Shown here in pieces: positions 1-64,000 of a stretch of 64,000 nucleotides of DNA. A program made the position numbers and the translations under genes. Source of the DNA: an uncultured Flavobacteriaceae bacterium (lineage in GTDB: Bacteria; Bacteroidota; Bacteroidia; Flavobacteriales; Flavobacteriaceae); the NCBI GenBank assembly GCA_943789365.1, contig CALSTV010000001.1, forward strand, positions 496,001 through 560,000. Direction: 5' to 3'. Below the pieces are notes generated by a model. It was given only the letters and a program-made list of their open reading frames with translations. It searched no databases and had not been told where the DNA came from. How positions within the stretch are numbered: position 1 is the stretch's first letter; each line of letters begins with the position of its first letter.

Positions 1-3000
1 ACGGCCTTATCAACTTTGGGAATCATGCAGACGCTTCAGGTTCTACGCCCTACCAATCTGCCTATCCAGGCGATCCGTTTATGCAATTTATGGGACTAAC
101 AGACAATGCGCATAGCGGCGGTTCTGAGCAAATATTTCTACCTTCAAATACAGGTGGTTGGAGAAGTACTACGAAAATTGGTGCCTGGGACTCAAACCAA
201 ATAAATGTACTCAATAACAACTCTCCAGGTGAGGCGGCACTGATTGCCTTTGGGCCAGGGATGGGAGACACGAGCAGAGGTTATATCATGTATGAAGGAG
301 GGCATAGGCTAGACAATGGAACGGAAGCAGAAAATGTAGCCGCCATTCGTGCTTTTATGAACTTCTCTTTTGACGCACCTACTGGACAAGTCCCAACCAT
401 TCTCGAAAACAGCTCCCCTCCAACTTCCATTGCTGGAGGTCAGTATATTGATTTTGACGTCACAGGAACCATTCCCGGAGGTGGAACCCCCACTTATACA
501 TGGACAACCTCCTGCGGAACCGCAACATTTGATGACAACACCATTGCCACACCACGATTGACATTTACTACCCCCTTGAGTAATGAAAGTTGCCTGGTGA
601 CAGTTACCGTAGAGGATTCCTGTGGTAGATCTTCTATCAGCTCCTGGAATATTACGGTTACAGCAGGACCAACCGCTCCAGTTGCAGTGGACGATGCTGT
701 ATCTACCTACAACACCTCCAACATCGCTTTCAATGCCTTAGTCAACGATACAGATGCAAATGACAATATAGACCCAACATCATTTACGCCAACATCAAAT
801 CTAACCGTTGCTGGAGGGACCTTTATACACAACGGAAACGGAAACGTCGCTTTTATTCCTACCGTTGCCTTTTCAGGAACAGCTACACTAGATTACCAAA
901 TTTGTGATACCACTTTGGGCACACCGCTTTGTGACACAGCAACCATAACTGTTACAGTACTTGACAGTCCCTGTAATCTCGGCGAAACAGTAATACGCAC
1001 TACAGCATACCCTAGCAGTATTGAAGATGAAAACAAATGGAAAAACGAAAACAATGCTTTAGGAGCTCCAGACGGTTCATTTTCGGATTCTGATGATGAC
1101 AACGGAGCGTTTATAGAATTTGACTTGGGTGCAAATACCACCATTGCCTTAGGAACGGATGTCATATTTACTTTATTCAGCGACGATGGAAAAGCAAATA
1201 CAGGAACCATAGAGTTTGGCTCTACAACCAGTTATACTGAAGGAATATCCTTGCCTGTCACAGTAAACACGAAGGACCCAAATACGGAGACCTACACTTA
1301 TACCGTTGTAAACCAAAACCTGAGATACATAAAGGTAAGCGCCATTAAGGATTTTGGTATTGAATCTATTACCTACGAAACAGAAACCTGTTCTACCGTT
1401 CCCGACACAGATGGCGATGGAATTATTGACACTATTGATATTGACAGCGATAACGACGGTATTATAGATATCACAGAGAGCGCGGGCAATGAACCCTACG
1501 GAGATGAAGATGGTGACACAATTCTGAATTTTGAAGACAACAACGACAACGGAAACGGAGGCGATAGCTCAACGACCAACTATACAGATACTAACAACGA
1601 CGGGATTCCGAATGTATATGACACAGACAATGACGGAGTACCGAATCATTTGGACTTAGATTCAGACAATGATGGTATTCCCGACAATATCGAAGCACAA
1701 GGTACACTTACCTATATAGCGCCTACAGGAACCGTGGGAACAAATGGGCTCGACAGCGCATATGAAATAAGCGACTCCTTATCGGATGCCGGATTAACAC
1801 CTCAAAACACCGATGGCACTGACAATCCGGATTATCTGGATACCGATTCCGACAATGAAGGAGCAAATGATACTACAGAGGCCGGGCTCACACTTTCTGG
1901 AACCGTTGGAAACAATGGTTTAGATGATAATTATGATACTGGAGACAACTATATTGATATCAATGGAGATTTTGACTACAGTCAGTCAGACAATTTTCCC
2001 GATACAGACAGTGATATTAGTACTGGTGGCGATGCAGATTGGAGAGATGACACCGCAGGTTCAGACGCAGATGGCGATGGTGTTTTTGACACCATAGATT
2101 TAGATGATGATAACGACGGTATCTTAGATACAATTGAAGGAACTGGTGACACTGATGCAGATGGCATACCTAATTATTTGGATTTAGACTCAGATGGCGA
2201 CGGAATCCCCGACAATATCGAGGCACAAACCACCAACGGGTATGTTGCTCCAAATACTGACAATGCAGCTACCTACACTTCAAACTCAGGAGTTAATTCT
2301 GCCTATTTGGGAGGACTAACCCCTGTTAATACCGATAAAACAGACAATCCTGATTATTTGGATTTGGACTCAGACAATCAAGGTGGAACAGATTCCTCAG
2401 AAGCCGGAATCTTCTTATCCGGAAATGTGGGCAGTAATGGTCTTGACAATAGTTATGACAATGGTGATGATTATTCAGACGTCAACGGAAGTTTTGACAA
2501 CACCCAATCAAACAACTTCCCAGATATTGATGGCGATGTCTTGACAGGAGGTGATGTTGACTGGAGAGATGACTTTTTTGGAACGGACCCGGATGGTGAT
2601 GGCGTTACCAGCGAAACAGATTTGGATGATGATAACGATGGTATTTTAGATACCATTGAGGGAACAGGTGATCCTGACGGAGACGGCATTCCAAATTATT
2701 TGGATTTGGATTCAGACGGTGATGGAATTCCCGATAATATTGAGGCGCAAAGTACTTCAGGATACATTGCACCGAACAACAGCTACGATTCCAACATGGT
2801 AGACACCGCATACACTGGAGGCTTAACACCAATAAATACCGATGGAACTGACTCTGTAGATTATTTGGATTTGGACTCCGATAACCAAGGTGCAAACGAC
2901 ACTTCTGAAGCAGGTTTAGTACTCTCGGGAAATGTTGGTGACAATGGTCTTGACAACAACTACGACAACGGAGACGATTATTCCGATGTAAATGGCGCTT

Positions 3001-6000
3001 TCGACAACAGTCAAACAGACAATTTCCCGGACAACGACGGAGACGCTCCCTTTGGAGGCGATGTCGATTGGAGAGATGATCTAGATGGACTTGACACCGA
3101 TGGCGACGGTATTTTAAATGAAAACGATATTGACGACGACAATGACGGTATTCTGGACACGATAGAAACAAATGGCAAAGACCCGGATGCCGATGAGGAT
3201 AATGACGGCATTCCTAATTTTAGAGATATTTCAAATAATGGATCCCCATACACAGATAGTAATTCTGACAATGTTCCAGACATCTATGACTCAGATTTAG
3301 ACGGCATTCCAAATCATTTAGACCTGGATGCCGATAATGATGGAATTCCGGACAATATAGAAGCACAGACCACAGTTGGTTATATAGCTCCCAACAACGC
3401 CTACAATGCAAGCGGCTTAGACACAGCCTATACAGGTGGGTTGACTCCGGTAAATACGGATGGAACGGACAATCCCGATTATTTAGATACGGATTCTGAC
3501 AATGAAGGAAGCAATGACACAGCGGAAGCTGGACTAACTCTTTCGGGCAATGTTGGCGTTAATGGTCTCGATAATAATTATGACAACGGAGATGATTATT
3601 CCGACACTAATGGAAGCTTTGACAACACCCAAACAGACAATTTCCCAGACACCGATTTAGATGTAAATTCCGGAGGAGATGTGAACTGGAGAGATGCATT
3701 TACCATTGAAGACACAGATGGTGACGGCATATTGAACAATGTGGATATTGACGACGACAATGATGGAATTATCGACTCCATAGAGTCTGGAATTTACAAC
3801 CCTGATGGAGATGAGGATGGTGATGAAATCCCAAACTATAAAGACACCACAGACAATGGTAACGGAGGAGATTCAAGTACTACAAGCTATATCGATTCCA
3901 ACAGCGATGGTACTCCAGACGTGTATGATTTTGACGGAGATGGTGTTCCCAATCATTTGGACATTGATGCAGATAGCGACGGAACACCTGATATTGAAGA
4001 AAACGGAGACACTGACAACACAATAAGCGGAACTGACACGGATGGTGATGGACTCGATGACAATTTTGAAGGTGCTAATCTTAATGATGGATATGATGTA
4101 AACGATGAAATCAACGCGCCTTCTACAGATTTACCAGATTCTGATATCGATATATCCGGTACAGGAGATGTCGATTATAGAGATGATATCGTAAACCCTA
4201 TTACTCCAGCTGCCGAAGGGAACATCCTCTGGTTACGAGCAGATATTGAAGCTTCTACAACATCTTGGCAAGATCAATCTGGAAATGACCATGATGCCGT
4301 AAATGGCACGAATGCACCAACTATGATAAACGACGCATTGAATTTCAACCCAGTATTCTCTTTTGATGGTGTCAATCAATTCATGGAAATCGCTGGAGGT
4401 ATTTTAGGTAATAACGAATCGTACTCAAAACTTGTGGCCTATACAGTAACTAAAACAACGGCTGCTTCGAACTCTTATGTATTTGAAGAAACCACAGCTG
4501 CAAATGACGAGTTTTTAATATGTGTCCCTTGGGGAGACAATGAAGTATATTTTGGAATTGAAGGAGGTACTTCGAATATCAACTTTACTTGGGAATCTAC
4601 TGCAGGTGTTTATGATATTTACAACTTTTACGGCAGCACAACTGGAAACACTCCATTAGGCACCAAACAAGCCTTATACAGAAATGGAAATATGATAGGA
4701 ACCGATACCGATTATCATGCAGATATCGTTGGCGATGACACTGAGAATTTCACTACAGGCGTAGGTGGAGGTACTAGTTATTTTGAAGGTGACATTGCAG
4801 AGATAATGATTTTTAATATCGACCAGAGTTCAGCTGAACAACAGAATATCCAATCCTATTTAGCGATTAAATATGGTATTACTTTGGGTACCACAGACAA
4901 CGACTCTAACATAACTGAAGGGGATTATCTCCTAAAAGATTTAACTACCAAAGTTTGGGATTACAGTCAAGACTTCGAATACCATAATGACGTCGCAGGA
5001 ATTGGTAGAGATGATGCTCTAGGGTTAGAACAAGTAAAATCAAAATCTGTCAATTCTGAAGGATTATTAACCATTGAATACATCACCCCAGCCTCAAAAA
5101 GCGCAGGTAGTAAACAAACATTTGCGACTAAAAAATTCAACAACAATAAAGATTTCTTGGTTTGGGGTAACGACAGAGGAAGCTTAGCTACTCCATTGAC
5201 ATCTACTCTACTTTGTTCTCCTTACAATCGTGTAAGGAGAAAATGGAAAATTCGTGAACGGGGAAATGTTGGAAATGTAAAAATATCAATTCCAAAAACA
5301 ACGGTAGACAACATCTTGAACACTAGCTTTACAGAAAAATACTTAATTGTTTCAGACAATGCCAGTTTCTCATCCAATGTAAGGTATACGTTATTGACTG
5401 AAAACGGTAGTAATTATGAAGCTATTTACGACTTTGATGGTGTAAAATTCTTTTCGTATGCTGAAGTAAATGGTATTTTCTGGAACGGAAACCTTAATAC
5501 TTGGACCGGCGGAAATGGAACCGGAAATTCTGCAAGTACCAATGCTGCAGATATTGACAAAGTAATGGTCATAGACTCTGAAAGTTCATTAACTCATGCT
5601 ACTTTGGCTGAAAATGCCGATATTGAATGTGTATGGATTAAATCAAACTCAAAGTTAACCGTAAACGATGGACTCTATTTAAAGTTTGATGAAGATTTTG
5701 TGCTCGATGGAGAATTACGATTGACGGGGCAGGCACAGTTAATTCAGACACATACAGGTACTTCTAATGTTGCCGGGAATGGAAAACTATACCGAGATCA
5801 ACAAAGCACTGTTCCAAATGTATATAGATATAATTATTGGTCATCACCAGTAGTTAAAAATGTTGGCGACACCTCCTATGCCGTAGGTGATGTCATGAAA
5901 GATGGTAGTACACCAACCTCAGAAACTTCAGACCAAGCTGATATTGTATTTACCGCATCAAGCTATGATGGTAGTACTAACCCTACTACTATTGCGAACT

Positions 6001-7322
6001 ACTGGATATGGTCGTACCTCAGCGGAACCACCGGAGCAGATTGGGCACACAAAAGAGATACCGGAGCCATTCCTATCGGTGCTGGATACACTATGAAAAG
6101 CACGGGTGATCCTGACCAAAACTTTACTTTTGTAGGTACGCCTAACGATGGTACCATAGAAATTACCGTTAGCGAAAACACAACCAGTTTACTTGGAAAC
6201 CCATATCCTAGTGAATTGAACATAGCCAATTTTATCAACGACAATATTGACCCTCAAAACAACAATAGTATCGATGGAACTTTATATTTCTGGGAACACA
6301 AAGGAGAAACCGCTTCGAGCACAGTTACTGAAGGACATAATATTGCCGGTTATATTGGTGGCTATTCTACCCGAAATCTTATCATGGGAGTTGCGGCAAG
6401 CGCTCCAACAACAGGTACCGCTGGGACCGGAAATACTGGAGAACAGACTAATTACACCTACAGACCTCCAGGCACACATGTAGCTATTGGGCAAGGATTT
6501 TTCGTAGGGGCACTTGACGGCATAGGCAACAATGCAAAAATTATATTTAACAACAGTCAGCGAACTTTTCCAAACCCCAGCAACGGTGAAAACTCCGTTT
6601 TCCTTAAAGGCAAAAAAAACAAAGCAAGTAAAACTGCTGCACGTTTACAACTGTTAAAAATAGGTTTTGAACATACCAATAGTGCGAATGCGGTCATACA
6701 CAGACAAATTGGAATTGCTTTTAAAGAAGGTAGCTCCTTTGATTTTGACAACGGACAAGACAGTTTCTTATATGACATGCAAGACACGGACGCCTATTGG
6801 CAATTCCCTGTGAATGAAAATAAATATGCGATTGCAACCGTTGGTGCAATTTACAACAACATGGAAGTACCTATTGTAATCAAAAAAGCCAATGATGTTA
6901 TCGTTCAGTTGAGGGTTGATGTCAAACAATATATCGACGCAGAAATATATTTAAAAGACAACACCACTAATCAACTTTATGACATGACTGAAACAGTGAA
7001 TTTAAGCCTACCTGAAGGCACTTATACCGATCGATTCACATTACTTTTCAAACAAAGCGAAGTTGCTTCTATTGAAGAAAATGAGTTGAATCAAGTAGCT
7101 ATTTATTACCTACCTGACTCCAAAGAAATAAACCTTGTATCACCCTACAAGAACCTTATCTATGAAAAGGCTTCCTTACTTAACACACTGGGCATCAAAG
7201 TGAAGTCATGGAACACTATTCAGGAAGGAACAATAAAGGTACATACTATGCCAGACGGTGTATACATCTTTCAATTAAGTACAAATCAAGGCATTGTAAC
7301 CAAGAAAGTTGCGATTTACTAA
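1..7322 (+). CDS. Giant secreted adhesin-like protein with thrombospondin type 3 repeats and T9SS sorting domain (5' partial)
   Basis: The reading frame is open from base 3, upstream of the first ATG at 81, so the gene starts outside the window; over 2430 residues are visible. Order of regions: a PKD-like Ig fold (about 400-660), a cadherin-like Ig fold beginning [10 protein letters not shown] (about 676-957), a discoidin-like region (970-1390), a long Asp-rich block of DxDxDGxxD calcium-binding thrombospondin type 3 repeats (1400-4190) in which [10 protein letters not shown] recurs four times, a LamG-like module beginning [10 protein letters not shown] (4210-4850), a segment with [12 protein letters not shown] as in DUF8202 proteins (4850-5100), and a C-terminal domain ending [21 protein letters not shown]-like, typical of type A type IX sorting signals. 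Likely exported and anchored on the cell surface; adhesion is an inference. A frameshifted paralogue follows downstream. Confidence 0.9.
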
Positions 7323-7391
7323 TTCATTAACACTTGTATGAACAAAAGTTTACAACGCTATTAAATACATAGGGTTCAGAGGAATTTTCGT

Positions 7392-7399
7392 TAATTTTG
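7392..7399 (+). promoter_or_regulatory. Putative -7 promoter element TAATTTTG
   Basis: Matches the Bacteroidota -7 consensus TAnnTTTG. It lies about 75 bases before the ATG at 7473 of the second repeat protein. No convincing -33 TTG is visible at the usual spacing, so this is a weak call. Confidence 0.4.
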
Positions 7400-7472
7400 T
7401 ATAGGTCTCACGACTAAAACAAGGCGTACAGCTGTAGTGTACATTTTGTGGTATATATATTTACATATAAAA

Positions 7473-8414
7473 ATGAAAGAAGCCCCCCTACCCTTAGTGG
7501 TTAGATTTTCAATAGTGTGCTCTGTATTATTCTTTTGCAGTTTACAACTATTTGGAAATACTGTTAAACGAATACCGGAAAACGCAGTAGCCCCCATGCG
7601 CTCTAATGGTATGGTGGAAAATTATGGATATATACCGTTTCAGAATCCTTTTACAGAATTTTTAGAACTAAAAATGAGCATGGAGAGTACTTTATCCGTG
7701 CTAGCAATTGATACTGACCTCGATGGAGTAGACAACGCTACAGATTTGGATGATGACAATGACGGAATCTTAGATGAAATTGAAAACAGCTGTAGTCTTG
7801 TTGGAGGTTATGATGGTTATTGGAGTTATGAAGGAACCACAGACGATGTGTCTGGAAATGATCATAGTCTACAGGGAACTATTCCTCCAACAATCACATA
7901 TGGAACTGGTGTAATTGACAATACACAAGCTATTAATTTTGACGGAACGAGCACCATACTTCAATACAGTGATGGAACCTTTTTAAATCAAGCAATTTCA
8001 TATTTTTCCTTTTCATTTTGGATTTATCCAACCGACTTAACTAGAAGCGAACAATCTCTAGTAGATGAAGGCGCCGGTGGTAGAGGATTTATGATTCGTC
8101 TTAACAACAGCACGTTGGAATGCGCTATTAGAAGTAACCCTAACACCTATGCCACCTCTACCTTTAATCTTCCTGAAGAAGATAGATGGTATCACATTGC
8201 AGCTACCTATAATAATGGTATATTGACTTTATATTTGGATGGAATCCCGAGTACGCCTGTGGACACCGGTATAGGAGAATTGACTTCGCACTCAAATCAA
8301 GGTGGTTTTGGTGGTACCATTGGAAATAATTTATATGGTACTGGCGCAGGGCATCATTTTCTGGGACGGATGGATGAAATATTACCCTATTGCCTTAACA
8401 ACAGCACAAATTAA
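7473..8414 (+). CDS. Segment 1 of the frameshifted repeat protein: signal peptide, Asp-rich repeat, LamG-like domain
   Basis: Frame 1 of 4. The signal peptide is followed by [20 protein letters not shown], a calcium-binding repeat, then a LamG/concanavalin-like domain (about 7800-8385) beginning [14 protein letters not shown] and reaching [10 protein letters not shown], the usual end of LamG domains. The natural continuation [10 protein letters not shown] is in the next frame, which places the shift at about 8377-8384. A GTG start at 7437 is possible but would put residues ahead of the signal peptide. Confidence 0.7.
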
Positions 8415-8736
8415 TCAGCTAAAAAACAGCACAAACTGCACACCAGAAGACAGTGATAATGATGGAATTATAGATGCGCTTGATTTGGACTCCGACAATG
8501 ACGGTATCCCCGACAATATCGAGGCCCAAACGACAAATGACTATACTCCCCCAAATTCAGATTCACCAGAGAATTACACGACAAATAACGGAGTAAATTC
8601 TGCTTATCTTTCTGGCCTTACCCCAGTAAATACAGACAATGACTCATTCCCAGATTATCTAGACACCAATTCCGATAATGAAGGGGATGACGATACCACA
8701 GAAGCAGAGTTTTACTTTGAATGGTGTTTATGGTAA
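8380..8736 (+). CDS. Segment 2 of the frameshifted repeat protein: thrombospondin type 3 repeats
   Basis: Frame 2 of 4. It carries [18 protein letters not shown], the end of the LamG domain, and then one repeat module containing [14 protein letters not shown]. The frame fails after DDDTTEAE; the expected continuation GFTLNG-like is in the next frame, so an extra base lies in the stretch gcagagtttt at about 8704-8713. There is no own start codon of significance; the segment would only be made as part of the repaired protein. Confidence 0.55.
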
Positions 8737-11700
8737 CAATGGCTTAGACAGCGATCGTGAAAATACAGATGATTATTCTGATCCAAATGGAAAACTAGAC
8801 GATCCTACAACACTTCCTGATAGTGATAATGACAAAGATAGTGGTGGTGACGTGAACTATCGAGACAATGTGGTCTCTATTGCTTTTGATTCTGAATCTA
8901 ACGTAACACCTAGCGATTTAATAAATCAAATTATAGGAGACGGTGTTCTATTAGAAAGCCCAACGGTTTCTAGTGGTGACGCGAGTAATACACAGGTGGG
9001 TACTTTTCAAGGAGCAATGCAAGTTAAAAATCTTCAAATAGATACGGGAATTGTGTTGACTACTGGGTCGATGGACAAAAACTCAAGCCTCTATGTATTT
9101 ATAGAAAATAGCGCTAGTTTTAGTGGTTATGACAACACTGGAAACGTAAATGATAGTGATTTATCAGGACTTGCGACCAGTTCAACCAATGATGTCGTTG
9201 CCTTCGAATTTGATGCTACTTTGGACCTATACGCAACCGTATTGACAATTGATTACCAATTTGCTTCTGAAGAATACAATGAATACGTATGCTCAGCTTT
9301 TAACGATGTGTTTGGCTATTTTATTACTGCTTATGAAGAGGACGGCATTACATTGGATACCAACTCTACTCAGAATATAGCCTTGGTGCCTGGGTCTGAC
9401 AAAACAGTAGCCATTAACAACATAAACAGTGGTATTGGGGAAGTACAAAGTGAAACCTGCGAAACCACGAACGGAAATTATTATATTGACAATACGGCTA
9501 GCAACAATCCTGTAAAAATCATTTATGACGGAATCACTACAAAAATGAGGGCTTCTGCGACAGGGTTGACACCAGGAAAAAAATACCATGTAAAGTTTGT
9601 AATTGCGGATGTAGCAGACAGTTCATGGGATTCTGCAATCTTTATAAACCTAATTAGTGGATACCCTGATACGGACAATGACAAAATTGCCGACGATCTC
9701 GATATTGACGACGACAATGACGGTATTTTAGACGTTGTAGAAGACGCCAATTTAGACAACGACAACAATCCTTTATCGAACCCTACGGATACAGACGGTG
9801 ATGGAATTTACAATTTCATGGACTTAGATTCAGACGGTGATGGTATACCGGATAATATTGAAGCACAAACCACCAGTGGGTATATTTTTCCAAATGGTAT
9901 CTACAATAACCTAGGATTGGATACGGCATACACAAATGGTCTTACGCCAACCAACACCGATGGTACTGACAATCCTGATTATTTAGACCTCGATTCGGAT
10001 AATGACAGCACAGATGATACTACTGAGGCGAACTTGAGCTTATCAAATGCGGTAGGGACAAACGGTTTGGACAACGCTATTGACAGTTCGGATGACTACC
10101 AAGATGTGAATGCAACAATAAACAACCCAAACACACTGCCCGATACAGATGGTGACCAAAGTATTGGTGGTGATGTAGATTTTAGAGATGCTACTTCCAT
10201 TGGTGATACCGATGGAGATGGGGTAAATGACAACGAAGATATCGATGATGACAATGACGGTATTTTAGACACGGTAGAAGGTACTATCCTCGACACAGAC
10301 AATGATGGCATCTTAAACTATTTAGATCTCGATTCAGATGGAGACGGAATTCCTGATAACATAGAAGCGCAAACTACAGCTGCTTATTCAGCACCAGCAA
10401 ATGACAGTCCGGCATTGTACAGCACTAACCTCGGTTTAAATTCTTCGTATGTGGGCACCAATGGTTTAACACCAGTCAATACAGACGAATTCTTCACAAT
10501 AAATGATCTTATTCCTGACTATTTAGACACAGACGCAGACAATGAAGGTGCAAGTGACACAGTTGAAGCAGGATTAAATTTGAGTTCTATCATTGGAATA
10601 AACGGATTAGACAGTAATGTTTATACTTCTAATGACTATTCTGATCCTAATGGTACTATCGACGATCCTGCCAATTTAATCGATTCCGATTCTGATATCG
10701 GCACAGGTGGTGATGTCGATTTTAGAGACAACACAGTGGATGTAACAATTGGCTCTGGAAATTTGCTTTGGTTACGAGCAGATATCGATGCCAGCGTTTC
10801 CCTTTGGGAAGATCAATCGGGTAACAACCACGATGCTACAGCTGTTGTAGCCCCAACCTTAAACAGCAACGGCCTTAATTTTAATCCTACTCTTCAATTC
10901 AATGGTAGTACGCAATATATGCAGATTACCAATGGTATTTTAGGGACAGCAAGCTATACCGATCTTTGGGTATATGCAGTTTCAAGTACACACAGCATTC
11001 AATCTTCAAGTCTGTTTAGAGAAGACCTAGCGAACAGCGAAAGGTTTGGGGTTCAAATACCTTGGAGTGATAACATGTTACGTTTTGATTTTGGAAATAC
11101 GAATACCAATTCTGGAAGAATTGAAGCAAACTGGGGAAGTACAACCAACACCTTCAACCTTTGGAATTTTGGGTATGACAACACAACTTCCAACCCCTCT
11201 AACAACCGAAAATCCATGTATAGAAATGGAGAACGTTTTGCAGTTGGAACCAGTACCGATACAAGTGTTCAAGGCGCAAACAACAACTTTTTTATTGGAT
11301 CGGATTTGAGTGACTTTCACGATGGAGAACTCGCAGAATTAATTGTATTTTCAGACATCCCTTCTGCTATAGAACAGCAAAGTCTTCATTCCTATTTAGC
11401 TTTAAAGTATGGAATTACACTCGACAATTCAAATGACAACAACTCAATTATTGAAGGAGATTATATTTTATCAAACGGTTCTACAAAAGTATGGGAATAC
11501 GAAGACGACGACAATGGAAATGGTCTTTTCCATCATGATGTTGCCGGTATTGGTTTGGACGAAACCCGTAATTTTGAACAAAAGCAATCAAAATCAATCA
11601 ATAGCGATGCATTAATTACTATAGGTCTAGGAAATATTGCAGCGAACAACGACACAAATTCAAACAATTTTGCAACAGATAAAGATTTTCTAGTTTGGGG

Positions 11701-12640
11701 TAACAATGACAATGACGATCCACTTAATCTTGACACAACCACAGGAGACAATGTTGCAGATGGTGTAAAAACTGTAAGTTCTATTTTGTGTAGTGAATCT
11801 CAAGTTCTGATTAAAACATGGAAAGTAGTTGAAACAGGAAGCGTTGGAAGTGTTCAAATTGCAGCGCCTGTAACAACCATTCGAAATTTATTAGATACTA
11901 CTAGTGATATTGAAATTGCTTTGAAAATAGCAGACGATGCCGCTTTGACCGAAAATGTTGAATTTATTTCTTTGAACACTGAAAGTATTAATGGAACGCA
12001 GAGTCTTACCGCTACTTATGACTTTGATGGAACCAAATATTTTACATTTACGGAAGTTTCTGGAATCACTTGGAAAGGATCTGAAGGTGCTAATGGTAAT
12101 TGGTTTAGAGGATCCAATATTGGAGCTGCGCCAGGTGCAACAGGAGACGAATCTCAACTGGTTATTATCGATGCCGAAGCGAGCAAAAACGCAACCTTAA
12201 ACACCGATGTTAGCATTGGTTGCCTATGGATAAAACCAGGTTCAAAACTACATGTAAACAACGATTTAGAATTGGTTATTGCAGACGAATTGCAATTGGA
12301 TGGCGAATTGCGCCTTCTAGAAGATGCCCATTTGATTCAAACACATACTGGCAGTTCTAAAGTAACAGGAAATGGAAAATTATTTATTGACCAAAAAGGG
12401 ACTTCTGAATCCGTTTTTCATTACAATTATTTTACATCACCAGTATCAACCGTTGGAGAACATGGGTACACGATTGAAGACGTAATGTTCGATGGAAACA
12501 GTCCAACTTCCATAAATAACACCTTTACAGATTCACCACTAAAAGCCATTAATTACCAAGAGTATAATAATGTTTATTCCAATTTAAATGGAAGTTATTC
12601 AAACGGCACATTAACGGTTGCAAATTATTGGTTATTTTAG
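8678..12640 (+). CDS. Segment 3 of the frameshifted repeat protein: choice-of-anchor L domain, repeats, LamG-like module
   Basis: Frame 3 of 4, 1320 codons from the nominal ATG, meaningful from about 8706. It contains a choice-of-anchor L domain (about 8890-9660; note [10 protein letters not shown] and [21 protein letters not shown]), two thrombospondin type 3 modules with [10 protein letters not shown] (9670-10740), [20 protein letters not shown] (10760 onward), [15 protein letters not shown] and a beta-rich region similar to the upstream paralogue. It ends at TVANYWLF; the expected continuation (FSYNNG) is in the next frame. Confidence 0.75.
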
Positions 12641-13883
12641 TTACAATAACGGTTTGGGAGGGGCATCATGGATCCAAGAAAAAGAAACGGGTACTTTTGA
12701 ACCGGCAGAAGCCTATATCCTTAAAGGACCTGGAGCTACACATAATTACACCTTTGCCGGAACACCACATGATGGCGACATAAATGCAGTAATTAATAGT
12801 TCTCATTTCTCGCTATTAGGAAATCCATACCCTTCATCACTGAGTGCTCAAGAATTCTTTTCCGATAATTCCGATGTCATTCAAACACTCTATTTCTGGC
12901 AACATACAGGAAGTGGAAACAATCATACACAATCTGAATATGAAGGCGGATACAGCACACTTGTTGGAACTGTTTCTGCAGCGGCAACTGCCGTTACTGG
13001 TACAGCAGGGCTCTCTGAAGGTTACGACTACAACACTATCTCTCCAAAAGCCCATATAGCCGTTGGCCAAGGATTCTTTGTTAGAGCAACCCCATCTGGT
13101 GGAACTATTAACTTTAACAATTCACAAAGGTCATCGTTAGGAATAGGAGACAGCTCCATCTTCTTAAAAGGAAGTAAACATCAGAAAAAAGAGGCTCAAG
13201 TAACACAAACATTGCCACTGATTAAAGTTGGTTTCGACTACATCAATGAAAGTGGACTCGATCTACACAGACAAATTGCTGTTAGCTTTAAGGAAGGTAA
13301 TAGTTATGAAAGCGATAATGGTTACGACGCATTAATCTATGATTTAAATAGCACAGATGCGTATTTCCAATTTGAAGACTATAGAGAAAAATACGTAATT
13401 GCTGGAATAGAAGCTTGGAATCCTTCTCTTGAAATCCCTTTCACTATTTCAATGAATTACGACGGTGTCTCTTATTTAATGTTAGATTCTGTAGAAAACA
13501 TAGACCACGCTATTTATTTAGAAGACAAAGAAACCAATACCATTACCAATTTAGGAACTGGTTCTGTGCAACTGAATTTAAACTCTGGGACCTATACAGA
13601 TCGGTTCTATTTAATATTTGGAGAGGAACAAACCTTAGCTAAGGATACTACTACTTCAAAAACTGTACTGGTTAGGTATGACAAGAATAGTAAACAGCTA
13701 GTCCTGAAAAAAGAAATGGAAATAGAAATTAATTCCATACGTTTAGTAAACACTGTTGGTCAGACAGTGAATTCTTGGCAAGAAAAAGACATCCTAAACG
13801 TAAAACAAACGGCGCAAGGAGTTTATTATCTGATTTTAGATACCTCTATTGGTAAAATCACAAAAAAAATTGCAATCTACTAA
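12618..13883 (+). CDS. Segment 4 of the frameshifted repeat protein: C-terminal region with T9SS sorting domain
   Basis: Frame 4 of 4, meaningful from about 12636. It parallels the last 420 residues of the paralogue at 1-7322: [20 protein letters not shown] matches [16 protein letters not shown], and [10 protein letters not shown] matches [10 protein letters not shown]. The last 75 residues form a type A type IX sorting domain ([12 protein letters not shown] ... [21 protein letters not shown]). The stop at 13881-13883 is followed by a strong terminator. Confidence 0.7.
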
Positions 13884-13914
13884 GGACTTAAAGTCTTTTT
13901 GAATATTAAAACAT

Positions 13915-13950
13915 CCCCAATTAAATTACTTATTTAATTGGGGTTTATTT
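13915..13950 (+). terminator. Intrinsic terminator after the repeat-protein locus
   Basis: A perfect 12-bp stem (CCCCAATTAAAT / ATTTAATTGGGG) with a 5-base loop, followed by TTTATTT. It separates the adhesin-like locus from lipA. Confidence 0.85.
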
Positions 13951-13951
13951 G

Positions 13952-13959
13952 TAACTTTG
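13952..13959 (+). promoter_or_regulatory. Putative -7 promoter element TAACTTTG for lipA
   Basis: Matches TAnnTTTG, 26 bases before the lipA ATG and immediately after the preceding terminator. The -33 element is not obvious. Confidence 0.5.
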
Positions 13960-13984
13960 CTGCCATTATAAAAACGACAATTTT

Positions 13985-14854
13985 ATGTCTGAAGAAATCA
14001 AAACCGAAAAACGAGTTGCAAAACCCAAATGGTTGCGTGTAAAATTACCCGTAGGTAAGAAATACACGGAACTAAGAGGTTTGGTAGATAAATACAAATT
14101 GAATACTATATGTGCCAGCGGAAGCTGTCCAAATATGGGCGAATGCTGGGGAGAAGGAACGGCAACCTTTATGATTCTTGGGAATATCTGTACGCGTTCT
14201 TGTGGTTTCTGTGGTGTAAAAACAGGACGCCCCGAAACCGTAGAATGGGACGAACCAGAAAAGGTAGCCCGCTCTATCAAGTTGATGAAAATAAAACACG
14301 CCGTAATTACTTCTGTTGATAGAGACGACTTAAAGGATGGTGGTTCTATTATTTGGGAAGAAACAATACAAGCCATCCGAAGAGCAAACCCAAACACGAC
14401 GTTGGAAACTTTAATTCCAGACTTTCAGGGCATCGAAAAAAATATTGACCGTTTGCTACGTGCAGCTCCTGAAGTTATATCACATAATTTAGAAACCGTT
14501 CGACGCCTTACGCGTGAAGTTAGAATTCAAGCGAAATACGATCGCAGTTTGGCGGTTTTAAAATATTTAAAAGACAACGGCCAACGCAGAACCAAATCAG
14601 GTATTATGCTGGGCTTGGGAGAAACTGAGGACGAAGTGATTGAAACTTTACACGACCTCGCCAAAGCAAAAGTAGATGTAGTTACGATAGGACAATACCT
14701 GCAACCGAGTAAAAAACATTTGCCAGTAAAAGAATTTATCACACCTGAACAATTTGAAAAATACAAAAAAATTGGCTTAGAGCTTGGTTTTAGACACGTA
14801 GAAAGCAGTGCTTTGGTAAGATCTTCCTATAAAGCACAAAAACATTTGGAGTAA
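13985..14854 (+). CDS. lipA: Lipoyl synthase
   Basis: Radical SAM enzyme that inserts two sulfurs into octanoyl groups on lipoyl domains of 2-oxoacid dehydrogenases and GcvH. At 289 residues it has the usual length. The auxiliary cluster motif is seen as CASGSCPNMGEC (residues about 39-50) and the radical SAM CxxxCxxC as CTRSCGFC (about 70-77); GLGETEDEV and the C-terminal ESSALVRSSYKA are also family hallmarks, the final Arg-Ser-Ser region binding the auxiliary cluster. It is a single-gene unit, preceded by a terminator and a -7 box and followed by an unrelated sigma-54 promoter. No lipB is in view. Confidence 0.97.
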   Translation: MSEEIKTEKRVAKPKWLRVKLPVGKKYTELRGLVDKYKLNTICASGSCPNMGECWGEGTATFMILGNICTRSCGFCGVKTGRPETVEWDEPEKVARSIKLMKIKHAVITSVDRDDLKDGGSIIWEETIQAIRRANPNTTLETLIPDFQGIEKNIDRLLRAAPEVISHNLETVRRLTREVRIQAKYDRSLAVLKYLKDNGQRRTKSGIMLGLGETEDEVIETLHDLAKAKVDVVTIGQYLQPSKKHLPVKEFITPEQFEKYKKIGLELGFRHVESSALVRSSYKAQKHLE

Positions 14855-14862
14855 TTTCGTTT

Positions 14863-14880
14863 TTGGCACGGTAATTGCAA
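14863..14880 (+). promoter_or_regulatory. Sigma-54 (RpoN) promoter
   Basis: TTGGCACGGTAATTGCAA matches the -24/-12 consensus TGGCACG-N4-TTGCW at every position. With the C of the -12 GC at 14878, the predicted start is about 14890, which is exactly the A of a short ATG frame. It lies 9 bases past the lipA stop, facing a 79-base unit that ends in a terminator. Confidence 0.8.
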
Positions 14881-14889
14881 CTGTATAAA

Positions 14890-14940
14890 ATGAAGGGAGT
14901 GGTTACCTTTCATTTTCATAAATTAAGTTTGGTTAGTTAA
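14890..14940 (+). CDS. Possible 16-residue leaderless peptide (or small RNA)
   Basis: The frame MKGVVTFHFHKLSLVS starts at the predicted sigma-54 transcription start, so its mRNA would have no leader. Its TAA merges with the A-run that opens the terminator stem. The peptide is basic with two His and has no known domain. Because the whole transcript (about 14890-14968) is only about 80 bases, it may instead be a regulatory RNA whose short frame is incidental. Coding status is unproven; the promoter-transcript-terminator arrangement is what the sequence shows. Confidence 0.35.
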   Translation: MKGVVTFHFHKLSLVS

Positions 14941-14968
14941 AAAAGCTCTGAGTCTTCAGAGCTTTTTT
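14939..14968 (+). terminator. Intrinsic terminator of the sigma-54 mini-transcript
   Basis: AAAAAAGCTCTGA, a GTCT loop, then TCAGAGCTTTTTT: a perfect stem with a T-run. The symmetrical A-run would let it also end transcription from the minus strand. Confidence 0.85.
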
Positions 14969-15021
14969 ATATTTATAGGCATTGCTTAGACAAGCTATGA
15001 AGTTCTATACCTAGAATGCCT

Positions 15022-15480
15022 TTATCGATCCAATGCTTTAATTTTATGTTTTAATTCATTACAACTCATACAAATCATCGATTCAAGTGAACTCAATATA
15101 CTTTCCCTTTCTTTTGATAAAAATATTGCGTTCAATGTTTCCTCTGGATAAGCTACATAAATCTTAAGCAAAGAGCTATAAGGTAATTCATTTGCTGAAT
15201 TCGTCGTGTTAGTTAATAATTCGACAAATAATAAATGTAACTCTTTATCAAATTTCGAGAACATTTGACATTCAAATTTTATCAAAGCCGACTTCAAATA
15301 AGTTTCTGAATATTCTTCGGATTTTTGTCTATCCTCTTTCTTTAAGGATATAAGGAAGTTATTGTTCAATTCTATGCATTCTTCAAAAACATCTTTGACT
15401 TCCTTTACCTCCTGTGAATAACTACCATAACTATTAATCAAAAAAATGGTTCCTATTAATAATTGTTGTATTAAATTCAT
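15022..15480 (-). CDS. Secreted protein of unknown function
   Basis: A 152-residue protein opening with a clear signal peptide (hydrophobic LLIGTIFLINSYG, probable cleavage after YS or SQ). The mature part is helical and charged, with repeated Glu and Lys and a Cys-rich patch SMICMSC near the C-terminus. I recognise no family. It is a single gene, convergent with the sigma-54 mini-transcript and separated from the helicase gene by a repeat-rich gap, so context gives no functional clue. The ATG at 15480 is the natural start because it opens the signal peptide. Confidence 0.7.
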   Translation of the reverse strand: MNLIQQLLIGTIFLINSYGSYSQEVKEVKDVFEECIELNNNFLISLKKEDRQKSEEYSETYLKSALIKFECQMFSKFDKELHLLFVELLTNTTNSANELPYSSLLKIYVAYPEETLNAIFLSKERESILSSLESMICMSCNELKHKIKALDR

Positions 15481-15572
15481 AACTGCGATATTTTTAATAA
15501 TTAATTGTCAATCTCATAACCGGATTATTTTCTAAATATGTATTCATTATATTTCTAAATTGAATTAACCCT

Positions 15573-15775
15573 CGCTGCCGCACGAATCCTTTCGTGTGCG
15601 CAACGAACTAGCCACTAATAAACGAAATTCTAAAACAATATTCGCGCTCTTCAAAAATAATTTGCTTTTCTGTAGTTAAAACACGAAACCTTGACCTACA
15701 TCTAATCCCTAATCAATTTTGAATGCCATTTATCCTTAAAATACCGAACCACACGAAAGGATTCGTGCGGTAGCG
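15573..15775. repeat. Long-spaced inverted repeat pair
   Basis: The segment CCGCACGAATCCTTTCGTGTG (21 bases) at 15578-15598 has an exact reverse complement at 15750-15770, and the match extends with one mismatch to 15573 and 15775. Each arm is also close to palindromic itself (CACGAA..TTCGTG). No transposase is present between the arms, so this resembles a small non-autonomous or extragenic palindromic element. Confidence 0.75.
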
Positions 15776-15777
15776 TG

Positions 15778-16015
15778 GGTCGAGCGGAGTCGAGACCACG
15801 TTGTTTTATAAAAAACAGTTTCAACTATATAAGAACGACCTCTCGACAAGCCTGTACCGAACTTGTTGAGGTGCTCGAGGAGACATTCTCGACAAGCCCG
15901 TGCCGAACTTGTTGAGGTACTCAAGAAGACATTCTCGACTCAAGCCTGTACCGAGCCTACCTTGTCGGCAGACAGGTTTTCCGAGATGCTCGAGGACACA
16001 GCTGTGTTCCTCAGT
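15778..16015. repeat. 46-bp tandem repeat, about three copies, in a gene-free gap
   Basis: Copies of a unit beginning CTCGACAAGCC and containing CGAACTTGTTGAGGT start at 15842, 15888 and 15934, a spacing of exactly 46 bases; the third is diverged. Just upstream, GGTCGAGCGGAGTCGAGACC (15778-15797) is itself a hairpin. The composition is GC-richer than the surroundings, as expected for an invading or structured intergenic element. No gene is supported in 15481-16023. Confidence 0.7.
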
Positions 16016-16023
16016 CTTGTCAC

Positions 16024-17451
16024 TTACTCATAGAAAGAATCATGCTTAAACCCAATTAAATACAATTTCTCTTTGGCTCTGGTAATTGCTGTATACAACC
16101 ATCTAAAATAATCGATACTTTGTCCATCCGGCAAAAAAGGCTGCTCAATAAAAACAGTATCCCACTGCCCTCCTTGTGATTTATGGCAGGTCATGGCGTA
16201 TGAAAATTTTATTTGCAGAGCATTAAAGAACTTGTTGTTTTTTACTTCTAGTAACTTTTTATACTTCGATTTGATATGGTCAAAGTCTTTCATTACTTCT
16301 TGATATAAACGATTCGAATCGTCATAGCTTAAGGATGGATTTTCAGAGGTTAGGGTATCCAGCAAAAGCACTGTTTCTAATGGAGGTTGAGACGGATAAT
16401 CAATCATTCTCACTTTTACCTCAGCAAAACGAAAACCATAGAGTTCTTTTGTACTAAATATCTCCAGAACTTCAAATGTATCTCCATTTGCAATAAAACT
16501 AATTTCTGAAGTGTCTTTCATCCAGAAATAATTATTCTTAACAGCCATGATATGATCTCCCACAGAGATTTCATTTTCTTGGTCTCTAATCTGCGTTCGA
16601 ATTTGTTGATTGTATTGATTGGCTCTTTTGTTCGATCGTACTACGATGGCTGTTTCTTCCACTCCTTGCTGATCATAAGCCGTAGTGATTGCATCTTGAA
16701 TGTCGTATCCATCTTCTAGACGAACAATATCTGGAAAACTCAAATCAAACTTAAAATTAGCTATGCTTTGACTGGCTATCATGAGTCTTAATTGGGTTGC
16801 ATTGGTCAATATACCCGAGTTTTGATGCTGACGCATCACTTCATCCAATTCTATCAATGATACATTTTTATTAAAATCATAACTCAATTTATCTTCATCT
16901 AAGGCCGGACTCACTACTAATTTAACAGGAGGCAATTGCGCCGTATCACCTATCAAAATCAATTTACAGTTCACGCCAGAATACACATAATCCATCAAAT
17001 CATTTAACAAGGAACCATTGTCAAATAATTTCGAATTGCTTGGGGCATCTGGTACCATTGAAGCCTCGTCAACAAAGAAAATAGTATTCGTGTGCTTGTT
17101 TACTTGTCTCACAAATTCTACTCCTCCATTTCCTGTTTTTTTAGGATGGTAAATTTTTTTATGAATGGTAAAGGCCTTTTTCTTAGCATACAGCGATATC
17201 ACTTTTGCCGCTCTACCTGTAGGCGCCAACAAAACAGGTTTTTTACCCACTTTCCACAAATTATTTACAACGGTACTGATACTTGTTGTTTTCCCCGTTC
17301 CTGCGTATCCTTTTAATAAAAAAACGCCTTTTGTATCCTTTTCAAACACAAAATCTGAAAGCATTGACAACAATTCATTTTGAGTGCTTGTAGGCTCAAA
17401 AGGAAAGGACTTGAGAAGTTCTTTGTAAAAATTTTGAGAAGTTTTAATCAT
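16024..17451 (-). CDS. RecD-like ATP-dependent DNA helicase (UvrD/RecD superfamily 1)
   Basis: A 475-residue superfamily 1 helicase. Motif I (Walker A) GYAGTGKTT lies near residue 48, motif II is NTIFFVDEASM near 120, GDTAQLPPV is motif III, and YTAITRAKEKLYLIG is motif VI near the C-terminus. MTCHKSQGGQWDTVFIEQ is motif V, typical of the RecD/TraA branch. It lacks the long N-terminal region of RecD2, so it is the short RecD-like type often seen in Bacteroidota. Probable role: DNA unwinding in repair or recombination. It stands alone on the minus strand; CAAATATA at 17468-17475 gives a -7 box TATATTTG on its strand. Confidence 0.88.
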   Translation of the reverse strand: MIKTSQNFYKELLKSFPFEPTSTQNELLSMLSDFVFEKDTKGVFLLKGYAGTGKTTSISTVVNNLWKVGKKPVLLAPTGRAAKVISLYAKKKAFTIHKKIYHPKKTGNGGVEFVRQVNKHTNTIFFVDEASMVPDAPSNSKLFDNGSLLNDLMDYVYSGVNCKLILIGDTAQLPPVKLVVSPALDEDKLSYDFNKNVSLIELDEVMRQHQNSGILTNATQLRLMIASQSIANFKFDLSFPDIVRLEDGYDIQDAITTAYDQQGVEETAIVVRSNKRANQYNQQIRTQIRDQENEISVGDHIMAVKNNYFWMKDTSEISFIANGDTFEVLEIFSTKELYGFRFAEVKVRMIDYPSQPPLETVLLLDTLTSENPSLSYDDSNRLYQEVMKDFDHIKSKYKKLLEVKNNKFFNALQIKFSYAMTCHKSQGGQWDTVFIEQPFLPDGQSIDYFRWLYTAITRAKEKLYLIGFKHDSFYE

Positions 17452-17520
17452 GAATGCAAATAAACAACAAATATAGGCATTGATTTCCCCGTAAAAGTTT
17501 TTATGGTTGAAAAAAAATTG

Positions 17521-17528
17521 TAGATTTG
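17521..17528 (+). promoter_or_regulatory. Putative -7 promoter element TAGATTTG
   Basis: Matches TAnnTTTG, 29 bases before the ATG at 17557 that opens the membrane protein/DUF3822/rsmD run. It is divergent from the helicase promoter. Confidence 0.55.
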
Positions 17529-17556
17529 TCTAATTCAAATTTAAACCTAGATTACA

Positions 17557-18273
17557 ATGATTATTATAGCAGGTATTATTGTGGCAATATTAATTGCCAT
17601 CCTTATTATAAAATATGTTCCTCTAAAATTACACTGGTTAGTTTCTATCGTATTACTTTCGGTTGCTGGATATTTGGGCTACTTAATTTTTGACAGTATT
17701 ATGGGACCCATTCGTTTTAATGTGGAGAAAAAAGTTCGATATGCTAAAGTCATTGATCATTTGAGAATGATTAGAGATGCGCAAGATGCACATAAGACGA
17801 TTACAGGAAAGTATGAAAGAGACGGAAACAAGTTGATAAAGTTTTTAGACACTGCTGAATTCGCAATTACGAATACACACAATGAAATCATTGAAGTAAA
17901 CAAAGGTACTAAGTGGCAACCACTAATGGTAGAAGTTGAACAAAAGGTAACAGATACAACAGGTTACGACTCTGTAAAAGAATCGCTGTTTAAAAATCGT
18001 GATTACACAAAAATGCTACAAGTTCCTGGAACAGATACCGAGTTTAAAATTACAATTGGATTTATTCAAAAAGTTGCAGGATTAGAAGTACCTGTGTATA
18101 TAGCAAAAGTTGACAAAGCAATTATTTTAGAAGGCCTAGACAAATCACTAATCAATCAAGAAAGAGAAGCAATTGGTGGAAACGAAGTGAAGGGAGAATT
18201 CCTTTCTGTAGGATCTTTGGAAGAAGTAAATTCTAACGGTAACTGGCCACCTTTTTATGACAAAAAGGAGTAA
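17557..18273 (+). CDS. Conserved membrane-anchored protein of unknown function
   Basis: A 238-residue protein with two N-terminal membrane segments (about residues 2-22 and 27-48) and a soluble C-terminal domain containing RMIRDAQDAHKTITGKYERD, reminiscent of the region after the membrane helix in type IV pilin-like proteins, though the pilin cleavage motif is absent. I know no assigned function. It overlaps the next frame by 17 bases (18257-18273), so it is probably translationally coupled to the DUF3822 gene and cotranscribed with rsmD. Confidence 0.75.
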   Translation: MIIIAGIIVAILIAILIIKYVPLKLHWLVSIVLLSVAGYLGYLIFDSIMGPIRFNVEKKVRYAKVIDHLRMIRDAQDAHKTITGKYERDGNKLIKFLDTAEFAITNTHNEIIEVNKGTKWQPLMVEVEQKVTDTTGYDSVKESLFKNRDYTKMLQVPGTDTEFKITIGFIQKVAGLEVPVYIAKVDKAIILEGLDKSLINQEREAIGGNEVKGEFLSVGSLEEVNSNGNWPPFYDKKE

Positions 18274-19105
18274 ATACATACTCGATAAATCGATTGAAAA
18301 AACCGATTTAAAGGAAACCTATCTATCCATCCAAATTAGTTTGGATGGATTTTCTTTTTGTATATATGCACCCATTTCACAAACGTATTTAACTTTTCAG
18401 CACTATGACTTTGGGCTTCAGCACAACACTCCTGACCAACTTTTAAAACTTGTTCAGACTATTTTCGATGAAAATAATCTCTTGAATCAGGACTATAAAA
18501 AAGTCAACATCATCCACCAAAATGAATTGGCTTCATTAGTCCCTGAGGAATTCTTCGATGAGGACTGCGCGAAAGACTATTTAAAAAACAATATAAAAGT
18601 GCTAAACAATGATTTTGTGAGTCACGACTTGTTAAAAAATGAATCGGCGGCACTTGTATACATTCCTTATGTAAACATCAACAACTTTATCTTTTCAAAA
18701 TTCGGTGCTTTTGAATACTTTCATTCTGCGACCTTATTTATTGATCTAAAGAACAAACTTGAACAAAATATGCATCAAACAAAGTGCTATATTCATGTAC
18801 ACCCTCATTCGTTCGATGTTCTTGTTTACAAGGCAAGTAGTTTAATTTTCTTCAATCATTTCAACTTCCAAACAGCAGCTGATTTTATTTACTACGTTCT
18901 ATTTGTCATGGAACAACTGGAACTGAGCCCTAACGAGATTGAAACTGAGTTGTCTGGTGAGATAGAACAAGATTCAGAACTGTTCAAAACTGCCTTTCAA
19001 TACATACGAAATATTCGTTTTTACAACATTCCAAATCCAAAGCTCTCTGCATCGTTTGACGAAATATCGCGACACAGTAATTATATTGATTTACATCAAT
19101 TCTAA
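18257..19105 (+). CDS. DUF3822 family protein
   Basis: At 282 residues it matches DUF3822 proteins, which in Bacteroidota sit directly upstream of rsmD as here. The fold is thought to resemble actin/hexokinase-like ATPases, but no function has been shown. Visible hallmarks are ETYLSIQISLDGFSFCI near the N-terminus, the central IYIPYVNINNF-like strand (VYIPYVNINNFIFSKFG) and the C-terminal FQYIRNIRFYNI. The ATG overlaps the end of the upstream gene, and a 41-base gap separates it from rsmD. Confidence 0.85.
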   Translation: MTKRSKYILDKSIEKTDLKETYLSIQISLDGFSFCIYAPISQTYLTFQHYDFGLQHNTPDQLLKLVQTIFDENNLLNQDYKKVNIIHQNELASLVPEEFFDEDCAKDYLKNNIKVLNNDFVSHDLLKNESAALVYIPYVNINNFIFSKFGAFEYFHSATLFIDLKNKLEQNMHQTKCYIHVHPHSFDVLVYKASSLIFFNHFNFQTAADFIYYVLFVMEQLELSPNEIETELSGEIEQDSELFKTAFQYIRNIRFYNIPNPKLSASFDEISRHSNYIDLHQF

Positions 19106-19146
19106 TTTTCGAATAACGTATCAAGTTATTCCATTCAATTTATACT

Positions 19147-19689
19147 ATGAGAATCATTTCAGGAAAACACAAGGGACGCAGGTTAAATGCACCTAAAAAC
19201 TTACCCGTACGTCCTACTACGGATATGGCCAAAGAATCGTTATTCAACATTCTAAATAACCTGTATTATATTGAAGACATAGAAGTTCTTGACCTTTTTA
19301 GTGGCACTGGTAATATTAGTTATGAATTTGCCTCTAGAGGTTGTGATTCCATTGTTGCGGTAGACCAAAATTACGGTTGTATTAAATACATCAAACAAGT
19401 TTCAAAGGAGTTCGATTTTAACATCGATATTCTTAAAAGTGATGTCTACAAATTCATTGAAAGCACAAAAAAGAAATCTGATGTGATTTTTGCAGATCCT
19501 CCGTATGATTTTACAGAGGCACAATTTTCTAAAATTGCAACGGTTGTTTTTGAAAATGATCTACTACACTCCAATGGCGTTCTTATAATTGAACATTCCA
19601 AACAAACTAAACTGAATGCCCATCCTAATTTTAGTTATGAAAAGCGTTATGGAGGCAATGTGTTTAGTTTTTTTGAGAAAACAAATTAA
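19147..19689 (+). CDS. rsmD: 16S rRNA (guanine(966)-N(2))-methyltransferase RsmD
   Basis: Methylates N2 of G966 in 16S rRNA within the 30S subunit, using S-adenosylmethionine. At 180 residues it has the typical length. The N-terminal MRIISGKHKGRRLNAP is diagnostic, VLDLFSGTGNISYEFASRG is the SAM-binding motif (about residues 48-66), and FADPPYDF is the catalytic (D/N)PPY motif (about 118-125). It is the last gene of the run beginning at 17557 and converges with the SurA-like operon. Confidence 0.95.
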   Translation: MRIISGKHKGRRLNAPKNLPVRPTTDMAKESLFNILNNLYYIEDIEVLDLFSGTGNISYEFASRGCDSIVAVDQNYGCIKYIKQVSKEFDFNIDILKSDVYKFIESTKKKSDVIFADPPYDFTEAQFSKIATVVFENDLLHSNGVLIIEHSKQTKLNAHPNFSYEKRYGGNVFSFFEKTN

Positions 19690-19729
19690 AGCCCTGTTTG
19701 TTTCTTGCATTCGGTTACAACTACAGGCC

Positions 19730-21079
19730 CTAATTCTTATTCCAATTGTATTTAAATTCACAAGACTGATTGGATTCATTGATTTTCACAAAAGTATCTG
19801 ATACGTGAGAAACATTCCATTTATTGAGTGCATCTTCTTGCTTCTTCTGCAAAGTCATCTGCTGAATTTTCACATAATCCTTGACAAAATCAGCGGTATG
19901 CGCTTCTTCCTTGTCCCGAATTAGGATAAACTTAAACATTTTCACACCTTCTCTTGTTTCATCATAAAACGGATTCGAAATTTCTCCTTCTTTCAATGAA
20001 CTTACACGTCCATACAATGATGGATCCATTCTCGTCAATTCAAAACGTGAATCGTTTGTTTGCGGATTGATAATAATTCCTTTATTCTGACGTGTATCTT
20101 TATCGCTTGAGTATTTAACAACCGCTTTTTCAAAATCCAATTCCTCAGCTAAAATACTATCTCTAATTTTACTTATTTTTTCTTCTGCTTCTTTTAATTT
20201 TTCGTCTGATACTTTAGGCTGAATCAATATATGACGCACATCTATTTCCTGTCCTTTAATTTTTTCTAAATGGATAATATGGTATCCAAAATCAGATTTA
20301 AAGGGTTCAGAAACTTCACCTTCATCTAGACTAAATGCAACTTCTTTGAATTCTTTTACAAATTGACTTTCTCTGGTTAATGTATATTTCCCCCCATTCT
20401 GAGTTACACCTGGGTCTTCTGAGTACAAAACGGCTTTCATTCGCATACTAGAACCGTTAATAACATCTTCCCGAATTTCTTTTAATTTTTCAATTACCTC
20501 TTTTATTTCTTCTTTTGAAGGTTTTACATTAATAACGATTTGTGCCATTTCAATTTCCGCTCCAAATTCAGGTAAATTCCCATTTTCCTCCAAACTTTTA
20601 AAATACACACGCACCTCTTCAGGTGTTACTTTTACATCGGATACTACATTTTGCTTTTCACTTCGAATCAAGGTGTTTTCACGTTCAATCCTTGTCAATT
20701 CTTTTCTTAGATCATCTTCATCATCAAAACCGTACATTTCATATACTTTTTTAATGGACCCTAATTGTTGTTTTAAGTAGGCGATATTTCTTTCTACCCC
20801 CGAACTTATTTCTGCATCGGAAACGATCACGCTATCGATGACTGCATGATGAGCTAATAATTTTTGAATCATGATTTGCTCTAACATCTCACAATCCGAT
20901 AATTGGATTTTTCCTTCACTACTAGACGCTACTTCTTGCTTAAATTTCTGAACATCAGACTCTAGAACAATATTCTCACCTACAACCACTGCTACACCAT
21001 CTACTTTTATTTTTGTTTGCGACTGTACAGACCACAAACCGCAAAAAAGCAGCAGCACCAACATTTCTATTTTAATCAT
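19730..21079 (-). CDS. SurA-like peptidylprolyl isomerase (periplasmic chaperone), third of three
   Basis: A 449-residue exported foldase. The start at 21079 opens a signal peptide (MLVLLLFCGLWSVQSQ) and lies just past the stop of the preceding gene; the frame is open further upstream but would run through that gene. It has a SurA N-terminal chaperone region with VAVVVGENIVLESDV and then two parvulin (PpiC) domains, the first with AQIVINVKPS, GEVSEPFKSDFGYHIIHLEKI, the second beginning VRHILIQPK and more degenerate. Expected role: folding of outer-membrane and secreted proteins. It ends the operon 23811-19730. Confidence 0.9.
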   Translation of the reverse strand: MIKIEMLVLLLFCGLWSVQSQTKIKVDGVAVVVGENIVLESDVQKFKQEVASSSEGKIQLSDCEMLEQIMIQKLLAHHAVIDSVIVSDAEISSGVERNIAYLKQQLGSIKKVYEMYGFDDEDDLRKELTRIERENTLIRSEKQNVVSDVKVTPEEVRVYFKSLEENGNLPEFGAEIEMAQIVINVKPSKEEIKEVIEKLKEIREDVINGSSMRMKAVLYSEDPGVTQNGGKYTLTRESQFVKEFKEVAFSLDEGEVSEPFKSDFGYHIIHLEKIKGQEIDVRHILIQPKVSDEKLKEAEEKISKIRDSILAEELDFEKAVVKYSSDKDTRQNKGIIINPQTNDSRFELTRMDPSLYGRVSSLKEGEISNPFYDETREGVKMFKFILIRDKEEAHTADFVKDYVKIQQMTLQKKQEDALNKWNVSHVSDTFVKINESNQSCEFKYNWNKN

Positions 21080-21080
21080 C

Positions 21081-21932
21081 TTAATATATTTCAAATTGTT
21101 CATTTTTAATGGCATCATCGACCAATACATTTTCAACATTGTTAATAAGTTCGAGTTTCCTTTTGTGGACTATCATTTCTTGAACAGTCCTAGCAATATA
21201 ACGCAATGGCGCTATTTCATTTCTATTTATAACATCCAATATATACATATAATACAAACTCGTCTTATCCGACTTCACTGTAAAATAATTTGGTCTTATG
21301 ACTTTGTTTTTATCTGTATCTTTCAACACAGGTACTTTATTTACTACATCTTTATAGCGTATCCATAAAGAATCACTCAAGAATAACGATTCTAAACCTT
21401 CCTCTTCTTCAAGTAGAAATAAATCATTTTTCCCTTTTGAAATAAACAATCGCTTGAGTCTAGATTTCTGTTTATGCTTTTTGGAAAATTTAATATACTT
21501 AAATTTCACCAATTCTTCATTCACTCTAAAGCTTTCTTTATTTTTAGCGTAATAGTCCTCAATTTGCTCATAGGTTACTACGGTATCCAGTTTTTGAGAA
21601 ATCAACGCTTTTTTGAATGAATTGATAAACAAATCTTGTCTATACTTCCTGACTAATTTTTCCAATGCTTCGTTTTCAGAAGGCATATTAACCTCTGACT
21701 TCAGCAATAAAAGTTCTTGTTTTGCCCAAGAATTGATCAAATCTCTAGCGACCACAACACTATCTTTTGGTCGTATATTTTTAGGAAAAACAGCTTGTAA
21801 ATCTTCCAAATACAATTCAGCATCATACACACGTGCAACCACAGTACCGTTCCCGTTTTTGTTTTCTTTTTCAAAAAAACTACAGGAGGCAAGTACGACA
21901 CATAAAATGATATATATATTGTTATTCTTCAC
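21081..21932 (-). CDS. Lipoprotein related to SurA/PpiC foldases, second of three
   Basis: A 283-residue protein with a lipoprotein signal (IYIILCVVLASCSFF, lipobox LASC, Cys about 17). The remaining sequence resembles the SurA N-terminal chaperone region (DAELYLEDLQAVFP, NSWAKQELLLLKSE) but no complete parvulin domain is visible, so it may be a chaperone-only member. It overlaps the upstream PpiC gene by 11 bases and its stop directly abuts the next start, which implies coupled expression. Probably tethered to the periplasmic face of the outer membrane. Confidence 0.8.
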   Translation of the reverse strand: MKNNNIYIILCVVLASCSFFEKENKNGNGTVVARVYDAELYLEDLQAVFPKNIRPKDSVVVARDLINSWAKQELLLLKSEVNMPSENEALEKLVRKYRQDLFINSFKKALISQKLDTVVTYEQIEDYYAKNKESFRVNEELVKFKYIKFSKKHKQKSRLKRLFISKGKNDLFLLEEEEGLESLFLSDSLWIRYKDVVNKVPVLKDTDKNKVIRPNYFTVKSDKTSLYYMYILDVINRNEIAPLRYIARTVQEMIVHKRKLELINNVENVLVDDAIKNEQFEIY

Positions 21933-23811
21933 TGTAAATATCCATTTCTTTCTTCAACTTTTTTACGGTTCTCTTATATACTTTTATTTTGTGTTGATTT
22001 CGAAGTTCCTCCATCCAATTTTCTTGGATCTGATTTTGAAAATCACTGATAACCTTTCCTTTTACATCTTTAAATTCTTGTTGAACTTCTGGAGATTTCG
22101 AAACTATTTTCACTATAACAAAGTAGCCATCATCTTTATATGAATTCGTACTGTTCTCAGTAAAATCTACTCCTTCTGGAAAAATAGGATCATCACTTTT
22201 AAAATCTCCTGTTTTAAATAATACGTCTTGCTTCGAAACCAAAATTTCCTGTATGGAATCTATAGATGCGGCTCCGGAAATAAATTGCTTTAACGATGCT
22301 ACTTCCCCTTCATCCTTAGTACTTACTACCAGTGATTTAAACGTCTCTGGCGTTCTATAGGTACTTAAATTGGCATCGTAATACTGCTGCAGTCCTATAG
22401 AATCATTTTGAGCAGCATCCCAAATTTTAAGTTTCATCAAATCGAATAATAACAGACCATTTTTATATTCCTCAAAAAGGTATTTAAACTCTTCATTTGT
22501 TTCTTCAAGGTGTACTTTGTAATAATTTAAAATTTCTTCATCTACAAAAGGCTCAAATACATCCAAGGCTTTTCTATCTCTTCGATTCTTGATATAGGCA
22601 GCAAAGTCATTTTGTGTCAAAGTATCTTTTTCAATCGTAACCAACCAAGTATCCAAAGAATCATTTACCACTCCTTTATGCCCTTCCTTAAATTCCAATT
22701 TAGCTTCTTCGTTGATACGTATATTGTACTCTTTTTTCAATCGTACAACCACGGGGTTCGACAATGTTTTAGCACGTCCATCCTTTTTCGCTTTTTGCAA
22801 CAATTCATCTTTTGATTCTTCAAAACTCCCTACTGGGTATCGTTTTATAAAACGAACAATATGCCATCCATAAGCGGTCCTAAATGGTTCAGAAAATTCG
22901 TTTTCCTTAGAAAGAGAAAAACTTACTTCTCCAAATGGTGGAGGCAGCGATCCCATTGTAAACTTCGCCAGCTTTCCTCCATTAGAAGCCGACCTCCTAT
23001 CGTCTGAATATTTCTTGGCGAGTTCCGAAAAATCTCCACCTCCTTTTATTTCAGCCAGTACTTTATCTATGGTTTGTTTTCCTGTAGTCGTAGTATCTCT
23101 TAACATGATATGTGCTACTTCAATTTCTCCTAAAGATTCTCGAGTATCATTTACTTTTAGGATATGATATCCAAATTGTGATCTAAATATTTGAGAAACC
23201 TCTCCTTTTTTGGTATTGTAGGCTGCACTCTCAAAAGCATACACCATTCGAAAGACCGAAAAATAACCTAACGCACCGCTGTTTTTTCGAGCACTAGGAT
23301 CTTCTGAATGCTTTTGAGCAATGGTAGCGAAATCTGCGCCTCCAACAATTTGATTTCTCAAGTCAGAAATTTTCCCATAAGCCTTTACCGTATCTTTCGA
23401 GTGTTCCCCTACTTTTATGAGTATATGACTTGCATTTATTTCTTTTAAACTTCTCTCATAAGCTTCTTCTACAAGACTATCAATCAAGCTATTGTCATTC
23501 AAATAAGGCAACACCAACTGATTTCTATACCTCGCTACTTCCTTTTGATATTCTGGAAGTGTATCTAATTTTATTTCTTTTGCTGCTATCAATTTAAGTT
23601 TGTAATCGACAAACAGTTGCAAATCTTCTTCTAGTGAAGGCGATTGACCGTCAATTTTTAAATTTTTATTTTTCCCAAAAAGCCTTCTGAATTCAGACTG
23701 ATACACAGGCTCGTCGTCTATTTTTAATAATACTTTATCTCCCTTTTGCTGAGCAAACAGGGTGTTCCCAATAACAATTAATAAAAAGAATGCAGTTAAT
23801 TTGTTCATCAT
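21922..23811 (-). CDS. SurA-like multidomain peptidylprolyl isomerase, first of three
   Basis: A 629-residue secreted foldase opening with a signal peptide (LTAFFLLIVIGNTLFAQ). Two well-formed parvulin domains are seen: one with ASHILIKVGEH, HSEDPSARKNSGALGYFSV and FGYHILKVND (about residues 120-225) and one with VAHIMLRDTT, YSDDRRSASNGGKLAKF and YGWHIVRFIKR (about 230-325). A C-terminal part rich in helices follows, with a weaker third similarity. It leads an operon of three related genes, whose products presumably assist outer-membrane protein folding. Confidence 0.9.
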   Translation of the reverse strand: MMNKLTAFFLLIVIGNTLFAQQKGDKVLLKIDDEPVYQSEFRRLFGKNKNLKIDGQSPSLEEDLQLFVDYKLKLIAAKEIKLDTLPEYQKEVARYRNQLVLPYLNDNSLIDSLVEEAYERSLKEINASHILIKVGEHSKDTVKAYGKISDLRNQIVGGADFATIAQKHSEDPSARKNSGALGYFSVFRMVYAFESAAYNTKKGEVSQIFRSQFGYHILKVNDTRESLGEIEVAHIMLRDTTTTGKQTIDKVLAEIKGGGDFSELAKKYSDDRRSASNGGKLAKFTMGSLPPPFGEVSFSLSKENEFSEPFRTAYGWHIVRFIKRYPVGSFEESKDELLQKAKKDGRAKTLSNPVVVRLKKEYNIRINEEAKLEFKEGHKGVVNDSLDTWLVTIEKDTLTQNDFAAYIKNRRDRKALDVFEPFVDEEILNYYKVHLEETNEEFKYLFEEYKNGLLLFDLMKLKIWDAAQNDSIGLQQYYDANLSTYRTPETFKSLVVSTKDEGEVASLKQFISGAASIDSIQEILVSKQDVLFKTGDFKSDDPIFPEGVDFTENSTNSYKDDGYFVIVKIVSKSPEVQQEFKDVKGKVISDFQNQIQENWMEELRNQHKIKVYKRTVKKLKKEMDIYSEE

Positions 23812-23907
23812 AAATGTTTAAATTCAACCTTAAAAATAAGGATACTGGTTAGTTTATTTTAAGGGGGGTAAGATATTCTACTTCTATTAGAATAATTGTT
23901 AATAAAA

Positions 23908-24189
23908 TCACAAAGATATAATGCCTTCAATATAAGCAACAGCCTTGTATTTTTCGATTACTACATCTGCATTTTTCACACGCATTGTAACAGAAACACT
24001 TATGTATTTATTAGTTTTTGAAGTTTTTGTCTTTAAAACAGCTTCCTTCTCTTGAAAAACCGCTTTCACTTCATTCAACTGGTTTTGTGTAGTAGGCACG
24101 ATAAATTTAAACAAATAGGCCGCTGGAAACTTGGTAGATGTCTCTAAGCTCTCCTTTAATTTATCATAAAATTCAGACTCTTTACTCAT
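23908..24189 (-). CDS. DUF493 (YbeD-like) family protein
   Basis: A 93-residue cytoplasmic protein with the ferredoxin-like fold of the YbeD/DUF493 family. Hallmarks are FYDKLKESLETSTKFPAAYLFKFIVP at the N-terminus and KYISVSVTMRV in the core. ATG 24189 (MSKESEFY) is preferred over the upstream ATG at 24213, since family members begin at this point. Function is unknown; in enterobacteria a homologue sits near lipoate genes. It is a single gene here. Confidence 0.85.
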   Translation of the reverse strand: MSKESEFYDKLKESLETSTKFPAAYLFKFIVPTTQNQLNEVKAVFQEKEAVLKTKTSKTNKYISVSVTMRVKNADVVIEKYKAVAYIEGIISL

Positions 24190-24361
24190 TTCTATTCCTT
24201 TATATTTTTTCAAGACAGCACTTGTCTTTTCAGGAAAACAAAATTACGTTAAATGATTGACTTTTGAAATGAAGACAAGGCATAAATTTATTCTTGTTTT
24301 GAAAACAAATTTCAAAGAAAAAAGCAAGGTATTACACTCCTAAATATAGTATTTTTACCAG

Positions 24362-24895
24362 ATGCAACAGAAGATTGTTATTACGGGAGGTCCAAGTACC
24401 GGCAAATCGACGCTTATCGACAGCTTACTAAAGGCTGGACACAGTTGTCAAAAAGAAATCTCTAGGGAAGTAACCTTAGCAGCGAGAGCCAAAGGTATTG
24501 AGCAATACTTTTTAGAAGACCCTTTAGCATTTAGCAAAGAACTTTTAAAAAGAAGAATTGAGCAATACCAAAAAGCGACACTTATGAATAAACCTATCGT
24601 GTTTTTTGACCGTAGCATTCTAGACATCCTTGCCTATTTAAAGTTTTCAAATACAATTCATAACTTCAATTTTGAAGAAATCACAAAACATTGTAAATTT
24701 CAACAAGTTTTTATCACACCTCCATGGCGTGCAATTTATACGACAGACAATGAACGGCATGAAACCTATGACGAAGCACAAAAGATACATGAACAACTGG
24801 TAATTACCTATCAACAATTTGGATATTCACCCATTGAAATACCTTTTGGAACTCCAGAAGAACGTATGAATTTTATTTTACAACATGTAGCATAA
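24362..24895 (+). CDS. AAA_28-type ATPase/kinase
   Basis: A 177-residue P-loop protein. Walker A is GGPSTGKST (about residues 8-16), FFDRSILD (about 82-89) supplies a DR motif as in nucleoside/nucleotide kinases, and the lid region WRAIYTTDNERHETYDEA fits PF13521-type ATPases. The substrate is unknown; the NadR-like ribosylnicotinamide kinase domain is the nearest characterised relative I can name. It lies 20 bases before recQ on the same strand, so the two may be cotranscribed. Confidence 0.8.
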   Translation: MQQKIVITGGPSTGKSTLIDSLLKAGHSCQKEISREVTLAARAKGIEQYFLEDPLAFSKELLKRRIEQYQKATLMNKPIVFFDRSILDILAYLKFSNTIHNFNFEEITKHCKFQQVFITPPWRAIYTTDNERHETYDEAQKIHEQLVITYQQFGYSPIEIPFGTPEERMNFILQHVA

Positions 24896-24915
24896 GGCAT
24901 TAAACAACAAACAAT

Positions 24916-26833
24916 TTGCAGCAATCGAACAACAACAAGCTGAACGAAGCAGTAAACCTCTTAAACCAAAAATGGGGACACACAGACTTTAGACCTTTAC
25001 AAGGTGATATCATTAATTCTGTAGTAAATAAAAAAAAACACAATAGTACTACTACCAACAGGTGGAGGAAAGTCTATTTGCTATCAAATTCCAGCCCTCA
25101 TGCAAGAAGGGGTGTGTCTTGTCATCTCCCCCCTATTAGCGTTGATGCAAGATCAAATTGACACCTTACTAAAGAAAAACATAAAAGCTGTAGCATTAAA
25201 CAAACCGCTTTCTCAAGATGAAACCATTGTCCTGTTCGACAACATACGTTTCAATCATATCAAATTTTTATATTGTTCACCTGAAAAACTACAGTCTAAG
25301 TTCATTCAAGATAAGATAAGGCAATTAAACATCAGCCTTGTTGCGATCGACGAAGCCCATTGTATCTCAGAATGGGGACACGACTTTAGACCTTCCTATC
25401 TAAAATTAAATATTCTAAAGGAACTTTGTCCTAATGCTACCACTATTGCACTTACTGCTACCGCAACAAATTCAGTGCTCAGCGATATTGCTACTCAATT
25501 ACAATTTGATAGCTACGAGTTGTACAAAAGTTCTTTTGCAAGGTCAAATTTAGCCTATCAAATATTTGAGGTTGAAGACAAATTCTTTAAAATCAAGCAG
25601 ATTTTTGACAAAATGAATGCACCGGCGATTCTTTATTGTCAAACAAGAAACGAGACTAAAAAGTTAAGCGGTTTGTTAAATGCAGAAGGATACAACAGCA
25701 CTTATTATCACGGAGGGCTTAGCAATGCTGAGAAAAAAAAGTCTTATGACGACTGGTATGGTGAAACAAAACAAATCATGGTGGCTACCAACGCTTTCGG
25801 AATGGGAATTGACAAGGGAAACATACGTGTTGTTATTCACGTAAACATTCCGAATAGCATAGAAAATTACATCCAAGAATCGGGACGAGGAGGAAGGGAT
25901 CAACACAAAGCTTTTGCGGTTACTTTACTTAATAAAAACGATATCAATAGACACTATCAAAACCAAGAACGTCAGCAAATTGCTATTTCCGATTTAAAAA
26001 CTATTTACTTCCAACTGAATCAATTTTTTCAAATTGCCAAAGGTGAATTTAACGTAAGAGATTTTGATTTTTCACTTAATGATTTTTGCAATAAATACAA
26101 AAAAGAACCAACGCATACCTATCGAGCGCTAAAAGTATTGGAACGACAAGGAATCCTAATCCTTACGGAAGGATTTCAGAAAAAAACGGGTGTAAAGTTT
26201 ATCGCTTCAAGCAAACACGTCTTGCAATATTGTGACAAGCATCCAGAATCGGAAATCTTTATTAAAACAATCCTTAGAAATTACGGAGGTGTTTTTGAAA
26301 ATTTCGTTACAATAAACGAATACAGCCTATCCAAACGGTTAGAATGTTCCAAATTGGATGTCATTTCAAATTTAAAAAAAATAGAACACGCTGGCTTGGT
26401 CAAATACATTCCTGAGAACACCAATACTCGTATACAATTTTTAGTTCCCCGTGAAGATGACTTCACCATCAACCGTATTTCAAAAAGATTAAAGGAACAA
26501 GAAAAAAATAAGAGCCAAAAAACAGAAGCTATTATAAACTTCATTCAAAACAACACAACTTGTAGGAGTAAACAGCTCCTTGCCTATTTTGATGAGCAAC
26601 AAGAAATTGATTGCGGTATTTGTGATGTATGCCTTACTCAAAAGAAACAAACGGTAAAGACAAAGGATGTGCAAAACGAACTGCTCAAATTATTACAGAA
26701 CAAGGAACTTTCATCGAGGGAGCTTACAGCTTGTTCTACGTACAATGAGCGCGACGTATTATTTAACTTACAACAATTGGTTGAAGATAAAAAGGTAAAA
26801 ATCACATCAATTAATAAATACCGGACAAACTAA
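24916..26833 (+). CDS. recQ: ATP-dependent DNA helicase RecQ, with +1 frameshift in a run of nine A
   Basis: 3'-5' helicase of recombination repair. Two frames join to about 638 residues, the normal RecQ length. Frame 1 (TTG 24916 to about 25030) has FRPLQGDIINSV; frame 2 supplies LLPTGGGKSICYQIPAL (motif I), DEAHCISEWGHDFRP (motif II), LTATAT (III), FGMGIDKGNIR and QESGRGGRD (VI), then the RecQ-Ct zinc region with CRSKQLLAYF and CGICDVC. The break is at 25030-25038, where nine A stand; eight would restore INSVVNKKNTIVLLPTGGG-like reading. This may be a sequencing error, a phase-variable tract or decay. The gene may be cotranscribed with the AAA ATPase. Confidence 0.9.
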
Positions 26834-26865
26834 TTCCAAGCCTACAACCGCAATTGTCATTATTG

Positions 26866-26873
26866 TATATTTG
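26866..26873 (+). promoter_or_regulatory. Putative -7 promoter element TATATTTG for fmt
   Basis: An exact TAnnTTTG match 44 bases before the fmt ATG and after the recQ stop. No TTG at ideal distance. Confidence 0.5.
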
Positions 26874-26916
26874 CTCTTTATAAAAACACTACAAACGTCT
26901 AGAAGAAACAAAAACC

Positions 26917-27862
26917 ATGAAAGACCTAAGAATTGTATTTATGGGAACTCCAGATTTTGCTGTTGCCATTCTCAAAAAATTATTAGAAGAAAACTATACC
27001 ATTGCAGGGGTAATTACTGCACCTGACAGGCCTGCTGGACGGGGTCGAAAACTGAACACTTCTGCAGTTAAAAAGTTTGCATTGGAAAAGGAACTCCCTA
27101 TTTTGCAGCCAACGAACTTAAAAGACCCATTGTTTCTTGAAGAACTAAAAGCACTTCAAGCAGATATACAAATTATTGTTGCATTTAGAATGCTTCCAAA
27201 AGTGGTTTGGAACCTACCTCCATTAGGTACCTTTAACCTACATGCTTCCTTACTACCAGATTACAGAGGAGCTGCCCCTATCAATTGGGCGATAATAAAT
27301 GGAGAAACAAAAACGGGAGTAACCACCTTTTTCTTAGACGACAAAATAGACACGGGTGAAATAATTTTACAAAAGGAAACAGCAATTGAACCTACAGAGA
27401 CTGTTGGAGTATTACACGACAAATTGATGCACTTAGGAAGTGAACTCGTGATTGAAACCATTGAACTCATTAAAACCGGTAAAGTTCGTACAATCCAACA
27501 ACCAGAAAAGGTTGCAAAGTCAGCCTATAAAATTCATACTACAACATGTAAAATTAATTGGAACGATTCTTTGGAAACCATTTACAACTTGATTCGAGGC
27601 TTAAATCCATATCCTGCAGCCTGGACTCTTTTTACCAATGATGGTAAGGAGGATAAGATGAAACTATTTGATGTTAGCATGGAAAACTGTAACCACGAAA
27701 ATTCCATCGGCACAATTATTTCGGATAAAAAAAACAATGAAAATTGCGGCAAAGGGTGGCTATCTCCATGTCCTTAGCTTGCAATTACCGGGTAAAAAAA
27801 GAATGGAAGTTAGCAGTTTACTCAATGGATACAGCTTTATGAATGACGCAAAAACCCACTAG
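26917..27862 (+). CDS. fmt: Methionyl-tRNA formyltransferase, with +1 frameshift in a run of eight A
   Basis: Transfers formyl from 10-formyl-THF to initiator Met-tRNA. Joined frames give about 314 residues, the usual length. The N-terminal MGTPDFAV, catalytic NLHASLLPDYRGAAPINWA with the His and later Asp of KIDTGEI, and the C-terminal OB-like domain (PYPAAWTLF) are clear. The frame breaks at 27727-27734 (eight A); seven would continue into KIAAKGGYLHVLSLQLPGKK, the conserved C-terminus, ending at 27862. Without correction the protein stops at 27777 and loses the last 28 residues or so. Because fmt is rarely lost, sequencing error is the most likely explanation. Confidence 0.9.
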
Positions 27863-27898
27863 AAGTGCTGAAATATTGAGAAAAACGAGTGAAAACAA

Positions 27899-27935
27899 CC
27901 TGTGTTATTAACAATCGACCCTGTTTTATTAACAA
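27899..27935 (+). promoter_or_regulatory. Direct repeat pair upstream of the HU gene, possible operator or UP element
   Basis: CCTGTGTTATTAACAA (27899-27914) and CCTGTTTTATTAACAA (27920-27935) differ at one base and are 21 bases apart, two helical turns. They end about 25 bases before the -33 TTG of the HU promoter. Position and phasing suggest a protein-binding site, perhaps for HU itself or an upstream activator; this is inference. Confidence 0.45.
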
Positions 27936-27960
27936 ATAAGCGTATTTTCAGGGATAAGAC

Positions 27961-27990
27961 TTGCACAAACCCTTATTCCTGCTATATTTG
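27961..27990 (+). promoter_or_regulatory. Promoter of the HU gene (-33 TTG, 19-base spacer, -7 TATATTTG)
   Basis: TTG at 27961-27963 and TATATTTG at 27983-27990 are separated by 19 bases, an ideal Bacteroidota promoter. The predicted leader is about 48 bases before the ATG at 28046. Confidence 0.8.
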
Positions 27991-28045
27991 TTACACACAA
28001 TACAAATAATTGTAAAACCAATTTTTTAATTTTAAACTATAAATT

Positions 28046-28318
28046 ATGAACAAATCTGAATTAATCGATGCAATGGCTGCTGACGCAGGAATCTCTAAAG
28101 CAGCTGCAAAAGCGGCTTTGGAATCTTTAACTAACAACGTAACTTCTACTTTAAAAGGTGGTGGTAAAGTTGCATTAGTAGGATGGGGAACTTGGTCTGT
28201 ATCTAAAAGAGCAGCTAGAGAAGGTAGAAACCCTCAAACAGGAGCTACAATTCAAATTGCTGCTAAAAACATTGTTAAGTTTAAAGCTGGTGCTGGATTG
28301 AGCGATTCTGTAAACTAA
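28046..28318 (+). CDS. HU family nucleoid-associated DNA-binding protein
   Basis: A 90-residue HU/IHF-type protein that bends and compacts DNA as a dimer. The N-terminal MNKSELIDAMAADAGISKAAAKAALESL is typical, GGGKVALVGWGTWSVSKRAAREGRNPQTG carries the beta-arm entry motif, and the arm continues with TIQIAAKNIVKFKAG. The length is standard. It is monocistronic: it has a strong promoter and a terminator of its own, which fits an abundant protein. It could be called HupB-like, but I do not assign a symbol. Confidence 0.95.
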   Translation: MNKSELIDAMAADAGISKAAAKAALESLTNNVTSTLKGGGKVALVGWGTWSVSKRAAREGRNPQTGATIQIAAKNIVKFKAGAGLSDSVN

Positions 28319-28340
28319 TACACAAGGACACTCATACTAA

Positions 28341-28373
28341 AAACTCCGTTGGAAATTCAACGGGGTTTTTTTT
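28341..28373 (+). terminator. Intrinsic terminator of the HU gene
   Basis: AAACTCCGTTG and CAACGGGGTTT form an 11-bp stem with one G-T pair and a 6-base loop, followed by eight T. Confidence 0.85.
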
Positions 28374-28414
28374 ATGCCATTTTTTTAGTACCTTGAATAT
28401 CTAAACAAATCACT

Positions 28415-28972
28415 ATGAATTCTTTATCTCCTCATAAAGGAAGACTTCTTATCGCAGAACCTTCCATTTTACATGATAGTTCCTTTAATAGGTCAGTGAT
28501 CTTATTAACTGAGCACACAAAAGATAATTCTATAGGCTTTATATTAAACAAACCACTCTCTTATTCGGTAAAAGACCTGATTCCAGATGTTGATTGTGAC
28601 TTTACTGTCCATCAAGGTGGGCCTGTCGAACAGGATAACTTGTATTTTATCCATAAAATACCTCATCTCATACCTGACAGCATTGAAGTAGGTAAAGGAA
28701 TATATTGGGGCGGAAATTTTAATTCACTAGTAACCCTTCTTAACAATAAGAAAATTGAAAGCAACTCTATACGGTTTTTCCTTGGCTATTCTGGTTGGGG
28801 CTCCGATCAATTAAAAGAAGAATTGACTACTAACTCTTGGTTTTGCATAGAAAACAATTACCCCAATATTTTACAAACTGAAAATGCTTCCTTTTGGAAA
28901 AATCATTTACTTGAAATTGGAGGGAAATACAAATTATGGGCGAATGCCCCTGCCGACCCAAAATTAAATTAA
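28415..28972 (+). CDS. YqgE/AlgH family protein
   Basis: A 185-residue protein of the YqgE/AlgH family. Family features are KGRLLIAEPSILHDSSFNRSVILL at the start, GFILNKPL, the central QGGPVEQDNLYFIHK and the C-terminal FFLGYSGWGSDQLKEEL. AlgH was linked to alginate regulation in Pseudomonas, but the molecular function is not established and no alginate genes are near. In Bacteroidota it often neighbours HU and the class IV aminotransferase, as seen here. It converges with the next gene. Confidence 0.92.
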   Translation: MNSLSPHKGRLLIAEPSILHDSSFNRSVILLTEHTKDNSIGFILNKPLSYSVKDLIPDVDCDFTVHQGGPVEQDNLYFIHKIPHLIPDSIEVGKGIYWGGNFNSLVTLLNNKKIESNSIRFFLGYSGWGSDQLKEELTTNSWFCIENNYPNILQTENASFWKNHLLEIGGKYKLWANAPADPKLN

Positions 28973-28992
28973 TCTCTTTTAGTTTCTAACTT

Positions 28993-29811
28993 TTATAATT
29001 TGGAAAACTCCAGAGCAATTTGTTTGGCTATCGACGTGCCAAAATGTTTTTTTCGATATTTAGTTACGGATTGAACACCTACAATTGCGTTCGTTACAAA
29101 AATCTCATCGGCCTTTTGCAAGTCAAACGGTGAAACTGAAGTTTCTTCAATAGTAAAATCGGCATTCTTTTCTAGCAACTCAACAACCTGCTTTCTAGCA
29201 ACACCTTTAATACATCCATCCAATAGTTTTGGGGTTTGTATGTGCGTTCCTTTTACCAAAAAAATATTTGCATTTGAAACCTCCACTACATTTTTTTGCT
29301 CATTTACCAATACACAAGTATCCAAGTCATTTTCTTTGGCATAAATACTCGATACCACATTTAACAAACGGTTAGACGATTTTAAAGTTGACAATAATCC
29401 CGAAGTTACATAATGATCTTTATACAAATCTATTTCGAATTTCTCTTTACGTGTAATTTCTCCTTCAAAAACTTCCAATAGAAAATCAATGCTATTCACT
29501 TCTGGCGTATAAAGCCCACCTTCTTTTCTATACACCGTACATTTCACCTTAAATATGTTTTCGGAAGCCACAATCTTAACGAGTTCTAATATCTGATTTT
29601 CGAAATAATCAAGCGTAAAGAACATAGGTATTTCCATCCGAATCATTCGCATTGAAGCCATAAGTCTAAAATAATGGTCTTCTACAAATCGTGGTCGTTC
29701 CTCTTTAATGCGTATTGTTTCAAACAAAGAGTCCCCATATGAGAAACCACGATTGTTTAAAGACAATTGAAAAGATTCTTTTTCTAATAAAGTACCGTTA
29801 AAATTCACCAT
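28993..29811 (-). CDS. Class IV aminotransferase (aminodeoxychorismate lyase/D-amino acid transaminase-like)
   Basis: A 272-residue PLP enzyme of fold type IV. The N-terminal NNRGFSYGDSLFETIRI is characteristic, TLKSSNRLLNVVS carries the probable PLP-binding Lys (about residue 138), and VVEVSNANIFLV with the later VARKQVVELL completes the fold. Substrate assignment between 4-amino-4-deoxychorismate lyase (PabC) and an amino acid transaminase cannot be made from sequence alone. It lies between YqgE and the START-like gene, the latter separated by a terminator. Confidence 0.87.
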   Translation of the reverse strand: MVNFNGTLLEKESFQLSLNNRGFSYGDSLFETIRIKEERPRFVEDHYFRLMASMRMIRMEIPMFFTLDYFENQILELVKIVASENIFKVKCTVYRKEGGLYTPEVNSIDFLLEVFEGEITRKEKFEIDLYKDHYVTSGLLSTLKSSNRLLNVVSSIYAKENDLDTCVLVNEQKNVVEVSNANIFLVKGTHIQTPKLLDGCIKGVARKQVVELLEKNADFTIEETSVSPFDLQKADEIFVTNAIVGVQSVTKYRKKHFGTSIAKQIALEFSKL

Positions 29812-29847
29812 AAAGCAAAAAATTTAGCCGCAAATTTAAGCAAAAAA

Positions 29848-29876
29848 AACTGCCTAAAATATCATTTTAGGCAGTT
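29848..29876 (-). terminator. Intrinsic terminator after the START-like gene
   Basis: A perfect 13-bp stem, AACTGCCTAAAAT and ATTTTAGGCAGTT around ATC, followed on the minus strand by a T-run (A-run at 29842-29849 on the plus strand). It ends the gene at 29901-30281. Confidence 0.85.
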
Positions 29877-29900
29877 TCGAAAATCTTATACTCTTTGTTT

Positions 29901-30281
29901 TTAGGCACCAATTGTATGCTTTAATTCACTGATTTGGTTTTCCCATAACAATTTAGCTTCCTCCAACTCATCTTCATCTGCAAAATCAGTTACAATCAAT
30001 GACACATCTTTGGTGATTGCGTCAATTTGAATTTTAAATTCAAAATACGTTTCCGGACTCTCATCTTCGACCCATTTAAAACGAGTTCGCTCATCTGACT
30101 TGTCGGACACCAATTTCGCAACCTCCTCTGCTCCATCCCAAATAAAGGTATACATTACACCTCTCGAATTTACATTGTCTGCAAACCATTCTCCTAATCC
30201 AGAGGGACTCGAAAAATACTGATACAACATAGTTGGTGAAGCGTGTATTGGAAACTCTAATTCAAATTTAATTTTACTCAT
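29901..30281 (-). CDS. START-like/SRPBCC domain protein
   Basis: A 126-residue protein with the helix-grip fold of SRPBCC/AHSA1-like proteins: FELEFPIHASPTMLYQYFSSPSGLGEWFADNV is the classic N-terminus, and the C-terminal helix ELEEAKLLWENQISELKHTIG closes the cavity. Such proteins bind hydrophobic ligands or Hsp90; no ligand can be named here. Family members of this exact type are widespread in Bacteroidota. It is a single gene with its own terminator. Confidence 0.87.
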   Translation of the reverse strand: MSKIKFELEFPIHASPTMLYQYFSSPSGLGEWFADNVNSRGVMYTFIWDGAEEVAKLVSDKSDERTRFKWVEDESPETYFEFKIQIDAITKDVSLIVTDFADEDELEEAKLLWENQISELKHTIGA

Positions 30282-30364
30282 CGTGGTTGTCTTAAGGTCA
30301 CAATGTATGTAATATTTTCAATAAAAAAAAATAAATTATTCTTCAATATTTTTACAAAAAACGC

Positions 30365-30394
30365 TTGCTCAAACTCAAATTTATTCTATATTTG
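30365..30394 (+). promoter_or_regulatory. Promoter of tRNA-Met (-33 TTG, 19-base spacer, -7 TATATTTG)
   Basis: TTG at 30365-30367 and TATATTTG at 30387-30394, 19 bases apart, place the start about 10 bases before the tRNA. Confidence 0.8.
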
Positions 30395-30405
30395 CACCCG
30401 CAAAA

Positions 30406-30479
30406 GGCGTGGTAGCTCAGATGGTTAGAGCGTCGGATTCATAACCCGGAGGTCAGCAGTTCAATTCTGCTTCACGCTA
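30406..30479 (+). tRNA. tRNA with CAT anticodon (tRNA-Met)
   Basis: A 74-base cloverleaf: acceptor GGCGTGG/TCACGCT (G-T closing pairs at both ends), D stem GCTC/GAGC, anticodon loop TTCATAA, T arm AGCAG-TTCAATT-CTGCT, discriminator A, CCA not encoded. The anticodon stem TCGGA/CCCGG has an A-C mismatch at 31-39. CAT also serves initiator Met and lysidine-modified Ile2; I cannot decide among these by eye. The 3' half is copied in the array that follows. Confidence 0.85.
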
Positions 30480-30484
30480 CAAGA

Positions 30485-30515
30485 AGAGGCTGTCTGAAAA
30501 GACAGCCTCTTTTTT
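30485..30515 (+). terminator. Intrinsic terminator of tRNA-Met, repeated in each array unit
   Basis: AGAGGCTGTCT and AGACAGCCTCT form an 11-bp stem around GAAA, followed by T's. Identical copies occur 344 bases apart at 30829, 31173, 31517 and 31861, and at 32258; the last unit has a different hairpin (32655-32684, TCCCCC/GGGGGA). Confidence 0.9.
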
Positions 30516-30517
30516 AT

Positions 30518-30768
30518 GCTATCGAATTTGTTGTCTACATTCTTTAATCTGAAAAACACAAGATTCACTATACGGGTTTTACCTACAACTTAACTCGAAG
30601 GTTTCATTCTCACAATCAAATTGCCACTAAAACGTTGTACTAAAAAACACAGACCTTGGATGGTGATTCAAATTGAATTTTTACAATCCAAAAAAGAAGC
30701 AATATTAAATGAAAAATACTTAAAATCAGGTAAGAGTCGATTATTCGTCAACTCACTAAAACTCCTAG
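30518..30768 (+). pseudogene. Decayed GIY-YIG endonuclease gene, copy 1 of 7
   Basis: Reading from 30518 gives FVVYIL, a stop, SEKHKIHYTGFTYNLTRRFH, then after a one-base shift RCTKKHRPWMVIQIEF ... ILNEKYLKSGKSRLFVNSL. VYIL and YTGFT correspond to the GIY and YIG motifs and the Glu of NEKYLKSG to the catalytic metal ligand of small UvrC/URI-type nucleases. One stop and one frameshift inactivate it. Further copies lie at 30862-31112, 31206-31456, 31550-31800, 31894-32144 and 32291-32541. A 91-codon open frame in each unit begins at TTG inside the second half and runs on through the tRNA-like tail; I do not regard it as a functional gene. Confidence 0.8.
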
Positions 30769-32185
30769 CGTCGGATTCGTATCCGTCAGCTGACGGACAG
30801 CAGTTCAATTCTGCTTCACGCTACAAGAAGAGGCTGTCTGAAAAGACAGCCTCTTTTTTATGCTATCGAATTTGTTGTCTACATTCTTTAATCTGAAAAA
30901 CACAAGATTCACTATACGGGTTTTACCTACAACTTAACTCGAAGGTTTCATTCTCACAATCAAATTGCCACTAAAACGTTGTACTAAAAAACACAGACCT
31001 TGGATGGTGATTCAAATTGAATTTTTACAATCCAAAAAAGAAGCAATATTAAATGAAAAATACTTAAAATCAGGTAAGAGTCGATTATTCGTCAACTCAC
31101 TAAAACTCCTAGCGTCGGATTCGTATCCGTCAGCTGACGGACAGCAGTTCAATTCTGCTTCACGCTACAAGAAGAGGCTGTCTGAAAAGACAGCCTCTTT
31201 TTTATGCTATCGAATTTGTTGTCTACATTCTTTAATCTGAAAAACACAAGATTCACTATACGGGTTTTACCTACAACTTAACTCGAAGGTTTCATTCTCA
31301 CAATCAAATTGCCACTAAAACGTTGTACTAAAAAACACAGACCTTGGATGGTGATTCAAATTGAATTTTTACAATCCAAAAAAGAAGCAATATTAAATGA
31401 AAAATACTTAAAATCAGGTAAGAGTCGATTATTCGTCAACTCACTAAAACTCCTAGCGTCGGATTCGTATCCGTCAGCTGACGGACAGCAGTTCAATTCT
31501 GCTTCACGCTACAAGAAGAGGCTGTCTGAAAAGACAGCCTCTTTTTTATGCTATCGAATGTGTTGTCTACATTCTTTAATCTGAAAAACACAAGATTCAC
31601 TATACGGGTTTTATCTACAACTTAACTCGAAGGTTTCATTCTCACAATCAAATTGCCACTAAAACGTTGTACTAAAAAACACAGACCTTGGATGGTGATT
31701 CAAATTGAATTTTTACAATCCAAAAAAGAAGCAATATTAAATGAAAAATACTTAAAATCAGGTAAGAGTCGATTATTCGTCAACTCACTAAAACTCCTAG
31801 CGTCGGATTCGTATCCGTCAGCTGACGGACAGCAGTTCAATTCTGCTTCACGCTACAAGAAGAGGCTGTCTGAAAAGACAGCCTCTTTTTTATGCTATCG
31901 AATGTGTTGTCTACATTCTTTAATCTGAAAAACACAAGATTCACTATACGGGTTTTATCTACAACTTAACTCGAAGGTTTCATTCTCACAATCAAATTGC
32001 CACTAAAACGTTGTACTAAAAAACACAGACCTTGGATGGTGATTCAAATTGAATTTTTACAATCCAAAAAAGAAGCAATATTAAATGAAAAATACTTAAA
32101 ATCAGGTAAGAGTCGATTATTCGTCAACTCACTAAAACTCCTAGCGTCGGATTCGTATCCGTCAGCTGACGGACAGCAGTTCAAT

Positions 32186-32238
32186 CCGCCAAAGAACAAC
32201 TATGCTAGTTTTTTAAACAGAGTAGAGGCCGGCACGGT
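32186..32238 (+). repeat. 53-bp insert in the tRNA-like tail of array unit 5
   Basis: It splits the T-arm copy between TTCAAT and TCTGCTTC. A diverged copy sits at 32583-32635 in unit 6, where its ends CCGCC and GGCGGG are inverted repeats. It accounts exactly for the 397-base length of these units. Confidence 0.75.
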
Positions 32239-32686
32239 TCTGCTTCACGCTACAAGAAGAGGCTGTCTGAAAAGACAGCCTCTTTTTTATGCTATCGAAT
32301 GTGTTGTCTACATTCTTTAATCTGAAAAACACAAGATTCACTATACGGGTTTTATCTACAACTTAACTCGAAGGTTTCATTCTCACAATCAAATTGCCAC
32401 TAAAACGTTGTACTAAAAAACACAGACCTTGGATGGTGATTCAAATTGAATTTTTCCAATCCAAAAAAGAAGCAATATTAAATGAAAAATACTTAAAATC
32501 AGGTAAGAGTCGATTATTCGTCAACTCACTAAAACTCCTAGCGTCGGATTCGTATCCGTCAGCTGACGGACAGCAGTTCAACCCGCCAAAGAACAACTAA
32601 GCTAGTTTTTTAAACTGAGTAGAGGCGGGCACGGTTCTGCTTCACGCTACAAGAAATCCCCCATATATAATGGGGGATTTTTTTAT

Positions 32687-32866
32687 GCTATCGAATTTAT
32701 TGTCTACATTCTTTATTCTAAATAACACAAGATTCACAATACGGATTTTACCTCCAACTTAACTCGAAGGTTTCATTCTCATAATCTAATTGCCACTAAA
32801 AGATTGTACTAAAAAACACAGACCTTGGATGGTGATTCAAATTGAATTTTTCCAATCCAAAAAACA
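32687..32866 (+). pseudogene. Truncated and diverged GIY-YIG copy ending the array
   Basis: This copy still has TAT (Tyr) where copies 1-6 have the stop, giving FIVYILYSK, but has its own stop just after and reads HKIHNTDFTSNLTRRFHSHN. It also has AGATTGTACT, one base longer than the AGATGTACT that would keep ATKRCTKKHRPW in frame. It stops at the shared stretch CAATCCAAAAAA and then runs into unique sequence, with no tRNA tail. Confidence 0.7.
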
Positions 32867-32921
32867 TAGCGATTTGGCAAGACCAAACCGCTATACAATA
32901 AGTTAAAAACCAAACGCTATT

Positions 32922-34124
32922 TTATGGAGCTGTAGCCTTGTAAACTATGGCATTACTCTTAGACAAAATAGAATAACTACTTCCAGCTTCTAGAAAAGCG
33001 CAACTTCCTTTTTGAAGACTCAAAGCATCTTCTCCTTCTGTAATTTCAATAGTTCCTTCAATAGAAATTAATACCTCTGCCGTTGTAGTAGTCGCGTTAT
33101 ATACCGAAGAATTAGAGAACTTCAACTGACTCAATTGAAAGTCTGGCGCAGGTGTTTTGTATATTCTTTCTATACCATCATTTTGCAATTCTCCGGAGAG
33201 AATTTCTGGATGAGTTTCCTCAAAAGCAACATGTTTTAACAATTCAGGAACATCTACATGTTTTGGTGTTAAACCGCCACGAAGTACATTGTCAGAATTC
33301 GCCATCAGTTCCATATTTTGTCCTTCCAAATAGGCGTGTGGAATTCCAGCATCCTGAAATACTGCTTCTCCTTTATTCGCTTTTACAACATTAAAAAAGT
33401 AAATGGAAAAAATTCCTTTATCCAAAACGGCTTTATCGCCAGATGAATCTACTGCTTTCGCAGCCCAATAGTCTGGACTCGACTTTTCCAACTTTCCTTG
33501 TTTATAAAGCGGTAATATACGAGAAACCAATGGACTTAACATTGTATTCGTTTCTTCTACAGACTGCTCCATAACAGTTTTATATAGGCCTCTATATCCT
33601 TGTTCTTCAAAAACGAGTATTAATGAAGAAAATTCAGGAACCGTTTGTAATACTTTTTGCAGTTCTGATTTAGGTAAAAAACCATGCAACAGCCAAAACT
33701 CACTCAAAGCAACCATAATTTCAGGCTTATGATTGTCATCCTTATAGTTTCTATGTGGAGCCGTCAGCGGAATCCCTTCTTGGTTTTCGCGTAAAAATCC
33801 TTTTTCTGCTTCAGTTTTGGTTGGATGCACTTGAATAGAGAGCATTTCATATACATCCAATACTTTAAATAAAAATGGTAAACGTCCAAACTGCTGAGAG
33901 ATCTTAGTTCCTAATTTTTCATTTGGGTTTGAACCTATATACACATCCAAAAGTTGCTCACCCTCCTGAGTTGTAACTGTAGCCGGAGCATTTACATGCG
34001 CCCCTAACCAGTATTCAGCACAAGGTTTTTCTCCTTTTTCTACTCCTAGCAACTCAGAGATAAAGTCGAATCCTCCCCAAGCATAATTTTGAATTTGACC
34101 TTTTAAGACAACTAATTTTGACAT
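32922..34124 (-). CDS. manA: Mannose-6-phosphate isomerase, class I
   Basis: Zinc enzyme interconverting mannose 6-phosphate and fructose 6-phosphate, feeding GDP-mannose synthesis. At 400 residues it is of normal class I length. The N-terminal QNYAWGGFDFISELLG and CAEYWLGAHVNAPA are typical, and zinc ligands are seen in LSIQVHPTK (Gln, His) and DNHKPEIMVAL (His, Glu); GIPHAYLEGQNMELMANSDNVLRGGLTPK is the strong C-terminal signature. It lies alone between two tRNA-tail arrays. CAAACTTA at 34142-34149 gives a -7 box TAAGTTTG on its strand. Confidence 0.95.
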   Translation of the reverse strand: MSKLVVLKGQIQNYAWGGFDFISELLGVEKGEKPCAEYWLGAHVNAPATVTTQEGEQLLDVYIGSNPNEKLGTKISQQFGRLPFLFKVLDVYEMLSIQVHPTKTEAEKGFLRENQEGIPLTAPHRNYKDDNHKPEIMVALSEFWLLHGFLPKSELQKVLQTVPEFSSLILVFEEQGYRGLYKTVMEQSVEETNTMLSPLVSRILPLYKQGKLEKSSPDYWAAKAVDSSGDKAVLDKGIFSIYFFNVVKANKGEAVFQDAGIPHAYLEGQNMELMANSDNVLRGGLTPKHVDVPELLKHVAFEETHPEILSGELQNDGIERIYKTPAPDFQLSQLKFSNSSVYNATTTTAEVLISIEGTIEITEGEDALSLQKGSCAFLEAGSSYSILSKSNAIVYKATAP

Positions 34125-34309
34125 CTGTTTAATTTTTTTTACAAACTTATAGAAAATAACAATATTAAAAACAGAATCCCTAGTTTATGGTTAATAAAAA
34201 GTGCAATTAGGTCTGCATATCCACCTCTTTTTAGGAACAGAAAATTTATGCTATACAGATGGAGAAACTACCTTTATCTCTAGTTTTATACTACAACTAG
34301 TCTCAAAAT

Positions 34310-34672
34310 AAACCTACCAGCAGACCCGGCTTCTCGTCTCTCTACCATATACTAGGTTTTCAACATAAAAAACCTTCGCTATTAAACAGAGGTTTTACTA
34401 AGTACAGGCGGAGAGACTCCCTTCGACTTCAACTTCCTTTGTTAGTTGAGCTCAGGATAAACTTCTCGCCTCTCCCCCTTCAAATGTAAATTTATACCAT
34501 AAAAAAACCTCTGCTATAAAACAGAGGTTTTACTAAGTACAGGCGGAGAGACTCCCTTCGACTTCAACTTCCTTTGTTAGTTGAGCTCAGGATAAACTTC
34601 TCGTCTCTCCCCCTTCAAATGTAAATTTATTCCATAAAAAAACCTCTGCTATAAAACAGAGGTTTTACTAAG
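34310..34672 (-). repeat. Tandem array of tRNA-Leu 3' end plus terminator (two near-identical units and a decayed one)
   Basis: The plus-strand string GTACAGGCGGAGAGACTC, the reverse complement of the last 18 bases of the tRNA-Leu region, recurs at 34402 and 34538 as well as in the tRNA (34672), with spacing 136 and 134. Each copy is accompanied by the terminator hairpin AACCTCTG..CAGAGGTT and by an 80-base spacer with TAGTTGAGCTCAGGATAAAC. The most distal copy (about 34310-34401) has a degraded hairpin. No gene is supported in 34150-34672. Confidence 0.9.
34636..34665 (-). terminator. Intrinsic terminator of tRNA-Leu
   Basis: AAACCTCTG and CAGAGGTTT form a 9-bp stem; on the minus strand it is followed by a run of T. 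Copies occur at about 34503-34530 and, degraded, at about 34370-34396. Confidence 0.8.
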
Positions 34673-34754
34673 TACAGGCGGAGAGACTCGAACTCTCACA
34701 CCTTGCGGCACTAGATCCTAAGTCTAGCGTGTCTACCAATTCCACCACGCCTGC
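34673..34754 (-). tRNA. tRNA-Leu (anticodon TAG)
   Basis: An 82-base class II tRNA: acceptor GCAGGCG/CGCCTGT, discriminator A, anticodon stem CTAGA/TCTAG with loop CTTAGGA (anticodon TAG), a long variable arm TGCCGCAAGGTGT-like, and T arm GAGAG-TTCGAGT-CTCTC. CCA is not encoded. Its 3' end is copied in the adjacent array. Confidence 0.93.
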
Positions 34755-34768
34755 ATACTTTTCGGATG

Positions 34769-34797
34769 CAAATATACACAATACTCATAAACTTCAA
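34769..34797 (-). promoter_or_regulatory. Promoter of tRNA-Leu (-33 TTG, 18-base spacer, -7 TATATTTG)
   Basis: On the minus strand, TTG (34797-34795) and TATATTTG (34776-34769) are 18 bases apart, placing the start about 8 bases before the tRNA. Confidence 0.75.
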
Positions 34798-34818
34798 AGC
34801 AGTTCACTCGTTTTTTAT

Positions 34819-34826
34819 TACATTTG
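34819..34826 (+). promoter_or_regulatory. Putative -7 promoter element TACATTTG for the M20 dipeptidase gene
   Basis: Matches TAnnTTTG. It overlaps an in-frame TTG at 34824, so the transcript would begin after that codon. This favours the ATG at 34848 as start. Confidence 0.6.
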
Positions 34827-34847
34827 AAAGACAATTTTTTTATTCCC

Positions 34848-36245
34848 ATGACAGACCTAAACCAATACATTGACAATCATAAAGATAGATTTTTATCGGA
34901 ACTTTTCACACTTCTAAAATCACCATCCATAAGTGCTGATTCTGCATTTAATCAAGATGTTTTGGACAGCGCAGCACTAATAAAACAAGCATTAGCATCC
35001 GCTGGCTGTCAACATGTTGAAATTTGTGATACACCTGGATATCCAGTCGTCTATGGGGAAATCCTCAAAAACCCTGAATTACCCACTGTACTTGTATATG
35101 GACACTATGATGTACAACCGGCAGACCCTATTGATCTTTGGGATTCTCCCCCTTTTGACCCCATCATAAAAAAAACAGCTACACATCCAGGAGGCGCAAT
35201 TTTTGCTAGAGGAGCTTGTGATGATAAGGGACAAGTTTTTATGCATATAAAAGCGCTTGAGTACATGGTAAAAAACGACGAATTACCTTGTAATGTGAAG
35301 TTCATGATTGAGGGAGAGGAAGAGATTGGTTCACCAAGCTTAGAATGGTATGTTAAAAACAATCATGAAAAATTGAGCAATGATTGCATTTTGATTTCCG
35401 ACACTGGCATGATTTCAAATTCACAACCCTCAATCACAACCGGACTGAGAGGCTTGGCATATATGGAAGTTAGTTTGACAGGTCCGAATCGAGATTTACA
35501 TTCAGGGTTGTATGGGGGTGCTGTCGCAAATCCAATAAATATTCTTAGTCAAATGATCGCCCAACTTACGGACGAAAACAATCGAATTACTATTCCTGGA
35601 TTTTATGACCATATAGATGTATTACCCCAAGAGGAAAGAGATGAATTGGCAAAAGCTCCGTTTTCATTACAGGCGTATAAAGATGCCTTAGACTTGAATG
35701 ATGTGCATGGTGAAAAAGGCTATTCAACGAATGAACGAAATTCTATTCGACCTTCTTTAGATGTAAACGGAATTTGGGGAGGCTATCTTGGACAAGGAGC
35801 AAAAACTGTAATTCCTTCCAAAGCACACGCCAAAATATCCATGCGTTTGGTACCAGGGCAAGACCATACACGCATAGCAACGCTATTCACAGAACACATG
35901 AAAGCATTGGCTCCAAGTTCTGTAAAGATTGAAGTAACTGCTCATCATGGTGGGCATCCTTACGTCACTCCTACCAACAACATTGGCTATCAGGCTGCAA
36001 AACGAGCCTATCAAACAACTTTTGGCGTACCCGCAATACCACAACGATCTGGTGGAAGTATTCCAATTGTTTCTTTGTTTGAACGTGAATTAAAGAGTAA
36101 ATCTATTTTAATGGGGTTTGGGCTGGACAGCGACGCTATTCATTCTCCTAATGAACATTTTGGCGTCTTTAATTTCTTAAAAGGCATTGAAACTATACCA
36201 TGGTTTTATAAATACTTCACGGAATTGAGCAATTCAACTATTTAA
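34848..36245 (+). CDS. M20 family dipeptidase
   Basis: A 465-residue zinc peptidase of the M20/ArgE/DapE/CPG2 family, of the dipeptidase length class. Metal-binding and catalytic motifs: VYGHYDVQPAD (His, Asp; about residue 83-93), ARGACDDKGQ (bridging Asp), MIEGEEEIGSP (catalytic Glu-Glu), ISDTGM and the C-terminal GLDSDAIHSPNEHFG (His). The dimerisation domain includes RDLHSGLYGGAVANP. Likely a cytoplasmic peptidase acting on short peptides. ATG 34848 was chosen because an upstream TTG lies in the -7 box. It ends overlapping by 4 bases the convergent YjbR-like gene. Confidence 0.93.
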   Translation: MTDLNQYIDNHKDRFLSELFTLLKSPSISADSAFNQDVLDSAALIKQALASAGCQHVEICDTPGYPVVYGEILKNPELPTVLVYGHYDVQPADPIDLWDSPPFDPIIKKTATHPGGAIFARGACDDKGQVFMHIKALEYMVKNDELPCNVKFMIEGEEEIGSPSLEWYVKNNHEKLSNDCILISDTGMISNSQPSITTGLRGLAYMEVSLTGPNRDLHSGLYGGAVANPINILSQMIAQLTDENNRITIPGFYDHIDVLPQEERDELAKAPFSLQAYKDALDLNDVHGEKGYSTNERNSIRPSLDVNGIWGGYLGQGAKTVIPSKAHAKISMRLVPGQDHTRIATLFTEHMKALAPSSVKIEVTAHHGGHPYVTPTNNIGYQAAKRAYQTTFGVPAIPQRSGGSIPIVSLFERELKSKSILMGFGLDSDAIHSPNEHFGVFNFLKGIETIPWFYKYFTELSNSTI

Positions 36246-36598
36246 GAAATCATTCCTAGTTCTCTTTGCTTTTTTTTCGTCAAACTTTGCAATACTAAGG
36301 AATAGGAGTGATCAATGAGCTCTTTTACTAAATTTTCAGCTAAACCCCCATATTGAATCGTATTCCAATGCCTTTTATTCATATGAAATCCTGGAAGAAT
36401 TGCCTCGTTGCGCTCTCTTAATTCGATAGCCCTTTCGGGATTGCATTTTAAGTTTACCGCAGGCGGAAAATGCTCTAAACCGGTTAACGCAAATATTTTA
36501 TCTGCTACTTTAAAAACTAAGGTGTTTTCATCAAAAGGAAAACTCTCGTCTTCAAACGGTTTCGACAAACAATACGCTCGTAATTCTTCGATGTTCAT
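36242..36598 (-). CDS. MmcQ/YjbR family protein
   Basis: A 118-residue single-domain protein of the MmcQ/YjbR family (CyaY-like fold). Hallmarks: LRAYCLSKPFEDESFPFDENTLVFKV, the central FPPAVNLKCNPERAIELRE and the C-terminal HMNKRHWNTIQYGG. YjbR in E. coli binds double-stranded DNA through this fold, but the physiological role is unclear. It is convergent with the dipeptidase gene and stands alone. Confidence 0.9.
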   Translation of the reverse strand: MNIEELRAYCLSKPFEDESFPFDENTLVFKVADKIFALTGLEHFPPAVNLKCNPERAIELRERNEAILPGFHMNKRHWNTIQYGGLAENLVKELIDHSYSLVLQSLTKKKQRELGMIS

Positions 36599-36646
36599 AT
36601 TAACAAAAAAAATGGCCTTTAACTAAAAAAAGAAAATCAATAACGA

Positions 36647-36895
36647 TTATTTTAAGATAAAACTTACAATACCAATTACGGAAGCTACAATGGCAATGAA
36701 CTGAACAACTCCTACCACATAAATGGTTTTCAAAATTTGCACCTTATCATCCTTAACAAGAAAGCGCGTTGTATTAAATTCAAATTTTGAATCTATCGTT
36801 TGTTCAATTTTATGAACAAAGTCCTTCGCTTTCGTTTTATCTTTAATAAATTCTTGTGTCATCTCATATAACTGTAAACTCACTTCAACATTCAT
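36647..36895 (-). CDS. Small protein with C-terminal membrane segment
   Basis: From ATG 36895 the protein has 82 residues: a charged, helical N-terminal half (LQLYEMTQEFIKDKTKAKDFVHKIEQTID) and one hydrophobic segment (IYVVGVVQFIAIVASVIGIVSFIL) at the end. The pattern resembles the coiled-coil/tail-anchor proteins related to DUF1640, with most of the coiled coil missing. A start at 36976 is possible but adds residues unlike relatives. Function is unknown and no operon partner is evident. Confidence 0.6.
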   Translation of the reverse strand: MNVEVSLQLYEMTQEFIKDKTKAKDFVHKIEQTIDSKFEFNTTRFLVKDDKVQILKTIYVVGVVQFIAIVASVIGIVSFILK

Positions 36896-37019
36896 AGTAA
36901 TTATTTTTTTTATAAAAGTAGAAAATTCAAAACACAAAAACAAGTAATTAATTGATTTTGTGACAGTTGTATACACAACACATCTTTAAAACTAACAATA
37001 AACGAGTTTCGTACTTCAT

Positions 37020-38150
37020 TTATGAATGTATATAAAACAACTCAGCTGCAATGCCATCGACTAAAAACTTACCTTTCTGTGTTGTCTTTAAAACACCATC
37101 TGAAATCATTAAGGTTTCACTTTTTAAAAATTGCTGCATTTCAGATTCTATATGAATTCTAAACTCTTCTCCAAAAAGAGTTTTAACCTGCTCAATAGAC
37201 ACACCATAAATAGTTCGTAAACCAGTCATTACATATTCATTATAGCGATCTACATTAGATAATTCTTCCACCTCCAAGGCCAACGCTCCTGACTGAATTT
37301 TTTTTATATATTTTGTATTGTTGGCTATATTCCATGCCCTATGACTTCCTGAAAAAGAATGCGCAGAAGGTCCTACCCCAATATAGTGTTCTCCCTTCCA
37401 ATACGAAGTATTGTGTTTTGAGAAAAACGAGGGCTTTCCGAAATTTGAAATCTCATAATGGACATAGTCTTGTTTCTTCGTTTCGGCTACCAAAATATTA
37501 AAATGGGCTAACGCTAAATCATCATCTAACGATGGAAACTGCTTGTTTTCAATAAATTTTGCCAAGGCAGTTTTATCTTCTACTGTTAAGGCATAGCTCG
37601 ATATGTGCGGGATATTAAAACTAAAAGCTTTTCGCAAATTTTCTTTCCATCGTGCATTGGTCATTCCCGGTATACCGTATAATAAATCGATTGTTATATT
37701 CTCAAAATGTTTCGTTGCAACTTTTAAACATTGTTCCGATTCTTCAGCACTATGTGCCCGATTCATCATTAGTAAATCTTCCTCAAAAAAAGACTGTATG
37801 CCAATACTCAACCTATTCACAGCTGTAGACGCAATTGCTTGTATTTTGGTTTCTGACAAGTCGTCTGGATTTGCTTCTAACGTTACTTCAGGACCATTGG
37901 ACAATTCAAAATTATTGCTAATTACCTCCCAAAAAGATGCGAGTTCTTCTACTGTCAGAAGACTTGGTGTACCACCTCCAAAATACACTGTATCAACCTG
38001 TTTCCCTTTCAATTCATGCGCTCTCATTGCTAATTCGGTATGAATAGCATTCAGCATATCATTTTTATGTTTTAGCGAAGTAGAAAAATGAAAGTCACAA
38101 TAATGACAGGCTTGTTTGCAAAAAGGGATGTGTATATATATTCCAGCCAT
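37020..38150 (-). CDS. hemW: Radical SAM heme chaperone HemW (coproporphyrinogen III oxidase-like)
   Basis: A 376-residue radical SAM protein; members of this family were long annotated as oxygen-independent coproporphyrinogen oxidase but act in heme delivery. The motif GIYIHIPFCKQACHYCDFHF supplies CxxxCxxC near the N-terminus and lacks the extra Cys found in true HemN. YFGGGTPSLL, LEANPDDL, RLSIGIQSF and DLLYGIPG are the conserved strands and SAM contacts, and the C-terminal HemN domain is present (RYNEYVMTGLRTIYG). It is monocistronic, between the small membrane protein and dnaE. Confidence 0.93.
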   Translation of the reverse strand: MAGIYIHIPFCKQACHYCDFHFSTSLKHKNDMLNAIHTELAMRAHELKGKQVDTVYFGGGTPSLLTVEELASFWEVISNNFELSNGPEVTLEANPDDLSETKIQAIASTAVNRLSIGIQSFFEEDLLMMNRAHSAEESEQCLKVATKHFENITIDLLYGIPGMTNARWKENLRKAFSFNIPHISSYALTVEDKTALAKFIENKQFPSLDDDLALAHFNILVAETKKQDYVHYEISNFGKPSFFSKHNTSYWKGEHYIGVGPSAHSFSGSHRAWNIANNTKYIKKIQSGALALEVEELSNVDRYNEYVMTGLRTIYGVSIEQVKTLFGEEFRIHIESEMQQFLKSETLMISDGVLKTTQKGKFLVDGIAAELFYIHS

Positions 38151-38214
38151 TTGTGGTTTTCAGTATTAAGAGCTAAAGTTTATCCGCACAGTATGATGGT
38201 AAACTTTAAACAAT

Positions 38215-41200
38215 CTAATTTATTTTAAATCGAATATTTTCTTTTTCCATGCGGTTAAAAAACTCAGAATTGGCATTAATTTTCATTCCTCTACTCGGTA
38301 AGGTGAGTTCAATCTTCTCTTTACCGTCTCGTATCATAAATGCTAATTTCTGTTTCCCCGCAATTTCGTATTCTTTCAAAATACTGTACAATTGTTTTAT
38401 CGCTTTTTCTGTAATTTCATTGGAGTTGAGTTGTACTGTTATTTTTTCACATTTGTCATCCATAACATCGTGCAATAGCATAAAGTTTGTAAACTTCAAC
38501 CTTGGCTCACCAACCACGCCAGTATCTTTATTAGCCCATCCTGCTTGTACCACACTACTTATGTACAAAAAGGTGTTCTCCGTTAGAAAAGGCCTAAATT
38601 GCAGGTACTCATTCCCAAAGATTCGAAATTCATGGCTATCTCCATAGTCTTCTACGGTAAATGTAGCCCAGCCCTTTCCCATTTTAGAAACGCGATGTTC
38701 TACACCAGTAACTATCGCTCCAAAGTTAAGTTTACTTCCAACATACTTATTCAGGTCATCTTTAAAAGCGGCTAGTTTTACATTACAAAAACGTAGTTCA
38801 TTTTTAAAATCATCTAACGGATGTGCAGAAATATACATTCCTGTTACTTCTTTTTCTTTGGCCAACAACTCCATTGTCCCCCAGGTATCACAATCGGGAA
38901 TTACGGGTTCAGGAAATGTAATTTCTGAAGCTTCTCCAAACAGAGATACTTGAGATGAGTTTTGACTTTCTTGATACTTATGACCAAATTTTAAAGATTT
39001 TTCTAGAAACGTACTGCCTTTTTCATCTGTGATATAATATTGAGCTCGATGCGTTCTTGTAAAAGAATCAAACCCTCCTGCCAGAATTAAACCTTCAATA
39101 GCTTTCTTTCCTGTCAATCGCAACTCCACTCTTTTTACAACGTCAAAAATAGAAGTAAAAAATCCATTTTCTTTACGTTCTCTTATTATTTCTTCAACGG
39201 CAGCCACCCCAACTCCTTTGATAGCTCCCATTCCAAAACGAATGGCACCTTGGTCATTTACTGAAAACTTTAAATAGGATTCATTTACGTCAGGACCTAA
39301 AACTGTCAACCCAGCTCGCTTACATTCCTCCATAAAGAAAGCGACTTGTTTAATGTCGTTCATATTATTCGACAATACGGCGGCCATATACTCGGCAGGA
39401 TAATGGGCCTTTAAATAGGCGGTTTGATAGGCAATCCAAGCATAGCATGTTGAGTGCGATTTATTAAATGCGTATGAGGCAAAAGCTTCCCAATCTGTCC
39501 AAATCTTTTCTAAACGATCCTCTGCATGCCCTTTAGCACTTGCTTGATTGATGAATTTGGGTTTCATTTTTGCCAATACGGCAATCTGTTTTTTCCCCAT
39601 TGCTTTACGCAATACATCGGCTTCACCTTTTGTAAAGTCTGCCAATTTTTGGGACAACAGCATCACTTGCTCTTGATAGACTGTAATTCCATAGGTCTCT
39701 TCAAGATATTCTTCCATGGCATCCAAGTCGTACTCGATCTCTTCATGCCCATGTTTCCTATTAATAAAACTAGGAATGTATTCGATAGGTCCAGGACGAT
39801 ACAATGCATTCATGGCAATTAAATCCGCAAAAACTGTCGGTTTTAACTCCTTCATATATTTCTGCATTCCTGGAGATTCATATTGGAATATTCCTACGGT
39901 TTCTCCTCTTTGAAACAGCTCATATGTTTTCTCATCGTCCAAAGAAAAGTTTTCGGGGTCGAGTTCTACGCCATGTCTTGCTTTTACAATTTCAACAGTA
40001 TGTTTGATCAATGTCAAAGTTTTCAACCCTAAGAAATCCATTTTTAGCAGACCTGCATCTTCAACCACAGAGTTGTCGAATTGCGTAACATACATATCAG
40101 AATCTTTCGCCAAAGAAACGGGTACGAATTTTGTGATATCATCTGGAGTAATGATAACTCCACATGCGTGAATCCCTGTATTTCTAACCGAGCCTTCCAA
40201 GACCCTAGCCTTGTTAACTGTTTCTGCTGCGAGGTCATTTCCGTTGGCTATTTTCTTGAGTTCATTTACCAACTCAATTTCCTCTGAACGCAATTTTTCT
40301 TTCAATCCTTTCTCATCTAGAGAAAAAATCTTGCCTAGTTTCATTCCAGGTATCAATTTGGCTACTCTATCCGCTTCATACAGTGGTAAGTCTAGTACTC
40401 TAGCTGTATCTCGAATAGAAGATTTAGCTGCCATGGTTCCATAAGTAATAATTTGAGCCACTTGGTTAGCCCCATACTTATCAATTACATAATCCATAAC
40501 ACGTCCACGACCTTCGTCGTCAAAGTCGATATCAATATCGGGCATTGACACACGTTCTGGATTTAGGAAACGCTCAAAAAGCAAGTCGTATTTGATAGGG
40601 TCGATATTGGTAATCTTCAAACAATAGGCGACAACCGAACCAGCAGCCGACCCCCGTCCAGGTCCTACAGAAACCCCCATGTCTCGTGCGGCACGAATAA
40701 AGTCTTCAACAATTAGAAAATATCCTGGATACCCTGTTTTAGCGATGACGTCCAATTCAAAATCCAGACGCTCACAAATACTTTCCGTCAGTTCTCCATA
40801 GCGCTCTTTGGCTCCTTCATAGGTAATATGACGTAGGAAATTATTCTCACCTCTTTTTCCCCCATCTTCTAAATCTTTTGCATCTCTAAACTGCTCCTCA
40901 ATATCGAAAGCTGGCAATAAAACATCCCTAGCCAAGACAAAAGGTTCAATTTTATCTACAATTTCTTGTGTATTTATAATTGCTTCAGGAATATCTACAA
41001 ACAAGTCTTTCATTTCTTGAGTAGACTTGAAATAATATTCTGAATTCGGCAATCCGTAGCGATACCCTCTTCCGCGACCTATAGGTGTGGCCTGTTTTTC
41101 CCCATCCTTTACACATAATAAAATATCATGCGCATTGGCATCTTCTTTACTGAGGTAAAATGTATTGTTTGTTGCAACTGTCTTTATTTGATGTTTTTTT

Positions 41201-42597
41201 GCAAATTGCAACAGGACTTTATTGATATGATTTTCGTCCTCCTGTCCGTGCCTCATCAATTCAACATACAGGTCGTCTCCAAATTGCTCTTTCCACCAAA
41301 CCAAGGCTTCTTCTGCCTGCTTCTCACCTATATTTAATATTTTATTAGGGACTTCACCATAGGTATTTCCTGTCAACACAATCAAATCTTCTTTGTATTG
41401 CGCTATTATTTTTTTATCTATCCTGGGCACATAATAAAAACCATCTACAAAGGCTGTAGAGGACATTTTTGCCAAATTATGATATCCATTTTTGTTCTTC
41501 GCGAGAATTACTATTTGATACCCGTTGTCTTTTCTTGATTTATCTGTATGATCTTCACAGACATTAAACTCACAACCAACAATTGGTTTTAGAATGGTTT
41601 CAGTGGGTTGCTCCCCTTTTTCAATGGCCTGGTCGTTTGCTTCTTTGGCCTTTTTGTTATGATTAGCCACCGCTCTTACAAAATGAAACGCAGCCATCAT
41701 ATTACCACTATCTGTCAACGCCACGCCGGACATGTTGTTTTTTGCCGCAGCAGCCACTAAACCGCCAATCTGTATGGTAGATTGTAATACTGAATATTGA
41801 GTGTGATTGTGAAGATGTGAAAAGGCCACCTCTTTTAACACCTCTGAGTTTTCGGATAAATCTATATCTCCTATCCCATCCTCAGCGGAATTGCTCTTTT
41901 TTATTCTTTCACTTTCCTTTTTTAAGTTTAAATGTTTTAGGCCTATTACCTCAACAGTTGTTGGGTTTGCACGATTGAAAACATCGATATAATCTGGTGC
42001 CGATTTTAGCTCTACTGTAGAAAATGCACCTTTTCTAATCAATTCGAAAAAACAGCGAGTGGTTGCCTCCACATCTGCTGTGGCGTTATGAGCCTCCCCG
42101 AAAGCTTCTCCAAATAAATACTGGTGCAATTCAGTCAAGGTAGGTAGCTTAAATTTCCCTCCTCTACCTCCAGGAATTTGACACATTTGCGCAGTAACTT
42201 CCGTACAGGTATCTAAAACGGGTAAGTTTGTTAAGTTTGTTTCAATGCCTAATCTGTGAAATTCACAGCCCATTATATTTACATCAAAACCTACATTTTG
42301 TCCTACTACAAATTTTGCTTTTGATAGGGCGTCATTGAATTTTTCTAAACCTTCACTCAATGCTATTCCTTGGGCAGCCGCTAAATCAGTAGAAATACCA
42401 TGAATTTGTTCTGCATCATAAGGAATGTTAAACCCATCAGGAAACACCAAAAAGTCTTCATGTTCAATTACCTTACCAAGTTCGTCGTGTAATTGCCAGG
42501 CTATCTGAATACAACGTGGCCAGTTATCTGTATCTGTTATGGGCGCTTTCCAATTTTTAGGCAAGCCAGTTGTTTCGGTGTCGAATATTAAATACAT
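38215..42597 (-). CDS. dnaE: DNA polymerase III alpha subunit with N-terminal DEDD exonuclease
   Basis: Replicative polymerase of 1460 residues, about 280 longer than E. coli DnaE because of an N-terminal exonuclease. Exonuclease (residues 1-190): FDTETTG (Exo I), NVGFD (Exo II), HNATADVEAT (Exo III with the His and Asp). PHP domain from about residue 260 (HLHNHTQYSVLQ). Polymerase domain with SVGPGRGSAAGS and the catalytic PDIDIDFDDEGRGR near residue 685. Then the beta-clamp and OB-fold region (TGMYISAHPLDDF, ATFTVEDYG). Such fused DnaE proteins are known in Bacteroidota and presumably replace or add to a separate epsilon subunit. It stands alone on the minus strand. Confidence 0.96.
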   Translation of the reverse strand: MYLIFDTETTGLPKNWKAPITDTDNWPRCIQIAWQLHDELGKVIEHEDFLVFPDGFNIPYDAEQIHGISTDLAAAQGIALSEGLEKFNDALSKAKFVVGQNVGFDVNIMGCEFHRLGIETNLTNLPVLDTCTEVTAQMCQIPGGRGGKFKLPTLTELHQYLFGEAFGEAHNATADVEATTRCFFELIRKGAFSTVELKSAPDYIDVFNRANPTTVEVIGLKHLNLKKESERIKKSNSAEDGIGDIDLSENSEVLKEVAFSHLHNHTQYSVLQSTIQIGGLVAAAAKNNMSGVALTDSGNMMAAFHFVRAVANHNKKAKEANDQAIEKGEQPTETILKPIVGCEFNVCEDHTDKSRKDNGYQIVILAKNKNGYHNLAKMSSTAFVDGFYYVPRIDKKIIAQYKEDLIVLTGNTYGEVPNKILNIGEKQAEEALVWWKEQFGDDLYVELMRHGQEDENHINKVLLQFAKKHQIKTVATNNTFYLSKEDANAHDILLCVKDGEKQATPIGRGRGYRYGLPNSEYYFKSTQEMKDLFVDIPEAIINTQEIVDKIEPFVLARDVLLPAFDIEEQFRDAKDLEDGGKRGENNFLRHITYEGAKERYGELTESICERLDFELDVIAKTGYPGYFLIVEDFIRAARDMGVSVGPGRGSAAGSVVAYCLKITNIDPIKYDLLFERFLNPERVSMPDIDIDFDDEGRGRVMDYVIDKYGANQVAQIITYGTMAAKSSIRDTARVLDLPLYEADRVAKLIPGMKLGKIFSLDEKGLKEKLRSEEIELVNELKKIANGNDLAAETVNKARVLEGSVRNTGIHACGVIITPDDITKFVPVSLAKDSDMYVTQFDNSVVEDAGLLKMDFLGLKTLTLIKHTVEIVKARHGVELDPENFSLDDEKTYELFQRGETVGIFQYESPGMQKYMKELKPTVFADLIAMNALYRPGPIEYIPSFINRKHGHEEIEYDLDAMEEYLEETYGITVYQEQVMLLSQKLADFTKGEADVLRKAMGKKQIAVLAKMKPKFINQASAKGHAEDRLEKIWTDWEAFASYAFNKSHSTCYAWIAYQTAYLKAHYPAEYMAAVLSNNMNDIKQVAFFMEECKRAGLTVLGPDVNESYLKFSVNDQGAIRFGMGAIKGVGVAAVEEIIRERKENGFFTSIFDVVKRVELRLTGKKAIEGLILAGGFDSFTRTHRAQYYITDEKGSTFLEKSLKFGHKYQESQNSSQVSLFGEASEITFPEPVIPDCDTWGTMELLAKEKEVTGMYISAHPLDDFKNELRFCNVKLAAFKDDLNKYVGSKLNFGAIVTGVEHRVSKMGKGWATFTVEDYGDSHEFRIFGNEYLQFRPFLTENTFLYISSVVQAGWANKDTGVVGEPRLKFTNFMLLHDVMDDKCEKITVQLNSNEITEKAIKQLYSILKEYEIAGKQKLAFMIRDGKEKIELTLPSRGMKINANSEFFNRMEKENIRFKIN

Positions 42598-42770
42598 AGA
42601 TGTTTTACAAGTACTTTTTAGAGAGTTTAAAAGTACGAATATTATCTATTCTTATCCTTCTTTATTTATCAAAAAAAGCTAACACACCAATTTAGAGATT
42701 AGATTATAGTGCACGTTAAAAAAACTAAATACTAAATTATGAATTCATTGATATCGAACTAAAAGCATGC

Positions 42771-43514
42771 CTATTTAATTTTCAAATATCTAATGAGCAG
42801 TTCTTGTTTTCGCTTCGCAACGGGAAGAGATTTTTCTTTGCCAAGTATGCAATAATTCCCACCTGCTTTATCGATTTTAATTACTTTTTCAAGATTTACA
42901 AGATAACGATGATGTATTCTAAAAAAAGATTTGTTCTTTAATATTTTCTCATACCCTCCAAGGTTTTTACTTGAGACAATCGTTTTTCCATTTTCAAGAA
43001 AAAATGTTGTATACCTGCCATCTGCCTCACAAAATAAAATATCTTCCAACTTCACGAAATCTATTTTGTCTACAGAAGATACGGCCAAAAAGTTCAACCT
43101 ATATTCTCTAGTTCTCAATTCATTCGCTTGTACCTCTTTTAAAAAGATAATTTTATCTAATATTTTTCGAGACAAATGCTTCACTTCATCCAAATCCAAC
43201 GGTTTTATTAAATATCCAGAGACGATATCAAACTCTATTGCGTTGACGGCAAATTTCTCAAAACTGCTTATAAGGATGATTCGTAAATCGACGGACTTAA
43301 TTTTTTCCAGAAACGCAAAAGAGGCTTCCTCGATAGCATCAATATCAATAAATAATAGGTCTATTTTCTTCTTCTCTATTAACTTTACATTACCGAATGA
43401 CAAGGTGGAAAATTCAAATGATAGAAAACCTGGCAATAAACTGGTCATACTCGTCTTTACAACATCAAATGTCTTCTTATCAACAGACATAATCATTACA
43501 TTGTATTTCTCCAT
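42771..43514 (-). CDS. LytTR-type response regulator with degenerate receiver
   Basis: A 247-residue regulator (257 if ATG 43544 is used). The N-terminal receiver (about 1-120) keeps the phospho-acceptor-like LLFIDIDA and the conserved Lys of YLIKPLDL, but the first strand reads VMIMSVDKK in place of the acidic pair usually found there, so Mg2+ binding may be altered. The C-terminal LytTR DNA-binding domain (about 140-247) has VKLEDILFCEADGRYTTFFL, FRIHHRYLVNLEKV and the terminal basic KRKQELLIRYL. No histidine kinase is adjacent, so it is an orphan in this window. The target is unknown. Confidence 0.87.
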   Translation of the reverse strand: MEKYNVMIMSVDKKTFDVVKTSMTSLLPGFLSFEFSTLSFGNVKLIEKKKIDLLFIDIDAIEEASFAFLEKIKSVDLRIILISSFEKFAVNAIEFDIVSGYLIKPLDLDEVKHLSRKILDKIIFLKEVQANELRTREYRLNFLAVSSVDKIDFVKLEDILFCEADGRYTTFFLENGKTIVSSKNLGGYEKILKNKSFFRIHHRYLVNLEKVIKIDKAGGNYCILGKEKSLPVAKRKQELLIRYLKIK

Positions 43515-43573
43515 AGAAATAATATTTTTTTTATCAAAAGTCATCTACACTCATCAATAGCTACGAATCTCAA

Positions 43574-43581
43574 CAAATCTA
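43574..43581 (-). promoter_or_regulatory. Putative -7 promoter element TAGATTTG for the LytTR gene
   Basis: CAAATCTA on the plus strand is TAGATTTG on the minus strand, upstream of both candidate start codons. Confidence 0.45.
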
Positions 43582-44029
43582 AATCGTATAAAATAATAGA
43601 GTTTGATTTTATGAAACACCTTCCTTTCTTCTATTTATGAGTCTATTTTTTACTTTTTCATTTTTATTATACCAATAGCATTCTAGTGCCATTTATAATC
43701 TAACATATCATGACTCAGATAGATTATATAAATAAGTTTGTGAGGGGGGATAACAGTAAAGCAGTGAACAAAATCGTCGTCCAAAAGTAGAACGTTGTAA
43801 ATCAAATATCTATTTACAAGTAATAAGTGGCATGTAAAAGGTATAACTGCAACGACCTAAAACGAACCATAAATGTACACAAAAAACATGTATCTCCATA
43901 GACATAGAATCACCTTCTAAGAAAAAAGTCAATTACCCGTCAAAAACAAGTATTTAACCTCCCTAATCAACACAACAAAAAACTCTTTTATTTTTTAAGC
44001 AAAAACATTTCTATGCAAGAAATATTATG
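43582..44029. other. Gene-free divergent intergenic region
   Basis: An AT-rich stretch between the LytTR gene and rpsP. I see no open frame with coding character, no tRNA and no clear hairpin terminator. It contains only scattered A/T runs up to the rpsP promoter; a TGAGGGGGGATAAC segment near 43741 is the only GC-rich patch. Confidence 0.5.
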
Positions 44030-44037
44030 TACATTTG
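44030..44037 (+). promoter_or_regulatory. -7 promoter element TACATTTG for the rpsP operon
   Basis: A TAnnTTTG match about 43 bases before the rpsP ATG; the -33 region is A/T-rich without a clean TTG. Confidence 0.55.
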
Positions 44038-44080
44038 CACCTTATTAATAATCAAGGTCGAGAACCTTAAAATTTAAATT

Positions 44081-44656
44081 ATGTCAGTAAAAATAAGATT
44101 ACAAAGACACGGTAAAAAAGGAAAGCCATTTTATTCAATTGTAGCGGCAGATGCTCGTTCAAAAAGAGATGGTAAATTTCTTGAAAAATTGGGAACTTAC
44201 AACCCAAACACAAACCCAGCTACTATTGAATTAAATATAGATGGAGCTGTTCAATGGTTGCAAAATGGAGCACAACCTACAGACACTGCTAAAACAATTT
44301 TATCTTACAAAGGTGCGTTGTTAAAAAACCACTTGGAAATTGGTGTACGTAAAGGTGCTATTACTAGTGAGCAAGCTGAAGAAAAATTCAATGCTTGGTT
44401 AACTGAAAAGGAAGCAAAAATTCAAGCGAAAAAAGACGGATTGTCTTCAGCTGAAGCTGAAGACAGAGCTAAAGCTTTAGCTGCTGAGAAAGCTGTGAAC
44501 CAAAAGCGTATTGATGACGCTTTGGCTGCTGAAGAAGCAATTAAGGCGGAAGCTGCTGCTAAAGAAGCGGAAGCTGCTGCTGCCGCTGCAGAAGAGGAAG
44601 CTCCTGCTGAAGAAGCTGCTCCTGAAGCTGACGCTGAGGAAAAAGCTGCTGAATAA
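44081..44656 (+). CDS. rpsP: 30S ribosomal protein S16 with Ala/Glu-rich C-terminal extension
   Basis: S16 stabilises the 5' domain of the 30S subunit. The first 80 residues are the conserved fold: [33 protein letters not shown]-type start, [10 protein letters not shown], and [12 protein letters not shown]. Then comes about 100 residues absent in E. coli S16 (82 residues), ending in a low-complexity stretch of Ala and Glu ([22 protein letters not shown]-like, about 155-191). Bacteroidota S16 proteins are often extended in this way. It heads an operon with rimM 15 bases downstream; the linkage with the ribosome-maturation factor fits. Confidence 0.95.
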
Positions 44657-44671
44657 CATTTTTCCAACGAG

Positions 44672-45196
44672 ATGCGTAAAGAAGATTGTTTTTATTTAGG
44701 CAGAATCGTTAGAAAGCACAGTTTTAAAGGTGAAGTGGTTATCAAATTAGATACCGACGAACCTGAAATGTATCGAGAAATGGAATCTGTTATTGTCAAT
44801 TTAGGCAATAATATGATTCCATTTTTTATTGAAAAGTCCTTGCTTCAAAAAGGCAATCAGTTACGTGTTAAATTTGAAACCATCAACACCGAAGAAGATG
44901 CAGACTCCATCTTAAAATCAGGTGTGTATCTTCCCTTAAGTGAATTGCCTGAGCTGACAGGAAAACAATTTTATTTCCACGAAATCATTGGTTTTAGCGT
45001 TAATGATGTAAAACATGGAGCCATTGGCACCATAACCGGGGTTAACGACACTACTTCGCAACCTCTTTTTGAAGTTGAGTTTGGCGCAACACAGATGCTT
45101 ATTCCAATGCTTGATGAGTTTATACTAAGAGTAGATAGAGAAAACAAAATCATGTTTTTAAAAACTCCTGACGGTCTGGTAGACATGTATTTATAG
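44672..45196 (+). CDS. rimM: Ribosome maturation factor RimM
   Basis: Assists assembly of the 30S head by binding S19. At 174 residues it has normal length. The N-terminal RimM barrel begins DCFYLGRIVRKHSFKGEVVIKL, followed by the PRC barrel domain (TGKQFYFHEIIGFSVND, GTITGVNDTTSQPLFEVE, LIPMLDEFILRVD). It lies 15 bases after rpsP and 36 before the trmN6-like gene, so the three are probably cotranscribed. Confidence 0.95.
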   Translation: MRKEDCFYLGRIVRKHSFKGEVVIKLDTDEPEMYREMESVIVNLGNNMIPFFIEKSLLQKGNQLRVKFETINTEEDADSILKSGVYLPLSELPELTGKQFYFHEIIGFSVNDVKHGAIGTITGVNDTTSQPLFEVEFGATQMLIPMLDEFILRVDRENKIMFLKTPDGLVDMYL

Positions 45197-45232
45197 TGTT
45201 CACTATTTATTCCAATATAACTATTTACATTT

Positions 45233-45943
45233 ATGAGCAAAGTTTTTCAATTTAAAGAATTTTCTGTTGCTCAAGATCATTGTGCCATGAAGATAGGTAC
45301 TGATGGAGTATTACTCGGTGCTTGGGTTTCTTTACAGCATGAGTTTTCTGTTTTGGATATTGGGACGGGTACGGGTATTCTCAGCCTTATGATGGCGCAA
45401 CGCAGTAATGCTGAGCTTATAGATGCTATTGAAATTGACGGACCTGCTTTTGAACAAGCTGTTCAAAATTTTGAAAATAGCCCATGGGGAGATCGTCTGT
45501 TCTGTTACCATGCCTCTTTACAAGAGTTTGCAGACGAAATTGATGACAGCTATGAACTCATCATCTCAAACCCTCCTTTTTATACGGACCAACACCCTTC
45601 AGAAAATAACGAACGAACTACGGCTCGGTTCGAAGACGCAATGCCTTTTGAACATCTTACGGATGCGGCCGCAAAACTATTAGCCCCTAATGGTAAATTT
45701 GCGGTAATCATCCCGTACAAAGAAAAGGAATCTTTTGTGGCGCTTGCGTTAAAAAACAAATTACATCTAAATCGTGCCTGTAGCGTAAAAGGAAATGAAA
45801 ACAGCCCTGTCAAAAGAAGTCTTTTAGAGTTTTCGTTTTCAGAAAAAACACTCCAAGAGGAGCACCTTACTATTGAAATAGAGCGTCACGTGTATACGGA
45901 AGCCTATCAAAATCTAGTGAAAGATTTTTATTTGAAGATGTAA
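45233..45943 (+). CDS. tRNA1(Val) (adenine(37)-N6)-methyltransferase TrmN6-like
   Basis: A 236-residue SAM-dependent methyltransferase of the TrmN6/YfiC family. The N-terminal FQFKEFSVAQDHCAMKIGTDGVLLGAW is diagnostic, VLDIGTGTGILSLMMAQ is the SAM motif (about residues 41-57), and ISNPPFYTD is the catalytic NPPF motif (about 112-120). Predicted to methylate A37 of a tRNA; the exact tRNA is inferred from the E. coli enzyme. It is third in the rpsP-rimM run. Confidence 0.9.
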   Translation: MSKVFQFKEFSVAQDHCAMKIGTDGVLLGAWVSLQHEFSVLDIGTGTGILSLMMAQRSNAELIDAIEIDGPAFEQAVQNFENSPWGDRLFCYHASLQEFADEIDDSYELIISNPPFYTDQHPSENNERTTARFEDAMPFEHLTDAAAKLLAPNGKFAVIIPYKEKESFVALALKNKLHLNRACSVKGNENSPVKRSLLEFSFSEKTLQEEHLTIEIERHVYTEAYQNLVKDFYLKM

Positions 45944-46053
45944 CTCTAACACTTCTCACGCAACCTTGTTATCCCTTTTGAATAGCATGAAATGTTCAGA
46001 TTTTTCGAATATAATATATACTCATTCGAAAACAATTCAGTTGTTAAAACACA

Positions 46054-46440
46054 TTATAGACTGTTAATCACACGTGCTAACCGCTCCTCTATTTCATTGG
46101 CTACAGCTCCTAAATTAGCATTTTCGACTGCTGCCATAGACGCTTTTGGACTCACGGCTGAAACTTCTACTTTACCATCATCTTCTTCAGAAACAACAAC
46201 GTTACACGGTAGGAACACCCCAATTTTATCTTCTATTGATATGGCCTTATGGGCAAATGTAGGGTTGCATGCGCCTAATATTTTATATTTTTTAAAATCT
46301 ACGTCCAATTTCTTTTTAAAAGTGGCTTGTACATCTATTTCTGTGAGTATGCCAAATCCTTCCTTTTTCAACAAATCTTCTACAGCGGTTAATGCATGCT
46401 CAAAAGACATATCTACTTTGTTTGTATAATAATAGCTCAT
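46054..46440 (-). CDS. DUF302 domain protein
   Basis: A 128-residue protein filling the DUF302 fold. Hallmarks: YYTNKVDMSFEHALTAVEDLLKKEGFGILTEIDV, KILGACNPTFAHKAI and GVFLPCNVVVSEEDDGKVEVS. DUF302 proteins commonly neighbour rhodaneses and sulfur or redox genes, as here, but their role is not established. ATG 46440 was chosen because relatives begin MSYYYT-like; an upstream ATG at 46473 overlaps the previous gene. It is the last gene of the operon 47762-46054. Confidence 0.88.
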   Translation of the reverse strand: MSYYYTNKVDMSFEHALTAVEDLLKKEGFGILTEIDVQATFKKKLDVDFKKYKILGACNPTFAHKAISIEDKIGVFLPCNVVVSEEDDGKVEVSAVSPKASMAAVENANLGAVANEIEERLARVINSL

Positions 46441-46451
46441 TATATAAAGGT

Positions 46452-46757
46452 TTAATTGTTTAAATTCATCCAACTACCGCCGTTGTAACACTCAATACCG
46501 GCTCCTTTAAGAATGGACGTCGCAGATCCACTTCTCATACCGCTTGCACAGCACAATACAACAGGAGCATTCATTTTATGTATCTTATTGATTTGCCCTG
46601 CTATCCCAGGCAAAGGCATATTGACACTTCCCTTTACATGTCCTTGTGAAAATTCTTCTTTGGAACGGACATCTATAATTACCGCTCCATTTTCCAATAC
46701 TTCTCTCATCTTGATTTTTCTTTTGTTTTGAATTCCAAAAAATTCTAGTAATCCCAT
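46452..46757 (-). CDS. Rhodanese-like sulfurtransferase (cytoplasmic)
   Basis: A 101-residue single rhodanese domain. VIIDVRSKEEFSQGHVKGSVNMPLPG is the N-terminal signature and VVLCCASGMRSG the active-site loop, with the catalytic Cys in CCASGMRS. No signal peptide is present, in contrast to the upstream lipoprotein rhodanese. The start at 46757 overlaps the stop of the preceding gene (TAATG type), suggesting translational coupling; the frame is open further upstream only as a by-product. Probably moves sulfane sulfur within the cell. Confidence 0.87.
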   Translation of the reverse strand: MGLLEFFGIQNKRKIKMREVLENGAVIIDVRSKEEFSQGHVKGSVNMPLPGIAGQINKIHKMNAPVVLCCASGMRSGSATSILKGAGIECYNGGSWMNLNN

Positions 46758-47158
46758 TATTCTTCTCTTTTTAATTGTTGACCTGCTTGTAACCATGCAC
46801 TGGTCCCTCCTTTTAAATGATAAACAGAGGTATACCCTTTTTCTTTTAAAAAGGCGAGCGCTTTTCCAGATCTATTCCCAGATCTACAATACAAATACAC
46901 GGATTTGTCTTTTGGAATTTGCGTATAGTTCTGCTGAAATGCTTTTGACATAAAATCCAACACCTCAGCACCTTCAATTACCCCTTCTGCTACTTCACCA
47001 GGAGTTCTCACGTCCAACAAATAGGCTTTTTCATTGTTTATCTCTTTTGCGAACGCTTCAACAGACAAATTTATTTCATCATTCGGTTTAGATTCCTGAC
47101 ACCCTGCCAAAGCCACAGCAAACAATCCAAATAATACTATTAATTGCTTTATTTTCAT
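46757..47158 (-). CDS. Rhodanese-like lipoprotein
   Basis: A 133-residue rhodanese with a lipoprotein signal (LIVLFGLFAVALAGCQ, lipobox ALAGC). AYLLDVRTPGEVAEGVIEGAEVLDF and VYLYCRSGNRSGKAL are the domain motifs; the Cys of YCRSGNRS is the persulfide-carrying residue. It is likely in the periplasm, anchored to membrane, where it would handle sulfane sulfur or cyanide-like substrates. It lies one base after the thioredoxin-like gene and overlaps the next rhodanese. Confidence 0.9.
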   Translation of the reverse strand: MKIKQLIVLFGLFAVALAGCQESKPNDEINLSVEAFAKEINNEKAYLLDVRTPGEVAEGVIEGAEVLDFMSKAFQQNYTQIPKDKSVYLYCRSGNRSGKALAFLKEKGYTSVYHLKGGTSAWLQAGQQLKREE

Positions 47159-47159
47159 G

Positions 47160-47762
47160 TCATTTCCAATTTTTTAAAAGTTCTATAAACTCCTTTTGAA
47201 TACTCAACGATTTGTCCTTAGCATACCATTTGTGCAAATTCAAGGCAAAATCTGTTTTCTCCATTTCTGGATATACGTCTTTGTAAGCTAACACTTTTTC
47301 CTGAATTGCAGTCGGTCTTGGTCCCCAAGTACCTAATTCTTCGTTCGTTTCAGCATCAAAAGCGATGAGCTTTGGAATGGCTCTACCTCCATTTGTAAGA
47401 TAGCGATCCATTATTTCAGGATTCTCGTCTCTTAAAATTATCTTTAATGATACTTCAGGAAGTGAGTTGGCAATTTTAGCAATAATTGGCGCATTTTGTG
47501 AACCATCTGCACACCAGCCTTCAATGAGCATGTACCAAGTCATTTTTCTTGTACTTTTTGATGCCAATGCCAATAATTCTTCTGATAATTCAGATTTAGC
47601 ATCATGTCTTTTCATACGGTGTAGGTTCATTTCAGTTGTATTTAGCAATGATTCAGACTGTGTATCGCCTGTTACCTTTCCTTCGTCAAACAAAGACTGC
47701 ACCTTACTTTTATAGGTTTCGTAATTATATTCTTCCAGTTCTGTATTTATATGTGCTTCCAT
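47160..47762 (-). CDS. Thioredoxin-family protein with single active-site cysteine
   Basis: A 200-residue thioredoxin-fold protein (Thioredoxin_9-like). The active-site region reads IEGWCADGSQNAP, which has only the first Cys of the usual CxxC, and the cis-Pro segment is GGRAIPKLIAFD. A long helical N-terminal part precedes the fold. A single-Cys site suits monothiol exchange or persulfide handling more than disulfide reduction. It heads the operon with two rhodaneses and DUF302, which makes a role in sulfur/redox chemistry plausible. Confidence 0.83.
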   Translation of the reverse strand: MEAHINTELEEYNYETYKSKVQSLFDEGKVTGDTQSESLLNTTEMNLHRMKRHDAKSELSEELLALASKSTRKMTWYMLIEGWCADGSQNAPIIAKIANSLPEVSLKIILRDENPEIMDRYLTNGGRAIPKLIAFDAETNEELGTWGPRPTAIQEKVLAYKDVYPEMEKTDFALNLHKWYAKDKSLSIQKEFIELLKNWK

Positions 47763-47906
47763 TTTATTCTCATTTTATACCACAAAATTAGAACACTCAA
47801 TTCACCTATCCTGTAACCATTGTTACACAAGAATCGGAATACACCTTATTTCTAACTTTAGAATCCAAAATTTATAGCTAAATTGCCCGGAGTAAAAGCA
47901 ATCTAT

Positions 47907-48287
47907 ATGAACAATCGATTTTTATTCATTGGGTCCATTTTTGGATTTTTGGCTGTGGTATTTGGGGCATTCGGAGCGCATGCCTTGAAAGAAGTACTTA
48001 CAACCACACAATTAAACAGCTTTGAAACAGCAGTACGATATCAAATGTACCACGCACTTCTGCTGTTATTTGTGAATAGTTATTCTAAATTCTCAAAAAA
48101 AATTCAAAAGAATTGCAGTCTTTTAATTAGTATAGGAGTTATCTTATTCTCTGGGTCTATCTATGCTATTGCCCTAGGAACTATTCCTGCAAAATATATT
48201 TGGTTCATTACGCCCTTAGGCGGTCTCTTATTAATTACAGCCTGGTTGCTATTGGCTATCTCTTTTTATAGATCTAAAAGAACCTAA
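47907..48287 (+). CDS. DUF423 family membrane protein
   Basis: A 126-residue integral membrane protein with four predicted segments, matching the DUF423 (YwdK-like) family: FGFLAVVFGAFGAHALKEVL at the N-terminus, RYQMYHALLLL and GSIYAIAL. No function is established. ATG 47907 is used because a TTG at 47883 would add residues not found in relatives. The end overlaps the convergent lipoprotein gene by 14 bases. Confidence 0.9.
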   Translation: MNNRFLFIGSIFGFLAVVFGAFGAHALKEVLTTTQLNSFETAVRYQMYHALLLLFVNSYSKFSKKIQKNCSLLISIGVILFSGSIYAIALGTIPAKYIWFITPLGGLLLITAWLLLAISFYRSKRT

Positions 48288-48678
48288 CCTTGTATTTATA
48301 TTCTACGAATTTAAAATAATTGAACAGTTTGTAATTTACTTCCAAACCATAGTTTATTTGCTGATCATAGTTTATGGGCTGCTCATATAAGTTTGCATTG
48401 TATCTACCAGGTTGTCTCGCTCTTATATTCCATTCGGTTACATATAAAATATTTTTTGTTCTGTAATACGCTTCGGAGTAATACCATTTGGGTTTGGCGA
48501 TACTATTTAAATAGACACTAAATCCCTGATCTATTATAATAATTTCATATTCCAAACTATCATTTGCAATAACCACTGCTTCTACCTCGTCTTTTTTAGT
48601 GTTGAGATTCTCTTTATTTGTTTTGCATGAAAACATTATAAAGCAAGCCATCAATAAAAGCAAAGTATTATGAATCAT
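48274..48678 (-). CDS. Small lipoprotein, DUF6146-like
   Basis: A 134-residue lipoprotein: signal ending IMFSCKT, lipobox-like MFSC. The conserved core reads YYSEAYYRTKNILYVTEWNIRARQ and INYGLEVNYKLFNYFKFVEYKYKVRF, which I take to be the DUF6146 pattern; I hold this with moderate certainty. Function unknown. It is a single gene, overlapping the end of DUF423 tail to tail. Confidence 0.7.
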   Translation of the reverse strand: MIHNTLLLLMACFIMFSCKTNKENLNTKKDEVEAVVIANDSLEYEIIIIDQGFSVYLNSIAKPKWYYSEAYYRTKNILYVTEWNIRARQPGRYNANLYEQPINYDQQINYGLEVNYKLFNYFKFVEYKYKVRFF

Positions 48679-48753
48679 ATCTGGTGATTATCAAATGAAT
48701 CCATAATTTACAACAATCTATTTCAACCGAAAAACAATTGTTTTAAAAGTTGT

Positions 48754-48761
48754 TATCTTTG
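48754..48761 (+). promoter_or_regulatory. -7 promoter element TATCTTTG for the Kir channel gene
   Basis: A TAnnTTTG match 22 bases before the ATG at 48783. It excludes the longer TTG-initiated frame at 48750, which would begin inside the promoter. Confidence 0.6.
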
Positions 48762-48782
48762 TTTGAAACCACGCAATTCTTC

Positions 48783-49703
48783 ATGGCAAAAAAAATACAA
48801 GACCCCGGCTTAGGCTACAGCTCGAATCAAAATGTACAAAGTTTTATTAAACCAGATGGAAGTTCCAATATTTTACACCTAAATCGTGTCCGAAGTTTTG
48901 CCGATTTATACACTTATCTTTTAGAACTGACATGGACAGCCTTTTTACTTTTGGTCACCATCGGTTTTATTTTACTCAATTCATTTTTTGCACTCATTTA
49001 TTTGTGGATTGGAATAGAAGCACTAAGCTTTGCCCCAGGAAGTTTCTTAGAAAATTTCTTAAATGCTTTTAATTTCAGTGCACAGACAATTACTACAGTC
49101 GGCTATGGAGCCATCTCTCCTACCGGAATGATTAGCGGTTTGGTTTCTTCTATGGAAGCCTTGGTTGGTTTGATGAGCTTTTCTTTTATCACTGGTTTAC
49201 TTTACGGACGATTTTCCAAGCCAAAACCTTCTATTCGGTTTAGTGAATCTTTTGTTGTAAGAAGTTTTGAAGGAGAACGGGCACTGATGTTTCGATTGGC
49301 AAACAAGCGAACTACCATTATGATTGAGCCCGAGATAAGAGTTACGCTCACTATTACGGAGCTAGATAAAAATAAAGAATTTAAACGCTCTTTTTATCAA
49401 CTAAAATTAGAACGGGACAAGATAACGTATTTGCCTACCATGTGGACCATCGTTCATAAAATAGACAAAGACAGTCCACTATATAAATACAGTAATGACG
49501 AGTTGAAAAACTTGAATGGTTTTCTTTATATTTTATTCCAATATCACGAAGATGCCTATTCTCAAAAGGTATATAAAATGCATTCATATCAATTTGAAGC
49601 GGTAAAAACAAACACCAAATTTACTTCGTCTGTCCGTTTTAGTGAGTCCGGTCAAATTATTTTAGATCACAATTTATTAAACCAAACAGAACCTTCTAAT
49701 TAG
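48783..49703 (+). CDS. Inward-rectifier-type potassium channel (KirBac-like)
   Basis: A 306-residue Kir family channel. Two membrane helices (TAFLLLVTIGFILLNSFFALIYLW and SMEALVGLMSFSFITGLLYGRF) flank the pore loop with selectivity filter TVGYG in FSAQTITTVGYGAISP (about residues 100-115). An N-terminal slide-helix region (RSFADLYTYLLELTW) and the C-terminal Ig-like cytoplasmic domain (RALMFRLANKRTTIMIEPEIRVTL ... KIDKDSPLYKYS) complete the KirBac plan. It would form a K+-selective tetramer in the inner membrane. It stands alone with its own promoter. Confidence 0.92.
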   Translation: MAKKIQDPGLGYSSNQNVQSFIKPDGSSNILHLNRVRSFADLYTYLLELTWTAFLLLVTIGFILLNSFFALIYLWIGIEALSFAPGSFLENFLNAFNFSAQTITTVGYGAISPTGMISGLVSSMEALVGLMSFSFITGLLYGRFSKPKPSIRFSESFVVRSFEGERALMFRLANKRTTIMIEPEIRVTLTITELDKNKEFKRSFYQLKLERDKITYLPTMWTIVHKIDKDSPLYKYSNDELKNLNGFLYILFQYHEDAYSQKVYKMHSYQFEAVKTNTKFTSSVRFSESGQIILDHNLLNQTEPSN

Positions 49704-49888
49704 TGGATTATTATTCTAAGAACAATGAATACAAAAATTACAATCACACAGGTAATGCCAACTTTGAAACCAACATTTTTGTAATGGAGTTTATGACGTT
49801 GAATGTCTTTTCTATAACTCCAAACCATTACAGCCATAAATGCTATGACAAAAAAAACTGCGAAAATTAGCTGACCTTTACTAAACAT
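49700..49888 (-). CDS. Small two-helix membrane protein
   Basis: A 62-residue protein with two hydrophobic stretches (LIFAVFFVIAFMAVMVWSY and VGITCVIVIFVFIVLRIIIH) linked by a basic loop YRKDIQRHKLHYKNVG. Such small membrane proteins are common next to Kir or other genes in Flavobacteriaceae; function unknown. It overlaps the Kir gene by four bases tail to tail, so it has its own promoter on the minus strand. Confidence 0.65.
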   Translation of the reverse strand: MFSKGQLIFAVFFVIAFMAVMVWSYRKDIQRHKLHYKNVGFKVGITCVIVIFVFIVLRIIIH

Positions 49889-49979
49889 ATTTTTGTATTT
49901 TAGGCAAAAATAAACAAATCGTGATGGATACTTTTATTTAGTATCGACAAATAATAAAACTTTATTAAATTCAGTTAAA

Positions 49980-50366
49980 ATGCAAAACAAAATAAAAGCA
50001 GTAAAAGAATTTCATGAATCTTTTAAACTCGGAATAAAAAACAGTCCAACTGCCAATTTAGGAACTGCCAAAAACAAGCTACGTTTTAATTTAATGGCTG
50101 AAGAAAATGAAGAATACTTGGAGGCAGCTAGCAATAATGACATAGTTGAGGTAGCTGATGCTTTAGGTGACATGCTCTATATATTGTGCGGCACCATTAT
50201 AGAACATGGCATGCAACATAAGATTGAAGAAGTATTTGAAGAAATTCAACGAAGTAATATGAGTAAGTTAGGAGCCGACGGCAAACCTATATACAGAGAA
50301 GATGGTAAAGTTTTAAAGGGACCTTCCTATTTTAAGCCAAACATTAAAAAAATTCTTGACAACTAA
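49980..50366 (+). CDS. MazG-like nucleotide pyrophosphohydrolase
   Basis: A 128-residue all-alpha NTP pyrophosphatase-like protein (MazG/PRA-PH superfamily). The metal-binding helices are seen as MAEENEEYLEA (ExxE) and EVADALGDMLYI (ExxD). It resembles the phage-type nucleoside triphosphate pyrophosphohydrolases, with LGADGKPIYREDGKVLKGP in the C-terminal part. The probable role is cleaving non-canonical or excess nucleotides to monophosphate plus pyrophosphate. The substrate is unknown. It is a single gene ahead of the LuxR pair. Confidence 0.83.
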   Translation: MQNKIKAVKEFHESFKLGIKNSPTANLGTAKNKLRFNLMAEENEEYLEAASNNDIVEVADALGDMLYILCGTIIEHGMQHKIEEVFEEIQRSNMSKLGADGKPIYREDGKVLKGPSYFKPNIKKILDN

Positions 50367-50384
50367 ACAAACAATATTTAAGTA

Positions 50385-50411
50385 TGAAAAATACTTAAAA
50401 TGAGTATTGTT
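50385..50411 (+). repeat. 27-base repeat with internal inverted repeat, copy 1 (possible operator)
   Basis: The core AATACTTAAAATGAGTATT has the arms AATACT and AGTATT around seven bases. An identical 27-base copy lies at 52343-52369. It is 98 bases before the first LuxR gene, a reasonable place for an operator. Confidence 0.5.
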
Positions 50412-50508
50412 CTTAACTATCAAATAACCTAACTTGCAGTCCCCTCTTTTTATATTGAACTAAAATATTAATTCAATAAAAAAAATAAAATCAATAAAAA
50501 ACAGGGGT

Positions 50509-51294
50509 TTGAATACGACATCACTTCACAACGACAATAATAACAGCATTTTTGATGCACTTGAACACATTGTTAACAAGGAGCAATTGATAAAACTCAT
50601 TGAAATCGATACTCATCTACCAAATAACAACACCTGTTTTACCGTAGTTGATTTTATAGAAAAAAAATATGTATACATCAGTAAAAATCTTGAATCTTGT
50701 ATTGGAATAAATTCGATTAGAATGTATAAAGAAGGTTTCAAATACATTTATTCTCTAATACCAGTAACAGAATTACAATTGTTTATGAGCATTTTAAACG
50801 ATATTTCTATATCTGTTATGAATCCCCAAGATGAAACTCTTCAGAAAAAAGACATAAGATATTCTTGGAACAATCAAATACAAAACAATAAAGGTGAACT
50901 ACTCAATATGTTTTTAAATGCTACCCCTTTAAATTTTTACGGCAAAAACAAACCAACCTATTTACTCATTAGATACACTGTAATAAATTCAAATAAACCA
51001 ATCGATATTTATCTTAGCATTCAACAGATAAATGAGCAAAATAAACAAGAAACTATTTTCTTTAAAAATTACACACTCGAGCAATTTCTCAATACTTTTA
51101 GCAATAGAGAAAAAGAAATTACGAGATTGCTCATTTCAAAAAACACAAGCAAAACAATTGCCAAAAAACTTAATATCAGTCTAAATACGGTCAACACCCA
51201 CCGCAGGAACATTCTAAAAAAATTCAACATTTCATCTACAGGAGAATTACTGAAACGCTTTAATTGCCAATTTACAGATCTCAAAAACCACTAA
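50509..51294 (+). CDS. LuxR-type transcriptional regulator with PAS-like sensor, paralogue 1
   Basis: A 261-residue regulator. The N-terminal 190 residues have a PAS-like pattern (FTVVDFIEKKYVYISKNLESCIGI ... YSWNNQIQNNKGELLNMF). The C-terminal GerE-type helix-turn-helix is FSNREKEITRLLISKNTSKTIAKKLNISLNTVNTHRRNILKKF. The start is TTG 50509; AGGGG four bases upstream supports it, and there is no ATG early in the frame. The next gene is a close paralogue with the same layout and also a TTG-Asn start. Target and signal unknown; a 27-base palindromic repeat precedes the gene. Confidence 0.85.
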   Translation: MNTTSLHNDNNNSIFDALEHIVNKEQLIKLIEIDTHLPNNNTCFTVVDFIEKKYVYISKNLESCIGINSIRMYKEGFKYIYSLIPVTELQLFMSILNDISISVMNPQDETLQKKDIRYSWNNQIQNNKGELLNMFLNATPLNFYGKNKPTYLLIRYTVINSNKPIDIYLSIQQINEQNKQETIFFKNYTLEQFLNTFSNREKEITRLLISKNTSKTIAKKLNISLNTVNTHRRNILKKFNISSTGELLKRFNCQFTDLKNH

Positions 51295-51548
51295 TGAGTT
51301 TATGTTTAGGGTAGTTTTACCCATCAACAGGCAATGCAACCTACATACTTCTTTCCCAGAATTATCATAACTGGATCTTAAATAATGTTGTTGTTACCTC
51401 CTTATTTATAGGGATATTTAAATTTCACTAATTATCGGTATTTCACCCTTTCGTAAACATATGTATATTTACAAGCCCCCTATTTGTTTTGCGGAGACTA
51501 GCTTACAGAATCCACAATTTAGTATTAATGCTAGTATATTTAAAAGGC

Positions 51549-52316
51549 TTGAATTCAAATATATCCAAACATAGGGATCGGTTTAAAAACAACCAATATC
51601 AACAAGAAAACTATATTGAAAAACTCATAGAGTTAGATGAGTGTCTACCTCTTGATAATACTTTCTTTAGTGTTATAGAATTTCAAACTGGAGAGTACAT
51701 TTATATCAGTAAAAATTTCGAAATCTGTACGTTTTTAAAAAAAGAAAAGATGTATGCGTCTGGAGAAAATTATTTTCTATCTAGAATTCACCCTACGGAT
51801 AAAGATTTATGGCTAGACGCTAAAAAAGACATGGAAGAAATAGCCGCAATGAAAATTCAAACTTATTCAGAAAAGAAAAACGTTAATTATACGTACAATT
51901 ATCGCATTAAAAATGGTACAGGCACCTATATAAATATTATTCAAAACATCAATACAATTGAACTAGACAAACAAAACAATGAGAGGCTAGGCTTGTTTAG
52001 TTTTACAATAGTAGCACCAACAATACAAATGGATGTATGCGCAAGTTTAAGGCACCTCGATCATGAAAACAACTATAAAACATTATTCTTTAAAAATTAC
52101 GCTACTCAAAACTTTGTAAAAAAAATAAGCTCGAGAGAAAAAGACATTCTTCGCTTATTAATTTTAAGAAAAACAAGTAAGGAAATTGGTGAAAAACTTT
52201 ACATCAGCTATAACACGGTTAACACACATCGGAGAAATATTCTAAAAAAGCTAAACATTGCTTCTACCGGAGAACTTTTAAGCCATCTATCTCCGAAACA
52301 AATAGCAGATATTTAA
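51549..52316 (+). CDS. LuxR-type transcriptional regulator with PAS-like sensor, paralogue 2
   Basis: A 255-residue paralogue of the preceding gene: FFSVIEFQTGEYIYISKNFEICTF matches its sensor region, and SSREKDILRLLILRKTSKEIGEKLYISYNTVNTHRRNILKKL its helix-turn-helix. TTG 51549 (MNSNIS) is preferred as it aligns with the TTG-Asn start of the first paralogue; TTG 51489 and ATG 51528 would add up to 20 residues. The 195-254 bases between the two genes show no terminator and no clear promoter box. A copy of the 27-base repeat follows the gene. Confidence 0.83.
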   Translation: MNSNISKHRDRFKNNQYQQENYIEKLIELDECLPLDNTFFSVIEFQTGEYIYISKNFEICTFLKKEKMYASGENYFLSRIHPTDKDLWLDAKKDMEEIAAMKIQTYSEKKNVNYTYNYRIKNGTGTYINIIQNINTIELDKQNNERLGLFSFTIVAPTIQMDVCASLRHLDHENNYKTLFFKNYATQNFVKKISSREKDILRLLILRKTSKEIGEKLYISYNTVNTHRRNILKKLNIASTGELLSHLSPKQIADI

Positions 52317-52342
52317 AATCGAAAAAAAATCAATATAAACAC

Positions 52343-52369
52343 TGAAAAATACTTAAAATGAGTATTGTT
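52343..52369 (+). repeat. 27-base repeat with internal inverted repeat, copy 2
   Basis: Identical to 50385-50411. It lies 26 bases past the end of the second LuxR gene. No gene on the plus strand follows it closely, since nadB converges from the right. Confidence 0.5.
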
Positions 52370-52556
52370 TTTGGGAAAGGAATGGTATAGATTTGTTATA
52401 CATTCGTTAGTGACTATTAAACTATATACTATTCGGGGAAAATTGCTATGTACTTGAATCGTTAGTTACTATGCACTCTATTTCCTATTTTACAATCCTT
52501 TTCATAAGGGTTGTAAGATTAGGAAATGTTTTCCAAAAGTAATAACAACTTCTATT

Positions 52557-54137
52557 TTACGATTTGGATTCTGCAAAATCTTTGTTATAGAAACCTCCTT
52601 TGTTTTCTTTGCGTTTCATCGAAAACTCACAAATAAGATATGCAGTGGTAATTAAGTTTCTCAATTCACAAAGTTCAACAGATAAAATGGACTCTTTGTA
52701 TAACTCTTCAGTTTCTTCATAAATAAAATTCAGCCTTTTCTCTGCACTCTTTAAACGTCTATTTGAGCGTACTATTCCAACATAGTCACTCATGATTTTC
52801 TGAACAGAAGCTCTTCCATGCGTAATTAAAATGTTTTCTTTATTTTGAGAAGTATTTGTGCTATCCCATTCTGGAACAGCATCATTAAATTGAATAGCAT
52901 CTATAGACGCCACACTACTTAAGTAACATTTTTGAGAATATACTAACGCTTCCAATAAGGAATTTGAAGCCAATCGGTTTGCTCCGTGCAAGCCTGTCGA
53001 TGTGCATTCGCCACAAGCGTACAAGTTTTTAATAGATGTCTTCCCATCCATATCTACTTTTACCCCTCCACAAATATAATGTGCCGCAGTCACTACTGGA
53101 ATCCATTTCTTACGAATATCAATGCCCAGACCCGCACATTTCTCTAAAATATTCGGAAAATGCTTTTTAAATTCTTCATAGTTTAGTTGCGTACAGTCTA
53201 AAAACACATAATTATCTCCACTAGTTTTTAATTCGGTGTCTATTGCTCTGGCAACTATATCTCTAGATGCCAGTTCTTCGCGTTCATCGTACTTGCGCAT
53301 AAAAAATTCTCCATTCGCCGTTCTCAATCTAGCCCCAAAACCACGAACCGCTTCGGAAATCAAAAATGCAGGAGATTCTTGAGGCAATTGATACAAGGCA
53401 GTGGGATGAAATTGAATAAACTCTACATCTTCTACCTCGGCTTTTGCTCTGTATGCCATTCCTATTCCATCTCCTGTCGCAATCAAAGGATTTGTAGTGG
53501 TAGTATACGCTTGTCCACTTCCTCCGGAAGCAATCAAAGTCAATTTAGAAACAATCGTTTTTACTTTATTAGCCTCTTTGTCCAACACATAGGCTCCAAA
53601 ACAAGTGATAGGAGTTTTACGTAAAGTTGGTCCTGATTTGACATGATGCTCTGTGATAAAATCAATGGCATAATGCTTTTCTAACACTTCTATATTTGAA
53701 GATTTATCAACCATAACCAAAAGTGCCCTTTCGATCTCAAATCCCGTAATATCTTTGTGATGCAAAATTCGATTTTGAGAATGTCCACCTTCCTTACCTA
53801 AATCAAAATCTCCAATATTATTCTCATCAAATTGCACACCCCAATCGATCAATTCTTGCAAACGTGCTGGTCCTTCTTCTACTACCATACGCACAACTGC
53901 CTCATCGCAGAGACCATCGCCGGCAATCAAAGTATCTTCTATATGTTGCTCAAAAGAATCTATATCTTCATCGTATACAGTAGCTATACCTCCTTGGGCA
54001 TACTTTGTATTCGATTCACTTCTTTCAGACTTCGTAACTATTGTTACTTTTTTGTCTTTTGCGGCATGAGCCACACGCAAGGCATAAGTCAATCCCGCAA
54101 TACCAGAGCCAATAACAAGATAATCAGTTTTTAACAT
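52557..54137 (-). CDS. nadB: L-aspartate oxidase
   Basis: FAD enzyme oxidising L-aspartate to iminoaspartate for NAD synthesis. At 526 residues it has normal length. The FAD-binding start is YLVIGSGIAGLTYALRVA; TKYAQGGIATVYDEDIDSFEQHIEDTLIAGDGL, VEFIQFHPTALY, AAHYICGGVKVD and CTGLHGANRLASNSLLEALVYS-type motifs (CGECTSTGLHGANRLASNS) are all present. It follows nadA by 47 bases on the same strand, forming the nadA-nadB operon; no nadC is in view. Confidence 0.96.
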   Translation of the reverse strand: MLKTDYLVIGSGIAGLTYALRVAHAAKDKKVTIVTKSERSESNTKYAQGGIATVYDEDIDSFEQHIEDTLIAGDGLCDEAVVRMVVEEGPARLQELIDWGVQFDENNIGDFDLGKEGGHSQNRILHHKDITGFEIERALLVMVDKSSNIEVLEKHYAIDFITEHHVKSGPTLRKTPITCFGAYVLDKEANKVKTIVSKLTLIASGGSGQAYTTTTNPLIATGDGIGMAYRAKAEVEDVEFIQFHPTALYQLPQESPAFLISEAVRGFGARLRTANGEFFMRKYDEREELASRDIVARAIDTELKTSGDNYVFLDCTQLNYEEFKKHFPNILEKCAGLGIDIRKKWIPVVTAAHYICGGVKVDMDGKTSIKNLYACGECTSTGLHGANRLASNSLLEALVYSQKCYLSSVASIDAIQFNDAVPEWDSTNTSQNKENILITHGRASVQKIMSDYVGIVRSNRRLKSAEKRLNFIYEETEELYKESILSVELCELRNLITTAYLICEFSMKRKENKGGFYNKDFAESKS

Positions 54138-54184
54138 AGTTAGATATGCGACTTTAATTCACTTATAATTAATTCTTCAAAAGC

Positions 54185-55180
54185 TTAGGATAGGGAAAGC
54201 ATGCGCTCAATAGGAAGTAATGCTTTTTCAGCGAGTTCCTCATCAACATCAATAGCAGGTAACTCATATTGCATACATGTATACAATTTTTTCATCGTAT
54301 TCAGTTTCATGTATGCACATTCACTACACGCACAAGTATTGTCTTCTTCCGCCGGTGCAGGAATCAATGTTTTTTCTGGCACCTGCTTTATCATCTCGTG
54401 TAAAATACCAGCCTCAGTAGCCACGATAAATTTATTTTTCTCACTCTTTTTTGCATAGGCAAGCAAACCTGCTGTAGAACCTATATATGAGGCTGTTTTT
54501 AAAATATGCGAAGGCGACTCGGGATGTGCAATTATTTCTGCATCTGGATGTTCATTATGAAGATCTAACAATTTCTCAATTGAAAAAGCTTCATGCACCA
54601 TACATGCGCCATCCCATAATAACATATCTCTTCCTGTTTGCTTGTTCAAATAATCACCTAAGTTTTTATCTGGAGCAAATATTAATTTTTGTTCTTTGGG
54701 AAACGACTCAATAATTTTAATTGCATTTGAAGAGGTGCACACCACATCACTCAACGTCTTAATTTCTGCAGAACAATTGATATACGTCACCACTTTATGA
54801 TCCGGATGTGCTTCTTTAAACGCCTTAAAATCTGCTGGTGGACAAGAATCGGCTAGGGAACATCCAGCCTTTAAATCTGGCAATAGCACTTTCTTTTTCG
54901 GATTTAAAATTTTTGCAGTTTCCGCCATAAAATGCACTCCAGCAAATACGATAATATCCGCGTCTGTTTTAGCAGCTTCTTGTGCTAGCGCTAAACTATC
55001 TCCCACAAAATCGGCAATATCCTGAATAGCCTCTTCTTGGTAATAGTGTGCCAAAATTACAGCATTCTTTTCCTTTTTCAACTTAACAATTTCTTCAACA
55101 TAATTGAGCTGTTCAGGTGTTTTCACATCTAAAAACCCTTTTGAAATCATATTTTCTTTTGCTGTATCTAATGTGTCCAT
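54185..55180 (-). CDS. nadA: Quinolinate synthase
   Basis: 4Fe-4S enzyme condensing iminoaspartate with dihydroxyacetone phosphate to quinolinate. At 331 residues it is of the NadA type without the long extension. Substrate and cluster residues: [22 protein letters not shown] (first cluster Cys), DVVCTSSNA (second), [18 protein letters not shown] and [12 protein letters not shown] (third cluster Cys region). It is followed by nadB, which supplies its unstable substrate, so cotranscription makes sense. Confidence 0.96.
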
Positions 55181-55246
55181 AAGTGGCTAAAATTTGATAT
55201 AACGAATTAAATAACAATTCATTATAAATACTGAAGTCGTTTTCTA

Positions 55247-56323
55247 TTACAAGTTGCGAACCTTATACGTCCATCCAAATTTATCTTCAGATTTTTTTGT
55301 CTGGATATCTGTAATCGCTTTTTTGAAATAGTCGGCATAACTATTTTCTGATTTTGGCAATTCATAATCTACCCCTTGGAAGTTAAAACCTACTATCGGA
55401 TTTATTACAGCCGCAGTTCCGGCTCCAAACATTTCTTTTAGTGTTCCTGCTTTTGCCGCTGCTTCTATTTCATAAACTGAAATCGTTCTTACCTCTACTT
55501 GCAGTCCTTTATCCTCAGCCAATGCAAGTACACTTTTTCGTGTTACCCCATCTAATATTCTATCGGAGGTAGGCGCTGTGATTAGGGTATCTCCTATTCT
55601 GAAGAAAACGTTCATAGTTCCAGCTTCTTCAAGGTTTTCATGAGTACTAGCATCCGTCCAAACTACTTGTTGGTAACCTGCATCATTTGCTAATTTTGTA
55701 GGATAAAACTGACCTGCATAGTTTCCGGCACATTTTGCAAACCCTACCCCTCCACTAGCTGAACGGCTATAGGTATCGGCAAACAATACGCGTACTTCCC
55801 CACTGTAATAGGATTGCGCTGGGGAACATAAAATCATAAATTTATATTCTTTGGCAGGATTGGCAGAAACGCCAGATTCAGTAGCGATAACAAAAGGACG
55901 TATATACAACGAACTTCCTTCTTCTTTTTGAATCCAATCCTTTTCTATATTCAACAAGGTTTCAAGTCCGTCAAAAAATAAATCTTTTGGGAATTCAGGA
56001 ATCGCTAAACGCACCGCAGATGTATTCAACCGCTTTTGGTTTTCATCTGGGCGGAACATCCATATGCTATCATCATCACCCTTGTACGCTTTCATTCCTT
56101 CAAAAATAGCTTGACCATAATGAAAGACTTTTGCAGAAGGATCCAATGAAATAGGCCCATACGGACGAATTTTTAACGTTTGCCATTTACCATCTTTATA
56201 ATCACATTCTAGCATGTGATCTGTAAAGACATTTCCGAAATCAAGATTGCTAAAATCTATTTCCGAAATTTTTGACTGGGTCGCTCTTTGAATTTCAATC
56301 GCTGTCTTTTTATCTGTAATCAT
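55247..56323 (-). CDS. ilvE: Branched-chain amino acid aminotransferase
   Basis: PLP enzyme transaminating Leu, Ile and Val; 358 residues, the longer eukaryote-like type. FHYGQAIFEGMKAYKG, SLYIRPFVIATE, GFAKCAGNYAGQFYPTKLA (PLP Lys in AKCAGNY) and LEEAGTMNVFF are the signatures; APTSDRILDGVTRKSVLALAE closes the active site. Its own strand has a -7 box (TATTTTTG at 56361-56354) 30 bases upstream. It is separate from any ilv operon. Confidence 0.95.
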   Translation of the reverse strand: MITDKKTAIEIQRATQSKISEIDFSNLDFGNVFTDHMLECDYKDGKWQTLKIRPYGPISLDPSAKVFHYGQAIFEGMKAYKGDDDSIWMFRPDENQKRLNTSAVRLAIPEFPKDLFFDGLETLLNIEKDWIQKEEGSSLYIRPFVIATESGVSANPAKEYKFMILCSPAQSYYSGEVRVLFADTYSRSASGGVGFAKCAGNYAGQFYPTKLANDAGYQQVVWTDASTHENLEEAGTMNVFFRIGDTLITAPTSDRILDGVTRKSVLALAEDKGLQVEVRTISVYEIEAAAKAGTLKEMFGAGTAAVINPIVGFNFQGVDYELPKSENSYADYFKKAITDIQTKKSEDKFGWTYKVRNL

Positions 56324-56474
56324 GATCTAATTATTTTAATAGAAACAAGAATACAAAAATACTATTAATTATTTACAAAAAAACAGGTTGTGACATGATT
56401 TCTTACGGAAAAGACTACTTATGTAGTTCCTTCAAAAAAAACACAAAAACTTTATCATTCCTAAAACCTTTAGG

Positions 56475-56482
56475 TATATTTG
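56475..56482 (+). promoter_or_regulatory. -7 promoter element TATATTTG for the MnmD-like gene
   Basis: An exact TAnnTTTG 24 bases before the TTG start at 56506. It supports that start, since no ATG lies early in the frame. Confidence 0.6.
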
Positions 56483-56505
56483 TGAATCAATTTTAGGAAT
56501 TCATT

Positions 56506-57171
56506 TTGAAAAGAGAGATCATCATTACTTCGGACGGTTCTACCACAATTCACATGCCTGAATGGAACGAGCAGTACCACTCGAAACACGGGGCGATACA
56601 GGAAGCTTACCATGTCTTTATCAAAAATGGATTAGAGGCTCATAATGCAAAGCAAATAAGTGTCTTAGAAATTGGTTTCGGAACAGGTCTTAACTGCTTT
56701 ATCACTTTACTAGAAGCAGCTAAAAAAGGGATTTCTATAGATTATGTAGGTGTAGAAGCCTATCCTATCCAAGAGGATGAAATACTTCAGTTGAACTATG
56801 TTTCAGAATTAGACACTCGAAATTTCGCTCATAAATTTGAAGAAATGCACTTGTTTCCTTGGAATCAAAAACAACAAGTACACGATAATTTCTACCTCAC
56901 CAAAAGGCAACAATTTATTAAAGAAATCGATGACTCGAATACTTTTGACCTCATATATTTTGATGCCTTCGGAGCACGAGTACAGCCAGAATTATGGACA
57001 GAAGCTATTTTTCAAAAAATGTATAATTCCCTAAAAACAAATGGAATTTTGGTGACCTACTCAGCCAAAGGAAGTGTAAGACGAGCTATGCAAGCCGTCG
57101 GATTCACCGTAACTCGGTTACCAGGACCTCCAGGAAAGCGGGAGATGCTTAGAGCCGTTAAAGAAAAATAA
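56506..57171 (+). CDS. MnmD-like tRNA 5-methylaminomethyl-2-thiouridine methyltransferase
   Basis: A 221-residue SAM-dependent methyltransferase matching the methyltransferase half of MnmC (PF05430), without the FAD oxidase half; standalone forms are called MnmD. LEIGFGTGLNCFITLLEA is the SAM motif (about residues 62-79), LIYFDAFGARVQPELWTEAIF contains the acidic catalytic strand, and GILVTYSAKGSVRRAMQAVGF is conserved. It would complete wobble uridine modification. It starts at TTG, with the -7 box just upstream, and ends at a two-way terminator. Confidence 0.88.
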   Translation: MKREIIITSDGSTTIHMPEWNEQYHSKHGAIQEAYHVFIKNGLEAHNAKQISVLEIGFGTGLNCFITLLEAAKKGISIDYVGVEAYPIQEDEILQLNYVSELDTRNFAHKFEEMHLFPWNQKQQVHDNFYLTKRQQFIKEIDDSNTFDLIYFDAFGARVQPELWTEAIFQKMYNSLKTNGILVTYSAKGSVRRAMQAVGFTVTRLPGPPGKREMLRAVKEK

Positions 57172-57172
57172 A

Positions 57173-57206
57173 AAAGACTTCTTCGGTTGTAGCCAAAGAA
57201 GTCTTT
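57173..57206. terminator. Bidirectional terminator between the MnmD-like gene and rluB
   Basis: AAAGACTTCTT and AAGAAGTCTTT form an 11-bp stem, with CGG/GCC extending it; an A-run on the left and T-run on the right serve both convergent genes. Confidence 0.75.
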
Positions 57207-57228
57207 ACAAATTTTTATTTTTTTGTTT

Positions 57229-58089
57229 TTACAACATTTTTAAGTTGTTCAATTCTTGCTCAGTGAGATGTCTCCAATGTCCTCTCTGAATATTTTTCTT
57301 AGTCATTCCTGCGAAAATGACACGATCCAACTTTACAACTTTATAGCCCAAAGTTTCGAATATCTTTCTTACAATTCTATTTCTACCAGAATGAATTTCA
57401 ATACCCACCTCAGATTTAGAACTGCCTTCTACAAAGGCGACATCGTCAATAAACACTTTTTTACCTTCCACAGAAAAATCACCACTACTCAACGTTTGTA
57501 AATCTTTTATCGCAAACTTTCTATCCAATGTTGCATGGTATAATTTGCGCACATTGTGTTTAGGATGTGTCAGTTTTTTTGCCAACTCACCATCGTTCGT
57601 AAACAACAAAAGCCCCGTGGTATTTCTGTCCAAACGCCCTACAGGATAAATACGTTCTTTGGTAGCCATGTGCACCAACTCCATCACTGTTTTACGACCT
57701 CTTTCATCGTCCATGGTTGTGATGTAATTTTTGGGTTTATTCAGTAAAACATAACGCTTAGTTTCAGGATTTATCAAAGATCCATCGAAACGAACCTCAT
57801 CAGTTAACTGTACCTTATACCCCATTTCGGTAATTACTTTACCGTTTACCATTGCACTTCCGGCAGCAATCAAAACATCCGCTTCTCTCCTAGAACAAAT
57901 TCCAGAATTAGAGATGTATTTATTCAATCTAATGCCATCCACATCGCTTTTGATTGGTTTTGAAGCCGGCTTTTTCTGAAATCTAGCAGGTTTTTTATTT
58001 GAAGCATTAAATCCGGTATTTTTTCGACCTTCACCTTTGTTTGCTTCTTTTTGTTGTCGTCCTCGCGACGAGTTTCTTCCTGTACTCAT
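57229..58089 (-). CDS. rluB: Ribosomal large subunit pseudouridine synthase (RluB/RsuA family)
   Basis: A 286-residue RNA-modifying enzyme. A basic, Ser/Arg/Lys-rich leader (about 1-50) precedes an S4 RNA-binding domain (GIRLNKYISNSGICSRREADVLIAAG) and the catalytic domain with VGRLDRNTTGLLLFTNDGELA, whose Asp is the nucleophile. SGRNRIVRKIFETLGYKVVKLDRVIFAG is the C-terminal signature. RluB is the likely assignment, acting on U2605 in 23S rRNA; RsuA-like specificity is not excluded. A -7 box (TATTTTTG, 58122-58115) lies upstream on its strand. Confidence 0.9.
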   Translation of the reverse strand: MSTGRNSSRGRQQKEANKGEGRKNTGFNASNKKPARFQKKPASKPIKSDVDGIRLNKYISNSGICSRREADVLIAAGSAMVNGKVITEMGYKVQLTDEVRFDGSLINPETKRYVLLNKPKNYITTMDDERGRKTVMELVHMATKERIYPVGRLDRNTTGLLLFTNDGELAKKLTHPKHNVRKLYHATLDRKFAIKDLQTLSSGDFSVEGKKVFIDDVAFVEGSSKSEVGIEIHSGRNRIVRKIFETLGYKVVKLDRVIFAGMTKKNIQRGHWRHLTEQELNNLKML

Positions 58090-58214
58090 GGTAATTATAT
58101 ATTTATATTTTTTGCAAAAATACGGTTATTTATATTGACAGCCCTATTTTTAATGAAATGAATGCAGACGCTGCAAAACAATCTCTTTACGCTTATACCA
58201 ATTTACAGTTAACG

Positions 58215-59153
58215 TCAAATTCTTTCTAGGATCCGTGTAATAATAACAGAGGTATCAATTAATGCCAAGCTAAAAACCCCCAATACAATAACAAATTTCA
58301 ACACATTGTGTAAGTAGTTGTATTGTTTTACAGAAGAAGCCTTCCATAGAAAGGGGATAAACCCAAGTAAAACAACAAACACTCCGTAAAAATAATACTT
58401 CATAAGACCAATTTCAGGATACTCCCATAGAAAATATATGGGGTCTATCGCCAATACCACAATGACACTAATCATTATTTTGGTAAAACGTTCACCATAT
58501 TTTACTGGAATTGTTTGATAATTATGCACAAAAGCACCTTTGACACCTTCTAAATCTTTCAATAATTCACGAATAACAATCATGAAAAACAAAAATGAAG
58601 CATGGGTAAAAATAACCTCTGAAATATTTTTATGATACACGAAAACCACAAAAAAGGGTAGCATCGCTAATATAGATGAAGACAACAATCCAAGAACAGG
58701 TGATTTTTTAAATTTGTGAGAATACAACCAGATTAAAAATATATAAATTGCGAAAAATAGTGCTGCACGCCATGAAACGACAAACCCGAACAAAAACCCT
58801 ATTGCATTTAATACAAAATAGGTTGCTAATTTTGTTTTCTGACTTACAAAACTATCAATCTTGTATTTTATTGGTTTGTTAATTCTATCGACCTCAACAT
58901 CATAAAAGCTATTGATAATATAACCTGCAGCGATTACTAAACTTGTAGCAAAAACAGTTATAAAAAGATGAAAATCCAACAACACCTCCTTTAAGGGTTG
59001 GTCTGGTTTAAATATAAAAATAGAGGCCAAGTATTGGGCAATTACAACAATAAGAATATTATAGCCACGCATGACGGATAGCATTCCTAACAGTGCAAAG
59101 TAAACAGGACGTTTTGCTTTTGTGTTTTCTTTTGAGCGCTCGAGCAAATCCAT
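58215..59153 (-). CDS. UbiA-family prenyltransferase
   Basis: A 312-residue integral membrane prenyltransferase with about eight helices. The first Asp-rich motif is NSFYDVEVDRINKPIK, the second DLEGVKGAFVHNYQTIPVKYG; both bind Mg2+-prenyl diphosphate. Flavobacterial homologues are usually annotated as geranylgeranylglycerol-phosphate geranylgeranyltransferase, but the acceptor cannot be read from sequence. It lies one base after the mevalonate kinase gene and is probably cotranscribed, which links isoprenoid supply to its use. Confidence 0.87.
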   Translation of the reverse strand: MDLLERSKENTKAKRPVYFALLGMLSVMRGYNILIVVIAQYLASIFIFKPDQPLKEVLLDFHLFITVFATSLVIAAGYIINSFYDVEVDRINKPIKYKIDSFVSQKTKLATYFVLNAIGFLFGFVVSWRAALFFAIYIFLIWLYSHKFKKSPVLGLLSSSILAMLPFFVVFVYHKNISEVIFTHASFLFFMIVIRELLKDLEGVKGAFVHNYQTIPVKYGERFTKIMISVIVVLAIDPIYFLWEYPEIGLMKYYFYGVFVVLLGFIPFLWKASSVKQYNYLHNVLKFVIVLGVFSLALIDTSVIITRILERI

Positions 59154-59154
59154 T

Positions 59155-60081
59155 TTAGAACCTATAAACCAGCTCTAAATTGTAATCTTTCAGTTCTTTC
59201 TTTACCTTATCATAATCTTTGGCAAAACCTAGAATATAACCGCCGCCTCCAGAACCACACAACTTCAAATAATAATCATTGGTTTCAATTCCTTGCTTCC
59301 ACATTTTATGAAATGAAGAAGGAATCATTGGTTTAAAGTTTTCCAAAACTACTTTAGAAAGTCCTTTTACATTTGAAAACAACGTTTTTACATCTCCGTG
59401 TAAAAAGTTATCTATACAGGCATCGGTATACGTAGCAAACTCTTCACTAAACATTTTTCTAAAACCTTCGTTTTTCATTTTATTCATAAAAATACTAACC
59501 ATTGGCTCAGTTTCTCCAATGATTTTTGAATCCAATAAAAACACAGCTGCTTTCCCCTCCTTCTGATATGGAATCCCGGTTGGTTCTATATGATTGTTAG
59601 AATTGATAAGGATAGGCAGACTCAAATAACTATTCAATGGGTCTAAACCTGAACTTTTACCATGAAAAAAAGATTCCATCAATGAAAACACTTGTTTCAA
59701 CTTCAACAATTTATCTTTTGTCAAGTTTTCTAAAACTGTAATTTTATCAAAAGCATATTTTTCATAAACTGACGCAACTAAGGCTCCAGAACTTCCAACC
59801 CCATAGCCCTGCGGAATACTGGAATCAAAATACATCCCTTTAGAAATATCAGTATAAAATGCATCCAAATCAAAACGCACCAAATCAGTGTCTAACTCGG
59901 CTAAATACCTATATAACTTCAACAAATTTTCATTGGAACTTTTAACATCTTCAGTTATTTCTTCAGATATTTTGAGTGCTCCTTGATAATTGTTATAAGG
60001 GATTGCCAAACCTTTTGAATCTTTTATGATTCCATATTCACCGAATAACAAAATTTTGGCGTAGAACAAAGGTCCTTTCAT
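59155..60081 (-). CDS. Mevalonate kinase-like GHMP kinase
   Basis: A 308-residue GHMP kinase. Motifs: KILLFGEYGIIKDSKG (N-terminal), PQGYGVGSSGALVASVYEKYA (phosphate-binding loop, about residues 91-111), HGKSSGLDPLNSYLSLP and CGSGGGGYILGF (C-terminal). These suit mevalonate kinase, which phosphorylates mevalonate with ATP. The neighbour cluster contains diphosphomevalonate decarboxylase, so a role in the mevalonate pathway is well supported; a phosphomevalonate kinase is not visible here. It has its own promoter. Confidence 0.88.
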   Translation of the reverse strand: MKGPLFYAKILLFGEYGIIKDSKGLAIPYNNYQGALKISEEITEDVKSSNENLLKLYRYLAELDTDLVRFDLDAFYTDISKGMYFDSSIPQGYGVGSSGALVASVYEKYAFDKITVLENLTKDKLLKLKQVFSLMESFFHGKSSGLDPLNSYLSLPILINSNNHIEPTGIPYQKEGKAAVFLLDSKIIGETEPMVSIFMNKMKNEGFRKMFSEEFATYTDACIDNFLHGDVKTLFSNVKGLSKVVLENFKPMIPSSFHKMWKQGIETNDYYLKLCGSGGGGYILGFAKDYDKVKKELKDYNLELVYRF

Positions 60082-60112
60082 AGATAGCTTAGTTAGTAAT
60101 GTTTTTCATTTG

Positions 60113-60140
60113 CAAATATACAAAATATTTTGACAGCCAA
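60113..60140 (-). promoter_or_regulatory. Promoter of the mevalonate kinase/UbiA operon (-33 TTG, 17-base spacer, -7 TATATTTG)
   Basis: On the minus strand TTG (60140-60138) and TATATTTG (60120-60113) are 17 bases apart, 32 bases from the kinase ATG. Confidence 0.65.
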
Positions 60141-60163
60141 TCTTTTAGCCCCCTAGCACGAAC

Positions 60164-60751
60164 TTATTCCTGCGGCAGTCCGTTGTAATAAAATACCTTC
60201 CAAACACCAACCCGAACGTCGTTTTTGTATTGGCCTTGTTCTTTTACCTTTCTATTGGTATAATACACTTTCCACAGACCGTTTCTTTTATTGTCAAGAT
60301 AGGCACCTACCTCATATAAATTTCCATTTTCATAATATGATTTATACCCCCCCTTCAACACTCCAAATACATAGTTTTTTATACTCTTGATCCTACCAGA
60401 TGGATAATAGGTTTTATGTGCGCCATAGGGAGCTCCATTTTTATACAGTATGCGTTCCTTTACAGATTCCCCCTGCTCATAATAGATAATTTCTCCTTCA
60501 AAAGCATTGGTGTTTTTATCTAAAGTAATACCCTCTTTTAATTTTACACCTAAGCTATCGAAATCTGTAAATGGGTAAAACTCTTTAAAATGAACTTCTT
60601 TAAATTCAGCCACGCGCACAAAAACTGCGGAATCTTGTTCCGTTATTTTCCATGAAGCATCGAACCACAAGGTATCTTTTTGACAAAACAAATTATTTGT
60701 CATAAAAACAAAAATGATAATTATGCACCACTTATTCTTCATATTACTCAA
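60164..60751 (-). CDS. Secreted MORN-repeat protein
   Basis: A 195-residue protein with a signal peptide (WCIIIIFVFMTNNLFCQ) and tandem MORN-2-type repeats: ILYKNGAPYGAHKTYYPSG, GVLKGGYKSYYENGNLYEVG, NKRNGLWKVYYTN and DVRVGVWKVFYYNG. Such repeats make beta-hairpin rods and are often tied to the envelope, though a role cannot be named. It overlaps the end of the diphosphomevalonate decarboxylase gene by eight bases, so it is cotranscribed, which is odd for a non-enzymatic secreted protein in an isoprenoid cluster. Confidence 0.85.
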   Translation of the reverse strand: MSNMKNKWCIIIIFVFMTNNLFCQKDTLWFDASWKITEQDSAVFVRVAEFKEVHFKEFYPFTDFDSLGVKLKEGITLDKNTNAFEGEIIYYEQGESVKERILYKNGAPYGAHKTYYPSGRIKSIKNYVFGVLKGGYKSYYENGNLYEVGAYLDNKRNGLWKVYYTNRKVKEQGQYKNDVRVGVWKVFYYNGLPQE

Positions 60752-61829
60752 TTTCTATAGCTCCACTACCGAGTTCATCATGGATAAAATGGGACTGCTG
60801 ACAGAACATCGCTAACTCTTTCTCTATAAACTCGCGTACCATTTCCTTTTCCGACTTTGGATACAACAAATGCACATTCGCTCCTGCGTCTAAGGTGAAA
60901 CAAATTGACGATTTATGCGCTTCTCTATAATTCCATACTTTTTGAATAATTTCTAAAGTATTTGGCTTCATCAAAATAAAATAAGGTTGACTTGTCATCA
61001 TCATAGCATGTAAAGTCAAAGCTTCACTTTCTACCAGCGCAATAAAGTCTTGAACATTTCCTGTGGCTAAAATTGTTTTTATTTTCGATATATGGTCAAC
61101 GGCTTGTTGAAAACGATTTTTCGCAAATGGATGTCCGTGCATCAATTCATGTCCAACCGTACTACTTACTTGTTTTTCACCTTTATCGACCAATAATATT
61201 GTATCCTGATATTCTTTAAAAACAGGAGCTACCTTTGTTGAAAACGGAACCCCGTACAAATCAGAACTTCCTGCAATCTCTTCATGCTCTCCCCAAACAA
61301 CCAAATCGCCTTTTACACTTCTGCAAGCGCTCCCAGAACCTAATCGCGCTAAAAAAGAAGCTTTTTTATAGAAATAAGAAGTATCCATTCCAGGATTTAA
61401 GCGCTTTTCTATAGTCATTAGACACATAGCCAATGCCGACATTCCACTTGCCGATGAAGCAATACCACTGCTATGCGGAAAGGAATTCTCTGACGATATG
61501 ATAAAGTGATAATCCTTTATAAAAGGAACATAATCAACTATTCTTTCAAAAAATTTTTGAATCTTAGGCTTAAAAGAATCTTTTGTCTTCCCTTCAAAAA
61601 TAATTTCAAAGCTAAATTCAGTCTCTCTAGAAATCCGTTTTTGATATGCCATAGTTGTTACCGTATGACAATTATTCAAAGTAAAACTGATTGATGGATT
61701 TTCCGGTAATTGCGGATCTCGCTTCCCCCAGTATTTTACCAATGCAATATTGCTTGGTGTTTTCCAAGTCGTTGTACCATCATTCAACAAGGTATCAAAA
61801 GGCTTAACTATAAAATCGCTAGCATTCAA
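60744..61829 (-). CDS. mvaD: Diphosphomevalonate decarboxylase
   Basis: GHMP-fold enzyme decarboxylating mevalonate 5-diphosphate to isopentenyl diphosphate. From TTG 61829 it has 361 residues. Signature regions: TTTWKTPSNIALVKYWGKRDPQLPENPSISFTLNN, ENSFPHSSGIASSASGMSALAMCL (phosphate loop) and LGSGSACRSVKGDLVVWGEHE, plus FTLDAGANVHLLYP. A longer frame is open to 61868, but the -7 box at 61846-61853 lies within it, so the TTG at 61829 is preferred. The stop overlaps the MORN gene. Confidence 0.92.
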   Translation of the reverse strand: MNASDFIVKPFDTLLNDGTTTWKTPSNIALVKYWGKRDPQLPENPSISFTLNNCHTVTTMAYQKRISRETEFSFEIIFEGKTKDSFKPKIQKFFERIVDYVPFIKDYHFIISSENSFPHSSGIASSASGMSALAMCLMTIEKRLNPGMDTSYFYKKASFLARLGSGSACRSVKGDLVVWGEHEEIAGSSDLYGVPFSTKVAPVFKEYQDTILLVDKGEKQVSSTVGHELMHGHPFAKNRFQQAVDHISKIKTILATGNVQDFIALVESEALTLHAMMMTSQPYFILMKPNTLEIIQKVWNYREAHKSSICFTLDAGANVHLLYPKSEKEMVREFIEKELAMFCQQSHFIHDELGSGAIEIE

Positions 61830-61845
61830 ATCTTTAAATTTTGAG

Positions 61846-61853
61846 CAAATATA
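61846..61853 (-). promoter_or_regulatory. -7 promoter element TATATTTG for the mvaD gene
   Basis: CAAATATA on the plus strand reads TATATTTG on the minus strand, 16 bases upstream of the chosen start. Confidence 0.55.
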
Positions 61854-61919
61854 CTCGTTTTGTAGCAATATATTTCACTCTTACCAACACATCTTTTCTA
61901 TTGACTACTGCTTTTTCAT

Positions 61920-61927
61920 TACTTTTG
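61920..61927 (+). promoter_or_regulatory. Putative -7 promoter element TACTTTTG
   Basis: Matches TAnnTTTG, with TTG at 61901-61903 (16-base spacer). It precedes the TTG-initiated frame at 61954 and is divergent from the mvaD promoter. Confidence 0.5.
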
Positions 61928-61953
61928 TCTCTATCGTTTTAAAATAACACATC

Positions 61954-62190
61954 TTGAACAGAAAATTAAAACTTATCTGGGACTTTAAAGGGCCTACTGG
62001 ATTGGGCACGGCAAAGCACCATTGCATTCATTTAAAAGAATTTGCTGAAATTGAAAAGTTACATTTCTATGAAATTAACTTTACCGAATTATCGGAATTA
62101 CATTCCATAGCCTACATTGTAGTTGATGAAACCGATATGAAAACCTATAGAGATGCGTTAAAGCCGCATCGCGGAACATTAGCTAATTAA
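61954..62190 (+). CDS. Small conserved-looking protein of unknown function
   Basis: A 78-residue protein with the appearance of a real gene: MNRKLKLIWDFKGPTGLGTAKHHCIHLKEF, then FTELSELHSIAYIVVDETDMKTYRDALKPHRG. It starts at TTG, following a -7 box. It is rich in His and has no membrane segment. I recognise no family. It lies between the divergent mvaD gene and a YhcG-type nuclease gene. Confidence 0.65.
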   Translation: MNRKLKLIWDFKGPTGLGTAKHHCIHLKEFAEIEKLHFYEINFTELSELHSIAYIVVDETDMKTYRDALKPHRGTLAN

Positions 62191-62252
62191 AAACGGCTAA
62201 GATCCTCCCAATTAACTAAAAAACACATCTTTAGCATAAAAACACCACTGCT

Positions 62253-63284
62253 ATGGATATTAAAAAAAGAAAACTCGATTTTCACAACACCATCATTGAA
62301 CTGTTACATACAGCTCGTCAAAAAGTTGTACGGTCTGTAAACCAAACCATGACGTACACCTATTACGAAATTGGAAAACGTATTGTAGAAGAAGAACAAA
62401 AAGGGGAAGAAAGAGCTGATTATGGGAAACAATTGCTGAGCTCGCTATCCAAAACGTTAGGTCAGGAATTTGGCAGAGGATTTTCTATAAGAAATCTAGA
62501 ACAAATGCGTAAATTTTACCTTGTGTACACAATTCCGCAGACACTGTCTGCGGAATTGAAAACCACCAAACGACAGTATTCAAAATTTAATATTAGCTGG
62601 TCTCATTACACATTTCTCATTCGAATAGAAGACTCCAATGAACGAAAATTTTACGAAATTGAATCTGAAAAGAACAACTGGAGTATTAGAGAACTTAAAA
62701 GACAACACAATTCCGCTTTATACAACCGATTAAAACTAGGTCGAAATACCAAAGAAATAAAATCATTATCAAAAAAAGGCCTTTCAATTCAAAACCCTAA
62801 GGACCTGATTAAAGATCCATACATTCTAGAATTTATTGGACTTCCAGAGCACAGTTCGTATTCTGAAAACGAATTAGAAAGCACTATCATTAACAAACTA
62901 GAGCTCTTTTTATTAGAACTCGGAAATGGTTTTACTTTTGTAGCGAGACAAAAAAGATTTTCTTTTGATGACAAACATTTTTACATAGATTTGGTATTTT
63001 ATAATAGAATCTTAAACTGTATGGTCTTAATTGATCTAAAAATTGGTGAATTGAAACACCAAGACATCGGACAAATGCAGATGTATGTAAATTATTACGA
63101 TAGAAAGCTTACTTTAGAACACGAAAACAAAACTATCGGTTTGATATTGAGCCAACATAAAAATGATGCAGTCGTACAATATACCTTACCTGAAAACAAT
63201 GATCAAATATTTGCTAGTAAACACAAGACAATACTGCCCTCTAAAAAAGAACTAAAAAAATTGTTAACAACAAAAACAACATGA
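62253..63284 (+). CDS. YhcG-type PDDEXK nuclease domain protein (DUF1016)
   Basis: A 343-residue protein. The N-terminal DUF1016 region (about 15-165) has YYEIGKRIVEEEQKGEERADYGKQLLSSLSKTL and FSIRNLEQMRKFYL, with ISWSHYTFLIRIED and YEIESEKNNWSIREL following. The C-terminal PDDEXK-like domain (about 200-330) has ILEFIGLP, FTFVARQKRFSF, FYIDLVFYN and VLIDLKIGELKHQDIGQMQMYVNYYD; the Asp of IDLVFY and DLK form the catalytic core. Such proteins turn up near restriction or defence genes, yet none is adjacent here. Predicted nuclease; role unknown. Confidence 0.87.
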   Translation: MDIKKRKLDFHNTIIELLHTARQKVVRSVNQTMTYTYYEIGKRIVEEEQKGEERADYGKQLLSSLSKTLGQEFGRGFSIRNLEQMRKFYLVYTIPQTLSAELKTTKRQYSKFNISWSHYTFLIRIEDSNERKFYEIESEKNNWSIRELKRQHNSALYNRLKLGRNTKEIKSLSKKGLSIQNPKDLIKDPYILEFIGLPEHSSYSENELESTIINKLELFLLELGNGFTFVARQKRFSFDDKHFYIDLVFYNRILNCMVLIDLKIGELKHQDIGQMQMYVNYYDRKLTLEHENKTIGLILSQHKNDAVVQYTLPENNDQIFASKHKTILPSKKELKKLLTTKTT

Positions 63285-64000
63285 ATCTTAGCCCCCTAAA
63301 AACCAATCTTTTTATCCTATGCGTCCTTTTTGGCTGCCTAACATTAACTGGACAAACGTTGGGGAAACACGATTCAGAAATCAACTGGAAAACTATAAAT
63401 TCTGAGGCTGTTAGAGTTATATTTCCTGAAGGTACCGACAGCCAAGCCAAACGTATCGCGGATGTGATCAACTATATTCATAAAAATGCAAGCAGTACGG
63501 TAGGAGACAAGTCGAAACATTTTGATTTGGTACTGCAAACCCAACAAACCATATCAAATGGTTTTGTCACATTATCACCATTTCGTTCAGAATTTTATAC
63601 AGTTGCACCACAAAATCAGTTAACTCTTGGCACAACCAATTGGTTAGATTTATTGGCAGTACATGAATACAGACATGCTTTACAATATGCCAATGCAAAT
63701 AGAGGCTTTACCAAATTCATGTATTGGATAGCAGGCCAGAATGGATGGTCGGCAAGTCAGTGGTTTAGTATTCCTTCATGGTATATGGAAGGTGATGCTG
63801 TTTTGTCGGAAACCCTGCTCACAAAACAAGGAAGAGGAAGAAATCCCTATTTTTTCAAAGAACAACGTGCTTTATTGTTAGACAACACCTTATACTCTTA
63901 TGAAAAGGCTCAAAATGGATCCTTCAAAGATATCGTTCCAAATATTTATCCATTGGGCTTTACCATCGCCAACCATCTTCGAAATACATACGGTGCTGAT
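63281..64000 (+). CDS. Secreted metallopeptidase-like protein with HExxH motif (3' partial)
   Basis: The frame runs to the window edge with no stop. ATG 63281 opens a signal peptide (NLFILCVLFGCLTLTGQT) and overlaps the stop of the nuclease gene (ATGA). About residue 126 there is LAVHEYRHALQYAN, an HExxH zinc motif, with FSIPSWYMEGDAVLSE about 30 residues later providing the third Glu, as in gluzincin-type peptidase MA families. IVPNIYPLGFTIANHLRNTYG follows. Relatives I know are long secreted proteins with C-terminal beta-propellers, which cannot be seen here. Confidence 0.8.
   Translation, partial: MNLSPLKTNLFILCVLFGCLTLTGQTLGKHDSEINWKTINSEAVRVIFPEGTDSQAKRIADVINYIHKNASSTVGDKSKHFDLVLQTQQTISNGFVTLSPFRSEFYTVAPQNQLTLGTTNWLDLLAVHEYRHALQYANANRGFTKFMYWIAGQNGWSASQWFSIPSWYMEGDAVLSETLLTKQGRGRNPYFFKEQRALLLDNTLYSYEKAQNGSFKDIVPNIYPLGFTIANHLRNTYGAD

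Follow-up and report, generated by a model that had tools for sequence, protein, structure and literature searches.

A tandem array behind a flavobacterial tRNA-Met gene is probably the decayed remnant of a small mobile GIY-YIG nuclease cassette

A tandem array in which each full unit carries the relic of a GIY-YIG nuclease gene was confirmed behind tRNA-Met in the window, the whole 64,000-nt stretch of an uncultured Flavobacteriaceae genome that was analysed. With a probability of about 0.68, this array is the decayed and amplified remnant of a small mobile cassette which targets tRNA genes and restores them. The insertion of such cassettes at tRNA genes is well supported; their architecture, their recurrence and their presence or absence at syntenic sites were observed directly. 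The insertion reading proposed by the first-pass annotation was partly supported. The features of the window are:

30406..30480, + strand: intact tRNA-Met (CAT), the target gene (ARAGORN; Rfam 60.6 bits)
30481..30824, + strand: unit 1, 344 nt; terminator, dead GIY-YIG gene and displaced partial tRNA
30483..30515, + strand: terminator hairpin of unit 1, which recurs in units 2-6 (read from the sequence)
30521..30768, + strand: GIY-YIG relic of unit 1 (Pfam PF01541; comparison with the intact gene of locus L055)
30768..30824, + strand: displaced partial tRNA-Met of unit 1; anticodon-arm remnant, hairpin and exact last 27 nt of the tRNA
30782..30797, + strand: palindrome TCCGTCAGCTGACGGA in the displaced copy of unit 1 (palindrome search of the whole genome)
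30825..31168, + strand: unit 2, 344 nt (unit alignment)
31169..31512, + strand: unit 3, 344 nt (unit alignment)
31513..31856, + strand: unit 4, 344 nt (unit alignment)
31857..32253, + strand: unit 5, 397 nt; 53-nt insert with an inverted repeat inside the tail copy (unit alignment)
32254..32650, + strand: unit 6, 397 nt; an insert like that of unit 5 (unit alignment)
32651..32866, + strand: unit 7, truncated and diverged; terminator and premature stop both different (unit alignment)
34672..34754, - strand: tRNA-Leu(TAG), the second array-bearing tRNA of the window (ARAGORN)
34367..34689, - strand: tandem array behind tRNA-Leu, 135 nt x 2.4; terminator and tRNA tail with a T-loop hairpin, no GIY-YIG match (TRF)

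Both TRF and the unit alignment bore out the earlier count of seven units directly after tRNA-Met(CAT), four of 344 nt, two of 397 nt and a truncated one of about 222 nt. Units 1-3 were identical to each other, and units 4-6 showed 98.5-99.7% identity to other full units over ungapped columns. The identity of unit 7 to the others was 83.8-84.7%, with the unit taken as 32651-32872 (222 nt) in the alignment; its similarity fades near 32866. In a background of 400,000 nt from the same genome only three arrays of period at least 50 and score at least 150 were detected, none of them within 800 nt of a tRNA, which excludes chance repeats as the origin of the array. The tRNA-Met, which from its features we take to be of the elongator type, is uninterrupted and whole, and the alteration is confined to the displaced copy. 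The order there is GCGTCGGATTC, then the hairpin TCCGTCAGCTGACGGA, which stands in place of part of the anticodon arm, then the last 27 tRNA bases (30798-30824 in unit 1). The exact 27-base tail ascribed to every full unit was found in the 344-nt units; in both 397-nt units it is split by 53 nt with another inverted repeat (read by eye). The "different middle" described for the tail copies is indeed altered: it is a hairpin, and its consensus was met again in other phyla.

The GIY-YIG genes of the window units are dead. The relic of unit 1 has ATC at 30521-30523 where the intact gene of L055 has ATG, a premature stop at 30545-30547 and a later frameshift; the one stop and one frameshift reported for each full unit were thus both present, and the account was incomplete in that the start codon is also lost. 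Unit 7 shares the start-codon loss and the frameshift, and its premature stop differs from that of the full units. The unit alignment supports the amplification that had been suggested, with a gene copy damaged beforehand; start codon and frame were probably lost by then. Pfam PF01541 matched units 1-3 at 27.3 bits; units 4-6, absent from the Pfam results, were recovered by the protein search. Three intact relatives scored 50-71 bits (cut-off 22.6), which places them in the GIY-YIG superfamily.

The intact gene encodes a stand-alone GIY-YIG nuclease of about 80-86 aa. Y6, Y17, G19, R27 and E64 were invariant among 38 aligned sequences and are presumably the catalytic residues of the GIY-YIG pattern Y..Y-G..R..E. 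The dN/dS was 0.02-0.20 in the 11 of 15 homologue pairs with a defined ratio (three pairs were saturated, one had no synonymous change, and not all pairs are independent), and the gene is under purifying selection. The structure predicted for an 81-aa protein (pLDDT 94) is a single domain with UPF0213 and Slx1 as the best fold matches. The nearest folds in PDB were 1zg2 (E 2.1e-4) and 6seh (E 3.8e-4), while I-TevI was reached only at E >1; the nearest PDB sequence match was the UPF0213 protein 1ywl (E 0.0019). The homing endonuclease I-TevI has a DNA-binding domain beside its catalytic domain, and no such second domain was found in the 81-aa model. NCBIfam assigned no family to the three intact proteins. 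No site-specific recombinase was detected in the units, where the listed ORFs of at least 60 aa are the GIY-YIG gene or its remains. An att-type element in the integrase sense, as first proposed, was not borne out, since there is no integrase and the protein is an isolated catalytic domain. Short GIY-YIG proteins are common in Bacteroidota; we know of no role for them, nor, to our knowledge, have UPF0213 proteins been linked to tRNA genes.

Homologous loci were found by protein search alone, seeded with an alignment of four tRNA-adjacent proteins, so that the clade nearest to those four is sampled. The search gave 329 confirmed loci, of which the best 80 are named; several of these are metagenome bins with the host organism taken from the record. 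Among the best 80 of 329, a same-strand tRNA lies at most 200 nt upstream of the gene in 54 loci (0.21 expected) and a tRNA just downstream in 8, so the intact copies next to tRNA genes that the first-pass annotation had proposed to look for exist at 62 of 80. No opposite-strand tRNA was found, and the median gene-tRNA distance was 51 nt. As for the other 18 loci, 8 are near a contig start, 5 have a tRNA at 201-450 nt and 5 have none within 450 nt. Many different tRNAs, as well as tmRNA, serve as sites. The locus's own tRNA tail was copied at 23/24 positions or more in 28 of the 59 loci with an upstream tRNA, with 25 different tails and a maximum of 15 in shuffled windows; a recognisable copy (more than 14/24) was absent from 20 of the 59, which counts against the mobile cassette. 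Mirror-image loci also occur, in which the complete tRNA follows the gene and a 5' copy carries the hairpin in its D-loop. Several gene copies stand at one locus in 18 of the best 80 of 329 loci. In L131, L145 and L069 (the last outside the 80) neighbouring copies are merely 38-47% identical, which suggests that separate arrivals may have accreted at one site.

Intact homologues near tRNA genes and the variable occupation of the orthologous site agree with the earlier view of an element which leaves an intact tRNA and a displaced partial copy. The empty tRNA-Met loci it had proposed to seek were found in the genus: the orthologous tRNA-Met, marked by a common upstream gene (protein 80-87% identical), has one intact copy in G004 and none in G001, G003 and G005. 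In G002 the same tRNA carries a probable integrase element of about 51 kb, the integrase N-terminal domains of which are just under the Pfam cut-offs; it was rejected as the same thing and is a different element on the same tRNA. In a Flavobacterium-like genus the fMet synteny comparison used 30 loci, obtained for 79 of the 81 matching genomes, and three were dropped as their contigs end at or soon after the tRNA; the syntenic tRNA-fMet was occupied in one of the 27 assessable loci. Occupied and empty alleles of one site, as expected of a free-standing homing gene, were thereby found in a comparison between species.

At the occupied fMet locus, the displaced tail is followed by a terminator of the same type as the one directly after the tRNA in several empty relatives, and the cassette terminator is of another type, also present in the eMet cassette L076. 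The protein is 80% identical to that of L076 and 71% to those of two other fMet cassettes. This contrast is weakened by the fMet cassettes L081 (78% to L159) and L082 (80% to L076), and the fMet/eMet switches depend on a poorly resolved tree (84 columns, 84 rows) with many unresolved forks. A cassette-type terminator without the gene in L213 and L218, and a third type in L208, the nearest relative of the occupied genome (flank 91% identical), also speak against the mobile cassette.

A host function, in which a domesticated nuclease or RNA-processing factor is regulated via the tRNA operon with the tRNA-like 3' end as the regulatory target, is very improbable. Purifying selection and the conserved position and orientation would suit it, and the four displaced copies folded as RNA were modestly better than shuffles (z from -1.98 to -2.72, in comparison with -1.77 for the intact tRNA). 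However, the distribution is patchy, with any GIY-YIG match in 13 of 21 genomes (the window genome included) and the strict Met-scar pattern in 12 of 296; moreover, the gene is decayed in the window, the target tRNAs are many and a site may hold several copies.

The hairpin of the cassette has the consensus TCCGYC..GRCGGA and is typically located in one loop of the partial tRNA copy. Bacteroidota, and also records filed as Peregrinibacteria and Cloacimonadota, show the same hairpin beside the gene. Around the gene 60 palindromes were counted in 43,066 nt, compared with 47 in 385,956 nt elsewhere, an approximately 11-fold local enrichment; a coupling of palindrome and enzyme, as in REP-RAYT-like systems, was thus observed. 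A TCCGYC-type palindrome lies within 150 nt in 50 of the best 80 of 329 confirmed loci and is absent from 30, which tells against the mobile cassette. Of the 17 sites of the TCCGTCAGCTGACGGA type in the window genome, 10 are in the two Met arrays and 4 next to paired tRNA-Ile and tRNA-Ala genes that presumably belong to rRNA operons; 3 are stray. A second class, CGAGAAG..CTGAGC (at most 2 mismatches), occurs 13 times in that genome; each of these sites follows a tRNA at a distance of at most 440 nt and lacks the gene. The position G000:C1:1546016 fits the tRNA pattern but is missing from the tRNA matches, and was rejected as a tRNA.

It is conceivable, though rather doubtful, that the hairpin came first, the mobile unit being a REP/MITE-like palindrome which enters tRNA loops, with the Slx1-like GIY-YIG protein as its partner nuclease and counterpart of RAYT transposases. 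The recurrence of the hairpin beside the gene in distant records, in the closely read loci within the loop of an incomplete tRNA copy, would fit, as would the gene-less second class and a predicted fold like that of branched-DNA nucleases. Against it, dispersal over many intergenic sites, as with REPs, was not seen in the window genome, where 14 of the 17 sites are in the two arrays or beside tRNA-Ile/Ala; no hairpin insertion was seen away from tRNA sites, and 30 of the 80 loci have no such palindrome within 150 nt.

The window genome also has two intact arrays with the GIY-YIG gene, one behind a second tRNA-Met, with 387-nt units and 4 genes, and one behind tmRNA, with 472-nt units and 4 matches. 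TRF placed tandem arrays behind 18 of its 50 tRNA/tmRNA genes, mostly without a GIY-YIG gene. The distinct tRNA-linked arrays number 17, and 14 of them have no GIY-YIG match. In the comparison of displaced tRNA copies 3 of 2350 control pairs matched, all three being tRNA-Tyr beside the Lys array. Two relatives from the fMet synteny comparison have a tail scar without the gene. Tails without the gene, which had been named beforehand as speaking against insertion, were therefore found in part, and because of these arrays and scars the gene is dispensable in cis for array growth. The mobile cassette is also opposed by G014, which has two intact tRNA-Val cassettes and no arrays at 36 ARAGORN-called genes (from stretches spanning 35 of 45 Rfam matches; the corresponding numbers for G001 were 44 genes and 44 of 46). 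Its tail copies amounted to one (tRNA-Thr) against 5 of 1222 control pairs, with the displaced tRNA-Val copies left uncounted, probably masked as ARAGORN calls them tRNA.

A purely local process without mobility is unlikely; the gene would then be an old, vertically inherited neighbour of tRNA-Met, and tails and arrays would have arisen because tRNA and terminator, rich in hairpins, are prone to ordinary slippage or unequal crossing over. It would explain the gene-less arrays and the amplification of an already damaged gene; the upstream neighbour common to the window, L055 and L076 (protein 62-87% identical) leaves room for an ancestral site. In several loci (among those listed, L077, L080, L103 and L125) the two terminators hardly differ, which local duplication alone would explain. 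The copied tails almost always match the host's tRNA, although homing across species should often leave mismatches between donor and recipient; among the loci listed, a paired T-stem difference was found in L083 only. Both observations count against the mobile cassette, and given the second, local duplication or gene conversion must contribute as well. On the other side, the syntenic sites are patchily occupied, in G263 and L055 the terminator of the cassette is unlike the displaced one, the target tRNAs are diverse, neighbouring copies have diverged strongly, and the hairpin consensus is common to several phyla.

According to the preferred reading of a mobile cassette, a terminator and the nuclease gene lie inside the tRNA transcription unit, with one complete tRNA kept and a partial second copy on the far side. 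The nuclease would break the DNA at the loop region of a tRNA gene. Repair with the tRNA itself, common to all target genomes, as the homology arm on both sides would insert the cassette and restore the tRNA, the hairpin-bearing copy being the arm that is no longer cleavable. The presumed target site survives in the intact tRNA, unlike in classical homing, and this weighs against the scheme. The space for a separate promoter is small, and transcription of the gene probably reads through from the tRNA. The tRNA and the displaced copy could then recombine, by unequal exchange or by repair of a break from the sister, and so produce tandem units of tail, terminator, gene and partial tRNA. As the gene was probably damaged by then, growth of the window array would rest on host recombination, possibly aided in trans by intact nucleases elsewhere in the genome. 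A phage or plasmid origin was rejected, with no phage match, none of 64 viral-contig candidates confirmed and one 40%-identical plasmid match.

A further step is tentative: a class of minimal mobile elements of about 300 nt, with a bare Slx1-like GIY-YIG nuclease structurally specific for the hairpin or cruciform DNA of tRNA genes and of its own palindrome, which might use the tRNA as a universal homology arm, leave the host tRNA whole and build ORF-less tRNA-tail arrays in trans genome-wide. If true, this class would connect REP-type palindromes with homing and with integration at tRNA genes, and would span Bacteroidota, Patescibacteria-type lineages and Cloacimonadota.

Among the literature matches listed, no description of such tRNA-hugging nuclease cassettes was found. 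One study reportedly describes an intron-borne mobile nuclease aimed at tRNA-fMet; the likeness is a mobile nuclease on that tRNA, whereas the tRNA of the cassette is uninterrupted. An intron or another known RNA was rejected: in 14 loci only tRNA and tmRNA reached the Rfam gathering level, and a search of 29800-35000 of the window up to E 1 gave no intron family, its non-tRNA matches being far below the cut-offs. REP elements and RAYT transposases couple short palindromes with a small nuclease/transposase family, but the enzyme fold is another one, and the palindromes of the window genome are largely confined to displaced tRNA copies. In E. coli tyrT, tandem 178-nt repeats behind the tRNA each contain a tRNA-Tyr tail (rtT RNA); the tandem tRNA-tail units are alike, with the difference that no nuclease gene is present. 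Slx1, which with UPF0213/YhbQ has the fold nearest to the cassette protein, differs in working with Slx4 on branched DNA, as worded in PDB entry titles.

SegB, a free-standing GIY-YIG homing endonuclease located beside tRNA genes of T-even phages, is implicated in cutting tRNA-containing sequence and drives tandem segmental amplification of the tRNA region by homologous recombination, according to the available excerpt (PMC13096335). The cassette resembles it in the GIY-YIG gene beside tRNA genes and in tandem amplification. In contrast to SegB as excerpted, which is phage-borne and amplifies a segment with full-length tRNA, the cassette is chromosomal with no phage match or confirmed viral-contig homologue, its units hold a hairpin-marked partial tRNA and its protein is a bare catalytic domain. 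The integrase-borne ICECleSHZ29 occupies the 3' end of tRNA-Met-CAT with 17 bp direct repeats, as given in the excerpt (PMC12561888). Such ICEs and genomic islands are similar in their tRNA 3'-end insertion and tail repeats at both ends; as excerpted, they differ by an integrase, plain direct repeats and tens of kb, compared with about 300 nt, no integrase and a hairpin in the displaced copy.

With the mobile cassette, anonymous short GIY-YIG ORFs become a testable mobile element with a precise habit behind tRNA genes, one which would exploit these genes with far less DNA than integrase elements. It would also allow nuclease-driven gene amplification, shown for phage SegB, to be studied in a natural setting on the chromosome of a bacterium. 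With 17 tRNA-linked arrays in a single genome, one may ask what purpose so many tRNA tails and terminators serve. Contig ends coincide with 15 of the best 80 of 329 loci, and the cassettes may explain assembly breaks near tRNA genes.

The first-pass annotation had described seven units directly after tRNA-Met(CAT), four of 344 nt, two of 397 nt and one truncated, and the comparison of the units bore this out:

30406-30480, tRNA-Met(CAT); six full units and a truncated seventh adjoin its 3' end with no gap

The unit lengths were, in order, 344, 344, 344, 344, 397, 397 and about 222 nt. Each full unit consisted of a terminator hairpin, a GIY-YIG relic and a partial tRNA. In the partial tRNA, GCGTCGGATTC was kept, and the palindrome TCCGTCAGCTGACGGA replaced the 3' side of the anticodon arm and the variable region of the intact gene. 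Its 3' end corresponded to the exact last 27 nt of tRNA-Met; this tail, claimed for every full unit, was intact in the 344-nt units but interrupted by 53 nt in both 397-nt units. Units 1-3 were identical, few columns differed in units 4-6, and the truncated unit 7 was 83.8-84.7% identical to the others and had a different terminator. Compared with the intact gene of L055, a locus of the same-genus genome G004, the start codon was lost and a frameshift was present in units 1, 6 and 7 of the printed alignment, units 1-6 being nearly identical. A premature stop was common to units 1-6, whereas unit 7 lacked it and carried its own. The proposed decay by one stop and one frameshift was thereby confirmed for units 1-6, although the start codon was also lost and the stop of unit 7 differs. 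Judged from these sequences, the decay probably set in before the units were amplified, and this growth did not require an open copy in cis.

The gene upstream of this tRNA-Met occupied the same place in L055, G001 and G002 (86.5, 86.5 and 86.6% protein identity) and, more distantly, in G003 (81.7%), G005 (80.3%) and F. nitrogenifigens (L076, 62%); the downstream peptidase gene was conserved at L055 and G001 too. At the orthologous tRNA-Met, G004 carried a single intact 81-aa gene, identical to that on the Flavicella sp. contig L074; behind it came a partial tRNA with the hairpin, and a terminator of another type. In the same-genus genomes G001, G003 and G005 the site held the tRNA and one terminator, nothing else, and a protein search of these whole genomes gave no match to the cassette protein. 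Empty tRNA-Met loci, which had been suggested as a check, were thus found in three close relatives beside the occupied G004. In G002 the tRNA-Met held an element of about 51 kb, probably an integrase element, with an integrase-like frame behind the tRNA (L175, L196) whose N-terminal domains scored slightly below the Pfam cut-offs. Its displaced tail, 51,360 nt away, started at the anticodon loop; this start lies near the GIY-YIG cassette boundary. Integrase elements with tRNA tails are well known (PMC12561888). In relatives, 18 loci including L055 were checked with ARAGORN: six immediately followed a tRNA or tmRNA gene (Met, Val twice, His, Arg, tmRNA), and a seventh lay about 490 nt from tRNA-His.

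A protein search over 84,980 species genomes resulted in 329 confirmed loci, of which the best 80 were analysed. A same-strand tRNA was located at most 200 nt upstream of the match start in 54 of these 80 (median 51 nt), the expectation from the tRNA density beyond 1 kb being 0.21. In 8 further of the best 80 the intact tRNA was just downstream instead, so that intact GIY-YIG genes beside tRNAs, the other proposed check, were indeed present. No opposite-strand tRNA was found within 200 nt among the best 80. The remaining 18 comprised 8 loci at most 300 nt from the contig 5' end, 5 with a tRNA at 201-450 nt and 5 without a tRNA within 450 nt. The target tRNAs of the best 80 were mainly initiator or elongator Met, otherwise Asp, Ser, Asn, Phe, Pro, Ile, Cys and Arg. 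Their hosts were mainly Bacteroidota, the others being labelled Peregrinibacteria, Cloacimonadota, Magasanikbacteria and Yanofskybacteria, with single records of Rhizobium, Planctomycetes, Chlorobi, Ignavibacteria and Woesearchaeota; labels are as filed, and many records are metagenome bins. A tRNA was located at most 450 nt upstream in 59 loci, and its own tail recurred after the gene at 23 or more of 24 bases in 28 of them (25 different tails) and at 20 or more in 30; 20 had no tail copy.

The best palindrome near the gene end had arms of at least 6 nt in 54 of the best 80 of 329 loci versus 58 of 400 shuffled windows, and most of these were TCCGYC..GRCGGA or a near form. The TCCGYC type itself occurred near the gene in 50 of the best 80. 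Its density was about 11-fold higher around the gene (60 in 43,066 nt) than in the flanks (47 in 385,956 nt, several of them barely beyond the 150-nt limit). In the displaced copy the hairpin was situated in the anticodon arm for tRNA-Met and in the T-loop for Asp (TCCCGA..TCGGGA) and Phe. At L150, L149, L122 and L135, mirror-image loci with the intact tRNA on the downstream side, it was in the D-loop of the displaced 5' copy. The strict Met-scar pattern, an altered tail of tRNA-Met, was detected in 12 of 296 Bacteroidota genomes (8 of 140 genera), and its reversed control in none of the 296. In G000, the genome of the window, the 17 palindrome sites were not dispersed: the two tRNA-Met arrays accounted for 6 and 4, another 4 adjoined tRNA-Ile/Ala pairs, and 3 lay elsewhere. 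Two stray TCCGCC..GGCGGA palindromes (L204 at about 793, L205 at about 742; G000:C1:942593 and 2395942) each flank a TTTTTAG/AAAAACT heptamer run.

The cassette protein usually had about 80-86 aa and only one GIY-YIG domain. Its predicted structure (pLDDT 94) appeared closest to UPF0213 (1zg2, E 2.1e-4) and Slx1 (6seh, E 3.8e-4), and matched I-TevI only at E >1. The dN/dS was 0.02-0.20 in the 11 of 15 pairs that yielded a ratio. The choice of tRNA clustered on the protein tree, many forks of which are unresolved, with 24 changes versus 38.9 after shuffling, and none of 200 shuffles came out as low. More than one gene copy was present in 18 of the best 80 of 329 loci, mostly spaced by 328-465 nt. 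The low identity of neighbouring copies within L131 and L145 (38-40%) and of two adjacent genes at a tmRNA locus outside the 80 (L069:1501-2251, 47%) suggests that such copies accumulated through separate arrivals at a single site. A frame at L149:3340-4420, flanked by two tRNA-Ser genes and neighbouring a GIY-YIG cassette, resembles a LAGLIDADG homing endonuclease when inspected by eye.

At the syntenic initiator tRNA of a Flavobacterium-like genus (30 loci, 27 assessable), the gene was present in 1 of 27 and absent in 26. Tails without the gene in relatives had been named as evidence against insertion; such altered tails were seen in 2 of the 26 gene-less loci, L225 and L232. At the occupied locus the terminator behind the displaced tail was of the type directly behind the tRNA in several gene-less relatives (e.g. 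L210, L212, L214, L219), while that between tRNA and gene was of another type, shared with the F. nitrogenifigens cassette at the elongator tRNA. As counter-cases, L213 and L218 had the cassette-type terminator but no gene, and the nearest relative, L208, had a third type. The occupied-locus protein was 80% identical to the F. nitrogenifigens cassette protein. Among cassettes at the initiator tRNA, its identity was 71% to L075 and L078 but reached 78% to L081.

The simplest account is a mobile nuclease cassette which uses tRNA sequence as a landing site and restores the tRNA. It is based on the intact tRNA with a displaced copy of its own tail, the patchy syntenic presence, the many alternative tRNA targets, the differing terminators on the two gene sides in some genomes and the selection on the nuclease. 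We infer the cut site, the role of the hairpin and the travel of the cassette between species. The tail copies are almost always the host's own, which argues for homogenisation by local duplication or gene conversion; in L083 displaced tail and tRNA differ by a paired T-stem change, the single case resembling donor and recipient alleles. The direct repeat that the cassette creates would account for unequal recombination and, through it, for the arrays. In phages, the GIY-YIG nuclease SegB lies beside tRNA genes and drives amplification (PMC13096335); the present cassettes are chromosomal. Searches of the openly accessible literature listed no account of chromosomal GIY-YIG cassettes that bear a hairpin mark and restore the tRNA.

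Searched with Pfam, the whole G000 genome (3.73 Mb) contained 17 GIY-YIG matches, three of them window units 1-3. A second tRNA-Met, which we take to be of initiator type from its anticodon-stem features, was followed by 387-nt units with four of the matches; the genes of this array are intact, encode 85 aa and come with an altered tRNA tail of the kind seen in the window. The tmRNA gene was followed by 472-nt units with another four matches; the one gene listed there encodes 84 aa, and no tmRNA tail copy could be clearly recognised. The proteins of these two arrays were 38% identical. None of the remaining six was directly behind a tRNA. Two were frames of 103 aa, two had 100 and 129 aa, and the last two were long, at 612 and 465 aa. 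Of these, the 129-aa frame was on the opposite strand, about 870 nt from a third tRNA-Met and about 330 nt beyond that tRNA's ORF-less array. One of the 103-aa frames lies on the main contig and the other, with a single residue changed, on C2, a contig of 29.8 kb (L020, L021); ARAGORN found no tRNA in these 4-kb stretches.

Tandem arrays (period at least 50 nt) followed 18 of the 50 G000 tRNA/tmRNA genes within 150 nt, corresponding to 17 distinct arrays since tRNA-Lys and the adjacent tRNA-Tyr have one in common; the background was 3 such arrays in 400,000 nt, none near a tRNA. Just 3 of the 17 contained a GIY-YIG match, and searches with three cassette proteins found none inside the other 14:

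34367-34689 of the window, one gene-less array
L025, L026, L029, L034, L039, L042, L045, L046 and L049, one gene-less array each
L033 and L044, two gene-less arrays each

Examples are 96 nt x 9.8 behind tRNA-Arg and 182 nt x 12.3 behind tRNA-Asn, and in several, those read closely, the unit was a terminator and an altered tRNA tail. No such arrays were detected in G001 (0 of 44 genes) and G014 (0 of 36), draft assemblies in which arrays may have collapsed; on this small comparison, their abundance is peculiar to G000. Since G014 has two intact tRNA-Val cassettes yet no arrays, an intact nuclease alone is insufficient to bring them. A copy of the own 3' end of at least 11 nt was present downstream of 14 of the 50 G000 genes; of 2350 control pairs, 3 had one. 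Hairpins of a second class, CGAGAAG..CTGAGC, had 13 sites in G000, every one within 440 nt behind a tRNA. Four copies of it are behind tRNA-Ile adjoining tRNA-Ala, presumably in rRNA operons.
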